In this document: one piece after another, positions 1-52,885 of the stretch | Layout: the number at the start of each line of letters is the position of its first letter | Position numbering within the stretch: the stretch's first letter is position 1 | From: a virus | Length of the DNA: 52,885 nucleotides | Direction: 5' to 3' (one strand) | IMG/VR virus record: IMGVR_UViG_3300008952_003486 | Location: 1 to 52,885 of that record | The notes under the pieces: model-generated | The model's database searches: none | What the model saw: only the letters and a program-made list of their open reading frames with translations | Told to the model about the DNA's origin: nothing | Translations under genes and position numbers: made by a program

Positions 1-1276
1 GAGTCGTTGGAGTCTCAGAAGCGGGGATTTCCATCCCGGCAGTACGTATTACATTATCGTTGAGGTCCGTCCAATACATTTTTCCAGCAGATATATCAAG
101 GGCGAGTCCGCGCAAACTACCAACCAAAGAGTCGTGTATCATGTCTTCCACGGCGGTTCCATCTAAATTTGCCCTTTGAATTTTGTTTGTGGTAATATCT
201 GACCAATACATTTTCCCGGCACATAAATCAAGAGCGAGAGGCAACGGGTTGGTCAACCCTGTTGTAATCAGATCTTCTACTCCAGTTCCGCACAAATTTG
301 CTCTTTGAATTTTGTTTGTGCCATAATCCGTCCAATACATTTTTCCAGCAGGGATATCGAGAGCAATCGCATACGGAAGAGTCAACCCCACTGTGACCAG
401 ATCCTGTATTGACGTGGATGGCGGCGTCTGCTTATAATACCTTGTATTTCTATTGTCTGTGTGATAAAGAGTGGGCGTAGCGGAGCAAGTTATATCTGTT
501 GCCTTTGGTGTATGTCTCGCCAAATCAGACCGTAGCACAGAACGCACTGAGTCGTTCCTCCAGGGCATTGCGTTGTTGGGTGCATACTCTTCGGCATAGG
601 TATCCAAAACGCCCCTAGAACTCACGTCAGTGCCTCCTGGGGCATTAAAACGATTAACGAAGACTGACTTGTTGGTGCCAGACAAATCATAGACGGGTAG
701 CGCAGTTCCAGTTGTGAAATCTCTTGCGCCAGATACAAACTGAGTTACAAGCGATCCGCTATATGGTAAACTAGCGTCTCCGATAAATCCTACTCCGTCT
801 GCCTCAACAAACGCTCTATTATTTGAGGTTCTTCCTACAGTTTGCAAGAACTCATAATCATTTAAATAATTCCCAATTATCGTAGAACCAGTTCTCATCT
901 GGATGTTTTCTATGTTTAGCGGGCGCTTTGCAATTGGATCTCTAAAGTAAGGTGCTCTGGGTCTATCGACACCACCAGCAGTATCTGGACCTCTTACTTC
1001 CAAGACGCCTCCATTCATATAGATATCAAATAACTCTGGTCTTGTCAGAGAAGTGTCTGTTCCCTCATTTAGTGGAACATGCCTCTGTTGATTTCCTCCG
1101 ACATACTTGTAGGTAAACGGACCTTGCATTGGGGCATCGCTATAGTTACCGTACCTATCCTCATGCATATTCGTTAGATCGATATGCGGTCTAAAACTAG
1201 CAGAGATTTCAGATATATACCCCGTCTCTACTGACGAGCTATAAATGCTGAATGGTGCTATCCTGAAATCTGCCAT
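1..1276 (-). CDS. Virion fibre/adhesin-like protein with YWTD repeats (3' end cut by window)
   Basis: Partial: starts at ATG 1276 (MADFRIAPFSIY) and runs off the left edge without a stop, giving at least 425 residues. The N-terminal part, with FRPHIDLTN near residue 27 and a GPFTYKYVGG stretch, resembles structural proteins I know from marine T4-like phages. From about residue 310 it becomes at least three 43-44-residue repeats of the form ALDI.AGKMYWTD...NKIQRANL.GT.VEDL, the hallmark of the LDL-receptor class B (YWTD) six-bladed beta-propeller. The corresponding DNA recurs near 71, 203 and 332. A propeller of this kind normally binds protein or glycan ligands, so a receptor-binding or decoration role at the particle surface is inferred. 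It is the most downstream fibre gene visible here. Later blades and the C-terminus are outside the window. Confidence 0.8.
   Translation of the reverse strand, partial: MADFRIAPFSIYSSSVETGYISEISASFRPHIDLTNMHEDRYGNYSDAPMQGPFTYKYVGGNQQRHVPLNEGTDTSLTRPELFDIYMNGGVLEVRGPDTAGGVDRPRAPYFRDPIAKRPLNIENIQMRTGSTIIGNYLNDYEFLQTVGRTSNNRAFVEADGVGFIGDASLPYSGSLVTQFVSGARDFTTGTALPVYDLSGTNKSVFVNRFNAPGGTDVSSRGVLDTYAEEYAPNNAMPWRNDSVRSVLRSDLARHTPKATDITCSATPTLYHTDNRNTRYYKQTPPSTSIQDLVTVGLTLPYAIALDIPAGKMYWTDYGTNKIQRANLCGTGVEDLITTGLTNPLPLALDLCAGKMYWSDITTNKIQRANLDGTAVEDMIHDSLVGSLRGLALDISAGKMYWTDLNDNVIRTAGMEIPASETPTT
71..460 (-). repeat. Tandem coding repeat, about 130 bp unit (YWTD blades)
   Basis: Three imperfect copies of a 129-132 bp unit, each containing a near-identical ccaatacatttt block at 71, 203 and 332, encode successive beta-propeller blades. 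The period is a multiple of three, so gain or loss of a unit would keep the frame. Further copies may lie left of the window. Confidence 0.75.
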
Positions 1277-1297
1277 GTCATTTCCTTGTCTCTCTTA

Positions 1298-2035
1298 TTA
1301 TCCTACTGGTGTTACATATACATCGAAGTCGTCTATCCAAGCAAGTCTGGTAAGAGTAAGACCACTCCCCATCATATACCCTATATTAATGCCTGGAGTT
1401 GAAGAAGACACGTACCAACTTGACCCGCTAAGTATTGTCATAGTATCAACCAATTCCCAGGTTTCCGTGTTTGTGCCACCAGCTGACGCAGTATAAAAGT
1501 TCAACACATCTTTCATCGACCCAATTGGAATGTAATCCAACCTTATCCTGTGCCACTCATCGGTGGCCACCTCGAACTCTGGTCCTTTGTTCTCTTGTCC
1601 ACTTGGTCCTTGTCTGGCTATTATCTGTAAATGTGTTTGATTGCTAGGATACGCTACCCCATATCCCTTAAAGTCAGTAGCGGACGATCCGATCTGGGAG
1701 TCGTTCTTTAGAAAAATAGCGAATCCGGGTCCTGGATCGTTTTTGCGAACCCAGGCGCGCGCGGAGATGGCATTATTTCCAAAAGACCCAGTATATGCTC
1801 CGCCCTCGACAGAACCTGATACCGATGTAAAAATTGGGCGCGAGGGGGTTGGGGCGGAGTCTTGAGAATACTCCCTACAATAAGAACTGCTAGGAAGTGA
1901 TCCGCTGTTGTATCCCTTTGCTGCCGAATCAATATCCGCGTGTAAGCGAGCACTTCCAGTGGCTGCATCTGGCGCGGTGAGGACGACGCCAGCATTCACA
2001 TAAAGAAAGTCGCTTGCTGATAAAATAAGTGTCAT
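1298..2035 (-). CDS. Fibre/appendage-like structural protein, paralogue A
   Basis: 245 residues, ATG start at 2035. It begins MTLILSASDF and is a clear paralogue of the next gene (2051-2884). Shared features are the N-terminal LILS(A/S)SDF motif, a central DGG/EGGAYTGS-like strand, the block WHRIRLDYIPIGS (WYRIRFDMVPVGS in the neighbour), and a C-terminal IDDFDVYV / IDQFEILV strand. Predicted content is almost entirely beta, like jelly-roll lectin or carbohydrate-binding modules, and the W.RIR.D strand is of the kind seen in concanavalin A-like folds. No catalytic motif is visible. It lies between two structural genes with 15-22 nt gaps, so a virion fibre or receptor-binding role is inferred. 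The exact function is not recognised. Confidence 0.7.
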   Translation of the reverse strand: MTLILSASDFLYVNAGVVLTAPDAATGSARLHADIDSAAKGYNSGSLPSSSYCREYSQDSAPTPSRPIFTSVSGSVEGGAYTGSFGNNAISARAWVRKNDPGPGFAIFLKNDSQIGSSATDFKGYGVAYPSNQTHLQIIARQGPSGQENKGPEFEVATDEWHRIRLDYIPIGSMKDVLNFYTASAGGTNTETWELVDTMTILSGSSWYVSSSTPGINIGYMMGSGLTLTRLAWIDDFDVYVTPVG

Positions 2036-2050
2036 TTTATATTCCTCATG

Positions 2051-2884
2051 TTATAGGTCTTCTACTAATATTTCGAATTGGTCGATGGCAAAGTAATCAA
2101 TATCCTGACCGGCGTCGTCACACCATGAATAGAACCCCATAGCATTCTCTGGGTCTGTTGGATCCATATAAACACTGTCCGCTGCGGCAACAAATTTGGT
2201 ACCAACTTGTTCCCAGACTTCGTTTCCGCTCTGAACATCTCCAGCAGAACTCGTATAGGCATTCAAAGTAACGCCGGCACTGCCAACTGGCACCATATCA
2301 AATCTTATTCTATACCACGTCTCTTGGGCATATGCTTTACTGGTGCCACCATCGTTCGGTCCCGTGCATTGCACTGGGGGGAAAGCAACATCAAAATTTC
2401 CATCGGTCTTTGCCGTACCAATAGATAGACCCGGTTTGAAATCCTGAAATTTGGTGTCATTCACATTATATCCACTAAACTGAAGGGTATACCCTGCTTG
2501 ATAAATCCTCTGTGCGGATGCATCAGAATGTAGCACATTGGTTCTGCCCATTATTGTTAATCCGCCGCCCATGGTCGTCACATAATTGTTGCTACAACCA
2601 CAAAGTCGAACCCATGCTCTTAGCGAATATGCTTTAGATGTACTTATTGATCCACTATATAATCCACCATCGACTGACTGTTTAATATAATAAGCTCCGT
2701 AGGCATCATCCGCCGCTGGAGCCGCAAATAACCTATAAAAATCTCCGCTAGATGTTATGGGGCTTGGTAGTGACGAATTCAACCCCGCTAGAGCATACTC
2801 GCCACCATTAAAATTGGATGCTGGTGCTGTCCCATTTGTGGTAATTTGAAAATCCGAACTTGATAAAATTAAACCTGTTGCCAT
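2051..2884 (-). CDS. Fibre/appendage-like structural protein, paralogue B
   Basis: 277 residues, ATG 2884 with an AAGGAAG ribosome site 7-8 nt upstream. It starts MATGLILSSSDF and aligns along its length with 1298-2035: the TWYRIRFDMVPVGS block is near residue 195 and IDQFEILVEDL is at the end. A cysteine pair (CGC near residue 94) and an additional loop account for the greater length. The predicted fold is a beta-sandwich, lectin-like, without an enzyme motif. Tandem duplication of a receptor-binding or appendage gene is the simplest reading. Specificity cannot be inferred. Confidence 0.7.
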   Translation of the reverse strand: MATGLILSSSDFQITTNGTAPASNFNGGEYALAGLNSSLPSPITSSGDFYRLFAAPAADDAYGAYYIKQSVDGGLYSGSISTSKAYSLRAWVRLCGCSNNYVTTMGGGLTIMGRTNVLHSDASAQRIYQAGYTLQFSGYNVNDTKFQDFKPGLSIGTAKTDGNFDVAFPPVQCTGPNDGGTSKAYAQETWYRIRFDMVPVGSAGVTLNAYTSSAGDVQSGNEVWEQVGTKFVAAADSVYMDPTDPENAMGFYSWCDDAGQDIDYFAIDQFEILVEDL

Positions 2885-2964
2885 AATAATACTTCCTTAT
2901 CTATAAATAGTGTTTCCATTGTAATTTGCGAACTACTGCTTTCCATAATATATATATCCGCATT
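2885..2964. other. Short intergenic gap in fibre cluster
   Basis: 80 nt between two minus-strand genes. It holds the ribosome site of the 2051-2884 gene and an AT-rich tract. CTATAAATAG occurs at 2901-2910, but the late-promoter-like TATAAATA reads on the plus strand, opposite to the genes, so it is not called as a promoter. Confidence 0.4.
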
Positions 2965-3417
2965 TTATGGTATTGGCCAACTACCGGACTCATAAGTGGT
3001 TGAAGCAGAGTGTAGACTCGCTGTGAATTGAGTTGCCAATGCTCCTGAAATATATGCTGGGTCTAGTGTGCCTGGCCAAGATTGTTCATACTCGTATTGA
3101 GTTGAGAGGCTGCCTGTCCCAAAAGAGAACTCCCACGGACCAAGTTCAAAACTGGCAGTTGCTGAGTTGTTATAAGTCGCAAAGTCAGAACTTGTTATTG
3201 GGTTGGCAACTGTTCCTGGCCAACCTGAGAACTCGTAACTTGAAGTTGTTGAGTTATTATAAGTTGTAAAGTCTGAACTCGTTATTGGGTCGGCGACTGT
3301 TCCTGGCCAGCCTGAAAATTCAAAGTTAATTATTACAGAATCGTCGGTAGAAGCTGGGGCCCCGGCGGCAGTTGGAACAATTGCATTGGAAAACCCTCTT
3401 ATTTTCCTCTTACTCAT
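2965..3417 (-). CDS. Small repeat-containing virion protein
   Basis: 150 residues, ATG 3417 inside the stop region of the upstream 1,259-aa gene (8-nt overlap), implying translational coupling. From about residue 32 it carries two near-identical 29-residue units of the form EFSGWPGTVA.PITSSDF.TYNNS, followed by a degenerate third copy (SWPGTLDPAYISG). It is rich in Ser, Thr, Gly and aromatic residues and has almost no charge. No known domain is recognised. Position in the fibre cluster and composition suggest a small adhesin, fibre connector or decoration protein. Confidence 0.65.
   Translation of the reverse strand: MSKRKIRGFSNAIVPTAAGAPASTDDSVIINFEFSGWPGTVADPITSSDFTTYNNSTTSSYEFSGWPGTVANPITSSDFATYNNSATASFELGPWEFSFGTGSLSTQYEYEQSWPGTLDPAYISGALATQFTASLHSASTTYESGSWPIP
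3155..3332 (-). repeat. Two 87-bp in-frame tandem repeats
   Basis: Two adjacent approximately 87-bp units inside the 150-aa gene encode the EFSGWPGTVA.PITSSDF repeat. The copies differ at scattered positions and stay in frame, typical of slipped-strand or recombination-driven variation in fibre genes. Confidence 0.65.
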
Positions 3418-6400
3418 CGTCGCACCCTATCGTATCGCCCTCCAATATATCTACTATTGCTGTGTCTGTGCTGGAAATAGAAATGAATCCGCCCGATCCA
3501 AACTTGACTACTTCTTTAATGGCGCCGGGATTAGTGGCATCGTCATCAGAAACATATATCACGTCGGCAGCAAAACTAATTGGAGAATCAAATTTCCTGT
3601 CAAAAGTACTATGTGCAACAGTAAAGATGGGCGCCCTAATAGAACTCGGATCCGGGTCCAAAGGAGGCTCGCCTCCGATTGCCCTGTTTTTCCACCAAAA
3701 ACAATTTATATTTTGCTGCCCGCTAATTGGAGCATGTCCAGACTTCCATGGATATAAACCTTCATTTATGCCGCGGGCGGCTCCCTCTGGAGGTTCTAGT
3801 TCCACCTCCACTGTGGGGAACTTATTCCAATGCTTGTTTCTTTCTAGAATGTGACTCTCAACGACTGTCGATACTTTATCCGAGAAATTGGCAGTTGCTG
3901 GTACGAGCTGCCTAATCATGGAAGTAATTGCGCCGTCTATCCACTTATAAAATTCTACATACTTTATGAGACTAGGAGTATTCTTGATTCTGCTAAAGAA
4001 TATTTCCTTCAACTTATCCATCTCGTCATAACTTCTTCGATATCGATTAACTGGTGCGCCGATTAGATTATTGAAATCCACTATTGAACCGAACACACTT
4101 ATCATCTCGTCTGATATAACCTGCTGCATCCCTTTTTCGATGGCGTATACATAATCTAGTGGGCGCGATTCGCGAGTAAATATCTCGTCCTCTGCGTTGC
4201 TAATAATTTCAACAAGGTCGTCAGACTGCACTGTCTCCGGTCCCTGAAGTTTGGCGTTAGAAAGATATTCCTTCTGAATAACATCCGTATCGTTTGCCAA
4301 AAAGAAATCGCCCCTACCTGGATGAGATGAGGTCAATATAGGCGCTAGCAATCCATAATCTCTGTCCGCAGAAGATGTATGCAAATCTGGTACCGAAAAA
4401 CCTGCTGTATACCCAGGACCGGATCCTCCGTCCGAACTGCTGAGGGTATCATATCCCCATGACATAGCGAGAGTTTCTATCTCAGGTATAGGAGAAGTTA
4501 TCTCCTCGTAACCGGCGAAAGCATCTACATACGGATTCTTTGTACCATAGTTTGTACTATCTTTGGCGTGAACCCTGATAACTTCTGGTCCGAGATAACT
4601 ATGCCACACGCGGTTGTTCGTTATCTTTACGTCTGTTTGCTTGAGGATAGAACCAGTAAAATTAGTATAGTGTGCGCCGGCGTAAAACTTCGATGGATTC
4701 TGTACAAATCCCGTTAAGACAGGATTAGATATGGATGCAGTAAGAATGAACTCGTTGCGTACAAAATCCCCCTCAGTCTGGACTCCCTGAAACTCTAAAA
4801 TTCCGCTCCCTGTTAGTGGGGCGCTGCCTGTATCATGAAGGGCATACTCGGGACTTATCTTTACAGATATATTCCAATTTGTGTTGTCATACACATCCTT
4901 ATAGAAAGGACTCTCCAGGGAAGAGAAGGGTGACCCGCCGACACTCTCAAGAACAAACTTGGCATTATTAGATCCTACTTGCTCTTTTACCAAATATACT
5001 TGAAAATTGTTGTCATCGCCAGATGCCCAAGTGTATGTATCCGCGCTACTAACCTCATGCTGACCAAACAGGGAAGCAGACACAAACGGAGTCTCGAACC
5101 AAAGATCGGAATCTATGGGAAACTTTGATGGTACCACCACTTGAGTTTCGAAAGTGATGGGATGATTGAATGTGCTGCCAGGAAAATAGTCCAACTCGGT
5201 TGAATTGGAAGAGGTCATATAGACTGTGCCGTTGAACCTGTCAGTATTTGCAAAGTTTACAAACTTCTTCTCCAATGCATGTAGTTTGTAATCATCCTGT
5301 ATCCTAAATGTCTGACCATCTACATACAGATTCACGCGCACTAGTTCTTCGTCAATTCCGTAACACCGAAGAAGATTTCTAAAAGACTTCATTGTTCCTT
5401 TGGTGTTGTAGATGTAAACAAGATTATTGTAGATGTTTTGATAAATAAGATTCTTTGTGTTATAAATTTGCTCTTCAAACTCTTCAACATCATTTCGAGA
5501 TGCAATTGCCTCCATGACATCTGACTGTATAAAAAGACTTGGAGTTTGAAACCCCAAAGACTCTAGTGCGGTGCTTGTGAAAGGGTACGGTTTCACAGAG
5601 GAACTTAGATATTCGACATCCTTGAGGGTCGATAAGTTTTGTATTTTCAATTGCATAGAGTCGAAAAAACTAGATATGATTTGCGTCAAGTTTGAGAGAT
5701 TTCCATCATCTTCATTGATGATCCAATCAGGGATGCTATGGTATATTGAAGAGGCATTTTGATAATCATATTCTTTTCCCAACTTCTGTTTTTCATCCAA
5801 CAGAGATACTACATCTGGGTGGAAAGAATAAATAATTGGATCTTTAAATTCGCTTTTTGCGGCATTAGACAGCACCATCGCAGAACCAGTATTCCTGGCA
5901 CCCACAGTATACCCAGTCCATGTTCCGTCAGAAAACCTGCCAGAGTAATCCAAAATGGCGGAATCTACAGATGCCGTCTGGGTGATACCTTCATTGAATT
6001 TGTAATATACGCCAAGATCAGTGTTCGCATCATCCTGGTTTGTGCCGCCGCCGACCTGAGTAAACCAGTTAATTCCTATTTGCTTATCGGTTCTTGCAAC
6101 CTTCCAGAATCTAAATTCATCCAAGGATGCAGATAGTTTTGACCATCCCACTTGAGAAGCGCCGGCACCAAGAAAGGTTGTACCGCGATCACTGACAGAA
6201 TTATAGTAAGAACCAACATTCGCGATCAGTGCGCCTGTTACTTCGCTAATTGGCGCGCCCTGTACATAATCTTTGTACACTCCGTCAACATATAGTTCTG
6301 CTTTTCCCGCGGTGGCATCCACACTAACGGCATAGTGATGCCATTCGCCGTCCGCTATAGATGCCGTAGTTGGCGCGTCAGAACCGCTGAATCCCGCACT

Positions 6401-7189
6401 AATTCCGTCTGCAAATCCTCCTGATACATACGTGAGATAAATTGGAGAATAAGGACTAGAACCCAACGAGCAACTGTTGAGGGTAATGCAAAATCTACCA
6501 TATTGCGGATCTGATATTGTAGTACCGCTTGCCCACAAATCAAAAACAGTTTCCTGCCAGTTTTTTGTACCGTCAGTATTCCATTCTTCTTTCTTCATCC
6601 ACCATTCAACGGTATTTCCTGGATTTGCAAACTCCAAATTAGATTCTCTATTTTCAGTCGGATCATAGAAATTAGAACTAGAGTTTTCAAAGATGCTTGA
6701 TAGGGGTTTGCCAGCAGATGTGGGATCTTTATTGGGACCACCATGGACTGTAATATACTCTAGGGAACTCGGGTATTTAAAGGCTGTTGTCGGGGTGTCA
6801 GAAAGAAAGTTTTGCGTAAATGCAACAGATCCCCACCCTCCATAAGAAAAGTCTATATATCCGTTTGTCCTTGGGTATTCATTTTCAAAAACATATTTTT
6901 GAATTCCCGAAGCGCTAACTTCCCACGCTGTTCTTTCGAAGAAAGAACCGTCGAAGGGGTAGTATGTATAGATGTTGGAAATTGTATCCGTATAATATTT
7001 TTCAGCGGAACCAAACTTGGCAAAGTTAGAGGCAGAAGAATAGTCAATATGTGGTTCGAACTTATTCTTCTGCACTATTCTCGCAGAATAATATTCTGGA
7101 GATTCTATATTTTCCGCCGCGTCCGTCTTGTCCGTAAGAGATACTATCTTGGCGTCGGCGTCGCTATTGAATAAATCTTTAATTCCCAT
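3410..7189 (-). CDS. Large baseplate/tail structural protein with LamG-like lectin domain
   Basis: 1,259 residues, ATG 7189, one nucleotide after the stop of the 479-aa gene. About residues 190-365 form a concanavalin A-like (LamG/jelly-roll) domain, with GNTVEWWMK near 191, the diagnostic ADGEWHHYAVSVD near 279, ELYVDGVYKDY near 298 and SLDEFRFWKVART near 355. This fold commonly binds glycans. The rest lacks recognised enzyme motifs. Repeated beta-rich and acidic stretches and a helical C-terminal third (YRRSYDEMDKLKEIFFSRIKN) fit a tail or baseplate polypeptide. It follows the gp25-gp6 genes, where T4 has gp7 and gp8, so an analogous wedge or fibre-attachment role is possible, but similarity to gp7/gp8 is not evident. 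The C-terminus overlaps the next gene by 8 nt. Confidence 0.75.
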   Translation of the reverse strand: MGIKDLFNSDADAKIVSLTDKTDAAENIESPEYYSARIVQKNKFEPHIDYSSASNFAKFGSAEKYYTDTISNIYTYYPFDGSFFERTAWEVSASGIQKYVFENEYPRTNGYIDFSYGGWGSVAFTQNFLSDTPTTAFKYPSSLEYITVHGGPNKDPTSAGKPLSSIFENSSSNFYDPTENRESNLEFANPGNTVEWWMKKEEWNTDGTKNWQETVFDLWASGTTISDPQYGRFCITLNSCSLGSSPYSPIYLTYVSGGFADGISAGFSGSDAPTTASIADGEWHHYAVSVDATAGKAELYVDGVYKDYVQGAPISEVTGALIANVGSYYNSVSDRGTTFLGAGASQVGWSKLSASLDEFRFWKVARTDKQIGINWFTQVGGGTNQDDANTDLGVYYKFNEGITQTASVDSAILDYSGRFSDGTWTGYTVGARNTGSAMVLSNAAKSEFKDPIIYSFHPDVVSLLDEKQKLGKEYDYQNASSIYHSIPDWIINEDDGNLSNLTQIISSFFDSMQLKIQNLSTLKDVEYLSSSVKPYPFTSTALESLGFQTPSLFIQSDVMEAIASRNDVEEFEEQIYNTKNLIYQNIYNNLVYIYNTKGTMKSFRNLLRCYGIDEELVRVNLYVDGQTFRIQDDYKLHALEKKFVNFANTDRFNGTVYMTSSNSTELDYFPGSTFNHPITFETQVVVPSKFPIDSDLWFETPFVSASLFGQHEVSSADTYTWASGDDNNFQVYLVKEQVGSNNAKFVLESVGGSPFSSLESPFYKDVYDNTNWNISVKISPEYALHDTGSAPLTGSGILEFQGVQTEGDFVRNEFILTASISNPVLTGFVQNPSKFYAGAHYTNFTGSILKQTDVKITNNRVWHSYLGPEVIRVHAKDSTNYGTKNPYVDAFAGYEEITSPIPEIETLAMSWGYDTLSSSDGGSGPGYTAGFSVPDLHTSSADRDYGLLAPILTSSHPGRGDFFLANDTDVIQKEYLSNAKLQGPETVQSDDLVEIISNAEDEIFTRESRPLDYVYAIEKGMQQVISDEMISVFGSIVDFNNLIGAPVNRYRRSYDEMDKLKEIFFSRIKNTPSLIKYVEFYKWIDGAITSMIRQLVPATANFSDKVSTVVESHILERNKHWNKFPTVEVELEPPEGAARGINEGLYPWKSGHAPISGQQNINCFWWKNRAIGGEPPLDPDPSSIRAPIFTVAHSTFDRKFDSPISFAADVIYVSDDDATNPGAIKEVVKFGSGGFISISSTDTAIVDILEGDTIGCDDE

Positions 7190-7190
7190 A

Positions 7191-8630
7191 TCACTCTACT
7201 CTAAACTTAAATGATTCTGACTGCTCATGATATTCGCCGTATTCTAAAACCACAAAATTGAAAACATATTCATATCCTGGTTCAAGCAATGACATATCAA
7301 AATCAAAATAGTTCCCTGTCTCGTCATAGGATAATTTCGTATATTGTACGCTTCCAGTTCCATATGGTATCACTTCATAATTGTCTGCAACACGGTTTAG
7401 TCTATAATACATGTTATTAATTGTAGTATTCTCAATTTGACTAGAGGCAATCGTATATACCGTCGGAGACCAATCTTTCGATCTAGCATACATCTGAAAC
7501 CGGGGATTCTCCTGGGTCGAGTAAGTAGATTTCAAATTTGTAATTTTAATAATATATTCTCCTGGGGCGCCCGTAGGAGATGCTGTATGATCCCGAACAA
7601 CGATGGCACTGCCAGTATAGAATTCAGTCGGAGTAGATCCTGAATCGTTATGCCACACATCAAACACTTGATCTATGTTTGTTCCCATTGCAACAGAAGC
7701 AGAGTAAATGCCGGTGCTTACATACCCGCCCGTCACAACATAATCTCCTCCCTGTAGGGGGAGTCTAGATCCTGCCGGTGCGGTTGTGCCAGAATACATG
7801 CTTACAAAAATGCTGCCAGTGCCGGCGCCTGGTATGTTAACCAGCGTACCCCTAAACTTATTATAGAGATAAATTTTATTTAGATTATTTTCTGCCGGCA
7901 GAAGAGAACTGCTCAAGACAAAATCATTCCTGTCATCTGTTATTGCAGGATTCCAGCGCGCTTCGAGATAGGGTCTCTTGTAGAAAAATTCGCTTCCTCT
8001 AGCGAAAAACATCTTAGTATAAAAACTTCGATCTCCAGTCTCCTCACTAGATGTAAGGTGTATGCCGGCACCATAATTGGATATTGTGCCGGATATCCAC
8101 TCTTCCGTTAGGGATGTTATGTCAACTTCCAAATCCTCTGTTCCATTCGAAAAATACTGAGACGAGACGGGAGATGAGAGGTAGTCTCCGCCTGGAGTAA
8201 CCCATCCTCCGTCATCGCCTGAAGAAGAAACTGATGCCGATCCCCAATTGGATAATCCCAAATCAGTATAACCTTCCATATCTAGACCATACCCCTCCTC
8301 CCAAGAGCGAGAAATCGGAGCAACTGTTAGGGTGAATTTTGTAGGTAGAGTCTGTGAGTGTGGAGCGTTAGACATCTTTAAATAAAAACTGACACTTCCA
8401 GAAGCAGGTATGGAGTCGCTAGCACGATCTGAGATGATAGTATCTACGGGAAACTTGACCAGGATACGACTCAACTCTTGAGAGGATGAATTTGCTTGTG
8501 CAAAAACATAGAAAGTCTCAAGAATATCCGACTCTCCCATGTTAGAACCTGTACCTCTGGTGGACAAATTCTCCTGGAAAGCGTTTGTAATAGTGTTATC
8601 TGCGTCCGCTACGTACCTCTTGATCGCCAT
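7191..8630 (-). CDS. Structural protein with DNRLRE-like beta-sandwich
   Basis: 479 residues, ATG 8630, sharing one nucleotide with the gp6-like gene's end. The first half matches the pattern of DNRLRE-type domains: ILVKFPVDTI near residue 56, a strand-rich segment, SWEEGYG near residue 110, then DLEVDITSLTEEWISG followed by NYGAGIHLTSSEE near residues 166-190. These domains occur in cell-surface and phage proteins. The second half is beta-rich (GTGSIFVSMYSG, FQMYARSKDW). It lies directly after gp6 in the transcription unit, so a baseplate or fibre-attachment role is inferred. No catalytic residues are seen. Confidence 0.7.
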   Translation of the reverse strand: MAIKRYVADADNTITNAFQENLSTRGTGSNMGESDILETFYVFAQANSSSQELSRILVKFPVDTIISDRASDSIPASGSVSFYLKMSNAPHSQTLPTKFTLTVAPISRSWEEGYGLDMEGYTDLGLSNWGSASVSSSGDDGGWVTPGGDYLSSPVSSQYFSNGTEDLEVDITSLTEEWISGTISNYGAGIHLTSSEETGDRSFYTKMFFARGSEFFYKRPYLEARWNPAITDDRNDFVLSSSLLPAENNLNKIYLYNKFRGTLVNIPGAGTGSIFVSMYSGTTAPAGSRLPLQGGDYVVTGGYVSTGIYSASVAMGTNIDQVFDVWHNDSGSTPTEFYTGSAIVVRDHTASPTGAPGEYIIKITNLKSTYSTQENPRFQMYARSKDWSPTVYTIASSQIENTTINNMYYRLNRVADNYEVIPYGTGSVQYTKLSYDETGNYFDFDMSLLEPGYEYVFNFVVLEYGEYHEQSESFKFRVE

Positions 8631-10429
8631 TACCTAATAACTCCTTTGATATCTACGTTAGGATATTTTAGTTCGAGCACCACATTCTGGGGTACCTTGA
8701 GCATCCTGCCGTCAGCAGATAGTTCTTTTTGGAAGTCGAAAAAAGTATTTGAATAATTTCCGCCGATCTTTAGAACTATTTTCGCACTTATTACATCTAG
8801 AATTCCTCCCACTTCCTTGAGAGTAGAATAGATGTCGGAAATATAAAAATTCTCTGAAATATCATAAAATTTACTAAACTTTTCTCTCAGGGCATCGACG
8901 GACTCGGATAAGACATCTGAGTTATCTTGATTCATTTTTCCTACCGCTTCAAATTCAATTCCAAAATTAACAATCTTGGCGTCTAGAATATCAACAGAAT
9001 CAGTAATCATTCTATTTTTATTCAACCATGTCTTCAGATTGTTTTTTAGGGAATCATTAGACTGCACCAAGTGTCCATTCTGATCTTCAGAAATTATGTA
9101 GGCGTTTAGGTTTCGCTTAAAAGACTTACTATCTTGTATCACATTCGCCTTCTTGACTACTCCAAACCTCTCTGGCATCGCATATATTAGTGTCAAATAG
9201 TCCTGTCTCGTGACCGCCCTGTTTTGGGACGCAAAGACTGATCCAGCGCGTTGCCTGATTTCTTCTGATGAAGGGGCAGTTATATCTCCCACAATGGGCA
9301 ACTCATTCGATATCTCGATAGAGTTCAGAACAGACTGGACGGTAGTGGGGGATAAGTCTGTTATATTTTCAAAAGAAAGTTCTGCCTTGTTCACTGTCGT
9401 TAGACTAGTTGCAGAGGCATTGACTGAGGCGGCAGTGTTGACGCGATATACTACTCGAATAGAAGTATTGGATGGTGCCACTCCCAATTTGTTTGAATCC
9501 AGCAACCTAGTAGGATCTATAGAAGAGTCGCTAACATAGTCTTTCCCGTTCTGAAACAAAACAACGGATCCGGGTTCTGTGAACGCAGAACTAATATCGC
9601 TCGACTCATCTCCTGCTCCAAATTGCAGAAAGACAGAGTTTCCTTCGCGCTCTACAACAAACCTCCTAGAAACAACAGTTGGTTGTATGAGAGACGGTGT
9701 GCGCTCCAAATCATCAGTATCAGTATTGGTTATGGACCTGTAGATGGTGTTCTGTGTTAGGTTCTCTACTTCGAAATACTCATTGCCTTCGGAATCTTGC
9801 ACCGAGATTATATCACATATGCCCGTACCTGGCATTTGAAGCTTCAAAAATTTCTGGAAGTCTCCCACAGGAAATGTAATTTCCGCGTATCTTCCTGATA
9901 CAACTTGTCCAAATGCTTGGATAGCATAGAAGGTTGGCAACCCCGTCGATTCATCAACTTGAGAGACCACCGTCTTATTTTCTGTCTTAGAAAAATCTAC
10001 ATCTTCGTTCAGAACAAATCCGATGCCAGAAACAGTAGAAAACTGAGAACCACGTTTCAAGACTGGTATATATGCTCGGTTGGGGGAACTTCCAATCGTA
10101 TCTGATGGTATTTGGATGTAAAAAGACGCCATTCCATAAGAGGATGGGGAGACGTTCATCTTATATCCATTTTGTCTCGCCAACTTTATGATGTTTTGAT
10201 ATTCTAGGGCGGTGGACAAATAACTTTCGTTTGCCTGATAGTCTACATAAAAAGATAGAATGTCTCCCACATACGAGACAGTATCCATCATGAGAGATCC
10301 AAACCCTGCCTCGCTAAAATCCTGATATGTATTCGCATAATATGTTTTAGCATAATTAATTAAATCTTTCTTGATTGTATCGAAATCTCTGCTCGTATAA
10401 TTGATTGCTATCTTTTTTCCATCTGGCAT
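8630..10429 (-). CDS. Baseplate wedge protein, gp6-like (baseplate J family)
   Basis: 599 residues, ATG 10429. The N-terminus (INYTSRDFDTIKKDLINYAK, then FSEAGFGSLMMDTVSYVGD and QNIIKLARQNGY) is characteristic of T4 gp6 and cyanophage gp6 homologues. The middle carries baseplate-J-like features (SSEEIRQRAGSVFASQNRAVTRQDYLTLI near residue 385). Gp6 dimers form the inner ring joining the wedges around the hub and drive baseplate opening on contraction. Length is close to T4 gp6 (about 660). The preceding gene is gp25-like, exactly as in T4, which strengthens the call. Confidence 0.93.
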   Translation of the reverse strand: MPDGKKIAINYTSRDFDTIKKDLINYAKTYYANTYQDFSEAGFGSLMMDTVSYVGDILSFYVDYQANESYLSTALEYQNIIKLARQNGYKMNVSPSSYGMASFYIQIPSDTIGSSPNRAYIPVLKRGSQFSTVSGIGFVLNEDVDFSKTENKTVVSQVDESTGLPTFYAIQAFGQVVSGRYAEITFPVGDFQKFLKLQMPGTGICDIISVQDSEGNEYFEVENLTQNTIYRSITNTDTDDLERTPSLIQPTVVSRRFVVEREGNSVFLQFGAGDESSDISSAFTEPGSVVLFQNGKDYVSDSSIDPTRLLDSNKLGVAPSNTSIRVVYRVNTAASVNASATSLTTVNKAELSFENITDLSPTTVQSVLNSIEISNELPIVGDITAPSSEEIRQRAGSVFASQNRAVTRQDYLTLIYAMPERFGVVKKANVIQDSKSFKRNLNAYIISEDQNGHLVQSNDSLKNNLKTWLNKNRMITDSVDILDAKIVNFGIEFEAVGKMNQDNSDVLSESVDALREKFSKFYDISENFYISDIYSTLKEVGGILDVISAKIVLKIGGNYSNTFFDFQKELSADGRMLKVPQNVVLELKYPNVDIKGVIR

Positions 10430-10448
10430 TTTATAAACTCTCCCGCAT

Positions 10449-10826
10449 TTATGACTCTATAGTCAATTCTAGTATATCAGTGAGATCCAATGGTTGTATA
10501 TCATATATTATAGCAACATTAAGATTCTCGGGTGCACTAAACTGATCCACATTAAATTGCACATCTATTACTTTGATGAACGGCATATACTTGCTTACCT
10601 GGGTGGCAATGGCAGATCTTATGGACCCGTAAGTAGACTCGCCGTTCATCTCGAACAGGAACCTCTTGATGCCCACCCCAAAGTCAGGAATCATCATTCT
10701 CTCCCCGGGGTTTGTGAGGACGAGATTCTTAAAATTCTGCTTGACAACCTGTATCATGCTCGTCGTTAGAGCGTACCCATACGAGTCGTCTTTCCTAAGT
10801 GGCAACGAAGGTGAGAACCCAGCCAT
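10449..10826 (-). CDS. Baseplate wedge protein, gp25-like
   Basis: 125 residues, ATG 10826, three nucleotides after the stop of the giant upstream gene. It contains the family core: LVLTNPGERMMIPDFGVGIKR with the following FLFEMN, then IRSAIATQVSKYMPFIKVIDVQF. This is the GPW/gp25 fold shared by T4 gp25, P2 gpW and TssE of type VI secretion. Gp25 holds the gp6 ring and is thought to help initiate sheath polymerisation. The size matches T4 gp25 (132). The gp25-gp6 order is conserved. Confidence 0.95.
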   Translation of the reverse strand: MAGFSPSLPLRKDDSYGYALTTSMIQVVKQNFKNLVLTNPGERMMIPDFGVGIKRFLFEMNGESTYGSIRSAIATQVSKYMPFIKVIDVQFNVDQFSAPENLNVAIIYDIQPLDLTDILELTIES

Positions 10827-10829
10827 ACT

Positions 10830-13800
10830 TTACCCCCTTCTCTTGTCTTCTTCATCACGAATCAGATCTATATCTATACATAGTTTTTCTTCGGGCTTTT
10901 TCTTGTTCTCAAGACCCACCTTTTCGCGTTGGCGCGCTTTTGTGCCAATATCAGGGAATTGTAGACTCTCTGATGCAACTATCGCATGATAAATGTATCC
11001 TAATGGAGAGTGAGGTGGTCCGGGACCATATCCGGATAGCATATCCATCGGCAGAGATGCTAATCCGATGGGACTGACTGGTAAATCAAGTTTATCTCCT
11101 GGCCAGACTGGTGCTGGGATGGGAATAATCGGTATACCATTCGGACCCTTTATCATGGTATCGGCACAACTATCATCATTCATTGATTCTAGGTAAAGTT
11201 TTGTAATTATAGATATGGATGTAACGATATCAAATTTAGCTACCGCCTTAGAAAACTCATAATACAATTCCTTCTCTGAAGTTGTTCCTGTTCGAAGTGA
11301 GAAAACACTATTACGCAAAAATGGATCCAAAGATTCACCAGTGATGGCATCATTGAAGGAGAAGATAGGCAACTCAAAAGTTATATTTTCAGACGGATCG
11401 TCTGACAACCCGGGTTGCGGTTCCACATAGTCTGGTGGTTGCAGAAAGTCCGGAAGAGGTATGGAAAATTTGCCCATGGGTGGCGGAAGATCGTATGGTC
11501 CTAAAGTTATTTTTAGTAAAAAGTTCTCTTCTGTTTCCTCTCCATTTTCATCTAATTTTTTCATAAACTTAGGCAACAACTTACCTGCTTTTCCTGCCTT
11601 CACAATGACGGCGGCAGGAGCAATTACAGGATCAAGAAATTCTGCCAATCCCTTGAAGATAAGTTTAGGAGTCTGAACTGCCAAGTCAAACAATCCAGGT
11701 TTGCGCGCGCTACCATCTGTGCTCATGTTGCTCTGTGCATGCGCATTTTGTTCTCTGTTTCCTCCCCTCTTTCTCTCTTCCTCATTCTCAAAAGTATAGT
11801 CGCCGCCGTTCAAAAGAGTTTCAAACAACTTCTTAAGTTCTGCCTTTGTTCCATCAAAGAAAGTCTCTGACATCTCATTGAGCAAGTTGGCATATATAGA
11901 AGAAAACGAAAGCAATGTATTGGACGGTGTACAATACTTGAAGATAAGGTTATATCCAGGCGATGTCTTCATAGAGTTCATCAATCTGCTCATGAATTCG
12001 CGCGACCACATTTCTTGTAAATCCTTATTTCTCTTTCGTCGTCCGACTCCTATCGAACTATATACGTCGGAAAGTTTCGTGTCGCCGCTAACTGTAATTG
12101 GAATCTCAACTTCAGACATCGGAAGCAGTGTGAGGGACCTCTCCATTTGAATCTTACTGAATGCTTGGGCAGCATTAATCTGATCGTTCATCATTTGCGC
12201 AGACATTATTCCGTCTCGCTTCGGAAAAGGTTGTATCTGAAATCCGTCATCATTCAGCGCATTGGTCAAGGACTGAATTGATTCGCCTGCTTTCACCACT
12301 GCATCCGGATTGTTCGGATCGAAAGTCTTTATCTTTCCGAGAGCGGTATCGAGAGCGGTCCTCTCTGGTCCGCTGATAATGCCATCCTGGATGCCTGCCT
12401 CATACGCCAACTGTCCCGGATATTTATAAAATTCTGCCTGCTCTTTCCGTTCAACTTCTATTCTCTCATATTGCCTAAAACTTCTGCTAGCATTGACGGC
12501 AAGCCCATTAAAGAGAAAACTTACAGGATTTGGATCTGTGCCCGGCAATCCAGGCACCTTTACTGTTCGCGAGGCGACACCCGGATCTGAATTTTCTGGA
12601 ACTTCCTCGAAATCATTAGTAGGTGCGACGTAAACCATCCTAACCCCGAAAGACCAGGAATCATATAGATCTTCAAATTTGGCATTTGGGTTTTGCTCTG
12701 AAATCTCGTTAAACTCATCTTGCCACTCTTCTATATTATATATCTGCTCTAGTTCAACGTTAATGCTCGGAATCAAAGACGCAATTGCCGAAGAATCTCC
12801 TGTCTGCTGAAACGGGGAATCAGTGCGCGCTGAAGAATCTAAGACCTCCCTCGGACACAAAATTTGTGAAATGCCAAGTCCGGACGCGGTTTTCTTACGA
12901 AAACTTGTCACCATTTGAGAAGATCCAACATTCTCAGTCCTGTCTAATAGCGCAGAGTCCTCCGCATCTCCAGAAGTGGCGCCTATTATATCTGTCGCCT
13001 GCGAGTCTATGCCGCTGTCGAGATCTAACAGATCTGTATTTGCACCACTGCTCTTTCTCTTCACTTTAATATACTTTTCAAAAACAAGGGCGCCATTTTC
13101 TTCGGAAAGAGGAAACCTTCCCTTCGTATCTCCGCGAGTAAAAGTAGAAAGATTATCGATCTCGTCTATTGTCCCTTCCTCGACGCCAGTTCCGAAATCC
13201 CCCACAACCGGAGGCGTGTCTGCTATGACATTCAGTGCCTTTTCGGCGGTACCAATAAGACCTGCGGCGTCTGGACTGCCGGCAACTGCATTGTCAACGC
13301 ATCCCTCAAGGGCGCCGAAACTCGGTAGTGCGACGCCCGATACATCTTCCGCGAATTCTGTTGCATCGTCAAATAATCCTTCAAAGAACCCCTCGTCACC
13401 GTCTTCAGGCTGCGCCGTTTCGTCGGCGGCGCCCGTAAAGGCGCCCACCAAACACTCAACGCCAACACCAACCGTGTTTGCTATCTCAACAATCCCGTCA
13501 ACCGAAGATCCGAGAAGGTTGGCGAGTCGGTTATCCTCCCATTCTGCGAACTCTTTAAGGTATTCTCCGTATTGTCTCTGTAGTTCCACCTCCTCTAAAT
13601 TTCTCAAACTTCGAAACTTTTTCGAAAACCTAGGCTCGCCCTTTTCTCTTTGTATATCAAACAATGGTACCCTTCGATTCAACAAGTTGTCATCAAAAGT
13701 GAGAGTTCCCTTAAGGCAAATCAGATCTTGTAACTTCGGCATCAAAGAATAAAGTTGCTCTTCGGCAAGAAACCTTATACGACTGCGAACTATCTGCTCC

Positions 13801-16800
13801 TTGGCGCTCCGGACGGTGGTAGAGGTATTTACAGATCCCGGGTCTGGAGACTCACAAGAGACATTCGCTGCGTTTACAGAGTCGAACTCCTCCATCCTCA
13901 CTTCTTCTCCCGATGGTCGTCCATTGAATTCTTGAATTGCGGCATCGGCATACATCCAATTGATTCCTATCTCCGAACTCTGCTCTATTATATCCGGCAC
14001 GGATCCGAAGGGACAAAACGGTTTCATCCTCAACTTGAAAATAACTTCTACTTGATTCAGGAATGAATCATAGTAAGCTTGACCAAATCTCTTGATTCCT
14101 CTCAGCGTCTCTTCTATGATATATTCCACCATCAGTTTGTTGATAAACTCTTCTCCTGCGAAAACAGAAACCGGATACATTGCGCGCAGCAATTGCTCAA
14201 GAGCATACGCGCGTATTGTGGTCATTACACATCCAGTCATTCCTGCTGCCTCTAGAGCAGACAGTCCGGTTCTACCAAGTCCATCAACCGCTATCTCATC
14301 TTCAAGGGGAGAGCATTTGATATATTGCTCATACGCTTCCCTTGTCCTCTTCTTGACAGTATCAAGCGCTAGAATATGGGGATCAAAATCACATTCTCTC
14401 TCCTCTTCGCCTGTTGGTGATGGTGCCCAATCAACAATCTTGATATACGGCGTCTTATCCGTCTTCGTTCTCTTGAAGAGGGGAGTATCTAGTATCTCGC
14501 TTCCTATGCCATTTACCATCTGCGTCAGCAAATCACCATACATTTTTTTATAGACAAAATCTTTTAATTCTGTAGGAACTGATGACATCGCAGTCCGACA
14601 AACGCTGTCAGTGAAACCATACAAAACATCAGTTTGTGGGATGCCTCCGGGCGTTATTAACTTGTTGCCTGTCTTTTCTTGAAGTAGACCTATGATCCTC
14701 TCTGCCCGACTGTCTACCGACGTGACGCCTGCCAAACGACTTCTGTAAATTGCGGACTCGAAGGGTCCAAAACTGATGCTGGGAGTGACTTGTCCAGGTG
14801 GAAGATTTGCTCCGCCGCCAATTGGAATAGTGCTTGGATCAACAGGAATATCTCCTATTTGCAACAAGAAAGTATTCTTATAATCATTGCTGTCTTTTGC
14901 TGGTGCGAGAGAAAATTTTAATGAAAAAGTGCTAGGTTTGAAAGTTCCCCCCTCTTTATAGGGTTCGGTTAGGGCAAAATACATACTGTCATCTCCAGAG
15001 TCAGTACCTACCCTTAATCTATTTATGTTTTTCAAACCATATTTAGAGTCCGCAGCAAACCTAAAAAACTTTTCTGGAACAGTAACGGCATCCAGCGGAA
15101 ACGAATTGAACGGAGTGGGAAGTATGCCTGCTACTTTTATCTTTTCCGTTGTATAGGGACCATACTTGCCTTGCGGATCTCCGTCTGGAGGAACATATCC
15201 TTGCGCGACTAGTCTTTGAAATTCTGGATTTATCACGGTTCTCTTAGGGAGCCATTCTGGGAACTCAATGGTAAATGTTTCTTCCTGCATTTTAAACCAA
15301 TTGAATATATCAAAATCTATCTTTGCTCCCTGCTTTGTTGTGCGAGGAACAGACTTCTTTCTTTCATATGGCACATCCATGCCGTCGGGAATCCTAAGCG
15401 CCTCTGAATCATATGCCATATATATGCCATCGTACATGACGCCAACAACTTTCTTTACTAAAAAGAGAAGAGAGGCGCTATCCTTCGGTATCAATCCGTT
15501 GTCAATAGTGCTGCCCTTTTCCTCGCAAAAAGTAGTAGGGATATCCAGTTCGGTAGGATTGTCTAGTAAATCTATTATCCTGTCTATTGTATCGTCTGGG
15601 GGCACGTCGCCCGGGAAGGTATCTTTCTTTAGTTCATCCCTCACGCACTTGCTCTCAAAGGTACATCCCAGTCCTCGACTAATAGTAGTTATTTGCGCCA
15701 AAATGGCGGATACATCAACTAATTTCTCAAGAGTGCCAAACATGACTACTACGCCCTCTCGGGTATTGACTTTCTCATACAGTTCCGTGTGTCGTATGCG
15801 TATAACATCCACTATGGTGTCCAAAACAACTGGACTGGATGTCCCATTGAAGAGTGCCGATAATTCTGCCGGAGTTAGTATTGCTGATAAATCTGCCAGC
15901 AATCTCTTGATTAGAGAGCACTTTCTGGCGACATCTTTTAGGATCTCGTCATCTGACAACTTAGTTCCTATATCTATAAACCCGTCGCCTGCGCCATTGC
16001 CGCCAGATCCGGCGGAAACCCATGAACCGCCGGCGGCAACACAGTCGCTCTCGTTCAGGGCGGCGACAGTTCCGTCTGGAAGCGTACAGACGCCTCCTTC
16101 GCCGGCAGAAGGATTAGTTGCTGGCGGTTGTGCCGTTGGAGATGCCGTTGGAGGATAATCCCCCATAGAATCATAGAAGTCTGCCAAAAGTTCTGTAATG
16201 CTGCCTGCCCCAACCTTATTCGCTATTGCATCCAGCAGGTCGGCATCGCCGTGAGATGTATCTTCCGGAGTCTCTTCCGTTTCTTCCTTGCAAAACCAAA
16301 GAATCTGATCTAAAATCGCTTGGATCATGCCGACAATTAGTCCCGTCAGCAACTCAATTATCGCTGCTTCCAGCATTGTTGCAATAGCAGATTGAAGATC
16401 TACGACAGGTAAATCATCCGGGAATAACACTGTTGGAATCTTGAAAATATTTTTCAGTTTATCAACGGGAGGATTTTCAATTGTAGAGCACACTTCGTCC
16501 AATACTCGATCAAAGTTATCGAACCCTTCTTTTCTCAGAGCCAATTCAAGAACTGCCAGAAACTTCAACCCTTCGGTATTGTTTTTCGGTATATCAACTT
16601 CCGAATAATCTACCCCATCAATAATAAACTGACCTGTCTGCGCTACTTGCAATGCACGATCTGCTAGAAATGATTTATCTGCTGGCAACTTAGTCTTGAA
16701 TGTTCCATATCCCAACAATATGTTCTTATCTAAAATGCCTTCAATCATCTCCCTGCAAGTAAGTAAGCTCTTGAGGCAATCAATTGTTTGCTTTATGAGT

Positions 16801-18281
16801 TGATCTACTGGAATGCGATTCAAAATTTCAGTGTATGTGCCATCTAGAACACGAGTGCCTGATGCTTTAGCGCCGGATGCTATTCTTTTCGATATCGCAG
16901 ACAGATTACTTATAACAATGTCGCCCGCTGCTGTGGAAGATTTTTCTTCTTGTGCAACCGCTGCTCCAATAATATCCGGGTTTGCCAGAACCTCATCTTC
17001 CTTTTCCACCTCTTCTCTCGTCTTGTAGGAAGCTTTGCTAAACTTCTGAACAAGACCCGCTACAACCGAATTGGTTTCCAGCAACTGATCAAATAATTTT
17101 GATGGATCGGAATTCTTTATTATAACGGGAGGAACAATATATCTTTCTACGAAATCTTCCCATGGTATATTGGGCGCATAGAATTCCTGATTTTGAATTT
17201 TTAGAATAGTGTTGGTGCCGATATTGGATACATCTTTTATTTTGGATAGAAGTGCCATCGAGCGCAAGTTATTAAATGGAGGCGCGTTCGATAGTAGCGG
17301 CATGCCCTTGAGAAGAGGAAACTTCTCTCCCGCCTTATCGATATATACATAAATTACTTCATAGTCTTCATTCAGAAATATATTAATATCATCTTCTATC
17401 ACATTCTTCAACTCAATATCGTTCAGGACTATGTGATTGACGACTGACGGGTAAAATTCTGCGAGGGTGTCGATCTGAACTTGAAGGTCTAGATTTTCCA
17501 CCTTTCCAAACGCTGCTTCAAAATTATCAATTTTTTTCTTATATGCTGCTAAATTAATATTTGCTCTAGTGATAGTATCTGTTATTTCTCCAACTTCCAT
17601 AGAGATTACAAACGCAGGATTCGGAGGTTCTGGAATAGAAATTATAGGCAGGTATATCTTTGCCCCTTCCTCAAAACTTGTCTTGAGTGATGAGTTCTGG
17701 TTTACGCTAGATATCCACGCCTCTATCGATTTTTCATCCGCGGTCTCTATATCTACGTTGTTCGCTCGTAAAATTTCAGCGATGCGCGCTCGGTGACCCA
17801 TTTCGGTGGAATCATTGACATGAAAATATCCTATATAGTCTTCTGCTAAAGTATGTAAGGTTGACCCCTCGGAAACTATTTGTAAAGTATATTTGCCCTT
17901 CTCACTAATGTTGTCGAAAGCTCGTGCATCCACCAAGACATAGGATAGCAATCCGGATCCGGGTCGTATAGGCACCCTCACATCTTCAACCCATGTATTG
18001 CTTTTCGCTATTTGTAAATTTCTGGCAGTGTAATATTTATTATAGAATTCAAACAACTTTTCTATAGCGGCGTCACGGATTGGTCCCATTGCTGCCTGAT
18101 CGATAACTTTGTTTCCAGAACTATCGGTAGTCATTATCTGGGTTATCCCGAAATCCCCCTCAATAATCCACCCATATGCTACGGCGCGCCGGTCCATCAC
18201 CGGCTCCCTCTTGGACTGAAGTGCCCAATCAGGAACTACTTTAGCATCGATGCTTTTATATCCTATATTCCTAAATGACAT
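10830..18281 (-). CDS. Giant tail/baseplate structural protein (2,483 aa)
   Basis: The longest gene here, ATG 18281, lying between the hub/spike-like genes and gp25. No known domain is recognised with certainty. Visible features: an N-terminal segment starting MSFRNIGYKSIDAKVVPDWA; long mixed helical segments; a Pro/Ala/Thr-rich linker near residue 710 (PPTASPTAQPPATNPSAG); directly after it a small Cys-bearing motif, CTLPDGTVA...ESDCVAAGGSW, of a type seen as short repeats in secreted proteins; several Asp/Glu-rich stretches; and a charged C-terminal tail ending EEDKRRG. There is no transmembrane or signal segment. Position points to a virion role in the baseplate or central spike region, perhaps a scaffold linking hub and wedge. 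A tape-measure role is not favoured, because long uninterrupted coiled coil and hydrophobic segments are absent. Confidence 0.7.
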   Translation of the reverse strand: MSFRNIGYKSIDAKVVPDWALQSKREPVMDRRAVAYGWIIEGDFGITQIMTTDSSGNKVIDQAAMGPIRDAAIEKLFEFYNKYYTARNLQIAKSNTWVEDVRVPIRPGSGLLSYVLVDARAFDNISEKGKYTLQIVSEGSTLHTLAEDYIGYFHVNDSTEMGHRARIAEILRANNVDIETADEKSIEAWISSVNQNSSLKTSFEEGAKIYLPIISIPEPPNPAFVISMEVGEITDTITRANINLAAYKKKIDNFEAAFGKVENLDLQVQIDTLAEFYPSVVNHIVLNDIELKNVIEDDINIFLNEDYEVIYVYIDKAGEKFPLLKGMPLLSNAPPFNNLRSMALLSKIKDVSNIGTNTILKIQNQEFYAPNIPWEDFVERYIVPPVIIKNSDPSKLFDQLLETNSVVAGLVQKFSKASYKTREEVEKEDEVLANPDIIGAAVAQEEKSSTAAGDIVISNLSAISKRIASGAKASGTRVLDGTYTEILNRIPVDQLIKQTIDCLKSLLTCREMIEGILDKNILLGYGTFKTKLPADKSFLADRALQVAQTGQFIIDGVDYSEVDIPKNNTEGLKFLAVLELALRKEGFDNFDRVLDEVCSTIENPPVDKLKNIFKIPTVLFPDDLPVVDLQSAIATMLEAAIIELLTGLIVGMIQAILDQILWFCKEETEETPEDTSHGDADLLDAIANKVGAGSITELLADFYDSMGDYPPTASPTAQPPATNPSAGEGGVCTLPDGTVAALNESDCVAAGGSWVSAGSGGNGAGDGFIDIGTKLSDDEILKDVARKCSLIKRLLADLSAILTPAELSALFNGTSSPVVLDTIVDVIRIRHTELYEKVNTREGVVVMFGTLEKLVDVSAILAQITTISRGLGCTFESKCVRDELKKDTFPGDVPPDDTIDRIIDLLDNPTELDIPTTFCEEKGSTIDNGLIPKDSASLLFLVKKVVGVMYDGIYMAYDSEALRIPDGMDVPYERKKSVPRTTKQGAKIDFDIFNWFKMQEETFTIEFPEWLPKRTVINPEFQRLVAQGYVPPDGDPQGKYGPYTTEKIKVAGILPTPFNSFPLDAVTVPEKFFRFAADSKYGLKNINRLRVGTDSGDDSMYFALTEPYKEGGTFKPSTFSLKFSLAPAKDSNDYKNTFLLQIGDIPVDPSTIPIGGGANLPPGQVTPSISFGPFESAIYRSRLAGVTSVDSRAERIIGLLQEKTGNKLITPGGIPQTDVLYGFTDSVCRTAMSSVPTELKDFVYKKMYGDLLTQMVNGIGSEILDTPLFKRTKTDKTPYIKIVDWAPSPTGEEERECDFDPHILALDTVKKRTREAYEQYIKCSPLEDEIAVDGLGRTGLSALEAAGMTGCVMTTIRAYALEQLLRAMYPVSVFAGEEFINKLMVEYIIEETLRGIKRFGQAYYDSFLNQVEVIFKLRMKPFCPFGSVPDIIEQSSEIGINWMYADAAIQEFNGRPSGEEVRMEEFDSVNAANVSCESPDPGSVNTSTTVRSAKEQIVRSRIRFLAEEQLYSLMPKLQDLICLKGTLTFDDNLLNRRVPLFDIQREKGEPRFSKKFRSLRNLEEVELQRQYGEYLKEFAEWEDNRLANLLGSSVDGIVEIANTVGVGVECLVGAFTGAADETAQPEDGDEGFFEGLFDDATEFAEDVSGVALPSFGALEGCVDNAVAGSPDAAGLIGTAEKALNVIADTPPVVGDFGTGVEEGTIDEIDNLSTFTRGDTKGRFPLSEENGALVFEKYIKVKRKSSGANTDLLDLDSGIDSQATDIIGATSGDAEDSALLDRTENVGSSQMVTSFRKKTASGLGISQILCPREVLDSSARTDSPFQQTGDSSAIASLIPSINVELEQIYNIEEWQDEFNEISEQNPNAKFEDLYDSWSFGVRMVYVAPTNDFEEVPENSDPGVASRTVKVPGLPGTDPNPVSFLFNGLAVNASRSFRQYERIEVERKEQAEFYKYPGQLAYEAGIQDGIISGPERTALDTALGKIKTFDPNNPDAVVKAGESIQSLTNALNDDGFQIQPFPKRDGIMSAQMMNDQINAAQAFSKIQMERSLTLLPMSEVEIPITVSGDTKLSDVYSSIGVGRRKRNKDLQEMWSREFMSRLMNSMKTSPGYNLIFKYCTPSNTLLSFSSIYANLLNEMSETFFDGTKAELKKLFETLLNGGDYTFENEEERKRGGNREQNAHAQSNMSTDGSARKPGLFDLAVQTPKLIFKGLAEFLDPVIAPAAVIVKAGKAGKLLPKFMKKLDENGEETEENFLLKITLGPYDLPPPMGKFSIPLPDFLQPPDYVEPQPGLSDDPSENITFELPIFSFNDAITGESLDPFLRNSVFSLRTGTTSEKELYYEFSKAVAKFDIVTSISIITKLYLESMNDDSCADTMIKGPNGIPIIPIPAPVWPGDKLDLPVSPIGLASLPMDMLSGYGPGPPHSPLGYIYHAIVASESLQFPDIGTKARQREKVGLENKKKPEEKLCIDIDLIRDEEDKRRG

Positions 18282-18293
18282 TCTTTGGTTTCT

Positions 18294-19199
18294 CTAGTTG
18301 GTATGATTCCATCTACTGTTAATGTACTTCTCTCCCGACGAGACAAGATAAGTTTGTTTAAAATTAACTAAATTAGTTTTGTTCGTGATAAGAGATCTTT
18401 TAGTTTCTTGCAGGAAATCGATCATAGTTTTTATGCCTTTTCCGACCACCGCATCTGATGGGGTAGTGGGATTCCCGTACCATGGAGAATAGTGAAAATG
18501 GTGTGTAAGACTTTCGTTGAAATTCATCTGAGTGGTTAGCAGGTGATCTACAATTCCGTTTAGTTGACTTATGTGATCTACTATTCTCCCCAAGGCCAAA
18601 GATAAGTTGTTTCCCTTTACGAAGGGTTGCATATCCTCGTCATAATTTCCTGCTATCAAGTCTATGCCGCCGATGGAAACAATATCGCCCCCTTGTGAAT
18701 TCTTCTTGTCAACCCCCGTTACTAACTTTATCCCCTCTCTCGCTACCAATCGCACGCCGTCCGCCTTCAGCACCACCGCGGATTTGGATGGCGCTTGCCC
18801 GACGACACCTGCTTTTATTTTAAAGTTTTCATCAACGTCCGTCTTCTGACTGACATAGATTCGTGCGGCGTCGGTAGTGAAGTTGGGGTCAACATATACG
18901 TGCTTTGGGTTCGGACCCATTCGGCCAACAACGATATCGATAGATGAGCACTGCGTGTGTCCCATGCCGCCGTACCCACTGAACCTGCTTCCCGGTCTAT
19001 CGACCCCCAAAACAACTTGGGCATTAACCTTCCTGTTGTCTCCAACTATTGTCTCTCTTTGATTGGATATATACATGGGAATGGTTTCGGTAGAAACCAT
19101 TCCTCCAACTCCCTTGACGAAAACAGAACGATCTGGGGGCAGTTCGTCTACGACTTTTGTCGTGTTTGGATTTGGATCTACACCCTTTTTTATAGTCAT
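18294..19199 (-). CDS. Putative tail-spike beta-helix protein (gp5 C-terminal-like)
   Basis: 301 residues, ATG 19199 overlapping the peptidase stop by 4 nt (ATGA). The middle, about residues 140-195, has short strand repeats (AVVLKADGVRLVAREGIKLV, then GGIDLIAGN) resembling the intertwined beta-prism of T4 gp5 and VgrG spikes. A helical segment follows (SLALGRIVDHISQLNGIVDHL) and a His-rich THHFHYSPWYG. An upstream GYGGMGHTQCSSIDIVVGR segment is unexplained. The order OB-fold gene, peptidase gene, this gene mirrors the domain order of T4 gp5, so a membrane-puncturing spike role is inferred. Family membership is not certain. Confidence 0.55.
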   Translation of the reverse strand: MTIKKGVDPNPNTTKVVDELPPDRSVFVKGVGGMVSTETIPMYISNQRETIVGDNRKVNAQVVLGVDRPGSRFSGYGGMGHTQCSSIDIVVGRMGPNPKHVYVDPNFTTDAARIYVSQKTDVDENFKIKAGVVGQAPSKSAVVLKADGVRLVAREGIKLVTGVDKKNSQGGDIVSIGGIDLIAGNYDEDMQPFVKGNNLSLALGRIVDHISQLNGIVDHLLTTQMNFNESLTHHFHYSPWYGNPTTPSDAVVGKGIKTMIDFLQETKRSLITNKTNLVNFKQTYLVSSGEKYINSRWNHTN

Positions 19200-19858
19200 T
19201 TTTCAACGTCCTCCAATCCTGGATTTCCGGACTCTCTCAGCACAGAGAGAGTCTTCTTTTGAGATATCAGTTTATCCGCCCAGCGATACTCAACATGCGG
19301 GGGATCTGTGCCTATCAACTGTCCAGGTTCCATATTAAAATTTCCGCCCCATACCAAGTCTGGAAATTGCCTTTCAATGATTTTACCCAAATAATTCCAA
19401 AAATCAAGCACTACCTGATCCAGTACCTTTGTCCGCGGCAGGGATTCGCTTGTTTGCAACATATTTACTCCGATGTTATAGACTCCCGCATACTCGTCTT
19501 TCTTGCTGTGGGCACTCTGATTGATGTCCGGACTGGTAACTTTATCAATTCTGCTCTTTTTCAAAGTTCTGATCGCTCTATGATCTATTAAGAAGTCAAC
19601 CGCTAAACCGTGCACGTGTTTGCTCTTCATTGGGTCGTGCATCTTTGAGAGACCCAAAGAAATTAACTTCTTTTGTCTGAGTGGTGTCCTATATGTCTCG
19701 TATATTTTGAATGGCATCTGGTGCTGCCTTATGACCAACTTTAGATCATAAATTAGATCTGCGAATTCGGGATAAAGAAATCCAATTCCATCTATTCTTT
19801 TTAGTAATTTTTGATGCCTGATTTGAGCGGGAGTCAGGTCCTCCTGGCATCTCGTCAT
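19196..19858 (-). CDS. Peptidoglycan endopeptidase, M15 (VanY/D-Ala-D-Ala-type) family
   Basis: 220 residues, ATG 19858, overlapping both neighbours by 4 nt. Metal-binding motifs of the M15 family are intact: SKHVHGLAVDF gives His81 and Asp88, and WGG...TDPPHVEY gives His188. The YRTP motif (residues 56-59) precedes them as in phage L-alanyl-D-glutamate or D-alanyl-carboxypeptidase lysins. It would cut peptide stems of the cell wall. There is no signal peptide, and it is embedded among hub/spike genes rather than in a lysis cassette. A virion-associated wall-opening enzyme, functionally replacing the lysozyme domain of T4 gp5, is therefore more likely than an endolysin. Either use is possible. 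Confidence 0.85.
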   Translation of the reverse strand: MTRCQEDLTPAQIRHQKLLKRIDGIGFLYPEFADLIYDLKLVIRQHQMPFKIYETYRTPLRQKKLISLGLSKMHDPMKSKHVHGLAVDFLIDHRAIRTLKKSRIDKVTSPDINQSAHSKKDEYAGVYNIGVNMLQTSESLPRTKVLDQVVLDFWNYLGKIIERQFPDLVWGGNFNMEPGQLIGTDPPHVEYRWADKLISQKKTLSVLRESGNPGLEDVEK

Positions 19859-20481
19859 CGAGGTACCCTAGAAGCGGAAGCAGGACTAGACGCTGGCGCA
19901 CTAGTTGGCACTTGAGATGCTGCGTTTCTTTCTCCTGACCCAATCCCATCTCCTGGTGTAGGAGGGAACGCTGCATCGACCTGTGGTGCTTCCGCTGCTG
20001 TCTTCGCGCCGCTTGTGATTTTTGTGCTCTTTATTCCGCGGGTTACATATTTATCGGTCAATCCCATAATCTTGCCGCTTTTGCTGCTATATATTGCGCT
20101 GTCGATGTTCACGACTATTATCTGTCCAATGGTGGGCGCAGTATCAGATTGCCCAACGTAGGTGCGGTGCATGTCTATTAGGTAGTGCGAACAAGATTTT
20201 ATCTTTGGCGAAACCCACTCTACCGGTTCTGGTATCGCAGCGTCCACTTCTGGTATGCGCGCCTTGACATACGCGACACCTTCTTCATATCTGTCAACGC
20301 GCATCACAACTGCCTTCCAGAAACTCCTATCTTCTTTGGGCGCTCCATACGTAGACTCGTAAGCGTTAACTGCTATTGTCGCTAGCGGTTCATCTTCTTC
20401 CTCGTTGTACTTCCTTTGCTGGTCTCTAATCCTGGGAGGATTAATAAGTCCTGCTGGTACAGTTGCAGTCCTCTCGGTCAT
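19855..20481 (-). CDS. Hub/spike OB-fold protein, gp5 N-terminal-like
   Basis: 208 residues, ATG 20481 touching the stop of the 96-aa gene (TAATG). Residues about 52-135 (FWKAVVMRVDRYEEGVAYVK, then ARIPEVDAAIPEP, then TYVGQSDTAPTIGQIIVVNI) look like the five-strand OB barrel of T4 gp5 and related hub proteins. The last 60 residues are a Thr/Ala/Pro/Ser-rich tail, probably a flexible linker. It is immediately followed by the M15 peptidase and the beta-helix-like protein. A hub or spike adaptor role is inferred from fold and context. Similarity is modest. Confidence 0.55.
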   Translation of the reverse strand: MTERTATVPAGLINPPRIRDQQRKYNEEEDEPLATIAVNAYESTYGAPKEDRSFWKAVVMRVDRYEEGVAYVKARIPEVDAAIPEPVEWVSPKIKSCSHYLIDMHRTYVGQSDTAPTIGQIIVVNIDSAIYSSKSGKIMGLTDKYVTRGIKSTKITSGAKTAAEAPQVDAAFPPTPGDGIGSGERNAASQVPTSAPASSPASASRVPR

Positions 20482-20771
20482 TAGTCGGTACCCTCCAAAG
20501 ATTCAAATATTTCATCTGTATCCACCTTGGATAGCGCTCCGTAATCGTCTTTCACTATCTTCTGTAGCATCCCAGTTAGCTTGACTAATTGTTCGTTAGA
20601 TCTCTGAAGTGTCTCCAGATACTTTGCCGCTACTTGCCCCACGTCCTTGTGCCTCTCTTTGTTCTTCCCGATATATTCCGAGACATCTCTCAACAATTCG
20701 GTTGCGATCTTCCGATCATCGTGAATGTTGGTAATCGCCTCTTCTAAATGTTTTGTGAATTTATCGCTCAT
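20481..20771 (-). CDS. Small helical protein of unknown function
   Basis: 96 residues, ATG 20771 overlapping the end of the sigma gene by 4 nt. It is charged and almost wholly helical (LEEAITNIHDDRKIATELLRDV, KYLETLQRSNEQLVKLTGMLQKI), consistent with a coiled-coil dimer. I recognise no domain. Similar small helical genes occur next to the late sigma factor in marine T4-like phages. Its location between gp55-like and hub genes is compatible with a transcription co-factor or an assembly chaperone. Neither is shown. Confidence 0.6.
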   Translation of the reverse strand: MSDKFTKHLEEAITNIHDDRKIATELLRDVSEYIGKNKERHKDVGQVAAKYLETLQRSNEQLVKLTGMLQKIVKDDYGALSKVDTDEIFESLEGTD

Positions 20772-21466
20772 TCCGAATCCCAGTCAATTTTAAATGTTTT
20801 ATACTTTGCTCTTATCTTGTTTAGACTATTGACAATTTGCTTTGTGTTCAACCCTGTTATCTCTCTTAGATATAAGTAAATAGCTTTTTTATTAAAAATT
20901 TCTATCGCATCCGGTTCTGATAGGATTATTTTAATCGCTTGCGCAACCCTCTTTTCGTTTGGTTTTGCTGAATCTTCCTCCCAAATATCGATTTGCTGGT
21001 TTAGGGATACCCAAAATTCATGCTTTTCTCTATCTTGCACATAAGTGTTTATAGAGACGAGAGCGCTCATTTCCTTGGAGAACTCATTGTCCTCAAAGTT
21101 AATTTCTTTGCTAGCTCGATTGGCGTTATACTTTACTTTGTGGATGAACCAATTTTTTGTTATTACACTAAAATAACTAAACGCCTTTGATCCTTTATCT
21201 GGATCAAATTTATTCAAAATAGTAGTTAGCCAGATTTTACACTCTGACTTTAGATCATCGATATTTGGCAAGTTGGTAAATTTATATGTATAAACTATTT
21301 TGTCAACCATCTCGTCAAACACTGGTCCAATATAATTTATATATAAAAACTCTCTTTCCTGCGGGTCGGCGGTGGTAGCATACTTTACAATTGCATTTTG
21401 GTGTATTTTAGTAAAATAAGCTTTCGTTCCGCCCCTACGACCTCTCCTCTTCCTCTTTCTCTTCAT
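20768..21466 (-). CDS. Late-transcription sigma factor, gp55-like
   Basis: 232 residues, ATG 21466. A basic N-terminus (MKRKRKRRGRRGG) precedes a sigma-region-2-like core: IDDLKSECKIWLTTILNKFDPDKGSKAFSYFSVITKNWFIHKVKY, about residues 67-115. The FDP.KGSKAFSYF..I..N motif is the region 2 signature shared by T4 gp55 and cyanophage homologues. In T4, gp55 binds host RNA polymerase and, with gp33 and the gp45 clamp, recognises TATAAATA late promoters. It is slightly longer than T4 gp55 (185), with an extra C-terminal helical region (QAIKIILSEPDAIEIFNKKAIYLYLR). It overlaps the upstream gene by 32 nt. Confidence 0.88.
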   Translation of the reverse strand: MKRKRKRRGRRGGTKAYFTKIHQNAIVKYATTADPQEREFLYINYIGPVFDEMVDKIVYTYKFTNLPNIDDLKSECKIWLTTILNKFDPDKGSKAFSYFSVITKNWFIHKVKYNANRASKEINFEDNEFSKEMSALVSINTYVQDREKHEFWVSLNQQIDIWEEDSAKPNEKRVAQAIKIILSEPDAIEIFNKKAIYLYLREITGLNTKQIVNSLNKIRAKYKTFKIDWDSE

Positions 21467-21755
21467 CTGTCATTTCCTCTTCGCCGTCGCCTATCTCTAG
21501 GGCGGAATTTTGCCTGAACTCTTCTATGCCTTCCCTCAATCTTTTAGAGTGAAGGATGAGACTCTGTAGTGTCTCGTCGCCATAAAAAGTAGTCAGTTCG
21601 TATATTGCTTCTAGGTGGGCAACAAAACTGTCCATGTCATCCATGAGAAAGTAAATGTTTTCAGAATAAGAAAGGGATTTTCTTATCAGTTTATACCCAA
21701 ACCATATCAATAAAGCATTCAGCATAACTGAAAATGCCAACACAGCATAAATCAT
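21435..21755 (-). CDS. Small membrane-anchored acidic protein
   Basis: 106 residues, ATG 21755. One N-terminal transmembrane helix (about residues 2-22, IYAVLAFSVMLNALLIWFGY) is followed by a cytoplasmic helical region and a strongly acidic C-terminus (EIGDGEEEMTDEEKEEEER). The gene end overlaps the sigma factor start. There is no known domain. A type I-like or tail-anchored orientation is undecided. Confidence 0.65.
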   Translation of the reverse strand: MIYAVLAFSVMLNALLIWFGYKLIRKSLSYSENIYFLMDDMDSFVAHLEAIYELTTFYGDETLQSLILHSKRLREGIEEFRQNSALEIGDGEEEMTDEEKEEEERS

Positions 21756-21758
21756 ACT

Positions 21759-22007
21759 TCATACCTCCTTTTTTAGCGCCTGGTTTCTCTGCTCTCTGAG
21801 ATCTCTTCTGAATTCTTCAATTGAAGACTTCACCACTTCCCCTGTCTTGGCGATGTCCTTTTTCGGGACAAGAGATAGTGGCACAGATGGAACCTTAGAC
21901 AAGGATCCGCTGCATTCCGCGCAGAAAAAGTCTGCCCTTTCACTCATAGAATGGGTGATGCCGTAATAATTTTCACACTCTTCGCAGTGATAAGTATATT
22001 TAGGCAT
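21759..22007 (-). CDS. Zinc-ribbon protein (FmdB-like)
   Basis: 82 residues, ATG 22007. Two CxxC pairs, YHCEEC near residue 8 and FFCAEC near residue 31, form a four-cysteine zinc ribbon of the FmdB/regulatory-protein type (KYTYHCEECE). The remainder is basic and helical (EEFRRDLREQRNQALKKE). Such small ribbons often bind nucleic acid or RNA polymerase. Proximity to the late sigma gene makes a transcription-accessory role attractive but unproved. Its start overlaps the 59-aa upstream gene by 8 nt. Confidence 0.75.
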   Translation of the reverse strand: MPKYTYHCEECENYYGITHSMSERADFFCAECSGSLSKVPSVPLSLVPKKDIAKTGEVVKSSIEEFRRDLREQRNQALKKEV

Positions 22008-22179
22008 CCTCGGATATCATCTCAAAAGTCGGAGGATTCTCAACAAATAAGTTTCCCTCTCCGTCTGCAACCAGAACTAGTCCCCCTAGAATGGGTACAA
22101 TGTCCTCTTGCTCCATTAAGCACTTCTGGAGTGCCATCATAAGTGCACCTTGTGCTTGATCCGATAATTTCATTTTCAT
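22000..22179 (-). CDS. Small conserved-looking phage protein, 59 aa
   Basis: Read directly from the minus strand: ATG at 22179 preceded by AGGAG (tttctcctt on the plus strand) with 6-7 nt spacing. It encodes MKMKLSDQAQGALMMALQKC and continues to a TAA that overlaps the start of the zinc-ribbon gene. It is amphipathic helical in the first half, then has ILGGLVLVADGEGNLFVEN. A good ribosome site, tight packing and a gap otherwise empty support it. I believe similar short proteins occur in marine T4-like phages. Function unknown. Confidence 0.75.
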   Translation of the reverse strand: MKMKLSDQAQGALMMALQKCLMEQEDIVPILGGLVLVADGEGNLFVENPPTFEMISEDA

Positions 22180-22193
22180 TTTATTTCTCCTTT

Positions 22194-23279
22194 TTATGCC
22201 CGACCATATGAATCTTCATAGCGAACAATATCATCCTCGCCAAAATATTCACCTGTCTGAACTTCTATAAAAACTAAATCTTCTTTTCCACGATTCTCAA
22301 TTCTATGTTTTTCTTTTTTCTCTATCACTGTATTATCTCCTGGTTTCAAACAAAACAACTGCAAGGGTTCTTCGTTACACACATTATCCTTCTCGACCGT
22401 TCCGCTACCTTGCACGACAACCCACGTTTCTTTGCGGTGATCGTGTGACTGCAAACTGAGTTTATGTCCAGGTCTAACAATTATTTTCTTGACCTTGCAC
22501 TCTTCGCCATCATATAGAACGTGGTATTCACCCCATGGTCTTACGCCATCTTCTTCCACTTGTTCGCCCCCTTTCATGGAATTGAAAACCTTTTTTTTCA
22601 ACTTTGTCGCGGACCAACCATGGTTGCGCGAAATAAAAACAATCGGGTGCTGCAAGTCACTGCCCGTATAATTTCTGCCCTTGTAGTCTTCTCCCAGAAA
22701 TCTAACATCTATATGATTTTCGGAAAGATAATCATACAATTCTTCCTCTGTTTCATATTCAAAAATCTCGTTCACATGCCTCAAAGATAAAAGCATTTCT
22801 CTTCTTTCGCTCACGCTCAACACTGGTTTTAACTTCTCACTCCTTTCTCTTGTGGGATCCACGTGTAGACCTACGACCAGATGATTACAGTGTTCTGATG
22901 CATCTTTAAAGCAGCGTATATATCCTGGATGTATAATATCGAAGGATCCTGCGATAAATCCTTTTTTTACCGGAGTGAATTCTCCCCTCCAATCATCTAT
23001 GTGTATGCACTTATCGTCAATAAAAATATCTGCATGTGGTTTTTTATTTGTAATCAATTCATGATATTTAAAACCCCAACCATCTAACTGTCGAGTCGTT
23101 TGGATAGTCCAATCTCTGCCAGAAACTGAACCGCGGGCAGTCATAAATAATATGGTATTTCCCTCCTCATAAAGTTGATTGATGCGCCTTCTAACATCCT
23201 CAAAAGGTTTGGCATCCATATAATTGCTGTCCTCCTCAAGGGAGCATATCGTACCATCTATATCAAAACAGTATATCAT
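22194..23279 (-). CDS. Three-domain sugar enzyme: HAD phosphatase - nucleotidylyltransferase - phosphomannose isomerase cupin
   Basis: 361 residues. Residues 1-100 are a HAD phosphatase (catalytic D6-I-D8-GT, MTAR near 47-50, IDDK 87-90). Residues 106-235 are an HxGH-type nucleotidylyltransferase (AGSFDIIHPGY with a His-Pro-Gly-Tyr variant at 117-120, and SATKLKKK near 223 in the place of ISxTxxR). Residues 246-361 are a type II mannose-6-phosphate isomerase cupin (RPWGEYHVL, LSLQSHDHRKETWVVV, YFGEDDIVRYEDSYGR) like the ManC C-terminus. It follows a GmhA-like isomerase and an HddA-like kinase, so phosphatase plus nucleotidylyltransferase could finish NDP-heptose. The cupin could supply mannose-6-phosphate for GDP-mannose. 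Substrates of the first two domains are inference. Confidence 0.85.
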   Translation of the reverse strand: MIYCFDIDGTICSLEEDSNYMDAKPFEDVRRRINQLYEEGNTILFMTARGSVSGRDWTIQTTRQLDGWGFKYHELITNKKPHADIFIDDKCIHIDDWRGEFTPVKKGFIAGSFDIIHPGYIRCFKDASEHCNHLVVGLHVDPTRERSEKLKPVLSVSERREMLLSLRHVNEIFEYETEEELYDYLSENHIDVRFLGEDYKGRNYTGSDLQHPIVFISRNHGWSATKLKKKVFNSMKGGEQVEEDGVRPWGEYHVLYDGEECKVKKIIVRPGHKLSLQSHDHRKETWVVVQGSGTVEKDNVCNEEPLQLFCLKPGDNTVIEKKEKHRIENRGKEDLVFIEVQTGEYFGEDDIVRYEDSYGRA

Positions 23280-23786
23280 CTAAACCGCCGAATGTAAAAA
23301 TGCTTGGTGGGCGCACTCGACCACCCCATAATCTGTGGAGTCTACCCAATATTCTAGTTTGCAAAGATTAGACTTCTTCGCCAAACTTCTGCAAGAATTA
23401 TATTCATCAAACCCGGTCAACATAATAAAGGTAGTTTGACTCTCCAGGCAGTAATTTACACAACCAACAATATTGTCAGATCTCCCAGATGAAGAAATTA
23501 AAATTACCAAAGTGTCAGAATCGCTAAACTCCTTTAGGAATTGAGAAAATGCATTTTCAATTCCGTAATCATTTATATAACAAGTAAGTCTAGACGGGTC
23601 AGAAAAAGAAAAAGACTTTTTTCCCAACTTCTTGGTATAATCTTGCGATATGTGCGAAGCGATAGAATTGCTTCCTCCATTACCTATTATAACAACTTTT
23701 GAATAAGATTTTAAGAGAAACTCTAATTCTTCAATCTTTTTCTTTGGAATATCCTCCAATGCTCCTATGAGTTCCTTCATTATCAT
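23280..23786 (-). CDS. SIS-domain sugar-phosphate isomerase, GmhA-like
   Basis: 168 residues, ATG 23786 overlapping the upstream kinase stop (ATGA). It has the SIS sugar-phosphate-binding features: VVIIGNGGSNSIASHISQDYTKKLGKK near residues 31-57 and VILISSSGRSDNIVGCVNYC near residues 93-112. The GNGGS..A.H...D pattern is that of GmhA, which converts sedoheptulose 7-phosphate to D-glycero-D-manno-heptose 7-phosphate. It is slightly shorter than bacterial GmhA (about 190). The next genes on either side (GHMP kinase, HAD/nucleotidylyltransferase) match the following steps of the heptose pathway. Confidence 0.82.
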   Translation of the reverse strand: MIMKELIGALEDIPKKKIEELEFLLKSYSKVVIIGNGGSNSIASHISQDYTKKLGKKSFSFSDPSRLTCYINDYGIENAFSQFLKEFSDSDTLVILISSSGRSDNIVGCVNYCLESQTTFIMLTGFDEYNSCRSLAKKSNLCKLEYWVDSTDYGVVECAHQAFLHSAV

Positions 23787-24718
23787 ATATTTATGTCCCT
23801 TACGCCCTCTTCGCTGATGCTGATTGGAATAAATTTCTTACCTCTGATCTCTGATCTTGAAAACACCAAAAAGAATCCTCCGCCGCCGGCACCACACAGT
23901 TTATGGGCGGCGGCATCTCTATTTCCACAAAGATATTTGTCAATCTCCATAACGCGAGGGTTGTTTGCTATGGATGAAGAAGTTTCTTTTTTCTTTGCCC
24001 AACCTTCGTTTATTATATTAAAAAAAGCGTCCTCGTCGTTTCGGATTATTGCACCCTCTAAGTCGTCAACGAGTCCCATAAGAGGAACTCTCTTCTCTAG
24101 ATCTAAAGTTGACAAAACTTCAGTAGAAGATCTCGTAACGTCTGTTGGTAGAAGATACATATTGACATTATTGAAAATTTGCTGAGATAGATATGTGAAT
24201 TTTGGATCTTTCTCCTTATCGAAATCAATTCGTTTCAGAGATCCGATGCCACATCCATATACGTCCTGATATCCAGTGCGAGAATTAAATTTTTTTTCAA
24301 TCTGCAACGAAATTTTACAGACCTCTGAATCTGATAAACTAATTTTTTTAAATTTTGAAACTGCCCTCACCAAAGAAATGGTATAGGAAGAAGAGGATGC
24401 AAGACCGGAACCAGATGAGATTATATCTGAGGAAAAAGTACACGTCACTTGTTCGCATTGAAAATATTTCAGGACTTCCCTGGCAACATCGTTTTTTATG
24501 CTGCCTATGCTGTCATGCTCTTCTCTCTTGGTATAATTTATAATATATTTTCCATACATTTTATTATATCCCAATACGTCCGACGATATCATGATGTAGG
24601 TATATAAATTAACAGGGAAATTTATAACCGATCCGGCGCCGTAGTGATCTATAAAATCCTGCAAATCTGTCGATCCTCCCACCAAAGATATTCTCAAGGG
24701 GCACTTAGTTATTATCAT
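23783..24718 (-). CDS. GHMP sugar kinase, HddA-like (heptose-7-phosphate kinase)
   Basis: 311 residues, ATG 24718, overlapping the previous gene by 14 nt. GHMP motifs are clear: N-terminal CPLRISLVGGSTDLQDF, the ATP-binding GSGLASSSSYTISLVRA near residue 107, and the C-terminal LCGAGGGGFFLVFS near residue 279. The overall pattern resembles D-glycero-D-manno-heptose 7-phosphate kinase (HddA), which phosphorylates C1. Pairing with a GmhA-like isomerase supports this. Fucokinase-type or other sugar kinases of the same superfamily remain possible. Confidence 0.82.
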   Translation of the reverse strand: MIITKCPLRISLVGGSTDLQDFIDHYGAGSVINFPVNLYTYIMISSDVLGYNKMYGKYIINYTKREEHDSIGSIKNDVAREVLKYFQCEQVTCTFSSDIISSGSGLASSSSYTISLVRAVSKFKKISLSDSEVCKISLQIEKKFNSRTGYQDVYGCGIGSLKRIDFDKEKDPKFTYLSQQIFNNVNMYLLPTDVTRSSTEVLSTLDLEKRVPLMGLVDDLEGAIIRNDEDAFFNIINEGWAKKKETSSSIANNPRVMEIDKYLCGNRDAAAHKLCGAGGGGFFLVFSRSEIRGKKFIPISISEEGVRDINI

Positions 24719-25607
24719 GTATCTCCCAAATCCACTCGTGCAACTTCACACTTGGATACCATCCCAGCATTGACTTGATTTTATCTATATTCGATAAGTT
24801 ATCCAATGCTTCCCCTGGACGTTCTTTGGCAAACATAATGTCATTGCTTATCATCTTTGCTATTTCTACAATAGAATAGTGCGACCCAGAACCAACATTG
24901 AAGATTTCTCCGAAGCATTTTTCATTATCAGTTTTCATTGCCGCAATGTTTGCTTCCACAACATCTTTCACATGCACAAAATCACGACACTGCTTTCCAT
25001 CCCCGACCACTGTTAGGGGTTCTCCTCTTGCCTTTTGTCTCAGAAATATTGCCATCACGGGGGCATACTGTCCCACACTAGGCATGCGCTCGCCATAGAC
25101 ATTAAAATATCTAAACATAATGGTTGGCAGACCATAAAGTTTGTTATACATCCTACATAAATCTTCTGCTGCCGCCTTAGTGGAAGAATAGGGATTTAAA
25201 CAATCGGGAGGCATATCTTCTACGAGTGGGGGCGCGTTCAACAACCCATAAGCAGAAGAAGTGGATGAATATATGACCCTCCCAACATTGTTTTCCCTCG
25301 CACTTTGCAATACATTAAATGTCCCCATGTAATTTACAGAACAAGCGCGGTGGGGGTTTAATATTGCTGGTTGTAACCTGGACTCTGCTGCAAGATGAAA
25401 GACTACATCCACATTCTTAAATATTCCCTCTATTTCACCATAATTGGTTATATCTGCTCTATAATTTTCAGATTTATCGTTCCAATAAAAAGTCTCGTTA
25501 TTGGCGCTTTCGTCATCTATCACTATCACTTCGTGCTTGTCGTGTACTAAACGATCAACAATGTGCGATCCAATAAATCCGGCGCCGCCAGTTACCAATA
25601 CCCTCAT
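24705..25607 (-). CDS. NAD-dependent nucleotide-sugar epimerase (GalE/WbpP-like SDR)
   Basis: 300 residues, ATG 25607. Extended short-chain dehydrogenase fold: the Rossmann motif GGAGFIGSH (residues 7-15), HLAAESR, catalytic SST..AYG then YSSTKAAAEDL (the Y..K pair), and RYFNVYGERMPS for substrate binding, followed by DFVHVKDVV. The family acts on UDP-glucose/UDP-GlcNAc (4-epimerases) or as dehydratases or decarboxylases. The SSTSSAYG and NPYSSTK motifs fit a 4-epimerase. Its exact nucleotide sugar cannot be told. It is placed between the heptose genes and the RmlD/CapE-like pair. Confidence 0.82.
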   Translation of the reverse strand: MRVLVTGGAGFIGSHIVDRLVHDKHEVIVIDDESANNETFYWNDKSENYRADITNYGEIEGIFKNVDVVFHLAAESRLQPAILNPHRACSVNYMGTFNVLQSARENNVGRVIYSSTSSAYGLLNAPPLVEDMPPDCLNPYSSTKAAAEDLCRMYNKLYGLPTIMFRYFNVYGERMPSVGQYAPVMAIFLRQKARGEPLTVVGDGKQCRDFVHVKDVVEANIAAMKTDNEKCFGEIFNVGSGSHYSIVEIAKMISNDIMFAKERPGEALDNLSNIDKIKSMLGWYPSVKLHEWIWEIHDNN

Positions 25608-25615
25608 TTCACCCT

Positions 25616-26431
25616 CTACAGATCGAATATCTGCTCTCGCACTTTAGGAAGATCTTTTGCCAAAAGCAAACTCAAATCTTCGTTAGTAGACAAAGTTCTA
25701 TCTATTGATTCTGGTGTTTCGAACGGGACAATTGATATGCCCAAATTAAATTTCTCGTTAATATATTTAACCATTTCGTATTTCGTAACAGCGCTCGATG
25801 CAACATGAAATAAACCCTCTGTGTATAGATCTTCTTTAATTATTCTCTCGCATAATTTCGCATACTCTTTGGTTGTAACCCCATTCCACTTGTGATTTGT
25901 GTATCCATCGACTTTTTTACCTTCCATGGATTTAACCCAAGATATCAAACTAGCATTCTTGTGTATTTCTTCTCCAATTATGCTAGTCCTAATCACCATG
26001 CAATCTTTGTGTGGCTCCCCAAGAGATTTTGACTTGCCATAGAAATCAAGACAATCGTGCTCATCGTCTTCTCTATAATTTCCCTTTCTTCCAGAAAACA
26101 CACAATCGGTAGTTATGTGAATCAACTTAATTCCATATCTCTTACAGTGAGTCGCCAACTCGCGAGGGAACAGAGAGTTTAGATATATGCTCTTTGCCCT
26201 ATCATCATCTATGAATGGTTTTATGACGCCTATGCAGTTGATGATATAGTCAACTCGTGGAATATCCAAAACGCTAGCCTTTTCAGCATCAAACCACACC
26301 TTGTTCGTGCCATAAGAAACTTCTCTGCTCCTGTAGGTCAAGGTAATATCATACTCTTCTTTGTTCAGAAAGTGCTTTCCCACTGCACTGCCTAGCATGC
26401 CTGTGCTCCCAAGAACTAAAATCTTTTTCAT
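25616..26431 (-). CDS. RmlD-like nucleotide-sugar 4-ketoreductase
   Basis: 271 residues, ATG 26431. N-terminal LVLGSTGMLGSAVGKHF Rossmann motif, NCIGVIKP, then HITTDCVFSGRKGNYREDDE and the YGKSKSLGE catalytic Y..K. These are the signature of dTDP-4-dehydrorhamnose reductase relatives and of FnlB/WbjC/CapF-type reductases of the UDP-L-FucNAc route. It lies 3 nt after the 4,6-dehydratase gene, so it probably reduces that enzyme's 4-keto product. The cupin tail of CapF is absent. The RmlA/B/C genes needed for dTDP-rhamnose are not in the window. Confidence 0.82.
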   Translation of the reverse strand: MKKILVLGSTGMLGSAVGKHFLNKEEYDITLTYRSREVSYGTNKVWFDAEKASVLDIPRVDYIINCIGVIKPFIDDDRAKSIYLNSLFPRELATHCKRYGIKLIHITTDCVFSGRKGNYREDDEHDCLDFYGKSKSLGEPHKDCMVIRTSIIGEEIHKNASLISWVKSMEGKKVDGYTNHKWNGVTTKEYAKLCERIIKEDLYTEGLFHVASSAVTKYEMVKYINEKFNLGISIVPFETPESIDRTLSTNEDLSLLLAKDLPKVREQIFDL

Positions 26432-26434
26432 ATT

Positions 26435-27385
26435 CTACCCTATAACGCCCTTCTCTACCAAAAATGACTTAACCTTATTGTGGGGCAATATCACGAGATC
26501 TGAAGAAAAGGCAGTTGATTTTTGATTAATAATTTCGTCTGTTATCATAAAGTATTTTTTATATTCTACAGTTCTGAGTGATTCCTCGAAACTAACCATC
26601 TCCTCGTGCAATTTCTCTCCTGGTCTGATTCCTATCGATTCCAAGGCGATATCGCCCATGCCATATTCCGTCGCCAGCTCTCTTGCGACATCGGTTATTT
26701 TCAATGAGGGTAGTTTCGGAACAATTATTTTTCCATGCGATTCTTTGTGGTTATATGCCCATTCTATCAAATCCACCGACTCTTGCAGAGTCACAAAAAA
26801 CCTTGTCATCTCATAGTCAGTTATTGGTAAAGTCCTCACCCCAGATTCTAAAAGTTTCTTAAAGAAAGGAATCACCGAACCAGTCGATTGCAGGACATTC
26901 CCATATCTACACAATGTAACTTTAATTTTATCTTGCTTATTCGCAAAATCTATATATAATCTTTCTGATATTGCCTTACACATCCCATAGACGTTAATCG
27001 GTTTACACGCCTTGTCTGTTGATATAAACATTAGCGTCTCTATTTGGTGATTGCTGACGCTCACACAGTCAATTAAATTTCTGTGCCCTATGATGTTTGT
27101 CTTCACACTCTCATAGGGATTATGCTCGCATACGGGCACATGCTTCAGTGCGGAAGCATTGATGACTATGTGTGGCGCATACTCACTGAGTGCCTGCAAA
27201 ATACTATCTTTATCTTTTATGTCACCAATCTGATATGTTGCTTCTGGAAAATCGCGCATCATATCAACATGCTTATGTTCATCGCGAGAGAAGATGATTA
27301 TATCATTATTTTCATAATAACGTTCTGTCAAAGTCTTTCCAAGGGCGCCGGAGCCACCCAATATTAATATTTTTTTATTTTTCAC
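26435..27385 (-). CDS. UDP-HexNAc 4,6-dehydratase (CapE/FnlA/PseB-like)
   Basis: About 316 residues. I place the start at GTG 27385 (VKNKKILILGGSGALGKT), which has GGAG 6 nt upstream and overlaps the small upstream gene's stop. Upstream ATGs lack a good ribosome site. Polysaccharide-biosynthesis SDR motifs: GGSGALGKTL, NASALKHVPVCEHNP, FISTDKACKPINVYGMCK (TDKA catalytic loop), RYGNVLQSTGSVIPFF, MTRFFVTLQE, and GIRPGEKLHEEM near the end. Soluble, without the transmembrane half of CapD. FnlA/CapE make UDP-2-acetamido-2,6-dideoxy-4-keto sugars. Followed by an RmlD-like reductase, and with a 2-epimerase in the same locus, UDP-L-FucNAc is the best-fitting product. Confidence 0.85.
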   Translation of the reverse strand: MKNKKILILGGSGALGKTLTERYYENNDIIIFSRDEHKHVDMMRDFPEATYQIGDIKDKDSILQALSEYAPHIVINASALKHVPVCEHNPYESVKTNIIGHRNLIDCVSVSNHQIETLMFISTDKACKPINVYGMCKAISERLYIDFANKQDKIKVTLCRYGNVLQSTGSVIPFFKKLLESGVRTLPITDYEMTRFFVTLQESVDLIEWAYNHKESHGKIIVPKLPSLKITDVARELATEYGMGDIALESIGIRPGEKLHEEMVSFEESLRTVEYKKYFMITDEIINQKSTAFSSDLVILPHNKVKSFLVEKGVIG

Positions 27386-27599
27386 AAAATTCTCCGGCAT
27401 CATCAACTGATTCGCAAGTCTTGATCTCAGGGGCTGCATCGCTCATAATAATGACGCATGGACGCTTCTTGATCTCTTCTGTAAATTTGTAGTACACTTT
27501 ATAGAATTCTGCTTCCGAAGCAATCTTAGTAAATGGAATGGGGGGATCGCCCGGACCATACGAGATCACATCCCAAAGTTCGTATCTTATTTCATTCAT
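27375..27599 (-). CDS. Hypothetical small protein in glycan locus
   Basis: 74 residues from ATG 27599, which overlaps the Gmd stop as ATGA. A longer upstream start would lie deep inside gmd and is not favoured. The sequence MNEIRYELWDVISYGPGDPP is followed by helical FYKVYYKFTEEIKKRPCVII and an acidic tail with two cysteines. I recognise no domain. Coupled translation with gmd and the next gene suggests it is expressed with the pathway. Confidence 0.6.
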   Translation of the reverse strand: MNEIRYELWDVISYGPGDPPIPFTKIASEAEFYKVYYKFTEEIKKRPCVIIMSDAAPEIKTCESVDDAGEFCEK

Positions 27600-28585
27600 G
27601 GGGTATGCTCCCCTCTTGGAATTTCGCACATCCACTTCTCAATCATCTCGTCTATCATCGTATCAAAAGTATACTCTGGTTGCCACCCCAACAATTCGCG
27701 TGCTTTGGAAGAGTCGCCCCTAAGATAATCAAGTTCTTCTGGTCTCATAAATCTCGGATCCTGTACGACATAATCCCTATAGTCCATTTCTAATTTCCTA
27801 AATACGGTTTCACACAAATCCCGCACTGAGTGGGTGTGCCCCGTAGCAACAATAAAATCGTCCGGGGTATCATGTTGTAAGATCATCGTCATAGATTTTG
27901 TGTAATCCTTAGAGTGCCCCCAATCGCGATAAGAATCTAGATTTCCAAGTTCCAACTTGGTTTTCAACCCTCTTTTAATTTCAACGGCCGTTTTAACAAC
28001 CTTGTTGGTAACAAAGTTTATTCCCCTTCGGGGAGATTCGTGATTAAAGAGAATACCATTGGACGCAAACAATTTGTAAGCATGCCTATAGTGCCTAACG
28101 AGATTATATCCTAAAACTTTCGAACATCCATATGGACTAACTGGATTCATGGGAGTCGCCAACCTCTGATATCCATCTTCATCAACTGAATTGCCGAACA
28201 TTTCTGAAGAGCTAGCTTGGTAAAATTTTGCTTCGGGACATATAGTTCTATAGGATTCCAATATATTTAAGACGCCCACAGCATTTGTCTGAATGGTAAA
28301 AGAAGGTACCTCAAAACTAATTCCAACATGACTCATGGCGCCAAGATTGTAGATCTCATGCGGCCGGACTTTCGATACGATCCGATTAAGAGAGTGGCAA
28401 TCTAATAGATCACCATAATGTGCTTTAATTTTTCCATTAAGGTGCTGCAACCTCGCATCTTGATTTTCTGCCACTGAGTGTCTCCGGACAACGCCATGAA
28501 CCTCATACCCCTCTTCCAAGAGATGTTCTGCTAAATAGCTACCGTCTTGACCGCTAATTCCAGTTATAAGTGCTTTCTTTTTCAT
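27596..28585 (-). CDS. gmd: GDP-mannose 4,6-dehydratase
   Basis: 329 residues, ATG 28585. Full-length-like Gmd with GISGQDGSYLAEHLLEEGYE, VVRRHS, NLGAMSHVGISFEVP, ASSSEMFGN, SPYGCSKVLGYNLVRHYR (catalytic Y..K), LFNHESPRRG, DSYRDWGHSKDY and RPEELDYLRGDSSKARELLGW. It converts GDP-D-mannose to GDP-4-keto-6-deoxy-D-mannose, the common precursor of GDP-L-fucose, GDP-colitose, GDP-perosamine and GDP-rhamnose. The next two upstream genes (ColD-like and fucose-synthase-like) define the branch. GDP-mannose itself must come from the host, since no phosphomannomutase or GDP-mannose pyrophosphorylase is visible here. Confidence 0.95.
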   Translation of the reverse strand: MKKKALITGISGQDGSYLAEHLLEEGYEVHGVVRRHSVAENQDARLQHLNGKIKAHYGDLLDCHSLNRIVSKVRPHEIYNLGAMSHVGISFEVPSFTIQTNAVGVLNILESYRTICPEAKFYQASSSEMFGNSVDEDGYQRLATPMNPVSPYGCSKVLGYNLVRHYRHAYKLFASNGILFNHESPRRGINFVTNKVVKTAVEIKRGLKTKLELGNLDSYRDWGHSKDYTKSMTMILQHDTPDDFIVATGHTHSVRDLCETVFRKLEMDYRDYVVQDPRFMRPEELDYLRGDSSKARELLGWQPEYTFDTMIDEMIEKWMCEIPRGEHTP

Positions 28586-28613
28586 ACCAATTCCTCATAA
28601 TATTCATTTGTGG

Positions 28614-29762
28614 TTATGATTTGACATTAATTATGTCTGCAACTGTTCTTATTTGACTATTAGTTAGTTGCGGATGATTGGGGACATAAAACCCATATTT
28701 ATCTACCCGAGAAACATTTGGCAATACAAGTTTTCCGTATTTCTTCACATAAAAAGGTTGAGTACCCATCGAACCACAGATAAGTGGACGCACCTCAACT
28801 TGATTTTTTTGAAGTTCTTTCACCATTGCATCCCTGTGGGGATGTATCACAGGATAAGCAAAATTAGAAATGAATGATCCTGATCGTGGACTTGGTTTCC
28901 AGTAATCATTATCCACTAACCGCTGGTATGTTAAGAAATTTTCTTGGCGAATGGCGCCCCATTCGTCTAACTTATCTATTTGACCCATCCCAATAAATGC
29001 CTGTAGGTCAGTGGATCTTAAATTATAGGCAGGATAGTAAAAAGTATAAAGTGAATTAAAATCGGATACGCTCCATTCTTTTTGTAATTTATGTTGTGAT
29101 TCCTTGCTCAAATCTCTCCCCCACCCATGACTGCGCAGGGAAACCAACAATTCATATAATTCTTTGTTGTCAGTCGATACAAACCCTCCCTCAATAGTAG
29201 AAATGTGGTGCCCAAAGTAAGTTGAAAAGGATGATATCTCTCCGAAAGTTCCTAGTTTCTTGCCCCCCAATTCGCACCCCATTGATTCACATGTATCCTC
29301 TAGCAATACCACCCCATACTCGTCACATAATTTTTTTACCCTTATCATATCGGGCACCAATCCCAAAACCGAAACAAACATCAAGGCTGCCGGATTTGAT
29401 TCCTGAAATATTTTTTCCACCTGATCCAAATCAACGCTTAGATCATCCATATTGCAATCACACAGGATGGGTTCTAGCCCCAGTTGCATCACAGGAGATA
29501 GGTCGGTCGGCCATGCAAGAGATGGAACAACTATCTTATCATTTCGTAAGTATTGACCCTCCTTGAGAGCGGCGAGCATCAGAAGATTGGCAGAAGAACC
29601 CGAATTGCAAAAAATTGAATATTTCCTCCCAATCCATTCAGACCACTTCTTCTCCAAACTGAGAGTTACTGGACCTTTCGTTAACCGAGGGTAGGTTTGC
29701 AACCAATTAATAAGTTGGTCGATATCGCTCTTGTCTATTGTGTCTTTTACCAAGGTTATCAT
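28614..29762 (-). CDS. colD: GDP-4-keto-6-deoxymannose 3-dehydratase, ColD-like (DegT fold)
   Basis: 382 residues, ATG 29762 overlapping its upstream neighbour (ATGA-type). DegT/DnrJ/EryC1 fold with FCNSGSSANLLML, VPSLAWPTDLSP, LLEDTCESMGCELGGKKLG and FSTYFGHHISTIEGGFVST. The residue six before the EGG glutamate, normally the PLP-binding lysine, is His185. Replacement of that lysine by histidine is the hallmark of ColD (and of the related CDP-sugar 3-dehydrase), which removes the C3 hydroxyl instead of transferring an amine to C4. Adjacent Gmd provides its substrate. A GDP-perosamine synthase would need the lysine and is rejected. Confidence 0.85.
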   Translation of the reverse strand: MITLVKDTIDKSDIDQLINWLQTYPRLTKGPVTLSLEKKWSEWIGRKYSIFCNSGSSANLLMLAALKEGQYLRNDKIVVPSLAWPTDLSPVMQLGLEPILCDCNMDDLSVDLDQVEKIFQESNPAALMFVSVLGLVPDMIRVKKLCDEYGVVLLEDTCESMGCELGGKKLGTFGEISSFSTYFGHHISTIEGGFVSTDNKELYELLVSLRSHGWGRDLSKESQHKLQKEWSVSDFNSLYTFYYPAYNLRSTDLQAFIGMGQIDKLDEWGAIRQENFLTYQRLVDNDYWKPSPRSGSFISNFAYPVIHPHRDAMVKELQKNQVEVRPLICGSMGTQPFYVKKYGKLVLPNVSRVDKYGFYVPNHPQLTNSQIRTVADIINVKS

Positions 29763-30664
29763 ACGCTCCTCCTCTGCTTGCTGTAATCGTCATAAACTAG
29801 ACTGATCCCGTCAGATAATGAAGTAAACTTAAAGTCTTCTAACACAGATAACAACCTAGAAGAATCAACATCTTTTCTAAATTGTCCATCTGGATAATTG
29901 TTGTCATATTTTATGATTAAATTTTCCTTGTCGCATGCAAGGATTCCTATTTTTGCGATCTCATCAATACTGTGAACTTGCGCTGGAGCAACATTAAAAT
30001 TGCCACTTATTTCGTTTTCGATCACACATCTAATGACTCGCGCCAAGTCACCAGCATACATAAATTGCCTTAACGGTCTGCCGGTTCCCCACAACTCTAT
30101 GGACTCATTATTTTCATAGATTTTCCTAATAAGTGAGGAAACAAAGTGACTTTGTTTCTCTTCATACTTATCACCTTCGCCATACAAATTGCAAGGAATT
30201 AAATAAGACCACTTTTTCCCGAATTGGGAAACATAGGAGTCGATGTGCGTTGCCATGCATCTTTTCGAGAATCCATATGAAAAATTAGTTGCCGTTGGTG
30301 GACCGTTGAATAAATCCTCCTCGACCAGAGGATACTTGTCTGAATAATCAGGATACGCACAGGTGCTCAACATGCTTATTACCCTGTCAACGCCCTTGCG
30401 ATGGCAGCACCTCAAAATATTGGTATTCATTATTATATTGTGCTCCAGGAAATCGACTGGGTTATTGATATTATCAATAATGCCACCAACGCGCGCAGCA
30501 AGATGAACAACCACGCTAGGATTATGCTCTTCCAACATGTTTGCTACGTCATCCATAACCAATAAGTCGTATTCTTGTGAGGAGACATATGCCGCGGTGG
30601 GGAGAACCTTTTTTAAACTTTTCCCTACCAATCCACTACCACCAGTAACTAAGATATTAGACAT
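29759..30664 (-). CDS. GDP-L-colitose synthase / GDP-L-fucose synthase-like epimerase-reductase
   Basis: 301 residues, ATG 30664. GDP-fucose-synthase family motifs: VTGGSGLVGKSL, HLAARVGGIIDN, STCAYPDY, the catalytic YGFSK pair, HFVSSLIRKIY, WGTGRPLRQFMYAGDLA and DGQFRKDVDSSRL. This family 3,5-epimerises and 4-reduces GDP-4-keto-6-deoxymannose to GDP-L-fucose. ColC does the equivalent C5 epimerisation and reduction on the 3-deoxy intermediate. Since the ColD-like gene overlaps it, a ColC role giving GDP-L-colitose is favoured, though GDP-L-fucose synthesis cannot be excluded by sequence reading. Confidence 0.82.
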   Translation of the reverse strand: MSNILVTGGSGLVGKSLKKVLPTAAYVSSQEYDLLVMDDVANMLEEHNPSVVVHLAARVGGIIDNINNPVDFLEHNIIMNTNILRCCHRKGVDRVISMLSTCAYPDYSDKYPLVEEDLFNGPPTATNFSYGFSKRCMATHIDSYVSQFGKKWSYLIPCNLYGEGDKYEEKQSHFVSSLIRKIYENNESIELWGTGRPLRQFMYAGDLARVIRCVIENEISGNFNVAPAQVHSIDEIAKIGILACDKENLIIKYDNNYPDGQFRKDVDSSRLLSVLEDFKFTSLSDGISLVYDDYSKQRRSV

Positions 30665-30726
30665 GCATGCTCCCCTTTATTTTTCTATAGTCTTTCATTG
30701 ACATCTACTATCTCCCTTACAAATAT

Positions 30727-31572
30727 TCATAATTTTACCCAACTGTCAGGAAATGCGTCTTCCAAACTATAGTGATCGTAAGCTGGTCCAAACCACTCAG
30801 TCTTGGGTGCCACAATTATTTTGTTTTGCGACGGGTTCAGATAGGATGCCCACCAGCTAAAAGTTGAGTTTCCTATCACATTGTGATCGCACATAGACAT
30901 TAAAGTAAAATCTTTTATGTTATTTAACTCGTTATCGATAGGAATAAAATCAACATTAATATCTTTCAACACATTACCGGCAGAATCTAAATCGCCCGAA
31001 AAAAGAAGTATGTTATAATCTTCCATCTTTTTACTCTCTTTCGTGCTAATGATATCCAAAGATTTTTTATAAAAATCACTTGAAACATTTTTGTAAAAAT
31101 GCTGAATCTGTGGTTGGCTCTTGTGGAGATTGTAATCTCTATAATGAAGTGCTATGGTGCTTTTCCTAAAGAGGTGTCTATATTTCTCTCTCATGTGATT
31201 TATATTTCTCTTGCTTATTTCAAATTCTTCTAGCATGTTTACACCACTGAAATACTTCTCAGATTGGTAATATCCATTATAGCAGATATCAATGTCCACT
31301 GGCAAAGGCATATAATGATGTGCGGCGCCTGTTTGGCAATGATGCTGATATTGGCGCATGTGTGACTCATCATATTCTATATCAGAAAAGTATGTAAATT
31401 TGTTATCAAAGAGGGCATCAAACTCTAATTCTGCATGTCCAAGAATTTGAAGAGGTCGAGAAACTCTCCTCTTGATATAGTAGGGAATATTGTGAGTCTT
31501 ATGTAGGTTGTATAACATTGCAAATTGAAACAAGTTGTTGCCTAGGCCGCCGGCGAAATTGCAAGTAATCAT
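30727..31572 (-). CDS. GT11-type fucosyl/colitosyltransferase
   Basis: 281 residues, ATG 31572. It begins with the family 11 motif MITCNFAGGLGNNLFQFAML and ends with NSTFSWWASYLNPSQNKIIV.P..WF, as in bacterial alpha-1,2-fucosyltransferases. The GDP-binding motif, usually H.RRGDY, is here the shortened HYRDYN near residue 142. It would use a GDP-L-fucose-type donor. GDP-L-colitose is 3-deoxy GDP-L-fucose, and both upstream genes make such a donor. Acceptor unknown. No membrane segment or signal is seen, so it acts in the cytoplasm. Confidence 0.83.
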   Translation of the reverse strand: MITCNFAGGLGNNLFQFAMLYNLHKTHNIPYYIKRRVSRPLQILGHAELEFDALFDNKFTYFSDIEYDESHMRQYQHHCQTGAAHHYMPLPVDIDICYNGYYQSEKYFSGVNMLEEFEISKRNINHMREKYRHLFRKSTIALHYRDYNLHKSQPQIQHFYKNVSSDFYKKSLDIISTKESKKMEDYNILLFSGDLDSAGNVLKDINVDFIPIDNELNNIKDFTLMSMCDHNVIGNSTFSWWASYLNPSQNKIIVAPKTEWFGPAYDHYSLEDAFPDSWVKL

Positions 31573-32423
31573 AGTGTTTCTCCACTACCTCTCATATAGT
31601 TCAAGTACATATAATCTTCGGAAGTGTCCACAGAGATTGCTAATTTTAAATTCTTTTTTATACTTTCCATTTTTGAATAGTATAATTCCTCAGTCAGCGA
31701 TCCGATATCGTCCAATTCTTCTAAAAAGATTATTCCATCCTTATCAAAATAATCTCCTATATTTTTCATCCCCCAAAATATAGGGATCGTACCGGTGGCA
31801 AAACAATCAAGTACCTTTTCAGTGAATAGGTCATTATAATTATCATTTTCCATGGCAAAGGAAAACATGTAATCTTTTAATCCTAAAATTTTCCCCGATT
31901 CTAATCCGCCATCTGTCTCAATTGCGTGAGGCAGTTCCTTAGATCCAAATCCCCTCCCATAATGATCGGTGATGCCTGCATATTTCCCTATCATTTGTTG
32001 GCGGAACATATGCCCCGCGCACATCCTCTTGCTAGATCCTATAAATGATACTAGTTTGCTCTTGGAGTATATCTTCCTGTTCTGAATCCAAGGGACTGCG
32101 GGCGGATTAACAAATTTAAAAAACAAAGGATCCGTTTCGATGATTCTTCTATCGTGAGTAAAAATAAAGAGAAATTTTTCTCTGTATCTATCTATATTTC
32201 CTAAAACATTTTGAATGACCTGTGGGATTATAGAACTTGATTCCGCGATGTGGCCGTAGTTTTTCTTAGTAGGATCGCAGGGAATCTCAAGACCATTATC
32301 AATATGAATTGACACGGGTGCGCTCCCGTCGCGTACCCACTCTACATGATTGTTTTTGTTGAGGGACGATGAGCAGTTCTCATGTTGAAATCCTCCACCG
32401 ACCATATTAAATTTTACTTTCAT
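31569..32423 (-). CDS. GT10-type (alpha-1,3-fucosyltransferase-like) glycosyltransferase
   Basis: 284 residues from ATG 32423 (MKVKFNMVGGG), preceded by AAGAAGG at 6 nt. An in-frame start further upstream would read through a duplicated fragment of another gene. The C-terminal half has the GT10 signature: YMFSFAMEND...FTEKVLDCFATGTIPIFWG then YFDKDGIIFLEEL, very like Helicobacter FucT. The donor would be GDP-L-fucose or, in this context, GDP-L-colitose. It ends in a 4-nt overlap with the GT11 gene. Two different fucosyltransferase families side by side suggest a branched or doubly capped glycan. Confidence 0.82.
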   Translation of the reverse strand: MKVKFNMVGGGFQHENCSSSLNKNNHVEWVRDGSAPVSIHIDNGLEIPCDPTKKNYGHIAESSSIIPQVIQNVLGNIDRYREKFLFIFTHDRRIIETDPLFFKFVNPPAVPWIQNRKIYSKSKLVSFIGSSKRMCAGHMFRQQMIGKYAGITDHYGRGFGSKELPHAIETDGGLESGKILGLKDYMFSFAMENDNYNDLFTEKVLDCFATGTIPIFWGMKNIGDYFDKDGIIFLEELDDIGSLTEELYYSKMESIKKNLKLAISVDTSEDYMYLNYMRGSGETL

Positions 32424-32466
32424 GTGGCGCCTTCTTGAGAATAACAAAAAAAGAACAATGATCCAC
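32402..32466. repeat. 65-bp direct repeat, copy A (left of FkbM gene)
   Basis: The 65-bp segment matches 33150-33214 with 4 mismatches, same orientation. It holds the end of the methyltransferase reading (DHCSFFVILKKAPHESKI then stop) fused to the start of the GT10 gene (MKVKFNM). Here the GT10 start is functional and the methyltransferase end is a remnant. Confidence 0.85.
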
Positions 32467-32484
32467 CCTTAAGGTTGCAATAGA

Positions 32485-33114
32485 TCATCTTTTTTTCTCC
32501 CAGTTCTCCCAAGTAAAATAGTAATCATATGTGAGAGTGTGAGTTTTTGCAAGATTATTTCGTATCTTCATCCAGCGTTCAAAAAAATTATCAACAGGAT
32601 ACTGCCAGTGAAATTGAACTTGTATATTATCGCATCTAAGGTGGATGCCGTCATCTATCATGTGCTCAAGTAACTCATATTCAGCACCCTCTATATTGAG
32701 TTTACAAACATCTATTTTTTCAATATTATTCTCTTCTAAATAATCGGACATTCGTTTAAAAGACACGACAGTCTTCTCTTCGCTCTCATTTTCATAAACA
32801 CTGAAACCATCGGTCTGATTCTCAAGTCCCGTCTCCACTGTTTTCGTCTCGCTAGATAATCCATAGTCGCGAACTACAAATCTTGGTTCTTTATAATTGC
32901 CTTTCAAGTATTCTATATAAGATGGTAAAATTTCAAACATATGCACCGTACCGCCATGGCGTGATATCATTTGTTCTGCCCATCCTCCCTTATAAGATCC
33001 CAAATCAAAGAACACCGGTGTGGAGGAGAGAGCATATTCATATCTTCTCTTCTCTTGCCCAGTATATATCCAGCGATGAACTTCTACCTCAAACCTTTTA
33101 CGATCAAACTCCAT
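32485..33114 (-). CDS. FkbM-family methyltransferase
   Basis: 209 residues, ATG 33114 with AGGAG about 9 nt upstream. Methyltransf_21/FkbM features: VFFDLGSYKGGWAEQM (SAM-binding glycine loop, near residues 31-46), VHMFEILPSY acidic strand end, and KLNIEGAEYELLEHM near residue 137. The family O-methylates sugars or polyketides, so it probably methylates a hydroxyl of a glycan made here. It is bounded on both sides by a 65-bp direct repeat, evidence that it was inserted between the class I methyltransferase gene and the GT10 gene. Confidence 0.85.
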   Translation of the reverse strand: MEFDRKRFEVEVHRWIYTGQEKRRYEYALSSTPVFFDLGSYKGGWAEQMISRHGGTVHMFEILPSYIEYLKGNYKEPRFVVRDYGLSSETKTVETGLENQTDGFSVYENESEEKTVVSFKRMSDYLEENNIEKIDVCKLNIEGAEYELLEHMIDDGIHLRCDNIQVQFHWQYPVDNFFERWMKIRNNLAKTHTLTYDYYFTWENWEKKR

Positions 33115-33149
33115 TTATTACAATCTCCTTTTTGCGCTTGTATGGGGCG

Positions 33150-33214
33150 CCATATTAAATTTCACTTTCATGCGGTGCCTTCTTGAGAATAACGAAAAAA
33201 GAACAATGATCCAC
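33150..33214. repeat. 65-bp direct repeat, copy B (right of FkbM gene)
   Basis: Second copy of the repeat at 32402-32466. Here the methyltransferase 3' end is functional (stop at 33155-33157). The GT10 start is a remnant: MKVKFNM followed by about 10 unrelated residues and a stop just before the FkbM ribosome site. Confidence 0.85.
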
Positions 33215-33802
33215 ATCCTGTCTAACCTTATTCTTAAAAATATAAGGAGTTGTAATAAAGAGGGGAGCAAAAATAGATCGCTCCCAAATGTGTTTAGGAA
33301 AGATACTAACGTGCCATTGTGGATGAGGATCTAAGGATACGCTTCCTATAAAGATGCCGCCCGGTGCAAGATGATCGTGGATATTCTGCATAAGAACCTT
33401 TAGGTTGTCTGCTGGAATATGCTCAAGTACTTCCCATGCACTAATGCAATCAAATAAGACGCGCTCATCATTTTCGTCTGTAATTTGGAACGGGTGAGCA
33501 ATATCGCATGTAAATAAATTCTTATTATGATATTCGGGCCAGTTAGCGCGCTGGTGCACAATACTGTAATCGCTACCCTCCAATCCGATGGCGTCGCTGC
33601 CTCTTTTCAATAAATCAACTATTAGTTGACCCCCAGAGCATCCCAAATCCATATACTTAATTGGTCGATTTTCAAAATATTCTAGAACTTCGTCAATATA
33701 CCCTTGGTTTGAATTATTATCCCGCGAAGTTCCTTCCGGGATGATGTGGTCCAAACTATCATATGCTATGGGCTTATCTGTTACAACTTTATACTTTATC
33801 AT
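33155..33802 (-). CDS. Class I SAM-dependent methyltransferase
   Basis: 215 residues, ATG 33802. Motif I YMDLGCSGGQLIVDLL near residue 51, GLEGSDYSI motif II, FDCISAWEVLEHIP motif III-like near residue 113 and HLAPGGIFIGSVSL. This is the small-molecule methyltransferase arrangement of sugar O- or C-methyltransferases in O-antigen clusters. Target unknown. It overlaps the GT2 gene upstream by 4 nt. Its last 18 codons are duplicated at 32402-32466. Confidence 0.83.
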   Translation of the reverse strand: MIKYKVVTDKPIAYDSLDHIIPEGTSRDNNSNQGYIDEVLEYFENRPIKYMDLGCSGGQLIVDLLKRGSDAIGLEGSDYSIVHQRANWPEYHNKNLFTCDIAHPFQITDENDERVLFDCISAWEVLEHIPADNLKVLMQNIHDHLAPGGIFIGSVSLDPHPQWHVSIFPKHIWERSIFAPLFITTPYIFKNKVRQDVDHCSFFVILKKAPHESEI

Positions 33803-34509
33803 TGTATTCTCCTTTTTTCTGCCAACTGCTGGCGCGCTTCTTCTCTAATTCTGCTAGCGTCTGGATACGACTCAGTGGTCGCCGTTAAATTATGGGGATG
33901 TAAATTATAGTGAACGACTGTTTCCCCTAAATTATGAATCTGATATCCGGCGCCGATGGCCCTTAACCACAGTTCATAATCTTCGGCGAAATACACAGGC
34001 TCCTCCCGGTATCCTCCAATATCTAAAATCTTTTCTCTTTTAAATACAACAGTTGGATGGTTGATAAACCAATAAGATTGAAGTGCCAGTTCAGGAGTAA
34101 TTATTGGGGGATGGTTTGTCTGTTGACGTGTTGGGAATATTAAAATTTGTCCCCCCAATATGTCTACATCTGGATTTTGCTTCATGTAAATTAGTTGCAG
34201 CAATAATCTATCTGGTAGCATCACATCGTCGGCGTCCATCCGCGCTACTAAATCATATTTGCAACGAGACAATCCATGATTCAGCGCCACGGAGAGATTT
34301 TTTTTATTTTCATGCCTACTGCACTGATGGACTGTTATTTTTGAATTTTCAGAATAATTCCCAAGAGTTTCAATTGTCTCCTGGTTATCGCTCCCATTAT
34401 CGACAATGACAATCTCATAATCATCAATCGTTTGTTGGAGGCAACTCTCCAGGCATTTTACTAGAAAATGCTTAGGCGTATTGTAAACTGGAATTAGTAC
34501 GGAAATCAT
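33799..34509 (-). CDS. Family 2 glycosyltransferase (GT-A)
   Basis: 236 residues from ATG 34509 (MISVLIPVYNTPKHFL), just after the upstream stop and with AGGAGAGG nearby. A longer in-frame start would overlap the epimerase by 60 nt. Family motifs: VLIPVYN, VDNGSDN, VALNHGLSRCKYDLVARMDADD (metal-binding DAD) and EDYELWLRAIGAGY. Inverting GT2 enzymes use UDP- or dTDP-sugars. Cytosolic, without transmembrane helices. It probably transfers one of the sugars made in the locus. Confidence 0.87.
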   Translation of the reverse strand: MISVLIPVYNTPKHFLVKCLESCLQQTIDDYEIVIVDNGSDNQETIETLGNYSENSKITVHQCSRHENKKNLSVALNHGLSRCKYDLVARMDADDVMLPDRLLLQLIYMKQNPDVDILGGQILIFPTRQQTNHPPIITPELALQSYWFINHPTVVFKREKILDIGGYREEPVYFAEDYELWLRAIGAGYQIHNLGETVVHYNLHPHNLTATTESYPDASRIREEARQQLAEKRRIQ

Positions 34510-34514
34510 ATCTC

Positions 34515-35585
34515 TTATAACCTCTCCTTCAGTATGGAAACTATCTTTGATGATGTCTCTCCATTTCCCAACCACTCAGTAGAACCCTGAAAAAAGGGAC
34601 AAAGTGCCCATGCTAACGAATCTTCATAAAGTGACTCATCATCCAAATCCAACAACATAAAACTACAACCACCTTCCAGCGACTCTGGTCTTTCCGTAAA
34701 CTCTCGGGGGACGATTACCGGGATGTCCAACAATGCTGGTTCTTCCTGTGCTGTGCCGCTATCGCTTATAATAAATAAACTATCTTGCATAAACCTTATG
34801 TAATCCTTGTAACCCATCAAATCAACGGTCTCGATATTTCCCTTGGATATCCCAAAGTCTTTTAGCGCATTTTCCGTTCGACCAAACTTTAACATCTTGA
34901 CGGTGGCGCCTGTCGATTCAGCACAATAATTTGCATATTTAATAATGGAACTCAAGCGATCTTTATATTTAAAATTCTCAGGTCTATGGATATCCAACAA
35001 GATATGCTCGCGAGTCCCCTTATATTGAAGGTCCGCCATTTTGAGGAGCGGCTCCACGACAGTGTTTCCTACAACAAAGATCTTCTCTTCGGGGATTCCC
35101 TCTTTCAATGCCTTTTCTTTATAGTTTTCATGATATACAAAAAGAAAATTACTCACGTGATCGCACACTTTTCGATTTATCTCTTCCAGCATCCTCTCGT
35201 CATAACTCCTCATTCCTGCCTCAATATGACCAACCTTATATCCCTCTTTTCTGACTGGCACAGACGCTAGAACCGAATTACTATCTCCTAGAAACAAGAT
35301 GATATCTGGATCTATGTCATCCTTCTTTAGTTGGTCGATTATCGCTGGTCCCAAGTCCGCTTGCTGTTGGTAGTGAGTCTTTCCTGCCGCACCTATTGAT
35401 AGATTATAATCAGGTTTGCGGATGTTCAAATCTTCAAAGAAAACGTCTGACAGCAATTTATCATAATGTTGCCCCGTGTGCATTAGGATGTGATTGCACC
35501 AAGATGCTGCATCGAGTTTTGTGAAGATCTCCGACATTCTTATAAAGTCGGGTCGGATGCCTGTAACTGTTACTACTGTCTTCAC
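34515..35585 (-). CDS. UDP-HexNAc 2-epimerase (WecB/FnlC-like)
   Basis: 356 residues, ATG 35585, sharing one nucleotide with the upstream stop. Non-hydrolysing 2-epimerase signature: VTGIRPDFIRMSEI (GTRPE variant), LMHTGQHYDKLLSDVFF, LGDSNSVL, HIEAGMRSYD, EEINRKVCDH, LDIHRPENF, SDSGTAQEEPALLDIPV and R.FTERPE. WecB makes UDP-ManNAc. FnlC/WbjD/CapG makes UDP-L-FucNAc from the product of the FnlA/FnlB pair. Since such a pair is at 25616-27385, the second role is plausible. The residues seen do not discriminate. Confidence 0.88.
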   Translation of the reverse strand: MKTVVTVTGIRPDFIRMSEIFTKLDAASWCNHILMHTGQHYDKLLSDVFFEDLNIRKPDYNLSIGAAGKTHYQQQADLGPAIIDQLKKDDIDPDIILFLGDSNSVLASVPVRKEGYKVGHIEAGMRSYDERMLEEINRKVCDHVSNFLFVYHENYKEKALKEGIPEEKIFVVGNTVVEPLLKMADLQYKGTREHILLDIHRPENFKYKDRLSSIIKYANYCAESTGATVKMLKFGRTENALKDFGISKGNIETVDLMGYKDYIRFMQDSLFIISDSGTAQEEPALLDIPVIVPREFTERPESLEGGCSFMLLDLDDESLYEDSLAWALCPFFQGSTEWLGNGETSSKIVSILKERL

Positions 35586-37306
35586 TATCCCTCCAAGACC
35601 TCTTCTATCGCCTTAGAGATAGTTGAGTTGAAACTTTTATAATTTTCCATTGTCATGGCATTATTAACTTTTTGAGTTACTGGACTTCCACCGTACCAAT
35701 GAATCGCAATCGATTTTTCTTTCACCTCAGAATATTCATCTCTCTCGAAGATGGCGGGAATATCGGAGTGATCATAGAGATAAAACTCCGAACACAGAAG
35801 CGAATCGTAGTGAACAGGAACACTTTTGCCAGTTCGATCTTTGAAATTGAGTGTAAGTTTTTGATTGCCATCATAATATATTTCGCTGCTGCCGGCGGGA
35901 GACATTAGGTGGTTAATCAGGTTTGGTCCGACTGACTGGTAAAGCAACTCGTTGCCTGATAATAATATTTTCTTGGATTCTCTCATCAATTTTCCATAAA
36001 ATGGATTACGATTTTTGCTAGAGAGCATAATTCCTATGCGAGATCCATGGTTGTGGTTTATGTTCAAAGCACAATCAAGAGTTCGGTTTTGCGCCCTGTT
36101 TATTTCTATCTCTTTCATGCTCTTAGTAAATAGGACATCCATGTCACTCCACATTCCTCCGTAGTGATGCAGCAAATACCACCTAAAATAATCGGACTTA
36201 TGAACTTCCGACACTTTATGTTCGCCGAATATCTTTCCAAAGTCAACTTCCACTATCTTGACGGGCAACTCCTTCACTTTCTCAAAATAGTCTTCCATGT
36301 TATCATAATCCTCTACGTCGCAGCGATGAAACTTATCGTTCCACGTAGATGATTCTTGCAACTCTTTGGGAACATATAGGACGGCGGACCAGTCCGGATT
36401 CATTTTCTTAAAAGAATATAAGGTCATATACCTCAGAAAAGACATCTTACTGGATCCCCAGTAAAAATGTGCCACTCTAGGAACTTTCTCCAAATGCCAT
36501 CGTATATAGGATGAGTCAATCATGCTCCAAGTCATAGCATTTGCACCCACAACACATGCCCTATTTTGATTTGAGAGCGCATCGGGCGGATCTTTATGAG
36601 TGCCGAGAGAGTCATCTATATATCCTACTCGCGAATTCATTCCCATCTTCACCGCCATATAATAATCTTCGCCAGGAATAGTTAGGAAATCTCCACACTT
36701 GTTCTTGAGTCGCATGGTAAACATGAAATTTACACCCTGAAAGCATTGTTCTCTGTTGATATCAACCCAAGTGTCAACGGGGAAACCCTTCCCACTAAAT
36801 TCGTTGGGATGATATTCTCCAAACGCTAACCTACGATATCCAAAATGATTATCCGCCGGCACATACGGACGAATATACATCAGCGCCGGATGATCGCTAT
36901 TAAGCGAATTTCTCTTTTTTATCTTTCTAACAAACTCAGACTCATATGCTCCCACCACATATTCTATATCGCGATTTTCCTTGAGAAAGGAAACCATTTT
37001 CGAAACAAAGTGGGGAGACTTTGCATCATCAGAAGAAAACCATGTGCCAAATTCACCATTTGCCTTTGAGAACCCATAATTTAGGGCGGCGCCGGTTCCC
37101 CCATTTTCTTGATTATAGTATCTCAGATTGTCATGCTTCGAGCAATATTCCTTAAGAATACTCTCTGTGTCGTCAGTCGATCCATCGTTGACTATTATAA
37201 CCTCTATAGAATCGTAAGTTTGAGCGACAATATCGTCCAATGCTGATCGGAGATATGGCTCGTCATTGTATGTTGGGACAACAATAGAGACTAATCCCTC
37301 TTTCAT
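35585..37306 (-). CDS. Two-domain glycosyltransferase: GT2 fused to GT32-like
   Basis: 573 residues, ATG 37306 overlapping the upstream stop (ATGA). Residues 1-265 are GT2 (VSIVVPTYNDEPYLRSALDDIVAQ, VNDGSTDDTE, GGTGAALNYGFSKANGEFGTWFSSDDA). Residues about 275-573 resemble GT32/capsular mannosyltransferase-type enzymes (VPRVAHFYWGSSKMSFLRY, then HKSDYFRWYLLHHYGGMWSDMDVLF with a DMD metal site, and the late IAIHWYGGS). Two catalytic sites in one chain suggest consecutive transfer of two sugars. Donors unknown. No membrane segment. Confidence 0.85.
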   Translation of the reverse strand: MKEGLVSIVVPTYNDEPYLRSALDDIVAQTYDSIEVIIVNDGSTDDTESILKEYCSKHDNLRYYNQENGGTGAALNYGFSKANGEFGTWFSSDDAKSPHFVSKMVSFLKENRDIEYVVGAYESEFVRKIKKRNSLNSDHPALMYIRPYVPADNHFGYRRLAFGEYHPNEFSGKGFPVDTWVDINREQCFQGVNFMFTMRLKNKCGDFLTIPGEDYYMAVKMGMNSRVGYIDDSLGTHKDPPDALSNQNRACVVGANAMTWSMIDSSYIRWHLEKVPRVAHFYWGSSKMSFLRYMTLYSFKKMNPDWSAVLYVPKELQESSTWNDKFHRCDVEDYDNMEDYFEKVKELPVKIVEVDFGKIFGEHKVSEVHKSDYFRWYLLHHYGGMWSDMDVLFTKSMKEIEINRAQNRTLDCALNINHNHGSRIGIMLSSKNRNPFYGKLMRESKKILLSGNELLYQSVGPNLINHLMSPAGSSEIYYDGNQKLTLNFKDRTGKSVPVHYDSLLCSEFYLYDHSDIPAIFERDEYSEVKEKSIAIHWYGGSPVTQKVNNAMTMENYKSFNSTISKAIEEVLEG

Positions 37307-38595
37307 GAATTGCCCCCCAACGGTTGAAGCAAATCTTCCACTTCATCTTCTTCGTCCCACTTTGTGTCATCGATAGAAGATACCCCCCCCACACAATCAA
37401 AAATCTTATCAAAAGATGATTTTTCAGTAAAAGTACTTCTTACATGTTTTGCTAATTTTTTCGCTTCTGACTTTCGAGGACCATAGTTTTTATACACCTC
37501 GCGCATGGCAGACTTAAAAGAGGACTCTTTCGGAAAGCACCATTGACTATCTGCTTGTAAAACACCCTCCCAGACCGCCTCAGATTGGATAGGAGCGATG
37601 CTGTAGTCCACTTTGGTAAAGTGTGCCTTGCTCTTGGTTTTCCCCTTCTTGTCCTTCCTAGGCGCGTAGAGGAAATCGATATGTCCGCTCCAGTTGGGAG
37701 CAATTACGGGCAACTCATTATAGACTGCCTCAAACAGGGGCAAACCGAATCCCTCTCCATGAGTAGTTGAGAGGATGGCTTTCACATTAGGGTGAGTATA
37801 TATCCCACACATCTCAGATTCACTCATATTTCCATGAACCAAATATATCTTACATTTTCTTTCCGGATATGACTGAAGAAAACCCTCTATTCTTTGGCGG
37901 CAATGAATCCTATCTGCAATATTATTTTTTCTAGTACTTGCCTTTACTACCAAACCAACTTCTTCATCTTTAAATTCCTCCACAAACCACTTTATAGTGT
38001 TACCTAAATTTTTTCTAGGACCCCATTGCGCAACAGTGCAAAAATTAAAATCATAATCTAGTTTTAAATCGATTTTAGTTGGAGTGGTATCTTTTACTGG
38101 ATAGTGAATAATTTCGATTGGAGTGGTATTTCTGAAATCTACCTCAGTGTTGTTTTGCTGGTTATTAAGTTTATACACAGTATTATCGAAAGCATACCTC
38201 GCATGCTCAGACGGAACAATGATCTTGTTTACTACCTTACACTTTTCCACCCACTGTGGAGCAATCTTGGTAGTCTCGATTCCCGCAGTGACGCCAATAT
38301 TCATTGGCGCCATTGCTTGCCACTCCGGTGGAATTGTTACCTGAACTGAAACGTCAAACGTGCCCGGGCCATTATTTCTATAATTTTGAGTCTTTGCTTG
38401 TAAGTAATCCATCCAAGCGCGTTCTTCGGAATCGTCTATCAAGAATCCGGTTTGTCCCCAAGTCGTATTCTCCAAAAATATTTCGAAGTGCTCTTCGTGT
38501 GCGCGCAATGCTCGCAAAATAAGTCGGGCATGCTCGCCGTACCCACTAGATGTGAGCGCTGGTCCACGTACTAAAACTAGTTTCTTGTCTGCCAT
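37303..38595 (-). CDS. GT-B fold glycosyltransferase (GT4-like)
   Basis: 430 residues, ATG 38595. N-terminal RGPALTSSGYGEHARLILRAL, middle TAGIETTKIAPQWVEKCKVVNKIIVPSEHAR, then FNFCTVAQWGPRKNLGNTIKWFVEEF, and the C-terminal donor-site motif THGEGFGLPLFEAVYNELPVIAPNWSGH. The E.{7}E-like GEGFGLPLFEA is typical of retaining GT4 enzymes. The acidic C-terminal tail (DDTKWDEEDEVEDLLQ) is unusual. Related GT-B enzymes occur in marine T4-like phages, where substrates are unknown. Confidence 0.85.
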   Translation of the reverse strand: MADKKLVLVRGPALTSSGYGEHARLILRALRAHEEHFEIFLENTTWGQTGFLIDDSEERAWMDYLQAKTQNYRNNGPGTFDVSVQVTIPPEWQAMAPMNIGVTAGIETTKIAPQWVEKCKVVNKIIVPSEHARYAFDNTVYKLNNQQNNTEVDFRNTTPIEIIHYPVKDTTPTKIDLKLDYDFNFCTVAQWGPRKNLGNTIKWFVEEFKDEEVGLVVKASTRKNNIADRIHCRQRIEGFLQSYPERKCKIYLVHGNMSESEMCGIYTHPNVKAILSTTHGEGFGLPLFEAVYNELPVIAPNWSGHIDFLYAPRKDKKGKTKSKAHFTKVDYSIAPIQSEAVWEGVLQADSQWCFPKESSFKSAMREVYKNYGPRKSEAKKLAKHVRSTFTEKSSFDKIFDCVGGVSSIDDTKWDEEDEVEDLLQPLGGNS

Positions 38596-38610
38596 ATATA
38601 TTCTGCTCCT

Positions 38611-39864
38611 CTAAAAAGAAATGACTTCCCATTTATTATACTTCTTTCGACTCTCCCAGGATCCTCTTTCAAGATAAACTTTAGAAAGTAATCTGTCCCA
38701 CTTTTGCAAAGTGTCCTCAAAATTATAATTTTTAATAATGTTTTCTCTTCCCTTTTGACCCATCGCGGCACGGTCTTCTGGACTCATTTCGTACATTTTG
38801 AGAAGTGCTTCAACAAAATCTTCACCGCTAATTCTGTCTTCGTATATGAAAGGAACTTGCTGAGATCCTATAATTGCTTTTGACGAAGGTTCTATGCCTA
38901 CGCCAAACCACTCCTTGCCATCTGTTACCTGCTGTTGTAATCCGCCAGTCATCGTCACGATGATCGGAGTCTCACAAGATAGAGACTCAAAAGTAGACAA
39001 CCCGAAACCCTCTGCATCTGAGATGCCACAAGTTACGTCCGCAAGGTTATACATCATGGATAGTTCTTGCGGAGATGTTTTTTTCAAAGAAAAAAGAACC
39101 TGACCGTTTGTCAATCCTAATTCCTGGATTATCGCTTCCAAATCCTGCCCGTGCGGATCTTTGGGATCTGTATGCATCAACAGTGTTGCCTTATCGTGAC
39201 CAACCTTATCTAAAAAGTCCTTAAACCAAAATATTAAACTTCCGGACATTTTTCGGCGGGCATTCCTACTATTCCAAAAGACCATAAACTTGTCTCCCAA
39301 GTTCGAACTCTTTCGGAACTCCTCCACCTTATCTCCGGGTAATTTTGTAAATAATCCTGGTGGGATTATATGAGGAATATAGTGACATTCAACATCGGGA
39401 GCAACGGTCCTCACGATATCATCGGTAACTTTGGAAATTGTACAAATTACATCCGTGCTTTCATAAAAAGGTTTGTTGAATGTGGGATATGGTATATTGT
39501 CCCAAACATGATAATATACCATGGGTACCTGTGCTCGTATTTCATCTTCTATATCCCACAACCATCCGAAGAATCTAGGATCAGTCATAAACCACAAGAT
39601 GTCTGGTTTGTGGGCGCGCAACATGTTCCTTACCGTGTCCGGATTTCCATATCCATCCACCGGAAAGATCAACCAGTCATCTTCATATTCTTTAGTCTTT
39701 TGTGGTTGGTAATTTTCATGCTTAACGGCGCCCGCTAAAGAAATTATAGAATATTTACCACTCTTCAATAAGTGATCTAAAATATATTTGGTTTGCGTTC
39801 CTACGCCCGAAGGAGATAGGGGATGATCGCTTATAGTTAAGATTTTTATTTTTCCGTCTTTCAT
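38611..39864 (-). CDS. Family 4 glycosyltransferase
   Basis: 417 residues from ATG 39864 (MKDGKIKILTISDHPLS), with GAGG 6 nt upstream. A GTG four codons earlier overlaps the nuclease gene and is less likely. N-terminal SGVGTQTKYILDHLL acceptor-side loop, VICTISKVTDD, FWNSRNARRKMSG, KKTSPQELSMMYNLADVTCGISDAEGFGLSTFESLSCETPIIV donor-site region and GRENIIKNYNFE. It pairs with the next GT-B enzyme and marks the right end of the glycan locus. Sugar and acceptor unknown. Confidence 0.87.
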   Translation of the reverse strand: MKDGKIKILTISDHPLSPSGVGTQTKYILDHLLKSGKYSIISLAGAVKHENYQPQKTKEYEDDWLIFPVDGYGNPDTVRNMLRAHKPDILWFMTDPRFFGWLWDIEDEIRAQVPMVYYHVWDNIPYPTFNKPFYESTDVICTISKVTDDIVRTVAPDVECHYIPHIIPPGLFTKLPGDKVEEFRKSSNLGDKFMVFWNSRNARRKMSGSLIFWFKDFLDKVGHDKATLLMHTDPKDPHGQDLEAIIQELGLTNGQVLFSLKKTSPQELSMMYNLADVTCGISDAEGFGLSTFESLSCETPIIVTMTGGLQQQVTDGKEWFGVGIEPSSKAIIGSQQVPFIYEDRISGEDFVEALLKMYEMSPEDRAAMGQKGRENIIKNYNFEDTLQKWDRLLSKVYLERGSWESRKKYNKWEVISF

Positions 39865-39865
39865 A

Positions 39866-40687
39866 TTATCCCTCACATAATGTCTTCCACACTGCGCATG
39901 AGCGACATGATGTCTTCTTCTTTATAAAATTACCATGGTCGATGCTGTGCACTGCTGTTTCAAGTAGTCTCAGCGCATTCGAGGTCTTCTTTGCCCCGCT
40001 AGATACTCTTATGATCTCTACGCTGTCTTTCTTTGCCACTCGCTTAAGCAGTATAAAGTATGTTTCAATGTTTTTTAAATCAATATTGTGTTTTTTTGCT
40101 AAAAAATGCTTATAATACGTAAGTTGATAGGTCACCATCGGATCGGCGCGCTTTTTATGATTCCATCCCCAAGAGCAAGTCTTCCAATCAATAATGTGAT
40201 ATTTGCCATCTGGAGTTCGAATTGTCAAATCTACAATTCCTCTAAAATCATAATCTGCTAATTTATACTCCTCAATGGGAATATCGACCTGCTCCTCGGT
40301 CGATACATAACGAAAGTTTTTGCCGAAGTGCGACTCCAAAGAATCTAAAACCTGCTCTATAATCTTTGGCGCTTGGTTTTCAAAATCCAAAGTCTCTTTT
40401 TCGCCCGGCAATTCTGGCAGAGATTTCAATTCTCTATGATACGCTCCTCTAAACTTTCTCTTTGATTCGCTAATCAAATAATCACGTTGCTTCTTATTTC
40501 TATTAAGAATCATGTGCTCCATCACTGTATGCATGGCGGTGCCAAACGCAGTGTGGATGTTGCCTTTAAATTTATAAGATTTATCTATTCTCGTTATTTT
40601 ATAGTAGTTTGGGCAAAACTGCCAATCCTTTATTCCGCTAAAGGATACATATTCAACTAATTGTTTCGGTTCCTGCTTTAGGGTCAC
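39866..40687 (-). CDS. PD-(D/E)XK nuclease, Cas4/RecB-like with cysteine cluster
   Basis: 273 residues with a GTG start at 40687 (V/MTLKQEPK). The core YDFRGIVDLTIRTPDGKYHIIDWKTCSW, then DPMVTYQLTYYKHFL, gives the D...D-x-K and Q..Y motifs of RecB-type nucleases. Cysteines at FCPNYY near residue 26 and CRSCAVWKTLC near the C-terminus resemble the four-Cys iron-sulphur clamp of Cas4/AddB nucleases. Expected to process DNA ends in recombination or replication. A consensus sigma70-like promoter lies 36 nt upstream of its start, inside the preceding gene. Confidence 0.85.
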   Translation of the reverse strand: MTLKQEPKQLVEYVSFSGIKDWQFCPNYYKITRIDKSYKFKGNIHTAFGTAMHTVMEHMILNRNKKQRDYLISESKRKFRGAYHRELKSLPELPGEKETLDFENQAPKIIEQVLDSLESHFGKNFRYVSTEEQVDIPIEEYKLADYDFRGIVDLTIRTPDGKYHIIDWKTCSWGWNHKKRADPMVTYQLTYYKHFLAKKHNIDLKNIETYFILLKRVAKKDSVEIIRVSSGAKKTSNALRLLETAVHSIDHGNFIKKKTSCRSCAVWKTLCEG

Positions 40688-41030
40688 TTTTGACTCGCTT
40701 TCTTTTTTTAGGATTCTCTTTCATTATACCAGAATTCTGAGATGTTGTCAAGTCTTTTTCTTTCTTTTCTTCTACTTTTGGTTTAATCGCAGGATCCTTC
40801 GTCGAAAAAACATAGACACCACTCTGCGAAGCGCCAGAGTAATTGCACAAAGTGCAGGACTCCAAACACTCAAACACACGAATGCCTTGTCCTTGCAAAT
40901 GCGCTCTGACGTGGCGTGCACGAACTACCTCTAGAAACTTTTCTGCCTCTGATGCTTTCGGCGGCAATCCTGGTACCGTAACCTCCACAACTACCTTTTC
41001 TTTTTCTTTCTTTATCTTATATTGTGCCAT
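40653..41030 (-). CDS. Hypothetical basic protein with CxxC
   Basis: 125 residues from ATG 41030 (MAQYKIKKEKEK), with AGGAG 7 nt upstream. The ATG two codons earlier is too close to that site. The first 90 residues look folded (VVVEVTVPGLPPKASEAEKF, VRARHVRAHLQGQGI, and CLESCTLCNYSGASQSGVYVF with three cysteines). The rest is a Lys/Glu-rich tail ending after a 35-nt overlap with the nuclease gene. No family recognised. The co-oriented overlap suggests it is expressed with the nuclease. Confidence 0.65.
   Translation of the reverse strand: MAQYKIKKEKEKVVVEVTVPGLPPKASEAEKFLEVVRARHVRAHLQGQGIRVFECLESCTLCNYSGASQSGVYVFSTKDPAIKPKVEEKKEKDLTTSQNSGIMKENPKKRKRVKSDPKAGTETIS
40723..40751 (-). promoter_or_regulatory. 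Consensus sigma70-type promoter
   Basis: On the minus strand TTGACA (40746-40751), exactly 17 nt, then TATAAT (40723-40728). Both boxes are perfect matches to host housekeeping-sigma consensus. It lies in the tail of the 125-aa gene and points at the nuclease gene (start 40687) and possibly the glycan locus. The upstream flank is A-rich like an UP element. Confidence 0.75.
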
Positions 41031-41718
41031 ATTCATTCTCCTCCCCCAATTGAATTAGGTTTTCAATCTTGTTATAAGCTTGTGGGGATATATTTCTTAT
41101 TTCCTCGTGATCGCCCATAAAATACTTTTCAAACGCATTCGCAAAATACTCTCTCAAACTAGTGGCGCCATATGGAGACGCAAATATATTAACACTCAAG
41201 GATGCTAAAAGTGGGTACCCAACATCCTTATAGAGGAAATCATCAAACTCCTTAGAATAACTAGTATTTAAAAAATAATCTTTTGAAATAGTAGAATTAC
41301 CTTCACTTTCGAGAGACGCCAGCAACTGCATCCTCTTAAGAATAAACTCGCGCTCTACTTGACCATCACCATATATATCTATTGCATGAGTCTCTTCCAT
41401 GGAGTGAGATATCTCATGCACAATGTCATCAATTAAATCATCTTCATCAAAAACACTTTTTGGTCTTATGTATATCGCACCATCTTGATACATTGCATCC
41501 ATGTGCCGATCTTTTAAAGATTTAAAGTCTCCTATATATATGGACTCTATATTAGAGAAGAAGAATGGCGGAATCTTCTCCTCTACCTCACCCAACACTT
41601 CATCCATATCAACATTGTCTGGCAATTCTTGTGAATTGTAGACATTGATCCGATCCATCCACATGAAATGTTGACCGCGGGATTTCTTATTAAGTTGCTT
41701 TAGATACTGTTCCATCAT
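41017..41718 (-). CDS. Putative zinc metalloprotease (HExxH)
   Basis: 233 residues from ATG 41718 (MMEQYLKQLNKKSRG). A longer upstream reading would only be the frame shadow of the Lys-rich tail of the preceding gene. Around residue 115 it has DIVHEISHSMEET, an HExxH metal-binding motif. Downstream SLREYFANAFEKYF supplies a conserved-looking Glu that could be the third ligand, as in gluzincin-type peptidases. The N-terminal part (FFFSNIESIYIGDF, DGAIYIRPK) fits a small peptidase. Substrate unknown. Processing of a virion or host protein is possible. Confidence 0.72.
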   Translation of the reverse strand: MMEQYLKQLNKKSRGQHFMWMDRINVYNSQELPDNVDMDEVLGEVEEKIPPFFFSNIESIYIGDFKSLKDRHMDAMYQDGAIYIRPKSVFDEDDLIDDIVHEISHSMEETHAIDIYGDGQVEREFILKRMQLLASLESEGNSTISKDYFLNTSYSKEFDDFLYKDVGYPLLASLSVNIFASPYGATSLREYFANAFEKYFMGDHEEIRNISPQAYNKIENLIQLGEENEYGTI

Positions 41719-42052
41719 CTTTCTTTTTACTCTTTTTCGCCTTCTTTTTGGGTTTCTTTTCACCATTTTTTTGGGCAGCGGCGAGTCGCTCCTTCTCAAC
41801 ATTCTCTACATCTGAAAGCGCCTGCTCATATCCGCGCAACCAATTTTCTCGCGCAACTACTAAAAGAAATTCTGGAAACTCAGATGCTAATGTCTGTACA
41901 ATCATCTCAACCGTCACTTGACCATCTGCTGGCGTCATAACTTGCCCCACATAGTTTACAAGCATTGCCTTGAGGGGACCTTCTGTTTCCTTAATCACCT
42001 TTTGAGCTTCGTCTTTCTCTAATTCGTTTTCTACTTCTTGTGTATCTGTCAT
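41690..42052 (-). CDS. Hypothetical protein with Lys-rich tail
   Basis: 120 residues, ATG 42052 with AGGAG 8 nt upstream. The acidic N-terminus (TDTQEVENELEKDEAQ) is followed by a helical core (VTVEMIVQTLASEFPEFLLVVARENWLRGYEQALSDVE) and a Lys-rich tail (KKPKKKAKKSKKKDD). Core helices with WLRGYEQAL resemble small proteins I associate with marine T4-like phages. No function is assigned. It sits between glutamine synthetase and the metalloprotease with a 29-nt overlap. Confidence 0.65.
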   Translation of the reverse strand: MTDTQEVENELEKDEAQKVIKETEGPLKAMLVNYVGQVMTPADGQVTVEMIVQTLASEFPEFLLVVARENWLRGYEQALSDVENVEKERLAAAQKNGEKKPKKKAKKSKKKDDGTVSKAT

Positions 42053-42070
42053 TTTTTTCTCCTTTTGTGC

Positions 42071-43057
42071 CTAACACACTGTTTCAATAATCTTATGGCA
42101 TACTACGTATGGATCACAATTTGCTGCCGGTCTACGATCCTCCAAATATCCCTTTTCATCTCTCGCTACTTGCCACGGAATCCGGATGGAGGCGCCTCGG
42201 TCAGAAACGCCAGATCTAAATTCAGTAATTGAGCAAGTCTCGTGAAGTCCTGTGAGTCTGGCGTCGTTGTTGCTGCCATATGCCGAAATGTGCTCTGCAT
42301 GCTTCTCGCCCATCTTATCAATAGCTTTTGATATCGCAAAAAGTCCTCCAGGGTCTCTCATTGCCTTGGTTGAAAAATTGGCATGGCAGCCGGCGCCGTT
42401 CCAATCGCCTGGTACGGGTTTCGGGTCAAGACTAACAGTGACGAAATACTTAGCCGCTATCTTTTCCATCAACCATCGCGCCACCCAGATATCGTCCGAC
42501 ACTTTAAGCGGGTCAACTGCTCCCACTTGATATTCCCACTGCCCAAGCATAACTTCTGAGTTGATGCCTGTCATAGAGACGCCGGCAGTGATGCACGCAT
42601 CTAAGTGCTCTTGAGCAATATCTTCTCCAATGTTTCTTCCACAATAATAATCACCTTGAGGCGGCGGTTCACCTTCCTGTGGCCACCCTAGTGGGCGCCC
42701 AAACTGAAGCATTGTATATTCCTGCTCCAAACCAAACAAAGGTTCTTCTTCGTTTTCTACCATAATGCTTTCAAGATTAAACCTAGCATTTGTTTCGTGC
42801 GGAGTACCATCTATATTCATCACCTCGCACATTGCGATCTTGCCGCCACTTAGCGGATTATCATAAAGTCTGACTGGACTTAAAACACAGTCAGACTTAT
42901 CTCCTGGCGCCTGGTTCGTCGAAGACCCATCGAATCCCCATATAGGTACCTGAGATATGCCCACAATATCGCCCTTACCATCTATTACCTTCGTCTTACT
43001 CCTAAGTGCTGCTGTCGGCCGAGTTCCATCGACCCAAACATATTCAATCTTTTGCAT
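42071..43057 (-). CDS. Glutamine synthetase, type II (GSII, eukaryote/rhizobium-like)
   Basis: About 328 residues. The second of two adjacent ATGs (43057) has the better spacing to AGGAGG. It catalyses ATP-dependent glutamate plus ammonia to glutamine. All GSII landmarks are present: YVWVDGTRPT, WGFDGSSTNQAPGDKSDC (41-58), FGLEQEYT with two metal Glu (112, 114), NSEVMLGQWEYQVG (Glu169, Glu176), DWNGAGCHANFSTK (219-232), LHETCSITEF, DRGASIRIP (287-295) and YLEDRRPAANCDPYVV. This is the short decameric GSII class, not the usual bacterial GSI (about 470 aa). There is no insertion or break. A phage copy is unusual; it may supply amide nitrogen for nucleotides or relieve nitrogen limitation. Confidence 0.95.
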   Translation of the reverse strand: MQKIEYVWVDGTRPTAALRSKTKVIDGKGDIVGISQVPIWGFDGSSTNQAPGDKSDCVLSPVRLYDNPLSGGKIAMCEVMNIDGTPHETNARFNLESIMVENEEEPLFGLEQEYTMLQFGRPLGWPQEGEPPPQGDYYCGRNIGEDIAQEHLDACITAGVSMTGINSEVMLGQWEYQVGAVDPLKVSDDIWVARWLMEKIAAKYFVTVSLDPKPVPGDWNGAGCHANFSTKAMRDPGGLFAISKAIDKMGEKHAEHISAYGSNNDARLTGLHETCSITEFRSGVSDRGASIRIPWQVARDEKGYLEDRRPAANCDPYVVCHKIIETVC

Positions 43058-43065
43058 CATTCCTC

Positions 43066-44385
43066 CTATAAAACTCTCGATGCTAATGTTGCCACGTCAG
43101 ATCTCTCACCTCTCATGAGAGTAACGTGACCTGCTAGACTATGACCTTTAAATTTTTCTACCGCGTATGCCAATCCATTGGATGTTTCATCTATATACGC
43201 ATTATCAATCTGCTCAATATCCCCAGTTAATATTATCTTTGTGCCCTCTCCGACGCGAGTGATAATTGTCTTCAACTCATGACAAGTCAAATTTTGCGCC
43301 TCATCAATGATGATGAAAGCTTTCGAAATTGATCGACCCCTTATGTAAGTCAACGCTTCTATCTGTATTTTACCACTATCTACTTGCATTTTTAAATTTT
43401 CTTTGTCTTCTGCCATTAAAAATTCTAAATTATCTTTGACTGGTGCTAACCACGGTGCCATTTTCTCATCCAAAGTTCCCGGAAGATATCCTAAATCTCT
43501 TCCCATGGGTTGGATGGGGCGCGAAACTATCATTCTGCTGTATATGTTTTCCTGTAATACTTGCTCTAGTCCTGCCGCGACCGCAAGAAGAGTCTTGCCG
43601 CACCCTGCCTTTCCCACCAAGGTAACAATTGGTACTTCCGGATCTAGCAACAAATCTAGTGCATAATTTTGTTCTTTGTTTTTTGGATTAATCCCCCAGA
43701 CCCCTGAAGATCCATTCTTATATTGTCTTATCTTTCTGAGGGGGGCATCTTTTCTGTCGAACTTTGCCAATGCAGTGGTTGTTTTGTTGGAATTTGAAAT
43801 AAGCATCAAAAACTCGTTGGGATAAATGTGGTTGGCAGCATCAGCGGGCAAGATCAGACTTTCTTCTGCGTAAAAGCGATCAATATCTTGCTGATCCACC
43901 AGCACATCTCTACATCCTGTGTAAAGTTCGGTCCTATCTTCCACTACCCTTTCCGGACTATAGTCTTGGGTCTTCAACTCTAGGGCGTCGCAAATGACTC
44001 TGAGATTTATGTCTCTTGATACGAGCACAACTTTCTTGCCCTCTTTAGATAGGCGCAAAGCAGTTGCGACAATTATATGATCTGGAACACTAGGATCTAA
44101 GTCTGCCGGCAGTTCCTTGAGATCCCCCACTGTCCTGGTATATACCATTCCCTTCCCCTTTCGAAGGCGCACACCCTTTGACAACCTGCTCTTTTCCCGC
44201 AGAGAATCTAAGATTCTAATAATTTTCCGGGCGTTTGCACCAACACTATCTTGCCTCTTCTTATGCTTATCAATCTCTTCCAGCACCTTAAGGGGCACTA
44301 CAATATCATTTCTGGCAAATTGATAAATGGAATTTGCGTCATGTAAATAGACGCTGGTGTCCAACACATATGTGGTCTTTCTCAT
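43066..44385 (-). CDS. phoH: PhoH-family ATPase with N-terminal PIN domain (PhoH2)
   Basis: 439 residues, ATG 44385. Residues 1-150 are a PIN nuclease domain (YVLDTSVYLHD with Asp9, VVPLKVLEEIDKHK, and SVPDHIIVATALRL and VVLVSRDINLR acidic sites). Residues about 235-439 are the PhoH P-loop ATPase: Walker A GKAGCGKT (258-265), Walker B IIIDEAQN, TGDIEQIDN and LMRGERSDVATLASRVL. PIN-PhoH proteins act on RNA as helicase or nuclease in bacteria. PhoH genes are very common in marine phages, where their role is undecided. It diverges from the plus-strand protease over a 73-nt gap. Confidence 0.93.
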   Translation of the reverse strand: MRKTTYVLDTSVYLHDANSIYQFARNDIVVPLKVLEEIDKHKKRQDSVGANARKIIRILDSLREKSRLSKGVRLRKGKGMVYTRTVGDLKELPADLDPSVPDHIIVATALRLSKEGKKVVLVSRDINLRVICDALELKTQDYSPERVVEDRTELYTGCRDVLVDQQDIDRFYAEESLILPADAANHIYPNEFLMLISNSNKTTTALAKFDRKDAPLRKIRQYKNGSSGVWGINPKNKEQNYALDLLLDPEVPIVTLVGKAGCGKTLLAVAAGLEQVLQENIYSRMIVSRPIQPMGRDLGYLPGTLDEKMAPWLAPVKDNLEFLMAEDKENLKMQVDSGKIQIEALTYIRGRSISKAFIIIDEAQNLTCHELKTIITRVGEGTKIILTGDIEQIDNAYIDETSNGLAYAVEKFKGHSLAGHVTLMRGERSDVATLASRVL

Positions 44386-44407
44386 TAACTAACCTTTATG
44401 CTTCTAA

Positions 44408-44415
44408 AATAAATA
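44408..44415 (+). promoter_or_regulatory. Late-promoter-like AATAAATA upstream of protease
   Basis: AATAAATA on the plus strand, 43 nt before the only plus-strand gene and in the divergent gap with phoH. It differs by one base from the T4 late consensus TATAAATA, which a gp55-type sigma (encoded here) reads. Short motif in AT-rich DNA, so only suggestive. Confidence 0.4.
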
Positions 44416-44458
44416 GTATTTCTGGTGTGTTTTTCTGTTTTAGGATCATAGATATTAT

Positions 44459-45268
44459 ATGGGGAAAATAAAAAAGTTTATAGAAAAATCACTTTTGTCT
44501 CTCTTATGCACTGTTGCATTATCATGCGCGCACTCAGATCCTGAAACTGCAAGAGGATGCACTGAATGTGATCATAAAAAAGCAAACGTCTCAAAAGTTG
44601 CAACTCCAGTCAGCAAATCCAAAAGTATGGTGCTGATAGTGGGTACCGTATTCCAGGGTGAAAACTATTTGGGGGAATGGACTGGAAGTGGCGCTATTGT
44701 TGGTCATCATGAAACTCATGGTACCATGATATTGACTGCTGGTCATGTGTGTGTCCTCCAAAGCAGACCTCCCACCGCTAGCGGAGATGATCCTATAGTG
44801 TGGAAACTAGATGTTCTCGACAGAAAAGAAATTAAATATCCGGCAAAATCTGCTTTTGTTGCAGAAAATTTCGATGCATGCTTAATAAATACAGACTCCA
44901 TAGATATGCCAGATCTGCAATTCAGCGACAGTCCACCAATAGAGGGGGAATCTGTTTTTAATATATCTTCACCATATGGCATGTTTTCAAGGGAATTTTC
45001 TCTCATATTTCAAGGTTTCTTTGCGGGCGTCCTGACCAAAGGTAGTGAAAACCCCACCCTAGGCGTTATTCCTGAAGATGTTTCTTTCTTTGCTATTCCT
45101 GCGGCGCCGGGTTCTTCAGGATCCCCTCTTCTAAATCTAGAAGGAAAGATAATAGGCATAGTTAGTCGTGTGCACGGCAGATTCCACCACCTTGTCGTAT
45201 CGCCACACTATAATCAACTAGAAGCGCTGTTTGCTGGAAAAGCAAACGTTAAAAATTACGACTTCTAG
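44459..45268 (+). CDS. Exported trypsin-like serine protease
   Basis: 269 residues, the only gene on the plus strand, ATG 44459. The N-terminus is a signal peptide (KIKKFIEKSLLSLLCTVALSCAHS); the ALSC end is compatible with a lipobox, so it may be a lipoprotein. Catalytic triad of the S1 fold: LTAGHVC (His near residue 98), FDACLI (Asp near 140) and PGSSGSPLLN (Ser near 223), with GSGAIVG before the His as in DegP/trypsin-like enzymes. No PDZ domain. It probably acts in the periplasm or at the envelope of the infected host. Its stop overlaps the stop of the convergent gene. Confidence 0.88.
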   Translation: MGKIKKFIEKSLLSLLCTVALSCAHSDPETARGCTECDHKKANVSKVATPVSKSKSMVLIVGTVFQGENYLGEWTGSGAIVGHHETHGTMILTAGHVCVLQSRPPTASGDDPIVWKLDVLDRKEIKYPAKSAFVAENFDACLINTDSIDMPDLQFSDSPPIEGESVFNISSPYGMFSREFSLIFQGFFAGVLTKGSENPTLGVIPEDVSFFAIPAAPGSSGSPLLNLEGKIIGIVSRVHGRFHHLVVSPHYNQLEALFAGKANVKNYDF

Positions 45269-45450
45269 TTAAGTAGATTTTTAACCTTTACCTCAAATAA
45301 AGTTCTATGTCCGCCGGACCACCTAATCAAATATAGATGCTGAGACCTGTCTGATTCTACGTGCTCCAATATTACGCCATATTCTGGATATAATCTATCC
45401 GGATCAACTATCTTTTCCCCCTTCCTCAACTTCTTCATAGATCTATTCAT
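45265..45450 (-). CDS. Small basic protein, 61 aa
   Basis: 61 residues from ATG 45450, which overlaps the upstream stop by 8 nt. The sequence MNRSMKKLRKGEKIVDPDRL, then EYGVILEHVESDRSQHLYLIRWSGGHRTLFEVKVKNLLN, reads as a compact beta protein with an SH3- or KOW-like feel (GVILEHVE..., YLIRWSGG). No family is recognised with confidence. Its TAG stop and the protease TAG stop share the palindrome CTAG, so there is no room for a terminator between the convergent genes. Confidence 0.6.
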   Translation of the reverse strand: MNRSMKKLRKGEKIVDPDRLYPEYGVILEHVESDRSQHLYLIRWSGGHRTLFEVKVKNLLN

Positions 45451-45598
45451 CTTCAAACACTATCCATTCTACCAACAAACTAAACCACTCCTTGGCGCCT
45501 CTCCTTTCGTTTAGATCATTCTTTTTAATTACAACCACATAATGCTCAAAACTAACCAGATATCTCCTCATTCTATCGCAGAATTCTTGAATTGTCAA
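45443..45598 (-). CDS. Small hypothetical protein
   Basis: About 51 residues if read from TTG 45598 (GGAG 6 nt upstream). A start at TTG 45685 would give 80 residues but overlaps the small membrane-protein gene and lacks a ribosome site. The core is FCDRMRRYLVSFEHYVVVIK...KEWFSLLVEWIVFEDE, amphipathic. Unknown function. The TTG overlaps the -35 box of a promoter-like element, so its start is uncertain. Confidence 0.45.
   Translation of the reverse strand: MTIQEFCDRMRRYLVSFEHYVVVIKKNDLNERRGAKEWFSLLVEWIVFEDE
45570..45598 (-). promoter_or_regulatory. Sigma70-type promoter-like element
   Basis: Minus strand TTGACA (45593-45598), 17 nt, TAGAAT (45570-45575). One mismatch in the -10 box. It would drive the 61-aa gene. 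It overlaps coding sequence. Confidence 0.5.
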
Positions 45599-45650
45599 AA
45601 AATACTCCGTTTTTGTAGTATACCACAATATATCGCAGTATTTAAAAATA

Positions 45651-45758
45651 TTATTTTCCTTTTCTAATTTCGATAACTGTATCAACGATCATATCTGCTA
45701 GCACGTATATCGAAACAATTGCCATTAGGGCAGGCAGTACCATTTCCGATATGTGCAC
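45651..45758 (-). CDS. Tiny single-span membrane protein, 35 aa
   Basis: Read directly from the minus strand: GTG at 45758, sharing its G with the upstream TAG stop (TAGTG), so re-initiation is likely, with GAGG 13 nt before. It encodes VHISEMVLPALMAIVSIYVL followed by ADMIVDTVIEIRKGK. One hydrophobic helix (about residues 6-22) precedes an amphipathic basic end. No family known. An ATG five codons later is an alternative start. Confidence 0.5.
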   Translation of the reverse strand: MHISEMVLPALMAIVSIYVLADMIVDTVIEIRKGK

Positions 45759-46120
45759 TATTCTACTTTTTCCTCAAAAAAACTCTCAACATTAGTTTTC
45801 TTCATTTCGCTCTTAAACTGCAAAAGAGAGAGTCCTAAGAAATTAGAAGCTTCTCGCTGAGTACGGGTAGCACTGAGCGCTAATTTTAGCATTGCATCCT
45901 TGCAGATATCTCGAATCGATTTCCACAAAGGGATCCCGTATATAGGTACCCCGGATGACTTCATTGCTAGTTCAAGTTTTAGTGCGATTATTTCTTCTAG
46001 TGTTAGAGAGTTTAGTGTAATTTCAAAATTTAAATCCGTTTTTCTCTCTCTTAATAGTTTCTTACTTACACTATAGTATTTATTTTTTCCTTGAATTCTT
46101 CTTTTTTTCTTCCAAGTCAT
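45758..46120 (-). CDS. Putative helix-turn-helix DNA-binding protein
   Basis: 120 residues, ATG 46120 preceded by AGGAGG (about 12 nt). A very basic N-terminus (MTWKKKRRIQGKNKYYSVSKKLLRERK), a helical middle and, near residues 86-108, TRTQREASNFLGLSLLQFKSEMKK, which has the spacing of a Fis-type helix-turn-helix (Q-x-EA-x-x-LG-hydrophobic-x-x-x). It is the first gene after a sigma70-like promoter. An early regulatory role is inferred. Confidence 0.65.
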   Translation of the reverse strand: MTWKKKRRIQGKNKYYSVSKKLLRERKTDLNFEITLNSLTLEEIIALKLELAMKSSGVPIYGIPLWKSIRDICKDAMLKLALSATRTQREASNFLGLSLLQFKSEMKKTNVESFFEEKVE

Positions 46121-46158
46121 ATATGCTTCTTATCGCCTCCTGCCCAACCAACCTCACT

Positions 46159-46187
46159 AGGGTAGCACGATTGTCGAAGGATGTCAA
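46159..46187 (-). promoter_or_regulatory. Sigma70-type promoter for the small-gene cluster
   Basis: Minus strand TTGACA (46182-46187), 17 nt, TACCCT (46159-46164), after an A8 tract. The TGA inside the -35 box is the stop codon of the 938-aa gene. It lies 39 nt before the start of the helix-turn-helix gene in a 63-nt gap that has no other content. Confidence 0.65.
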
Positions 46188-49000
46188 GACTTTTTTTTAT
46201 TCTTGTTGTGGATGCTCCATGCGGTCGCGAACGCTCGCTCTTCATCGCCGGGATATTGATCCTTGATTTTCATCATTTCTTCCTCTGAAAAACCGGGAGG
46301 CGCTGCTTCTTGCATAAGTTCGTCGCCGCCCTGCTCCTTCTCATATTCGGCAGTAGTGGGTTCAACCTCGCTAGCAGCCAACTCCGCTTCGAATTTATCA
46401 AAATAAAGTTTTAGATTAGTCAACAAATAATCATAAAATAAATCTTGATCTTTTTCATCATCTAATACTGCATATGCATCCAATATTATTCTCTCTATCC
46501 TATCAAAAGAATTAATTGCTTTATTGCGCCCGGTCAAGTCTTCTCCCGGCAACGTTTCGAATGCATTCTCCTCCTCTTCTGCCGCAGAGTCTTCGATATC
46601 AATAAATTTTTCCTCATCTGGATCATCTAAAGTTATATCGATATCCTCAGCTTCCGACAAGGATTCTGGTTCAATTTCATCTTCAGCACGGTCGATTGCT
46701 AAAGTATTAATTACTGCATTCAATATGTGACTACGATAAGAATTCCTCTGTTCTATGGAAGTAGTAAGAGACTTATATCCGACAGATAAGATAGGTACTA
46801 TTTTTTTGAGCATATCTGATAATTGATTGATTCCAGTATTAGCATGAGGTACTGGTTCTGTCTTCTCTTGGAGAATCATGTTTCGTATACATTTGCGCAA
46901 TGCATTCTCGACGCGGTATTTCTCAACCATGTCTTTTTGGCGCTCGTTAATGTAGATGATGCCTGACTTTTTATTCTTGTCTATGCTTCTGCTAAGTCTC
47001 TTTTGAATTAACTCTCTCAGTTTCATTTCTACTATTATTTCTTCTCTCATAATCATTCCCTCTTGTCTAATTAGAGTTGGTTCTTCGTTATCGCCAGAAT
47101 AACCCTGGACACTTCCACCTGACATAGCAGATATCTCTTCGAGGTCTTCGCCCGGATCGTTTAATCTACTTAAAACCAACTGGTGGATTTCCTCATCCCT
47201 AAATCCCATTATTTTCTCAAATTCGTCTAGATCGGACCTTTCTAGAGATTGCCTCAGTGTTGTCCCGCTCATTTCCCCAAATCCTTCTATTTCCCTGCTA
47301 ACATGCGGTGCCACCATTATTTTCCACTCATATCCGTCTTTTGTGATTCCGGATGTCTTAGAAAACCGCGGGTCTTCATCCATATCCTTTTCGCCAACAA
47401 AGTATGTGATATCAACTTCATCTGTGTCAAAATTTTGTAAAATCTCAACAGCATTATAGGGATTCTTTACTTGCACAATCTTATCCCCAGGAATCCCATG
47501 CGCTAGCATAATTTCTCTCTTCTCATCATATGAGAATGGAGATTTTGGAAAGTCTACTTTATTTGATGTCGCGACATAGACATTTTCTTCGCCATACTTG
47601 TTCGCAATTTTCCGATAAGTGTCCGCATGATGCTTGCCCATGGGTTGAAATCTTCCTGGGTATACGTAGATTTTTTCTTTTTCGTCTCCTAGTACCATAT
47701 CTCCGTCATCGGTAATTATAATATCCTCGTCATCGAATCCGTCGAAATCTTCCCCTTCATCTAATTTTTGAAGAGGAGGAACGTTTCCTCTCCCATACTT
47801 GAATAGTCCCAGAATTTGATTGACTGGGGCAAAAGTACCTGTAAACTTATAAGTGCTGCCGTCGTAGTCGAACACAAATCCTTCGGTTGCTGTAGATACA
47901 TTTTCTAAATCTTTCAATTTTCCCATTTGCCGTGAAAGTATTTCCATTGCCTCTTCGTTTCCGGAATCCTCAATAGCGCTTTTTGCTAATGTGACTTCAT
48001 CCTTCAGTCTCTTGACTTCCTTTTTGTTGTCGAGCAGGTAACGACTTTCTAGTCCGCGCAACATCTCTACTGCGAAATCATGTACTATATCTTCAATAGG
48101 ATAGATAATTTCTTTGAAGAAAAATTTATTACGCTCAACCATTTCTTGAACTATGCTAAGTGCTTGCCCATCATCTTCTGGAATTTTTGCTCTAATTTGC
48201 GTTATTGATGGCGCGCCTTTTTGCCCCAAAACCCTCTTAAGGAGCATGTCTTTTACCTCTTCTTCTAAGTTTGGCAAAAGATCATCAATTGTCCTTCTGG
48301 CAGTCTTTACTATATAGTCTCCGATAGTATCGCTATTGTCTAGATCGTTGCTACTCATAAATTTATCTAGGCGAGTCGTCGCTTCAGTTAGCGCAACATC
48401 ATCAGAGAGAGAGTCTAGATTTCTAATGGCGTTCACCTGAACCTTATATTCATCTTGTGCTTGTGCATTTTGCATGCTTTCGAGGGCGCCTTCTAATTCT
48501 GCAACCAATTCTTCATTTTGAAGTGGTTCGATTTTGCCGCTTTGCTTATCTCGTTGCACATGACCAACACGATGAATGACTAGACTTTTGGTATCATAAT
48601 TAATCACATTCGCCGAACTCGGATTCATTATTTCCGCATTATAAAAATTGTTAGCGTCCGGACCAAACAACTGTAGTTGGGTTTCAATCGGGAGAGATTC
48701 AACTGCCCTCTCGAAAGCATCAAAACTTTCGACGAACGTCTCCGTCAAGTTCCCTCTATCCGCAAACTTCAGAGCGAGTTCCTCCGGAGAAAGTCCGCCG
48801 GCAGACGCTTCGCCTTTGTTTCGCACAGCGCGCGCCTCGCGCTTTCGCACACTATAAGAGACGAACAGATTCTGTCCGTCCGTCTTTTCAGTTCCCAACA
48901 ACTCTCCACTAGATGCTTTGCTGAAGATATCCTTTATCTGACCAAAGGTCAAATTTGGGTTATCATTGAGGTGCATCATATGTCCGGCGAACCCTCCCAT
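46184..49000 (-). CDS. Fusion of ligase-like nucleotidyltransferase fold and HxGH nucleotidylyltransferase
   Basis: 938 residues, ATG 49000. The N-terminal region has the order of covalent nucleotidyltransferase motifs seen in ATP-dependent ligases: TEK39TDGQN (motif I KxDG), ARAVRNKGE, FYNAEIMNP near 119 (motif III-like), TEGFVFDYDG (372-381, motif IV-like) and K385 in YKFTG (motif V). Residues about 443-600 are an HxGH-type domain: YVYPGRFQPMGKHH (445-458, variant GKHH) and SGTTLRQSL (578-586). The last 300 residues are helical and acidic with a region beginning MREEIIVEMKLRELIQKRL. I infer a nucleic-acid or cofactor adenylylating enzyme. Substrate unknown; ligase activity unproved. Confidence 0.7.
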   Translation of the reverse strand: MGGFAGHMMHLNDNPNLTFGQIKDIFSKASSGELLGTEKTDGQNLFVSYSVRKREARAVRNKGEASAGGLSPEELALKFADRGNLTETFVESFDAFERAVESLPIETQLQLFGPDANNFYNAEIMNPSSANVINYDTKSLVIHRVGHVQRDKQSGKIEPLQNEELVAELEGALESMQNAQAQDEYKVQVNAIRNLDSLSDDVALTEATTRLDKFMSSNDLDNSDTIGDYIVKTARRTIDDLLPNLEEEVKDMLLKRVLGQKGAPSITQIRAKIPEDDGQALSIVQEMVERNKFFFKEIIYPIEDIVHDFAVEMLRGLESRYLLDNKKEVKRLKDEVTLAKSAIEDSGNEEAMEILSRQMGKLKDLENVSTATEGFVFDYDGSTYKFTGTFAPVNQILGLFKYGRGNVPPLQKLDEGEDFDGFDDEDIIITDDGDMVLGDEKEKIYVYPGRFQPMGKHHADTYRKIANKYGEENVYVATSNKVDFPKSPFSYDEKREIMLAHGIPGDKIVQVKNPYNAVEILQNFDTDEVDITYFVGEKDMDEDPRFSKTSGITKDGYEWKIMVAPHVSREIEGFGEMSGTTLRQSLERSDLDEFEKIMGFRDEEIHQLVLSRLNDPGEDLEEISAMSGGSVQGYSGDNEEPTLIRQEGMIMREEIIVEMKLRELIQKRLSRSIDKNKKSGIIYINERQKDMVEKYRVENALRKCIRNMILQEKTEPVPHANTGINQLSDMLKKIVPILSVGYKSLTTSIEQRNSYRSHILNAVINTLAIDRAEDEIEPESLSEAEDIDITLDDPDEEKFIDIEDSAAEEEENAFETLPGEDLTGRNKAINSFDRIERIILDAYAVLDDEKDQDLFYDYLLTNLKLYFDKFEAELAASEVEPTTAEYEKEQGGDELMQEAAPPGFSEEEMMKIKDQYPGDEERAFATAWSIHNKNKKKS

Positions 49001-49003
49001 ATC

Positions 49004-49249
49004 TTACTCCTTATTCTCTTCCAAGACTCTCACCTGTTCTTCTAGCACGGAAAGCTTTTCCTCTAATTGTCTGTGGTATCTCTTGATCTCTCGAAGATGA
49101 CTTTGCGCCATTTCCAATCTTCGAGCATCGACGCCGCTTCTAGGTCGTATACTCGTGACAATCTCTTTTAGAGACTGGATATAACTTTGAATGCTAGGAC
49201 TTTTTGATTCTCCTATCAAAAAGTCCCTCGTCATGTCGTTTAGGTTCAT
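49004..49249 (-). CDS. Small coiled-coil protein
   Basis: 81 residues, ATG 49249. The N-terminus LNDMTRDFLIGESKSPSIQS is followed by two long charged helices ending LEEKLSVLEEQVRVLEENKE with heptad-like Leu spacing, consistent with a parallel coiled coil. Three nucleotides separate it from the Lys-rich gene upstream. No function recognised. Confidence 0.65.
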   Translation of the reverse strand: MNLNDMTRDFLIGESKSPSIQSYIQSLKEIVTSIRPRSGVDARRLEMAQSHLREIKRYHRQLEEKLSVLEEQVRVLEENKE

Positions 49250-49252
49250 TTT

Positions 49253-49438
49253 TTAATCCTTGTCTTTGCCTAAAAGTTTTTTAAGTAGTTTTTTGCCTTT
49301 TTTCTTTGCCTTTGCAACTACTTCTTTCACCTCTTCGACTGCTTCTGGTTCCTTTTGCACTTCTGCAACCTTTTCGCTACTCTGGGCAGCGGCAAGTTTT
49401 GCAAGTTTCGCTGCTTTTCGTTTTTTCGGACTGGCCAT
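49253..49438 (-). CDS. Lys/Ala-rich small protein
   Basis: 61 residues, ATG 49438 with GGAGG 7 nt upstream. It has basic ends (MASPKKRKAAKLAKLAAA and KKKGKKLLKKLLGKDKD) around an acidic middle (EVQKEPEAVEEVKEVV). The composition resembles nucleic-acid-binding or internal-head peptides. No domain is recognised. Confidence 0.65.
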   Translation of the reverse strand: MASPKKRKAAKLAKLAAAQSSEKVAEVQKEPEAVEEVKEVVAKAKKKGKKLLKKLLGKDKD

Positions 49439-49440
49439 GG

Positions 49441-49776
49441 TTATTCACCTCCTTTGTTGAGAAATTTTTCTATTTCTCTTATAATGATTCTCTTCGAAAT
49501 ACTTTCCGATATGTCAGACATGGTTGCTCCGCCTCCGTCGTCTACTGTTGCGCCGACGGCAGAAACCAATCCCTGCACTGCCTTAACCGCTTCGGATGCT
49601 AATTTTTCAATCTCTCTCTTTTTCATATCACCTTCCACATCCTGCTCTTCGTATACCTCCGCGGTCTCTTCACCCTCAACTTCGCCAAGAGTTTCCTCTT
49701 CGTCCCGCTTATATCCCCATTTTTCCATAAGTTTTTCGCTGAACGCGGCACTTCTTTTATCATGTATATTCTTCAT
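49441..49776 (-). CDS. Acidic protein with N-terminal KLMEKWGYK motif
   Basis: 111 residues from ATG 49776, which has an excellent GAGGAGAAAG site. An upstream ATG at 49815 lacks one. It begins MKNIHDKRSAAFSEKLMEKWGYKRDEEE, almost superimposable on the start of the next gene, then becomes acidic (EEETLGEVEGEETAEVYEEQ), followed by helical segments with a Gly/Ala-rich turn. The shared N-terminal block suggests a common targeting or docking signal. Function unknown. Confidence 0.7.
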   Translation of the reverse strand: MKNIHDKRSAAFSEKLMEKWGYKRDEEETLGEVEGEETAEVYEEQDVEGDMKKREIEKLASEAVKAVQGLVSAVGATVDDGGGATMSDISESISKRIIIREIEKFLNKGGE

Positions 49777-49793
49777 CTCTTTCTCCTCAAAAT

Positions 49794-50408
49794 TTATTGC
49801 ATCATGTCGCTCCATTCAGCATCTTGTATCCCTTCCCCGGCGGATGTTTTACTTCTTTTTTGGAATTCCATTTCAAATTGCTTTCTTGCACTTTCCAAAT
49901 CTTCATCAGACAGATCCGCAGCAAGTCCCCAGTCGAGACCTTCTTTGTCTGTTCCGAGATTGGCTGCAACTTTTTCCATTGGTTCGAAGAGTTCTGTCTC
50001 TCCATCCAATATGTTCCCTAGTGCTTCCACTGTTATATCCAGAAGTCCAAGCGCAGCTGCTGCGGAGTTGCCACCCGGGTCAATTCCCATTATATCCATA
50101 TCATTTTGTAAATCTTCTTTTATTTTTCGAATCTTTTTCAGTTTTGCCCCCAAAAGACTATTAAACTTCACGCGCTGCTTTCTGAGTACTGGTGTTTCCT
50201 CTGCCGCGTGAACTCCCTTTCCTTTAAGTGCCTTTCTCGCGCGCGAAATTGGATCGGTTATTCCAGAAGCAAACGACTTTACATTGCCAATGGTGCGATC
50301 CACTATTCCCTCTCGTAATGATTCTTCTTCTCGGGGCGCTTTATATCCCCATTTTTCCATAAGCTTATCACCAAGCATTGAATTTCGAGTAGTATATGCT
50401 TTCTTCAT
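49794..50408 (-). CDS. Helical protein with N-terminal KLMEKWGYK motif
   Basis: 204 residues, ATG 50408, overlapping the metallopeptidase stop by 4 nt. It starts MKKAYTTRNSMLGDKLMEKW, and GYKAPREEESL follows, matching the neighbour's N-terminus over about 28 residues. The rest is helical (RVKFNSLLGAKLKKIRKIKEDLQ) with an Ala-rich stretch and ends in DLSDEDLESARKQFEMEF. No enzyme motif. It could be a virion or scaffold component carrying a sorting peptide; this is inference. Confidence 0.68.
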   Translation of the reverse strand: MKKAYTTRNSMLGDKLMEKWGYKAPREEESLREGIVDRTIGNVKSFASGITDPISRARKALKGKGVHAAEETPVLRKQRVKFNSLLGAKLKKIRKIKEDLQNDMDIMGIDPGGNSAAAALGLLDITVEALGNILDGETELFEPMEKVAANLGTDKEGLDWGLAADLSDEDLESARKQFEMEFQKRSKTSAGEGIQDAEWSDMMQ

Positions 50409-50806
50409 TGCCCGCTGCCCTCCTTGAGTCCATCTTCATAATCTCGAAGGCACAAGTTTCCTTCCAGGTACGCTTCTTTCTCCATCTCTCTTAGGTGTTG
50501 ATTCTTTTGCGCATATCCTTCCCCTATCTCTCCCCCCACGTTATCAAATCCCCCTTCACAATTTTGCTTGTGATGGACGAGTTCATGGGAAAATGAACGC
50601 AATACATCTTTTGGATGCCTTCCCGTTACATATAAAGTAATCTTGTATTCGTTAGGATCATAGTATGCAGTCTTCCCAAGTGGATCATCTGAATTGCATG
50701 GATCCTGTTTCAGAAAAAGCTTGACAGGTTTCTTGAAACCAAATCGCTGTTTCGCGAAAGGATAAAATTGTCTAATCAAGTCTTTTATGGTAGATAAGTT
50801 GTTCAT
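50405..50806 (-). CDS. HELVH zinc metallopeptidase
   Basis: 133 residues, ATG 50806. SFSHELVHHKQNCEGG near residue 72 gives the HExxH zinc site. ReMEKEAYLEGN near residue 108 provides a Glu-containing helix typical of a third ligand. Small size and KITLYVTGRHPKDVLRSF resemble minimal metallopeptidases that I know from marine T4-like phages. Cytosolic, no signal peptide. It may act in prohead or fibre maturation. The target is unknown. Confidence 0.8.
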   Translation of the reverse strand: MNNLSTIKDLIRQFYPFAKQRFGFKKPVKLFLKQDPCNSDDPLGKTAYYDPNEYKITLYVTGRHPKDVLRSFSHELVHHKQNCEGGFDNVGGEIGEGYAQKNQHLREMEKEAYLEGNLCLRDYEDGLKEGSGQ

Positions 50807-50836
50807 GTTTAGTAATTAGTTTTTTATTTTTGTTAT

Positions 50837-51544
50837 TTACGAAATAGTATTAGGGACAGTAATTGCTTTCATAATTAGTGGCATAACATCCGCGCCATAA
50901 TAAATTTTTATTTCAGTATTCCTGTCAGCGCGCCAATGAGATTGGAAAGTGTAGGACTTACCAGGAACTAGTAGGTTATTATTTGAGTCACGAGATACTA
51001 TAAATTCTACTGTTTGCATATTATTGTCTCCAACGGTTGCCCAAAACTGTTGAGAGTCCAATTGTATGCCATCAATATCATATACATATCCGCCGCCATC
51101 ATGGATGGCAACTTCGGCAGTGGTATGCAATTGGGTGGGTTGCCCACTGTGCACTACATATCCAGATATGTGAATTTTGACTTTCCCGTTTGATGGGCAT
51201 ATGAATGTTAAAGAAGGCGCGCCAGTTGGCGCTCCCATGACAGTAGTGAGATCCACGTAGACGCCGGTTGAGGCGTCGTGAGTATATTGCTCTGCTATTA
51301 CTAATCCACCCATTTCATCAATGTCTAGGGGGACTTTAGGATTTGCGGTACCAATACCAACTTTAGTTGCCTGTACAGTTGTTCCAATCAATTTCAGTGC
51401 AACATTTTGATTTAGAGTGTTTCCTTGTCCGATTACCAAACTATTGTCACTTCTATCGGAAGTAATGTAATATGAACCTCCAGAAACTCCCGTATTATTC
51501 ACTGTGAGAACCGATGTGCGCAAATTTCGATTTTTCTCAACCAT
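50837..51544 (-). CDS. Fibre-like structural protein with lectin-type C-terminus
   Basis: 235 residues, ATG 51544, 4 nt after the nucleotidyltransferase gene. The segment KVGIGTANPKVPLDI near residue 61 is the short motif common in phage tail fibres and bacterial adhesins before a C-terminal head domain. The C-terminal 150 residues are beta-rich (LTFICPSNGKVKIHISGYVV, YTFQSHWRADRNTEIKIYYG), like C1q/lectin-type trimer heads. Separated from the main fibre cluster by more than 47 kb of this window, so it is a second fibre or head-decoration locus. Confidence 0.75.
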   Translation of the reverse strand: MVEKNRNLRTSVLTVNNTGVSGGSYYITSDRSDNSLVIGQGNTLNQNVALKLIGTTVQATKVGIGTANPKVPLDIDEMGGLVIAEQYTHDASTGVYVDLTTVMGAPTGAPSLTFICPSNGKVKIHISGYVVHSGQPTQLHTTAEVAIHDGGGYVYDIDGIQLDSQQFWATVGDNNMQTVEFIVSRDSNNNLLVPGKSYTFQSHWRADRNTEIKIYYGADVMPLIMKAITVPNTIS

Positions 51545-51548
51545 ATAC

Positions 51549-52484
51549 TTATTCCATCCCGGGAGGACCGCTTTTTCCGGGTTTTGGGTCGATAACCTTC
51601 ATGCCAGTATCCATATATTTGTTATTTCCCTTTACCGTGAGTCGCATCGCCTTTCCAAAGCGTTTTCTTGCCATTTTTTGATATGGTTCGTTACTGATGT
51701 CGCTACTCTCTTCCAAACTCATCATTTTATCGTATGCTTCGATTTTCATTTCAGATAATCTCTCTAAATACCCATTTCGACGTAAAATCTTAAAAGAGAG
51801 GTTCTCAGATGAGTATTCACCTCCTTTTTCGAGTCCTCCCTTACGAAAATTGCGGATTTTCTCGCCCAAGCGCTCTGCATCTTCAAATGCTTGCTCAAAC
51901 TCGCTATCATCCATCAACCTTTCGATCTCATCTATATCATCCATTAGATGTGCGCTTTTAGCACGTATTTCTTCCCTATTTATCGTAAAAGTCTGCTTTT
52001 TCGGTCTTTTTATCCATTTATCCCCTAGAATTGAATAAATTCCCGTAGAATGGTGAGGTTCATCGATATCTTGGACATATATTTCAATTTCTTGGTCGTT
52101 TATCTTGATATCGTGTGTCCTATTCCACTGTGCCTGTGCGCGCCGGAACATTTCCCTTACCAACTCATGATTTTCGTCAATTTCATCAAAATCTACCATT
52201 ATATGCACGTCTACATCTGAAAAGCGAGACCAATTATAGTTTGCAGCACTTCCGGTGATGATTATGTCGTCTATTGCAACTTCGATCCCAAGATTATCAA
52301 TAAAATCACGCGCTATTATCTCTAAATTGCGCCTAATATCAGATTTTATGAAATCTTCATCCTCCCAAAGATCTAAATTGAGAGAATCCTTTATTTCAAA
52401 GGCGCTTAATCTTATAGATTCGGGATCAATTTTCTCTGCGAGGTAATTTTTCCACTTTTTTCTTGAAAACTCACGAAATGTCAT
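51549..52484 (-). CDS. Pol-beta-superfamily nucleotidyltransferase-like protein
   Basis: 311 residues, ATG 52484. ITGSAANYNWSRFSDVDVHIMVDF near residue 77 is the GS...DxD catalytic motif of the Pol-beta nucleotidyltransferase fold (Asp-Val-Asp), and INDQEIEIYVQD supplies the third acidic strand. The C-terminal half is helical and charged, ending basic (KPGKSGPPGME). The family includes tRNA nucleotidyltransferases, antibiotic adenylyltransferases and MNT-type toxin-antitoxin enzymes. No antitoxin partner is obvious beside it. Substrate unknown. Confidence 0.78.
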   Translation of the reverse strand: MTFREFSRKKWKNYLAEKIDPESIRLSAFEIKDSLNLDLWEDEDFIKSDIRRNLEIIARDFIDNLGIEVAIDDIIITGSAANYNWSRFSDVDVHIMVDFDEIDENHELVREMFRRAQAQWNRTHDIKINDQEIEIYVQDIDEPHHSTGIYSILGDKWIKRPKKQTFTINREEIRAKSAHLMDDIDEIERLMDDSEFEQAFEDAERLGEKIRNFRKGGLEKGGEYSSENLSFKILRRNGYLERLSEMKIEAYDKMMSLEESSDISNEPYQKMARKRFGKAMRLTVKGNNKYMDTGMKVIDPKPGKSGPPGME

Positions 52485-52498
52485 AATAATAATTAGTT

Positions 52499-52690
52499 TT
52501 ACGCTTCTGGAAACTCATATTCCAATTCTTTTCTGATGATCGACAACTTTGCTGTAGCATTTATAAGGTTTTTGAGTTTTTCCGCGGTGGGGACTCCATT
52601 CATTGCATCTTTTGCCTCCATGTACTCCTCCAGAATCTGATCGTGAAGGATTTTGTTGACATTGAATAAGTTTGTGTTGATTTTTACCAT
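52499..52690 (-). CDS. Small helical protein, 63 aa
   Basis: 63 residues, ATG 52690 with AAGGA about 7 nt upstream, one nucleotide from the stop of the next upstream gene. It is charged and helical (LHDQILEEYMEAKDAMNGVP, EKLKNLINATAKLSIIRKEL). No domain recognised. It may be a small helical bundle or binding partner of the neighbouring enzymes. Confidence 0.6.
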   Translation of the reverse strand: MVKINTNLFNVNKILHDQILEEYMEAKDAMNGVPTAEKLKNLINATAKLSIIRKELEYEFPEA

Positions 52691-52691
52691 A

Positions 52692-52885
52692 TCATAGGTC
52701 CTTTTCTTCGATCAGGGTATAGGTAAACTTGTTGGAAAACTTATCTGCACTTTTCTGACATATTGACATAAACCGATTGAAATCTCTGGCGTTTTGGAAC
52801 ACTTGACATCCCGCGCTATACGTCTGAACCAGTCTTGTGTTGCCCCGCCGGGCGCCTCGGTGTATGTTGATGCCAAAATAACCCT
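52692..52885 (-). CDS. Cell-wall-enzyme-like protein (YkuD/L,D-transpeptidase-like?), 5' part missing
   Basis: Partial: it enters from the right edge and stops at 52692-52694. The visible 63 codons read GYFGINIHRGARRGNTRLVQ, then TYSAGCQVFQNARDFNRFM and a basic C-terminus. The combination IH(R)...SAGCQV recalls the H...SxGC active-site motif of YkuD-type L,D-transpeptidases and of related phage wall hydrolases. The catalytic Cys and His would be within the fragment. The N-terminal part is outside, so the assignment is tentative. Confidence 0.5.
   Translation of the reverse strand, partial: GYFGINIHRGARRGNTRLVQTYSAGCQVFQNARDFNRFMSICQKSADKFSNKFTYTLIEEKDL

What the first reader, a model, noticed from the sequence alone, without database searches (positions are those of the whole stretch)
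22194..23279. Three enzymes in one chain: HAD phosphatase, nucleotidylyltransferase, phosphomannose-isomerase cupin
The domain order HAD (1-100), HxGH-type transferase with HPGY variant (106-235) and ManC-type cupin (246-361) is one I do not recognise as a standard architecture. The first two domains would complete a heptose pathway with the adjacent GmhA- and HddA-like genes. The third feeds GDP-mannose, hence the Gmd branch. It may compress two pathways into one gene.
Basis: partly seen in the sequence, partly recalled or inferred. Interest (0 to 1): 0.7.

Follow-up and report, generated by a model that had tools for sequence, protein, structure and literature searches.

The report
Three-domain phage sugar-activation enzyme
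A virus of bacteria carries one protein that joins a sugar phosphatase, a sugar-nucleotide transferase and a mannose-phosphate isomerase; the first two are a recurring phage fusion in what looks like a heptose cassette, and the third, attached only in this contig, would feed the neighbouring GDP-mannose pathway.

Summary
Minus-strand ORF 22194-23279 (361 aa) has a HAD domain (1-104), a cytidylyltransferase-fold domain with HPGY in place of HxGH (105-236) and a type II phosphomannose-isomerase cupin (242-361). Catalytic or metal-binding residues are conserved, apart from Y120 in the HxGH motif.

HAD-NTase is a recurrent viral fusion: I found 78 distinct proteins in uncultured viruses and in cyanophage SynMITS9220M01. 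In 58 of them it lies after the HddA-like kinase and GmhA-like isomerase and before an epimerase. In a cyanobacterium the same HAD is fused to GmhA. This supports the heptose reading.

The HAD is not GmhB. Its nearest solved relative is AfhF, a phage D-arabinose-1,5-bisphosphate phosphatase, so a pentose substrate stays possible and the nucleotide is unknown.

The two closest cupin relatives are separate genes directly after Gmd. The window's Gmd resembles GDP-mannose, not GDP-heptose, dehydratases, and its neighbours are ColD- and Fcl-like. The cupin therefore most likely supplies mannose-6-phosphate.

The triple fusion occurs in this contig only. A one-base error at the junction would split it.

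Verdict: new variant of a known kind, moderately interesting.

The parts
22194..23279 (-). 361-aa HAD-NTase-cupin fusion ORF
22968..23279 (-). HAD phosphatase domain (residues 1-104), AfhF-like; DxD D6/D8, T47, K80, D88/D89
22572..22967 (-). cytidylyltransferase-fold domain (105-236), HPGY motif at H117-Y120, SATK at 223-226
22539..22571 (-). linker (residues 237-247), pLDDT below 50 at 238-242
22197..22571 (-). type II phosphomannose isomerase cupin (237-361; Pfam 242-356), Q277/H279/E284/H325 and C-terminal EYFGEDDIVRYEDSYGR
22567..22598 (-). junction with homopolymers A8 (22591-22598) and G5 (22567-22571) and internal ATG (22575-22577); a one-base change in G5 would split the fusion
23280..23786 (-). 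GmhA-like SIS isomerase, 168 aa; H61/H180 kept, E65D and Q172E
23783..24718 (-). HddA-like GHMP kinase, 311 aa
24705..25607 (-). NAD-dependent epimerase; follows HAD-NTase in most relatives
27596..28585 (-). GDP-mannose 4,6-dehydratase (Gmd)
28614..29762 (-). ColD-type PLP 3-dehydratase (His-His where ColD has it)
29759..30664 (-). Fcl-like reductase/epimerase
30727..32447 (-). two fucosyltransferase-family genes (GT11, GT10)

Best explanation
A phage enzyme with three active sites serving two nucleotide-sugar routes of one surface-glycan cluster. GmhA-like isomerase and HddA-like kinase make a sugar 1,omega-bisphosphate, most likely D-glycero-D-manno-heptose 1,7-bisphosphate. The HAD domain removes the terminal phosphate, and the next domain joins the sugar 1-phosphate to a nucleotide (CTP or ATP more likely than GTP, inferred from fold), giving an NDP-heptose for the downstream epimerase. 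The cupin interconverts fructose-6-phosphate and mannose-6-phosphate; host mutase and guanylyltransferase would turn this into GDP-mannose for the phage Gmd, ColD-like and Fcl-like genes (a GDP-colitose or GDP-fucose type sugar) and the GT10/GT11 transferases. Shown: domains, conserved residues, recurring gene order, fusion to GmhA elsewhere, Gmd-adjacent cupin relatives. Inferred: all substrates, the nucleotide, the use of host steps, and co-function of the three sites.
For: 78 distinct HAD-NTase proteins, 58 with kinase+isomerase upstream and epimerase downstream; same cassette in isolate SynMITS9220M01. HAD fused to a GmhA domain (169 bits) in a cyanobacterial genome. P-SSM2 pairs the HAD with an HldE-type heptose kinase (148 bits). 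Isomerase hits GmhA, not KdsD, models; best kinase PDB hits are heptose kinases 3k85 and 4n3o. The two closest cupin relatives (62, 59%) and two more (51, 50%) directly follow Gmd, 16 others an Fcl-like gene; cyanophage S-SCSM1 has such an isomerase near Gmd/Fcl (PMC9602691). Window Gmd: 313 bits to GDP-mannose but 119 bits to GDP-heptose dehydratase. PLP gene best matches ColD.
Against: Nearest solved HAD relative is an arabinose-1,5-bisphosphate phosphatase. A cyanobacterial cassette keeps the NTase (53%) but has lost HAD motifs, so the phosphatase may be dispensable. NTase scores 52 and 46 bits against cutoffs of 165 and 182; second HxGH histidine is Tyr. No phosphomannomutase or GDP-mannose pyrophosphorylase was recognised in the genes scanned. 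No other triple fusion among 370 loci.
Confidence: 0.52

Rival explanations
1. The same anatomy works on a pentose: isomerase and kinase make D-arabinose 1,5-bisphosphate, the HAD makes arabinose 1-phosphate, the NTase an NDP-arabinose.
For: Nearest solved HAD is AfhF of phage HY126, titled D-arabinose 1,5-diphosphate phosphatase. The HAD is present in Tevenvirinae-type phages beside an arabinose-5-phosphate isomerase and thymidylate-synthase-like genes; RB69 DNA carries arabinosyl-hmC (PMC6024577).
Against: In those phages the isomerase is KpsF/KdsD type (96 bits) and the activating protein is a different fold; the window's isomerase and kinase match GmhA and HddA. No hydroxymethylase or thymidylate synthase was recognised in the window genes scanned.
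Confidence: 0.2
2. The cupin is not a phosphomannose isomerase here but acts on the sugar of the NTase, or is a non-catalytic dimerisation domain.
For: A second, independent NTase-cupin fusion (L167, L175, L177) lies among replication-type genes without Gmd. P-SSM2 and S-CAM3 have a different small cupin next to the HAD.
Against: PF01050 E 9e-32; Q/H/E/H ligands and the C-terminal signature conserved; closest relatives lie next to Gmd.
Confidence: 0.15
3. The fusion is a sequencing or assembly error: two adjacent genes, HAD-NTase and cupin, joined by one wrong base.
For: Join seen in one contig only; G5 run and GTG/ATG starts at the junction, and a one-base change in G5 gives a stop within about 16 codons. 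Natural ends of both proteins coincide with the junction.
Against: Frame is clean through 361 codons, and S234 just before the junction is near-invariant. NTase-cupin fusion exists elsewhere.
Confidence: 0.13

Closest known systems
HAD-NTase protein of Synechococcus phage SynMITS9220M01 (QJT70212.1, annotated hypothetical) and uncultured viral relatives
   Same: HAD and HPGY NTase in one chain, 47.5% identical over 235 residues, in the kinase-GmhA-HAD-NTase-epimerase order
   Different: no cupin
AfhF, phage HY126 D-arabinose 1,5-diphosphate phosphatase (PDB 9iqw)
   Same: small HAD, about 35% identity, same motifs
   Different: stand-alone; relatives in Tevenvirinae-type phages sit in a KdsD-type and DNA-modification context
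GmhA/HddA/GmhB/HddC GDP-heptose pathway of bacteria
   Same: isomerase and kinase homologs, same reaction logic
   Different: phosphatase and NTase come from other families and are fused
ManC (GMP/PMI), type II phosphomannose isomerase
   Same: C-terminal cupin domain
   Different: guanylyltransferase domain absent; replaced by HAD-NTase
Stand-alone type II isomerase of cyanophage S-SCSM1 (QFG06376.1)
   Same: cupin, near Gmd and Fcl
   Different: not fused

Membership tests
Type II phosphomannose isomerase (PF01050) | profile match above cutoff over the whole domain | tested here: met
   110 bits, cutoff 23.6, profile 9-116 of 116
Type II phosphomannose isomerase (PF01050) | cupin ligands QxH...E...H and C-terminal signature | tested here: met
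   Q277, H279, E284, H325, R353 conserved in at least 73 of 74
Type II phosphomannose isomerase (PF01050) | Fru6P/Man6P isomerase activity | not testable with these tools
   needs assay
ManC bifunctional GMP/PMI (TIGR01479) | guanylyltransferase domain | tested here: not met
   109 bits against cutoff 373; only profile 341-467 matched
GmhB heptose bisphosphate phosphatase | GmhB family profile match | tested here: not met
   no GmhB model among NCBIfam hits; GmhB structures rank 12 and below at E 0.014 or worse
AfhF-type phage HAD | sequence and fold similarity with HAD catalytic motifs | tested here: met
   phmmer E 5e-12, Foldseek rank 1 E 1e-5, motifs conserved
AfhF-type phage HAD | sugar 1,omega-bisphosphate phosphatase activity | not testable with these tools
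   needs assay
HldC/HldE-C (TIGR02199) or TagD (TIGR01518) nucleotidylyltransferase | equivalog cutoff | tested here: not met
   46.4 of 181.5 and 52.1 of 165.4 bits
HldC/HldE-C (TIGR02199) or TagD (TIGR01518) nucleotidylyltransferase | HxGH motif | tested here: not met
   HPGY; first His kept, second is Tyr, invariant in the fused clade
Cytidylyltransferase-like superfamily (PF01467) | profile match above cutoff | tested here: met
   48.6 bits, cutoff 21

The most novel reading that the evidence does not exclude
One phage polypeptide controls entry into two nucleotide-sugar pathways, and its heptose arm is a hybrid not described before, as far as I know: an HddA-type (alpha-anomer) kinase feeding an HPGY cytidylyltransferase-fold enzyme, giving a new nucleotide such as CDP- or ADP-alpha-heptose.
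Probability: 0.25. Interest if true: 0.6.

Novelty: new variant of a known kind. Interest (0 to 1): 0.42.

Why it matters
It shows that marine phages carry a compact, fused version of what is probably a nucleotide-heptose pathway, whose phosphatase and transferase differ from the bacterial ones, and that this pathway can be joined to GDP-mannose supply. It also shows that the small HAD labelled 'phosphoheptose isomerase' in phage databases is a phosphatase family shared by surface-glycan and DNA-arabinosylation modules, so its substrate range becomes directly testable.

Tried and rejected
Gmd as a GDP-heptose dehydratase (C. jejuni type 3,6-dideoxyheptose route, PMC10440746): rejected as first choice, 313 bits to GDP-mannose against 119 to GDP-heptose dehydratase. 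PLP gene as perosamine synthase: it is ColD-like. The fusion as common in bacteria: of 882 sampled genomes in three groups, one has HAD-NTase; no hit had the cupin, though only residues 1-236 were used as the query. Exact DNA across the junction in viral contigs: no match, but near copies of the window may be left out. Rfam on the window: nothing. Whole-model Foldseek against the PDB is dominated by cupins. No paper on 9iqw found. H281 as a metal ligand: rejected, Lys in 59 of 74 relatives. Metagenome contigs could not be scanned.

Full report
The observation. The ORF at 22194-23279 is real, on the minus strand, 361 aa, ATG start. Pfam gives a cytidylyltransferase-like domain at 109-199 and the mannose-6-phosphate isomerase cupin at 242-356; the HAD is weak in Pfam but clear in PHROGs (E 1.4e-24) and against PDB 9iqw (E 5e-12). 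AlphaFold2 predicts three confident domains (mean pLDDT 90.5) with a floppy linker at 238-242 and no confident packing between them (pTM 0.58). The window is a linear IMG/VR virus record with baseplate and late sigma-factor genes.

Catalytic residues. In 77 HAD relatives D6, D8, T47, K80, D88 and D89 are conserved in at least 73; in 74 cupins Q277, H279, E284 in at least 73 and H325, D349, R353 in all; in 96 NTases H117 in 95, and Y120 (the HPGY variant) in 76, the rest being His. In the fused clade Y120 is invariant. So all three domains look active, with one changed residue in the NTase motif that is a clade trait rather than a defect.

Distribution. The two-domain HAD-NTase protein is common in uncultured viruses: 78 distinct proteins were read, 58 with kinase and isomerase upstream and epimerase downstream; some of the rest lie at contig edges. 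Cyanophage SynMITS9220M01 has the same cassette, annotated as heptose kinase, phosphoheptose isomerase, hypothetical protein, heptose epimerase (PMC7378029). A 581-kb contig of a cyanobacterial genome carries it too, with a degenerate HAD. No second HAD-NTase-cupin protein was found among 370 loci, nor any phage record covering 80% of the query. An NTase-cupin fusion occurs in one other viral lineage and, on the NTase tree, lies in a different clade from the window, so cupin joining probably happened twice. The search lists were capped at 80 loci each and metagenomes were not scanned.

What the HAD is. Database labels call this HAD 'phosphoheptose isomerase'; it is a phosphatase family. The closest solved structure, 9iqw, is titled phage HY126 D-arabinose 1,5-diphosphate phosphatase AfhF, and 381 phage records hold the family, many of them Tevenvirinae-type phages. 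In KARL-1 it lies beside an arabinose-5-phosphate isomerase of the KpsF/KdsD type and a thymidylate-synthase-like gene; RB69 DNA is known to carry arabinosyl-hmC (PMC6024577). The window and its marine relatives instead pair it with a GmhA-type isomerase and HddA-type kinase, P-SSM2 with an HldE-type heptose kinase, and a cyanobacterium fuses it to GmhA. I infer a family of terminal phosphatases for sugar 1,omega-bisphosphates whose sugar follows the partner isomerase; here heptose is favoured over arabinose about 3 to 1. That ratio is my judgement.

What the cupin does. Its two closest relatives (62 and 59% identical) and two further ones (51 and 50%) are separate genes adjoining the end of Gmd, and 16 further cupins follow an Fcl-like gene. 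The window's Gmd is of the GDP-mannose kind, the PLP enzyme is closest to ColD with the His-His pair, and the next gene is Fcl-like, followed by GT11 and GT10 genes. A GDP-colitose or GDP-fucose type branch is thus likely, and the cupin would supply mannose-6-phosphate. No mutase or GDP-mannose pyrophosphorylase was recognised, so host enzymes are assumed.

The junction. Relatives of both halves end and begin just where this protein joins them. The near-invariant S234 shows that the frame is right through the A8 run; after it come ATG, AAA and a G5 run, and a single-base change in G5 would stop the first protein within about 16 codons while a GTG at 22557-22559 could start the cupin. The join is therefore credible but rests on one contig.

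Judgement. The novelty is smaller than thought, because two of the three domains are a recurrent viral fusion, and the enzymatic claims remain inferences.

Noticed in passing
phrog_1238; L201 6989-7333 (PSSM2_311) and about 380 phage records: The family labelled 'phosphoheptose isomerase' in phage annotation is a HAD phosphatase, not an isomerase.
   Followed up: yes
L201 7314-7670 (PSSM2_312), L208 8387-8746, L199 1975-2325: Genes annotated as nucleotidyltransferase or similar are small cupins (KGWGYEKWI...), next to the HAD in P-SSM2 and S-CAM3.
   Followed up: partly
L204 1480-2400: HAD fused to a GmhA domain in a cyanobacterial genome.
   Followed up: yes
L205 11826-12569: Cyanobacterial HAD-NTase with the HAD motifs lost while the NTase is kept.
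   Followed up: partly
L209 4120-5271: Fecal phage contig: HAD fused to an aminoglycoside-phosphotransferase-like domain (by eye), next to an NTase gene and a thymidylate-synthase-like gene; perhaps a DNA-modification module.
   Followed up: no
window 23280-23786: GmhA-like isomerase has paired changes E65D and Q172E (E. coli numbering, sequence recalled from memory), shared by most phage relatives.
   Followed up: partly
window 42071-43060: GlnII-type glutamine synthetase in a virus (456 bits, cutoff 500).
   Followed up: no
window 46184-49000: 938-aa protein of unknown function with only a weak cytidyltransferase match at 439-598.
   Followed up: no
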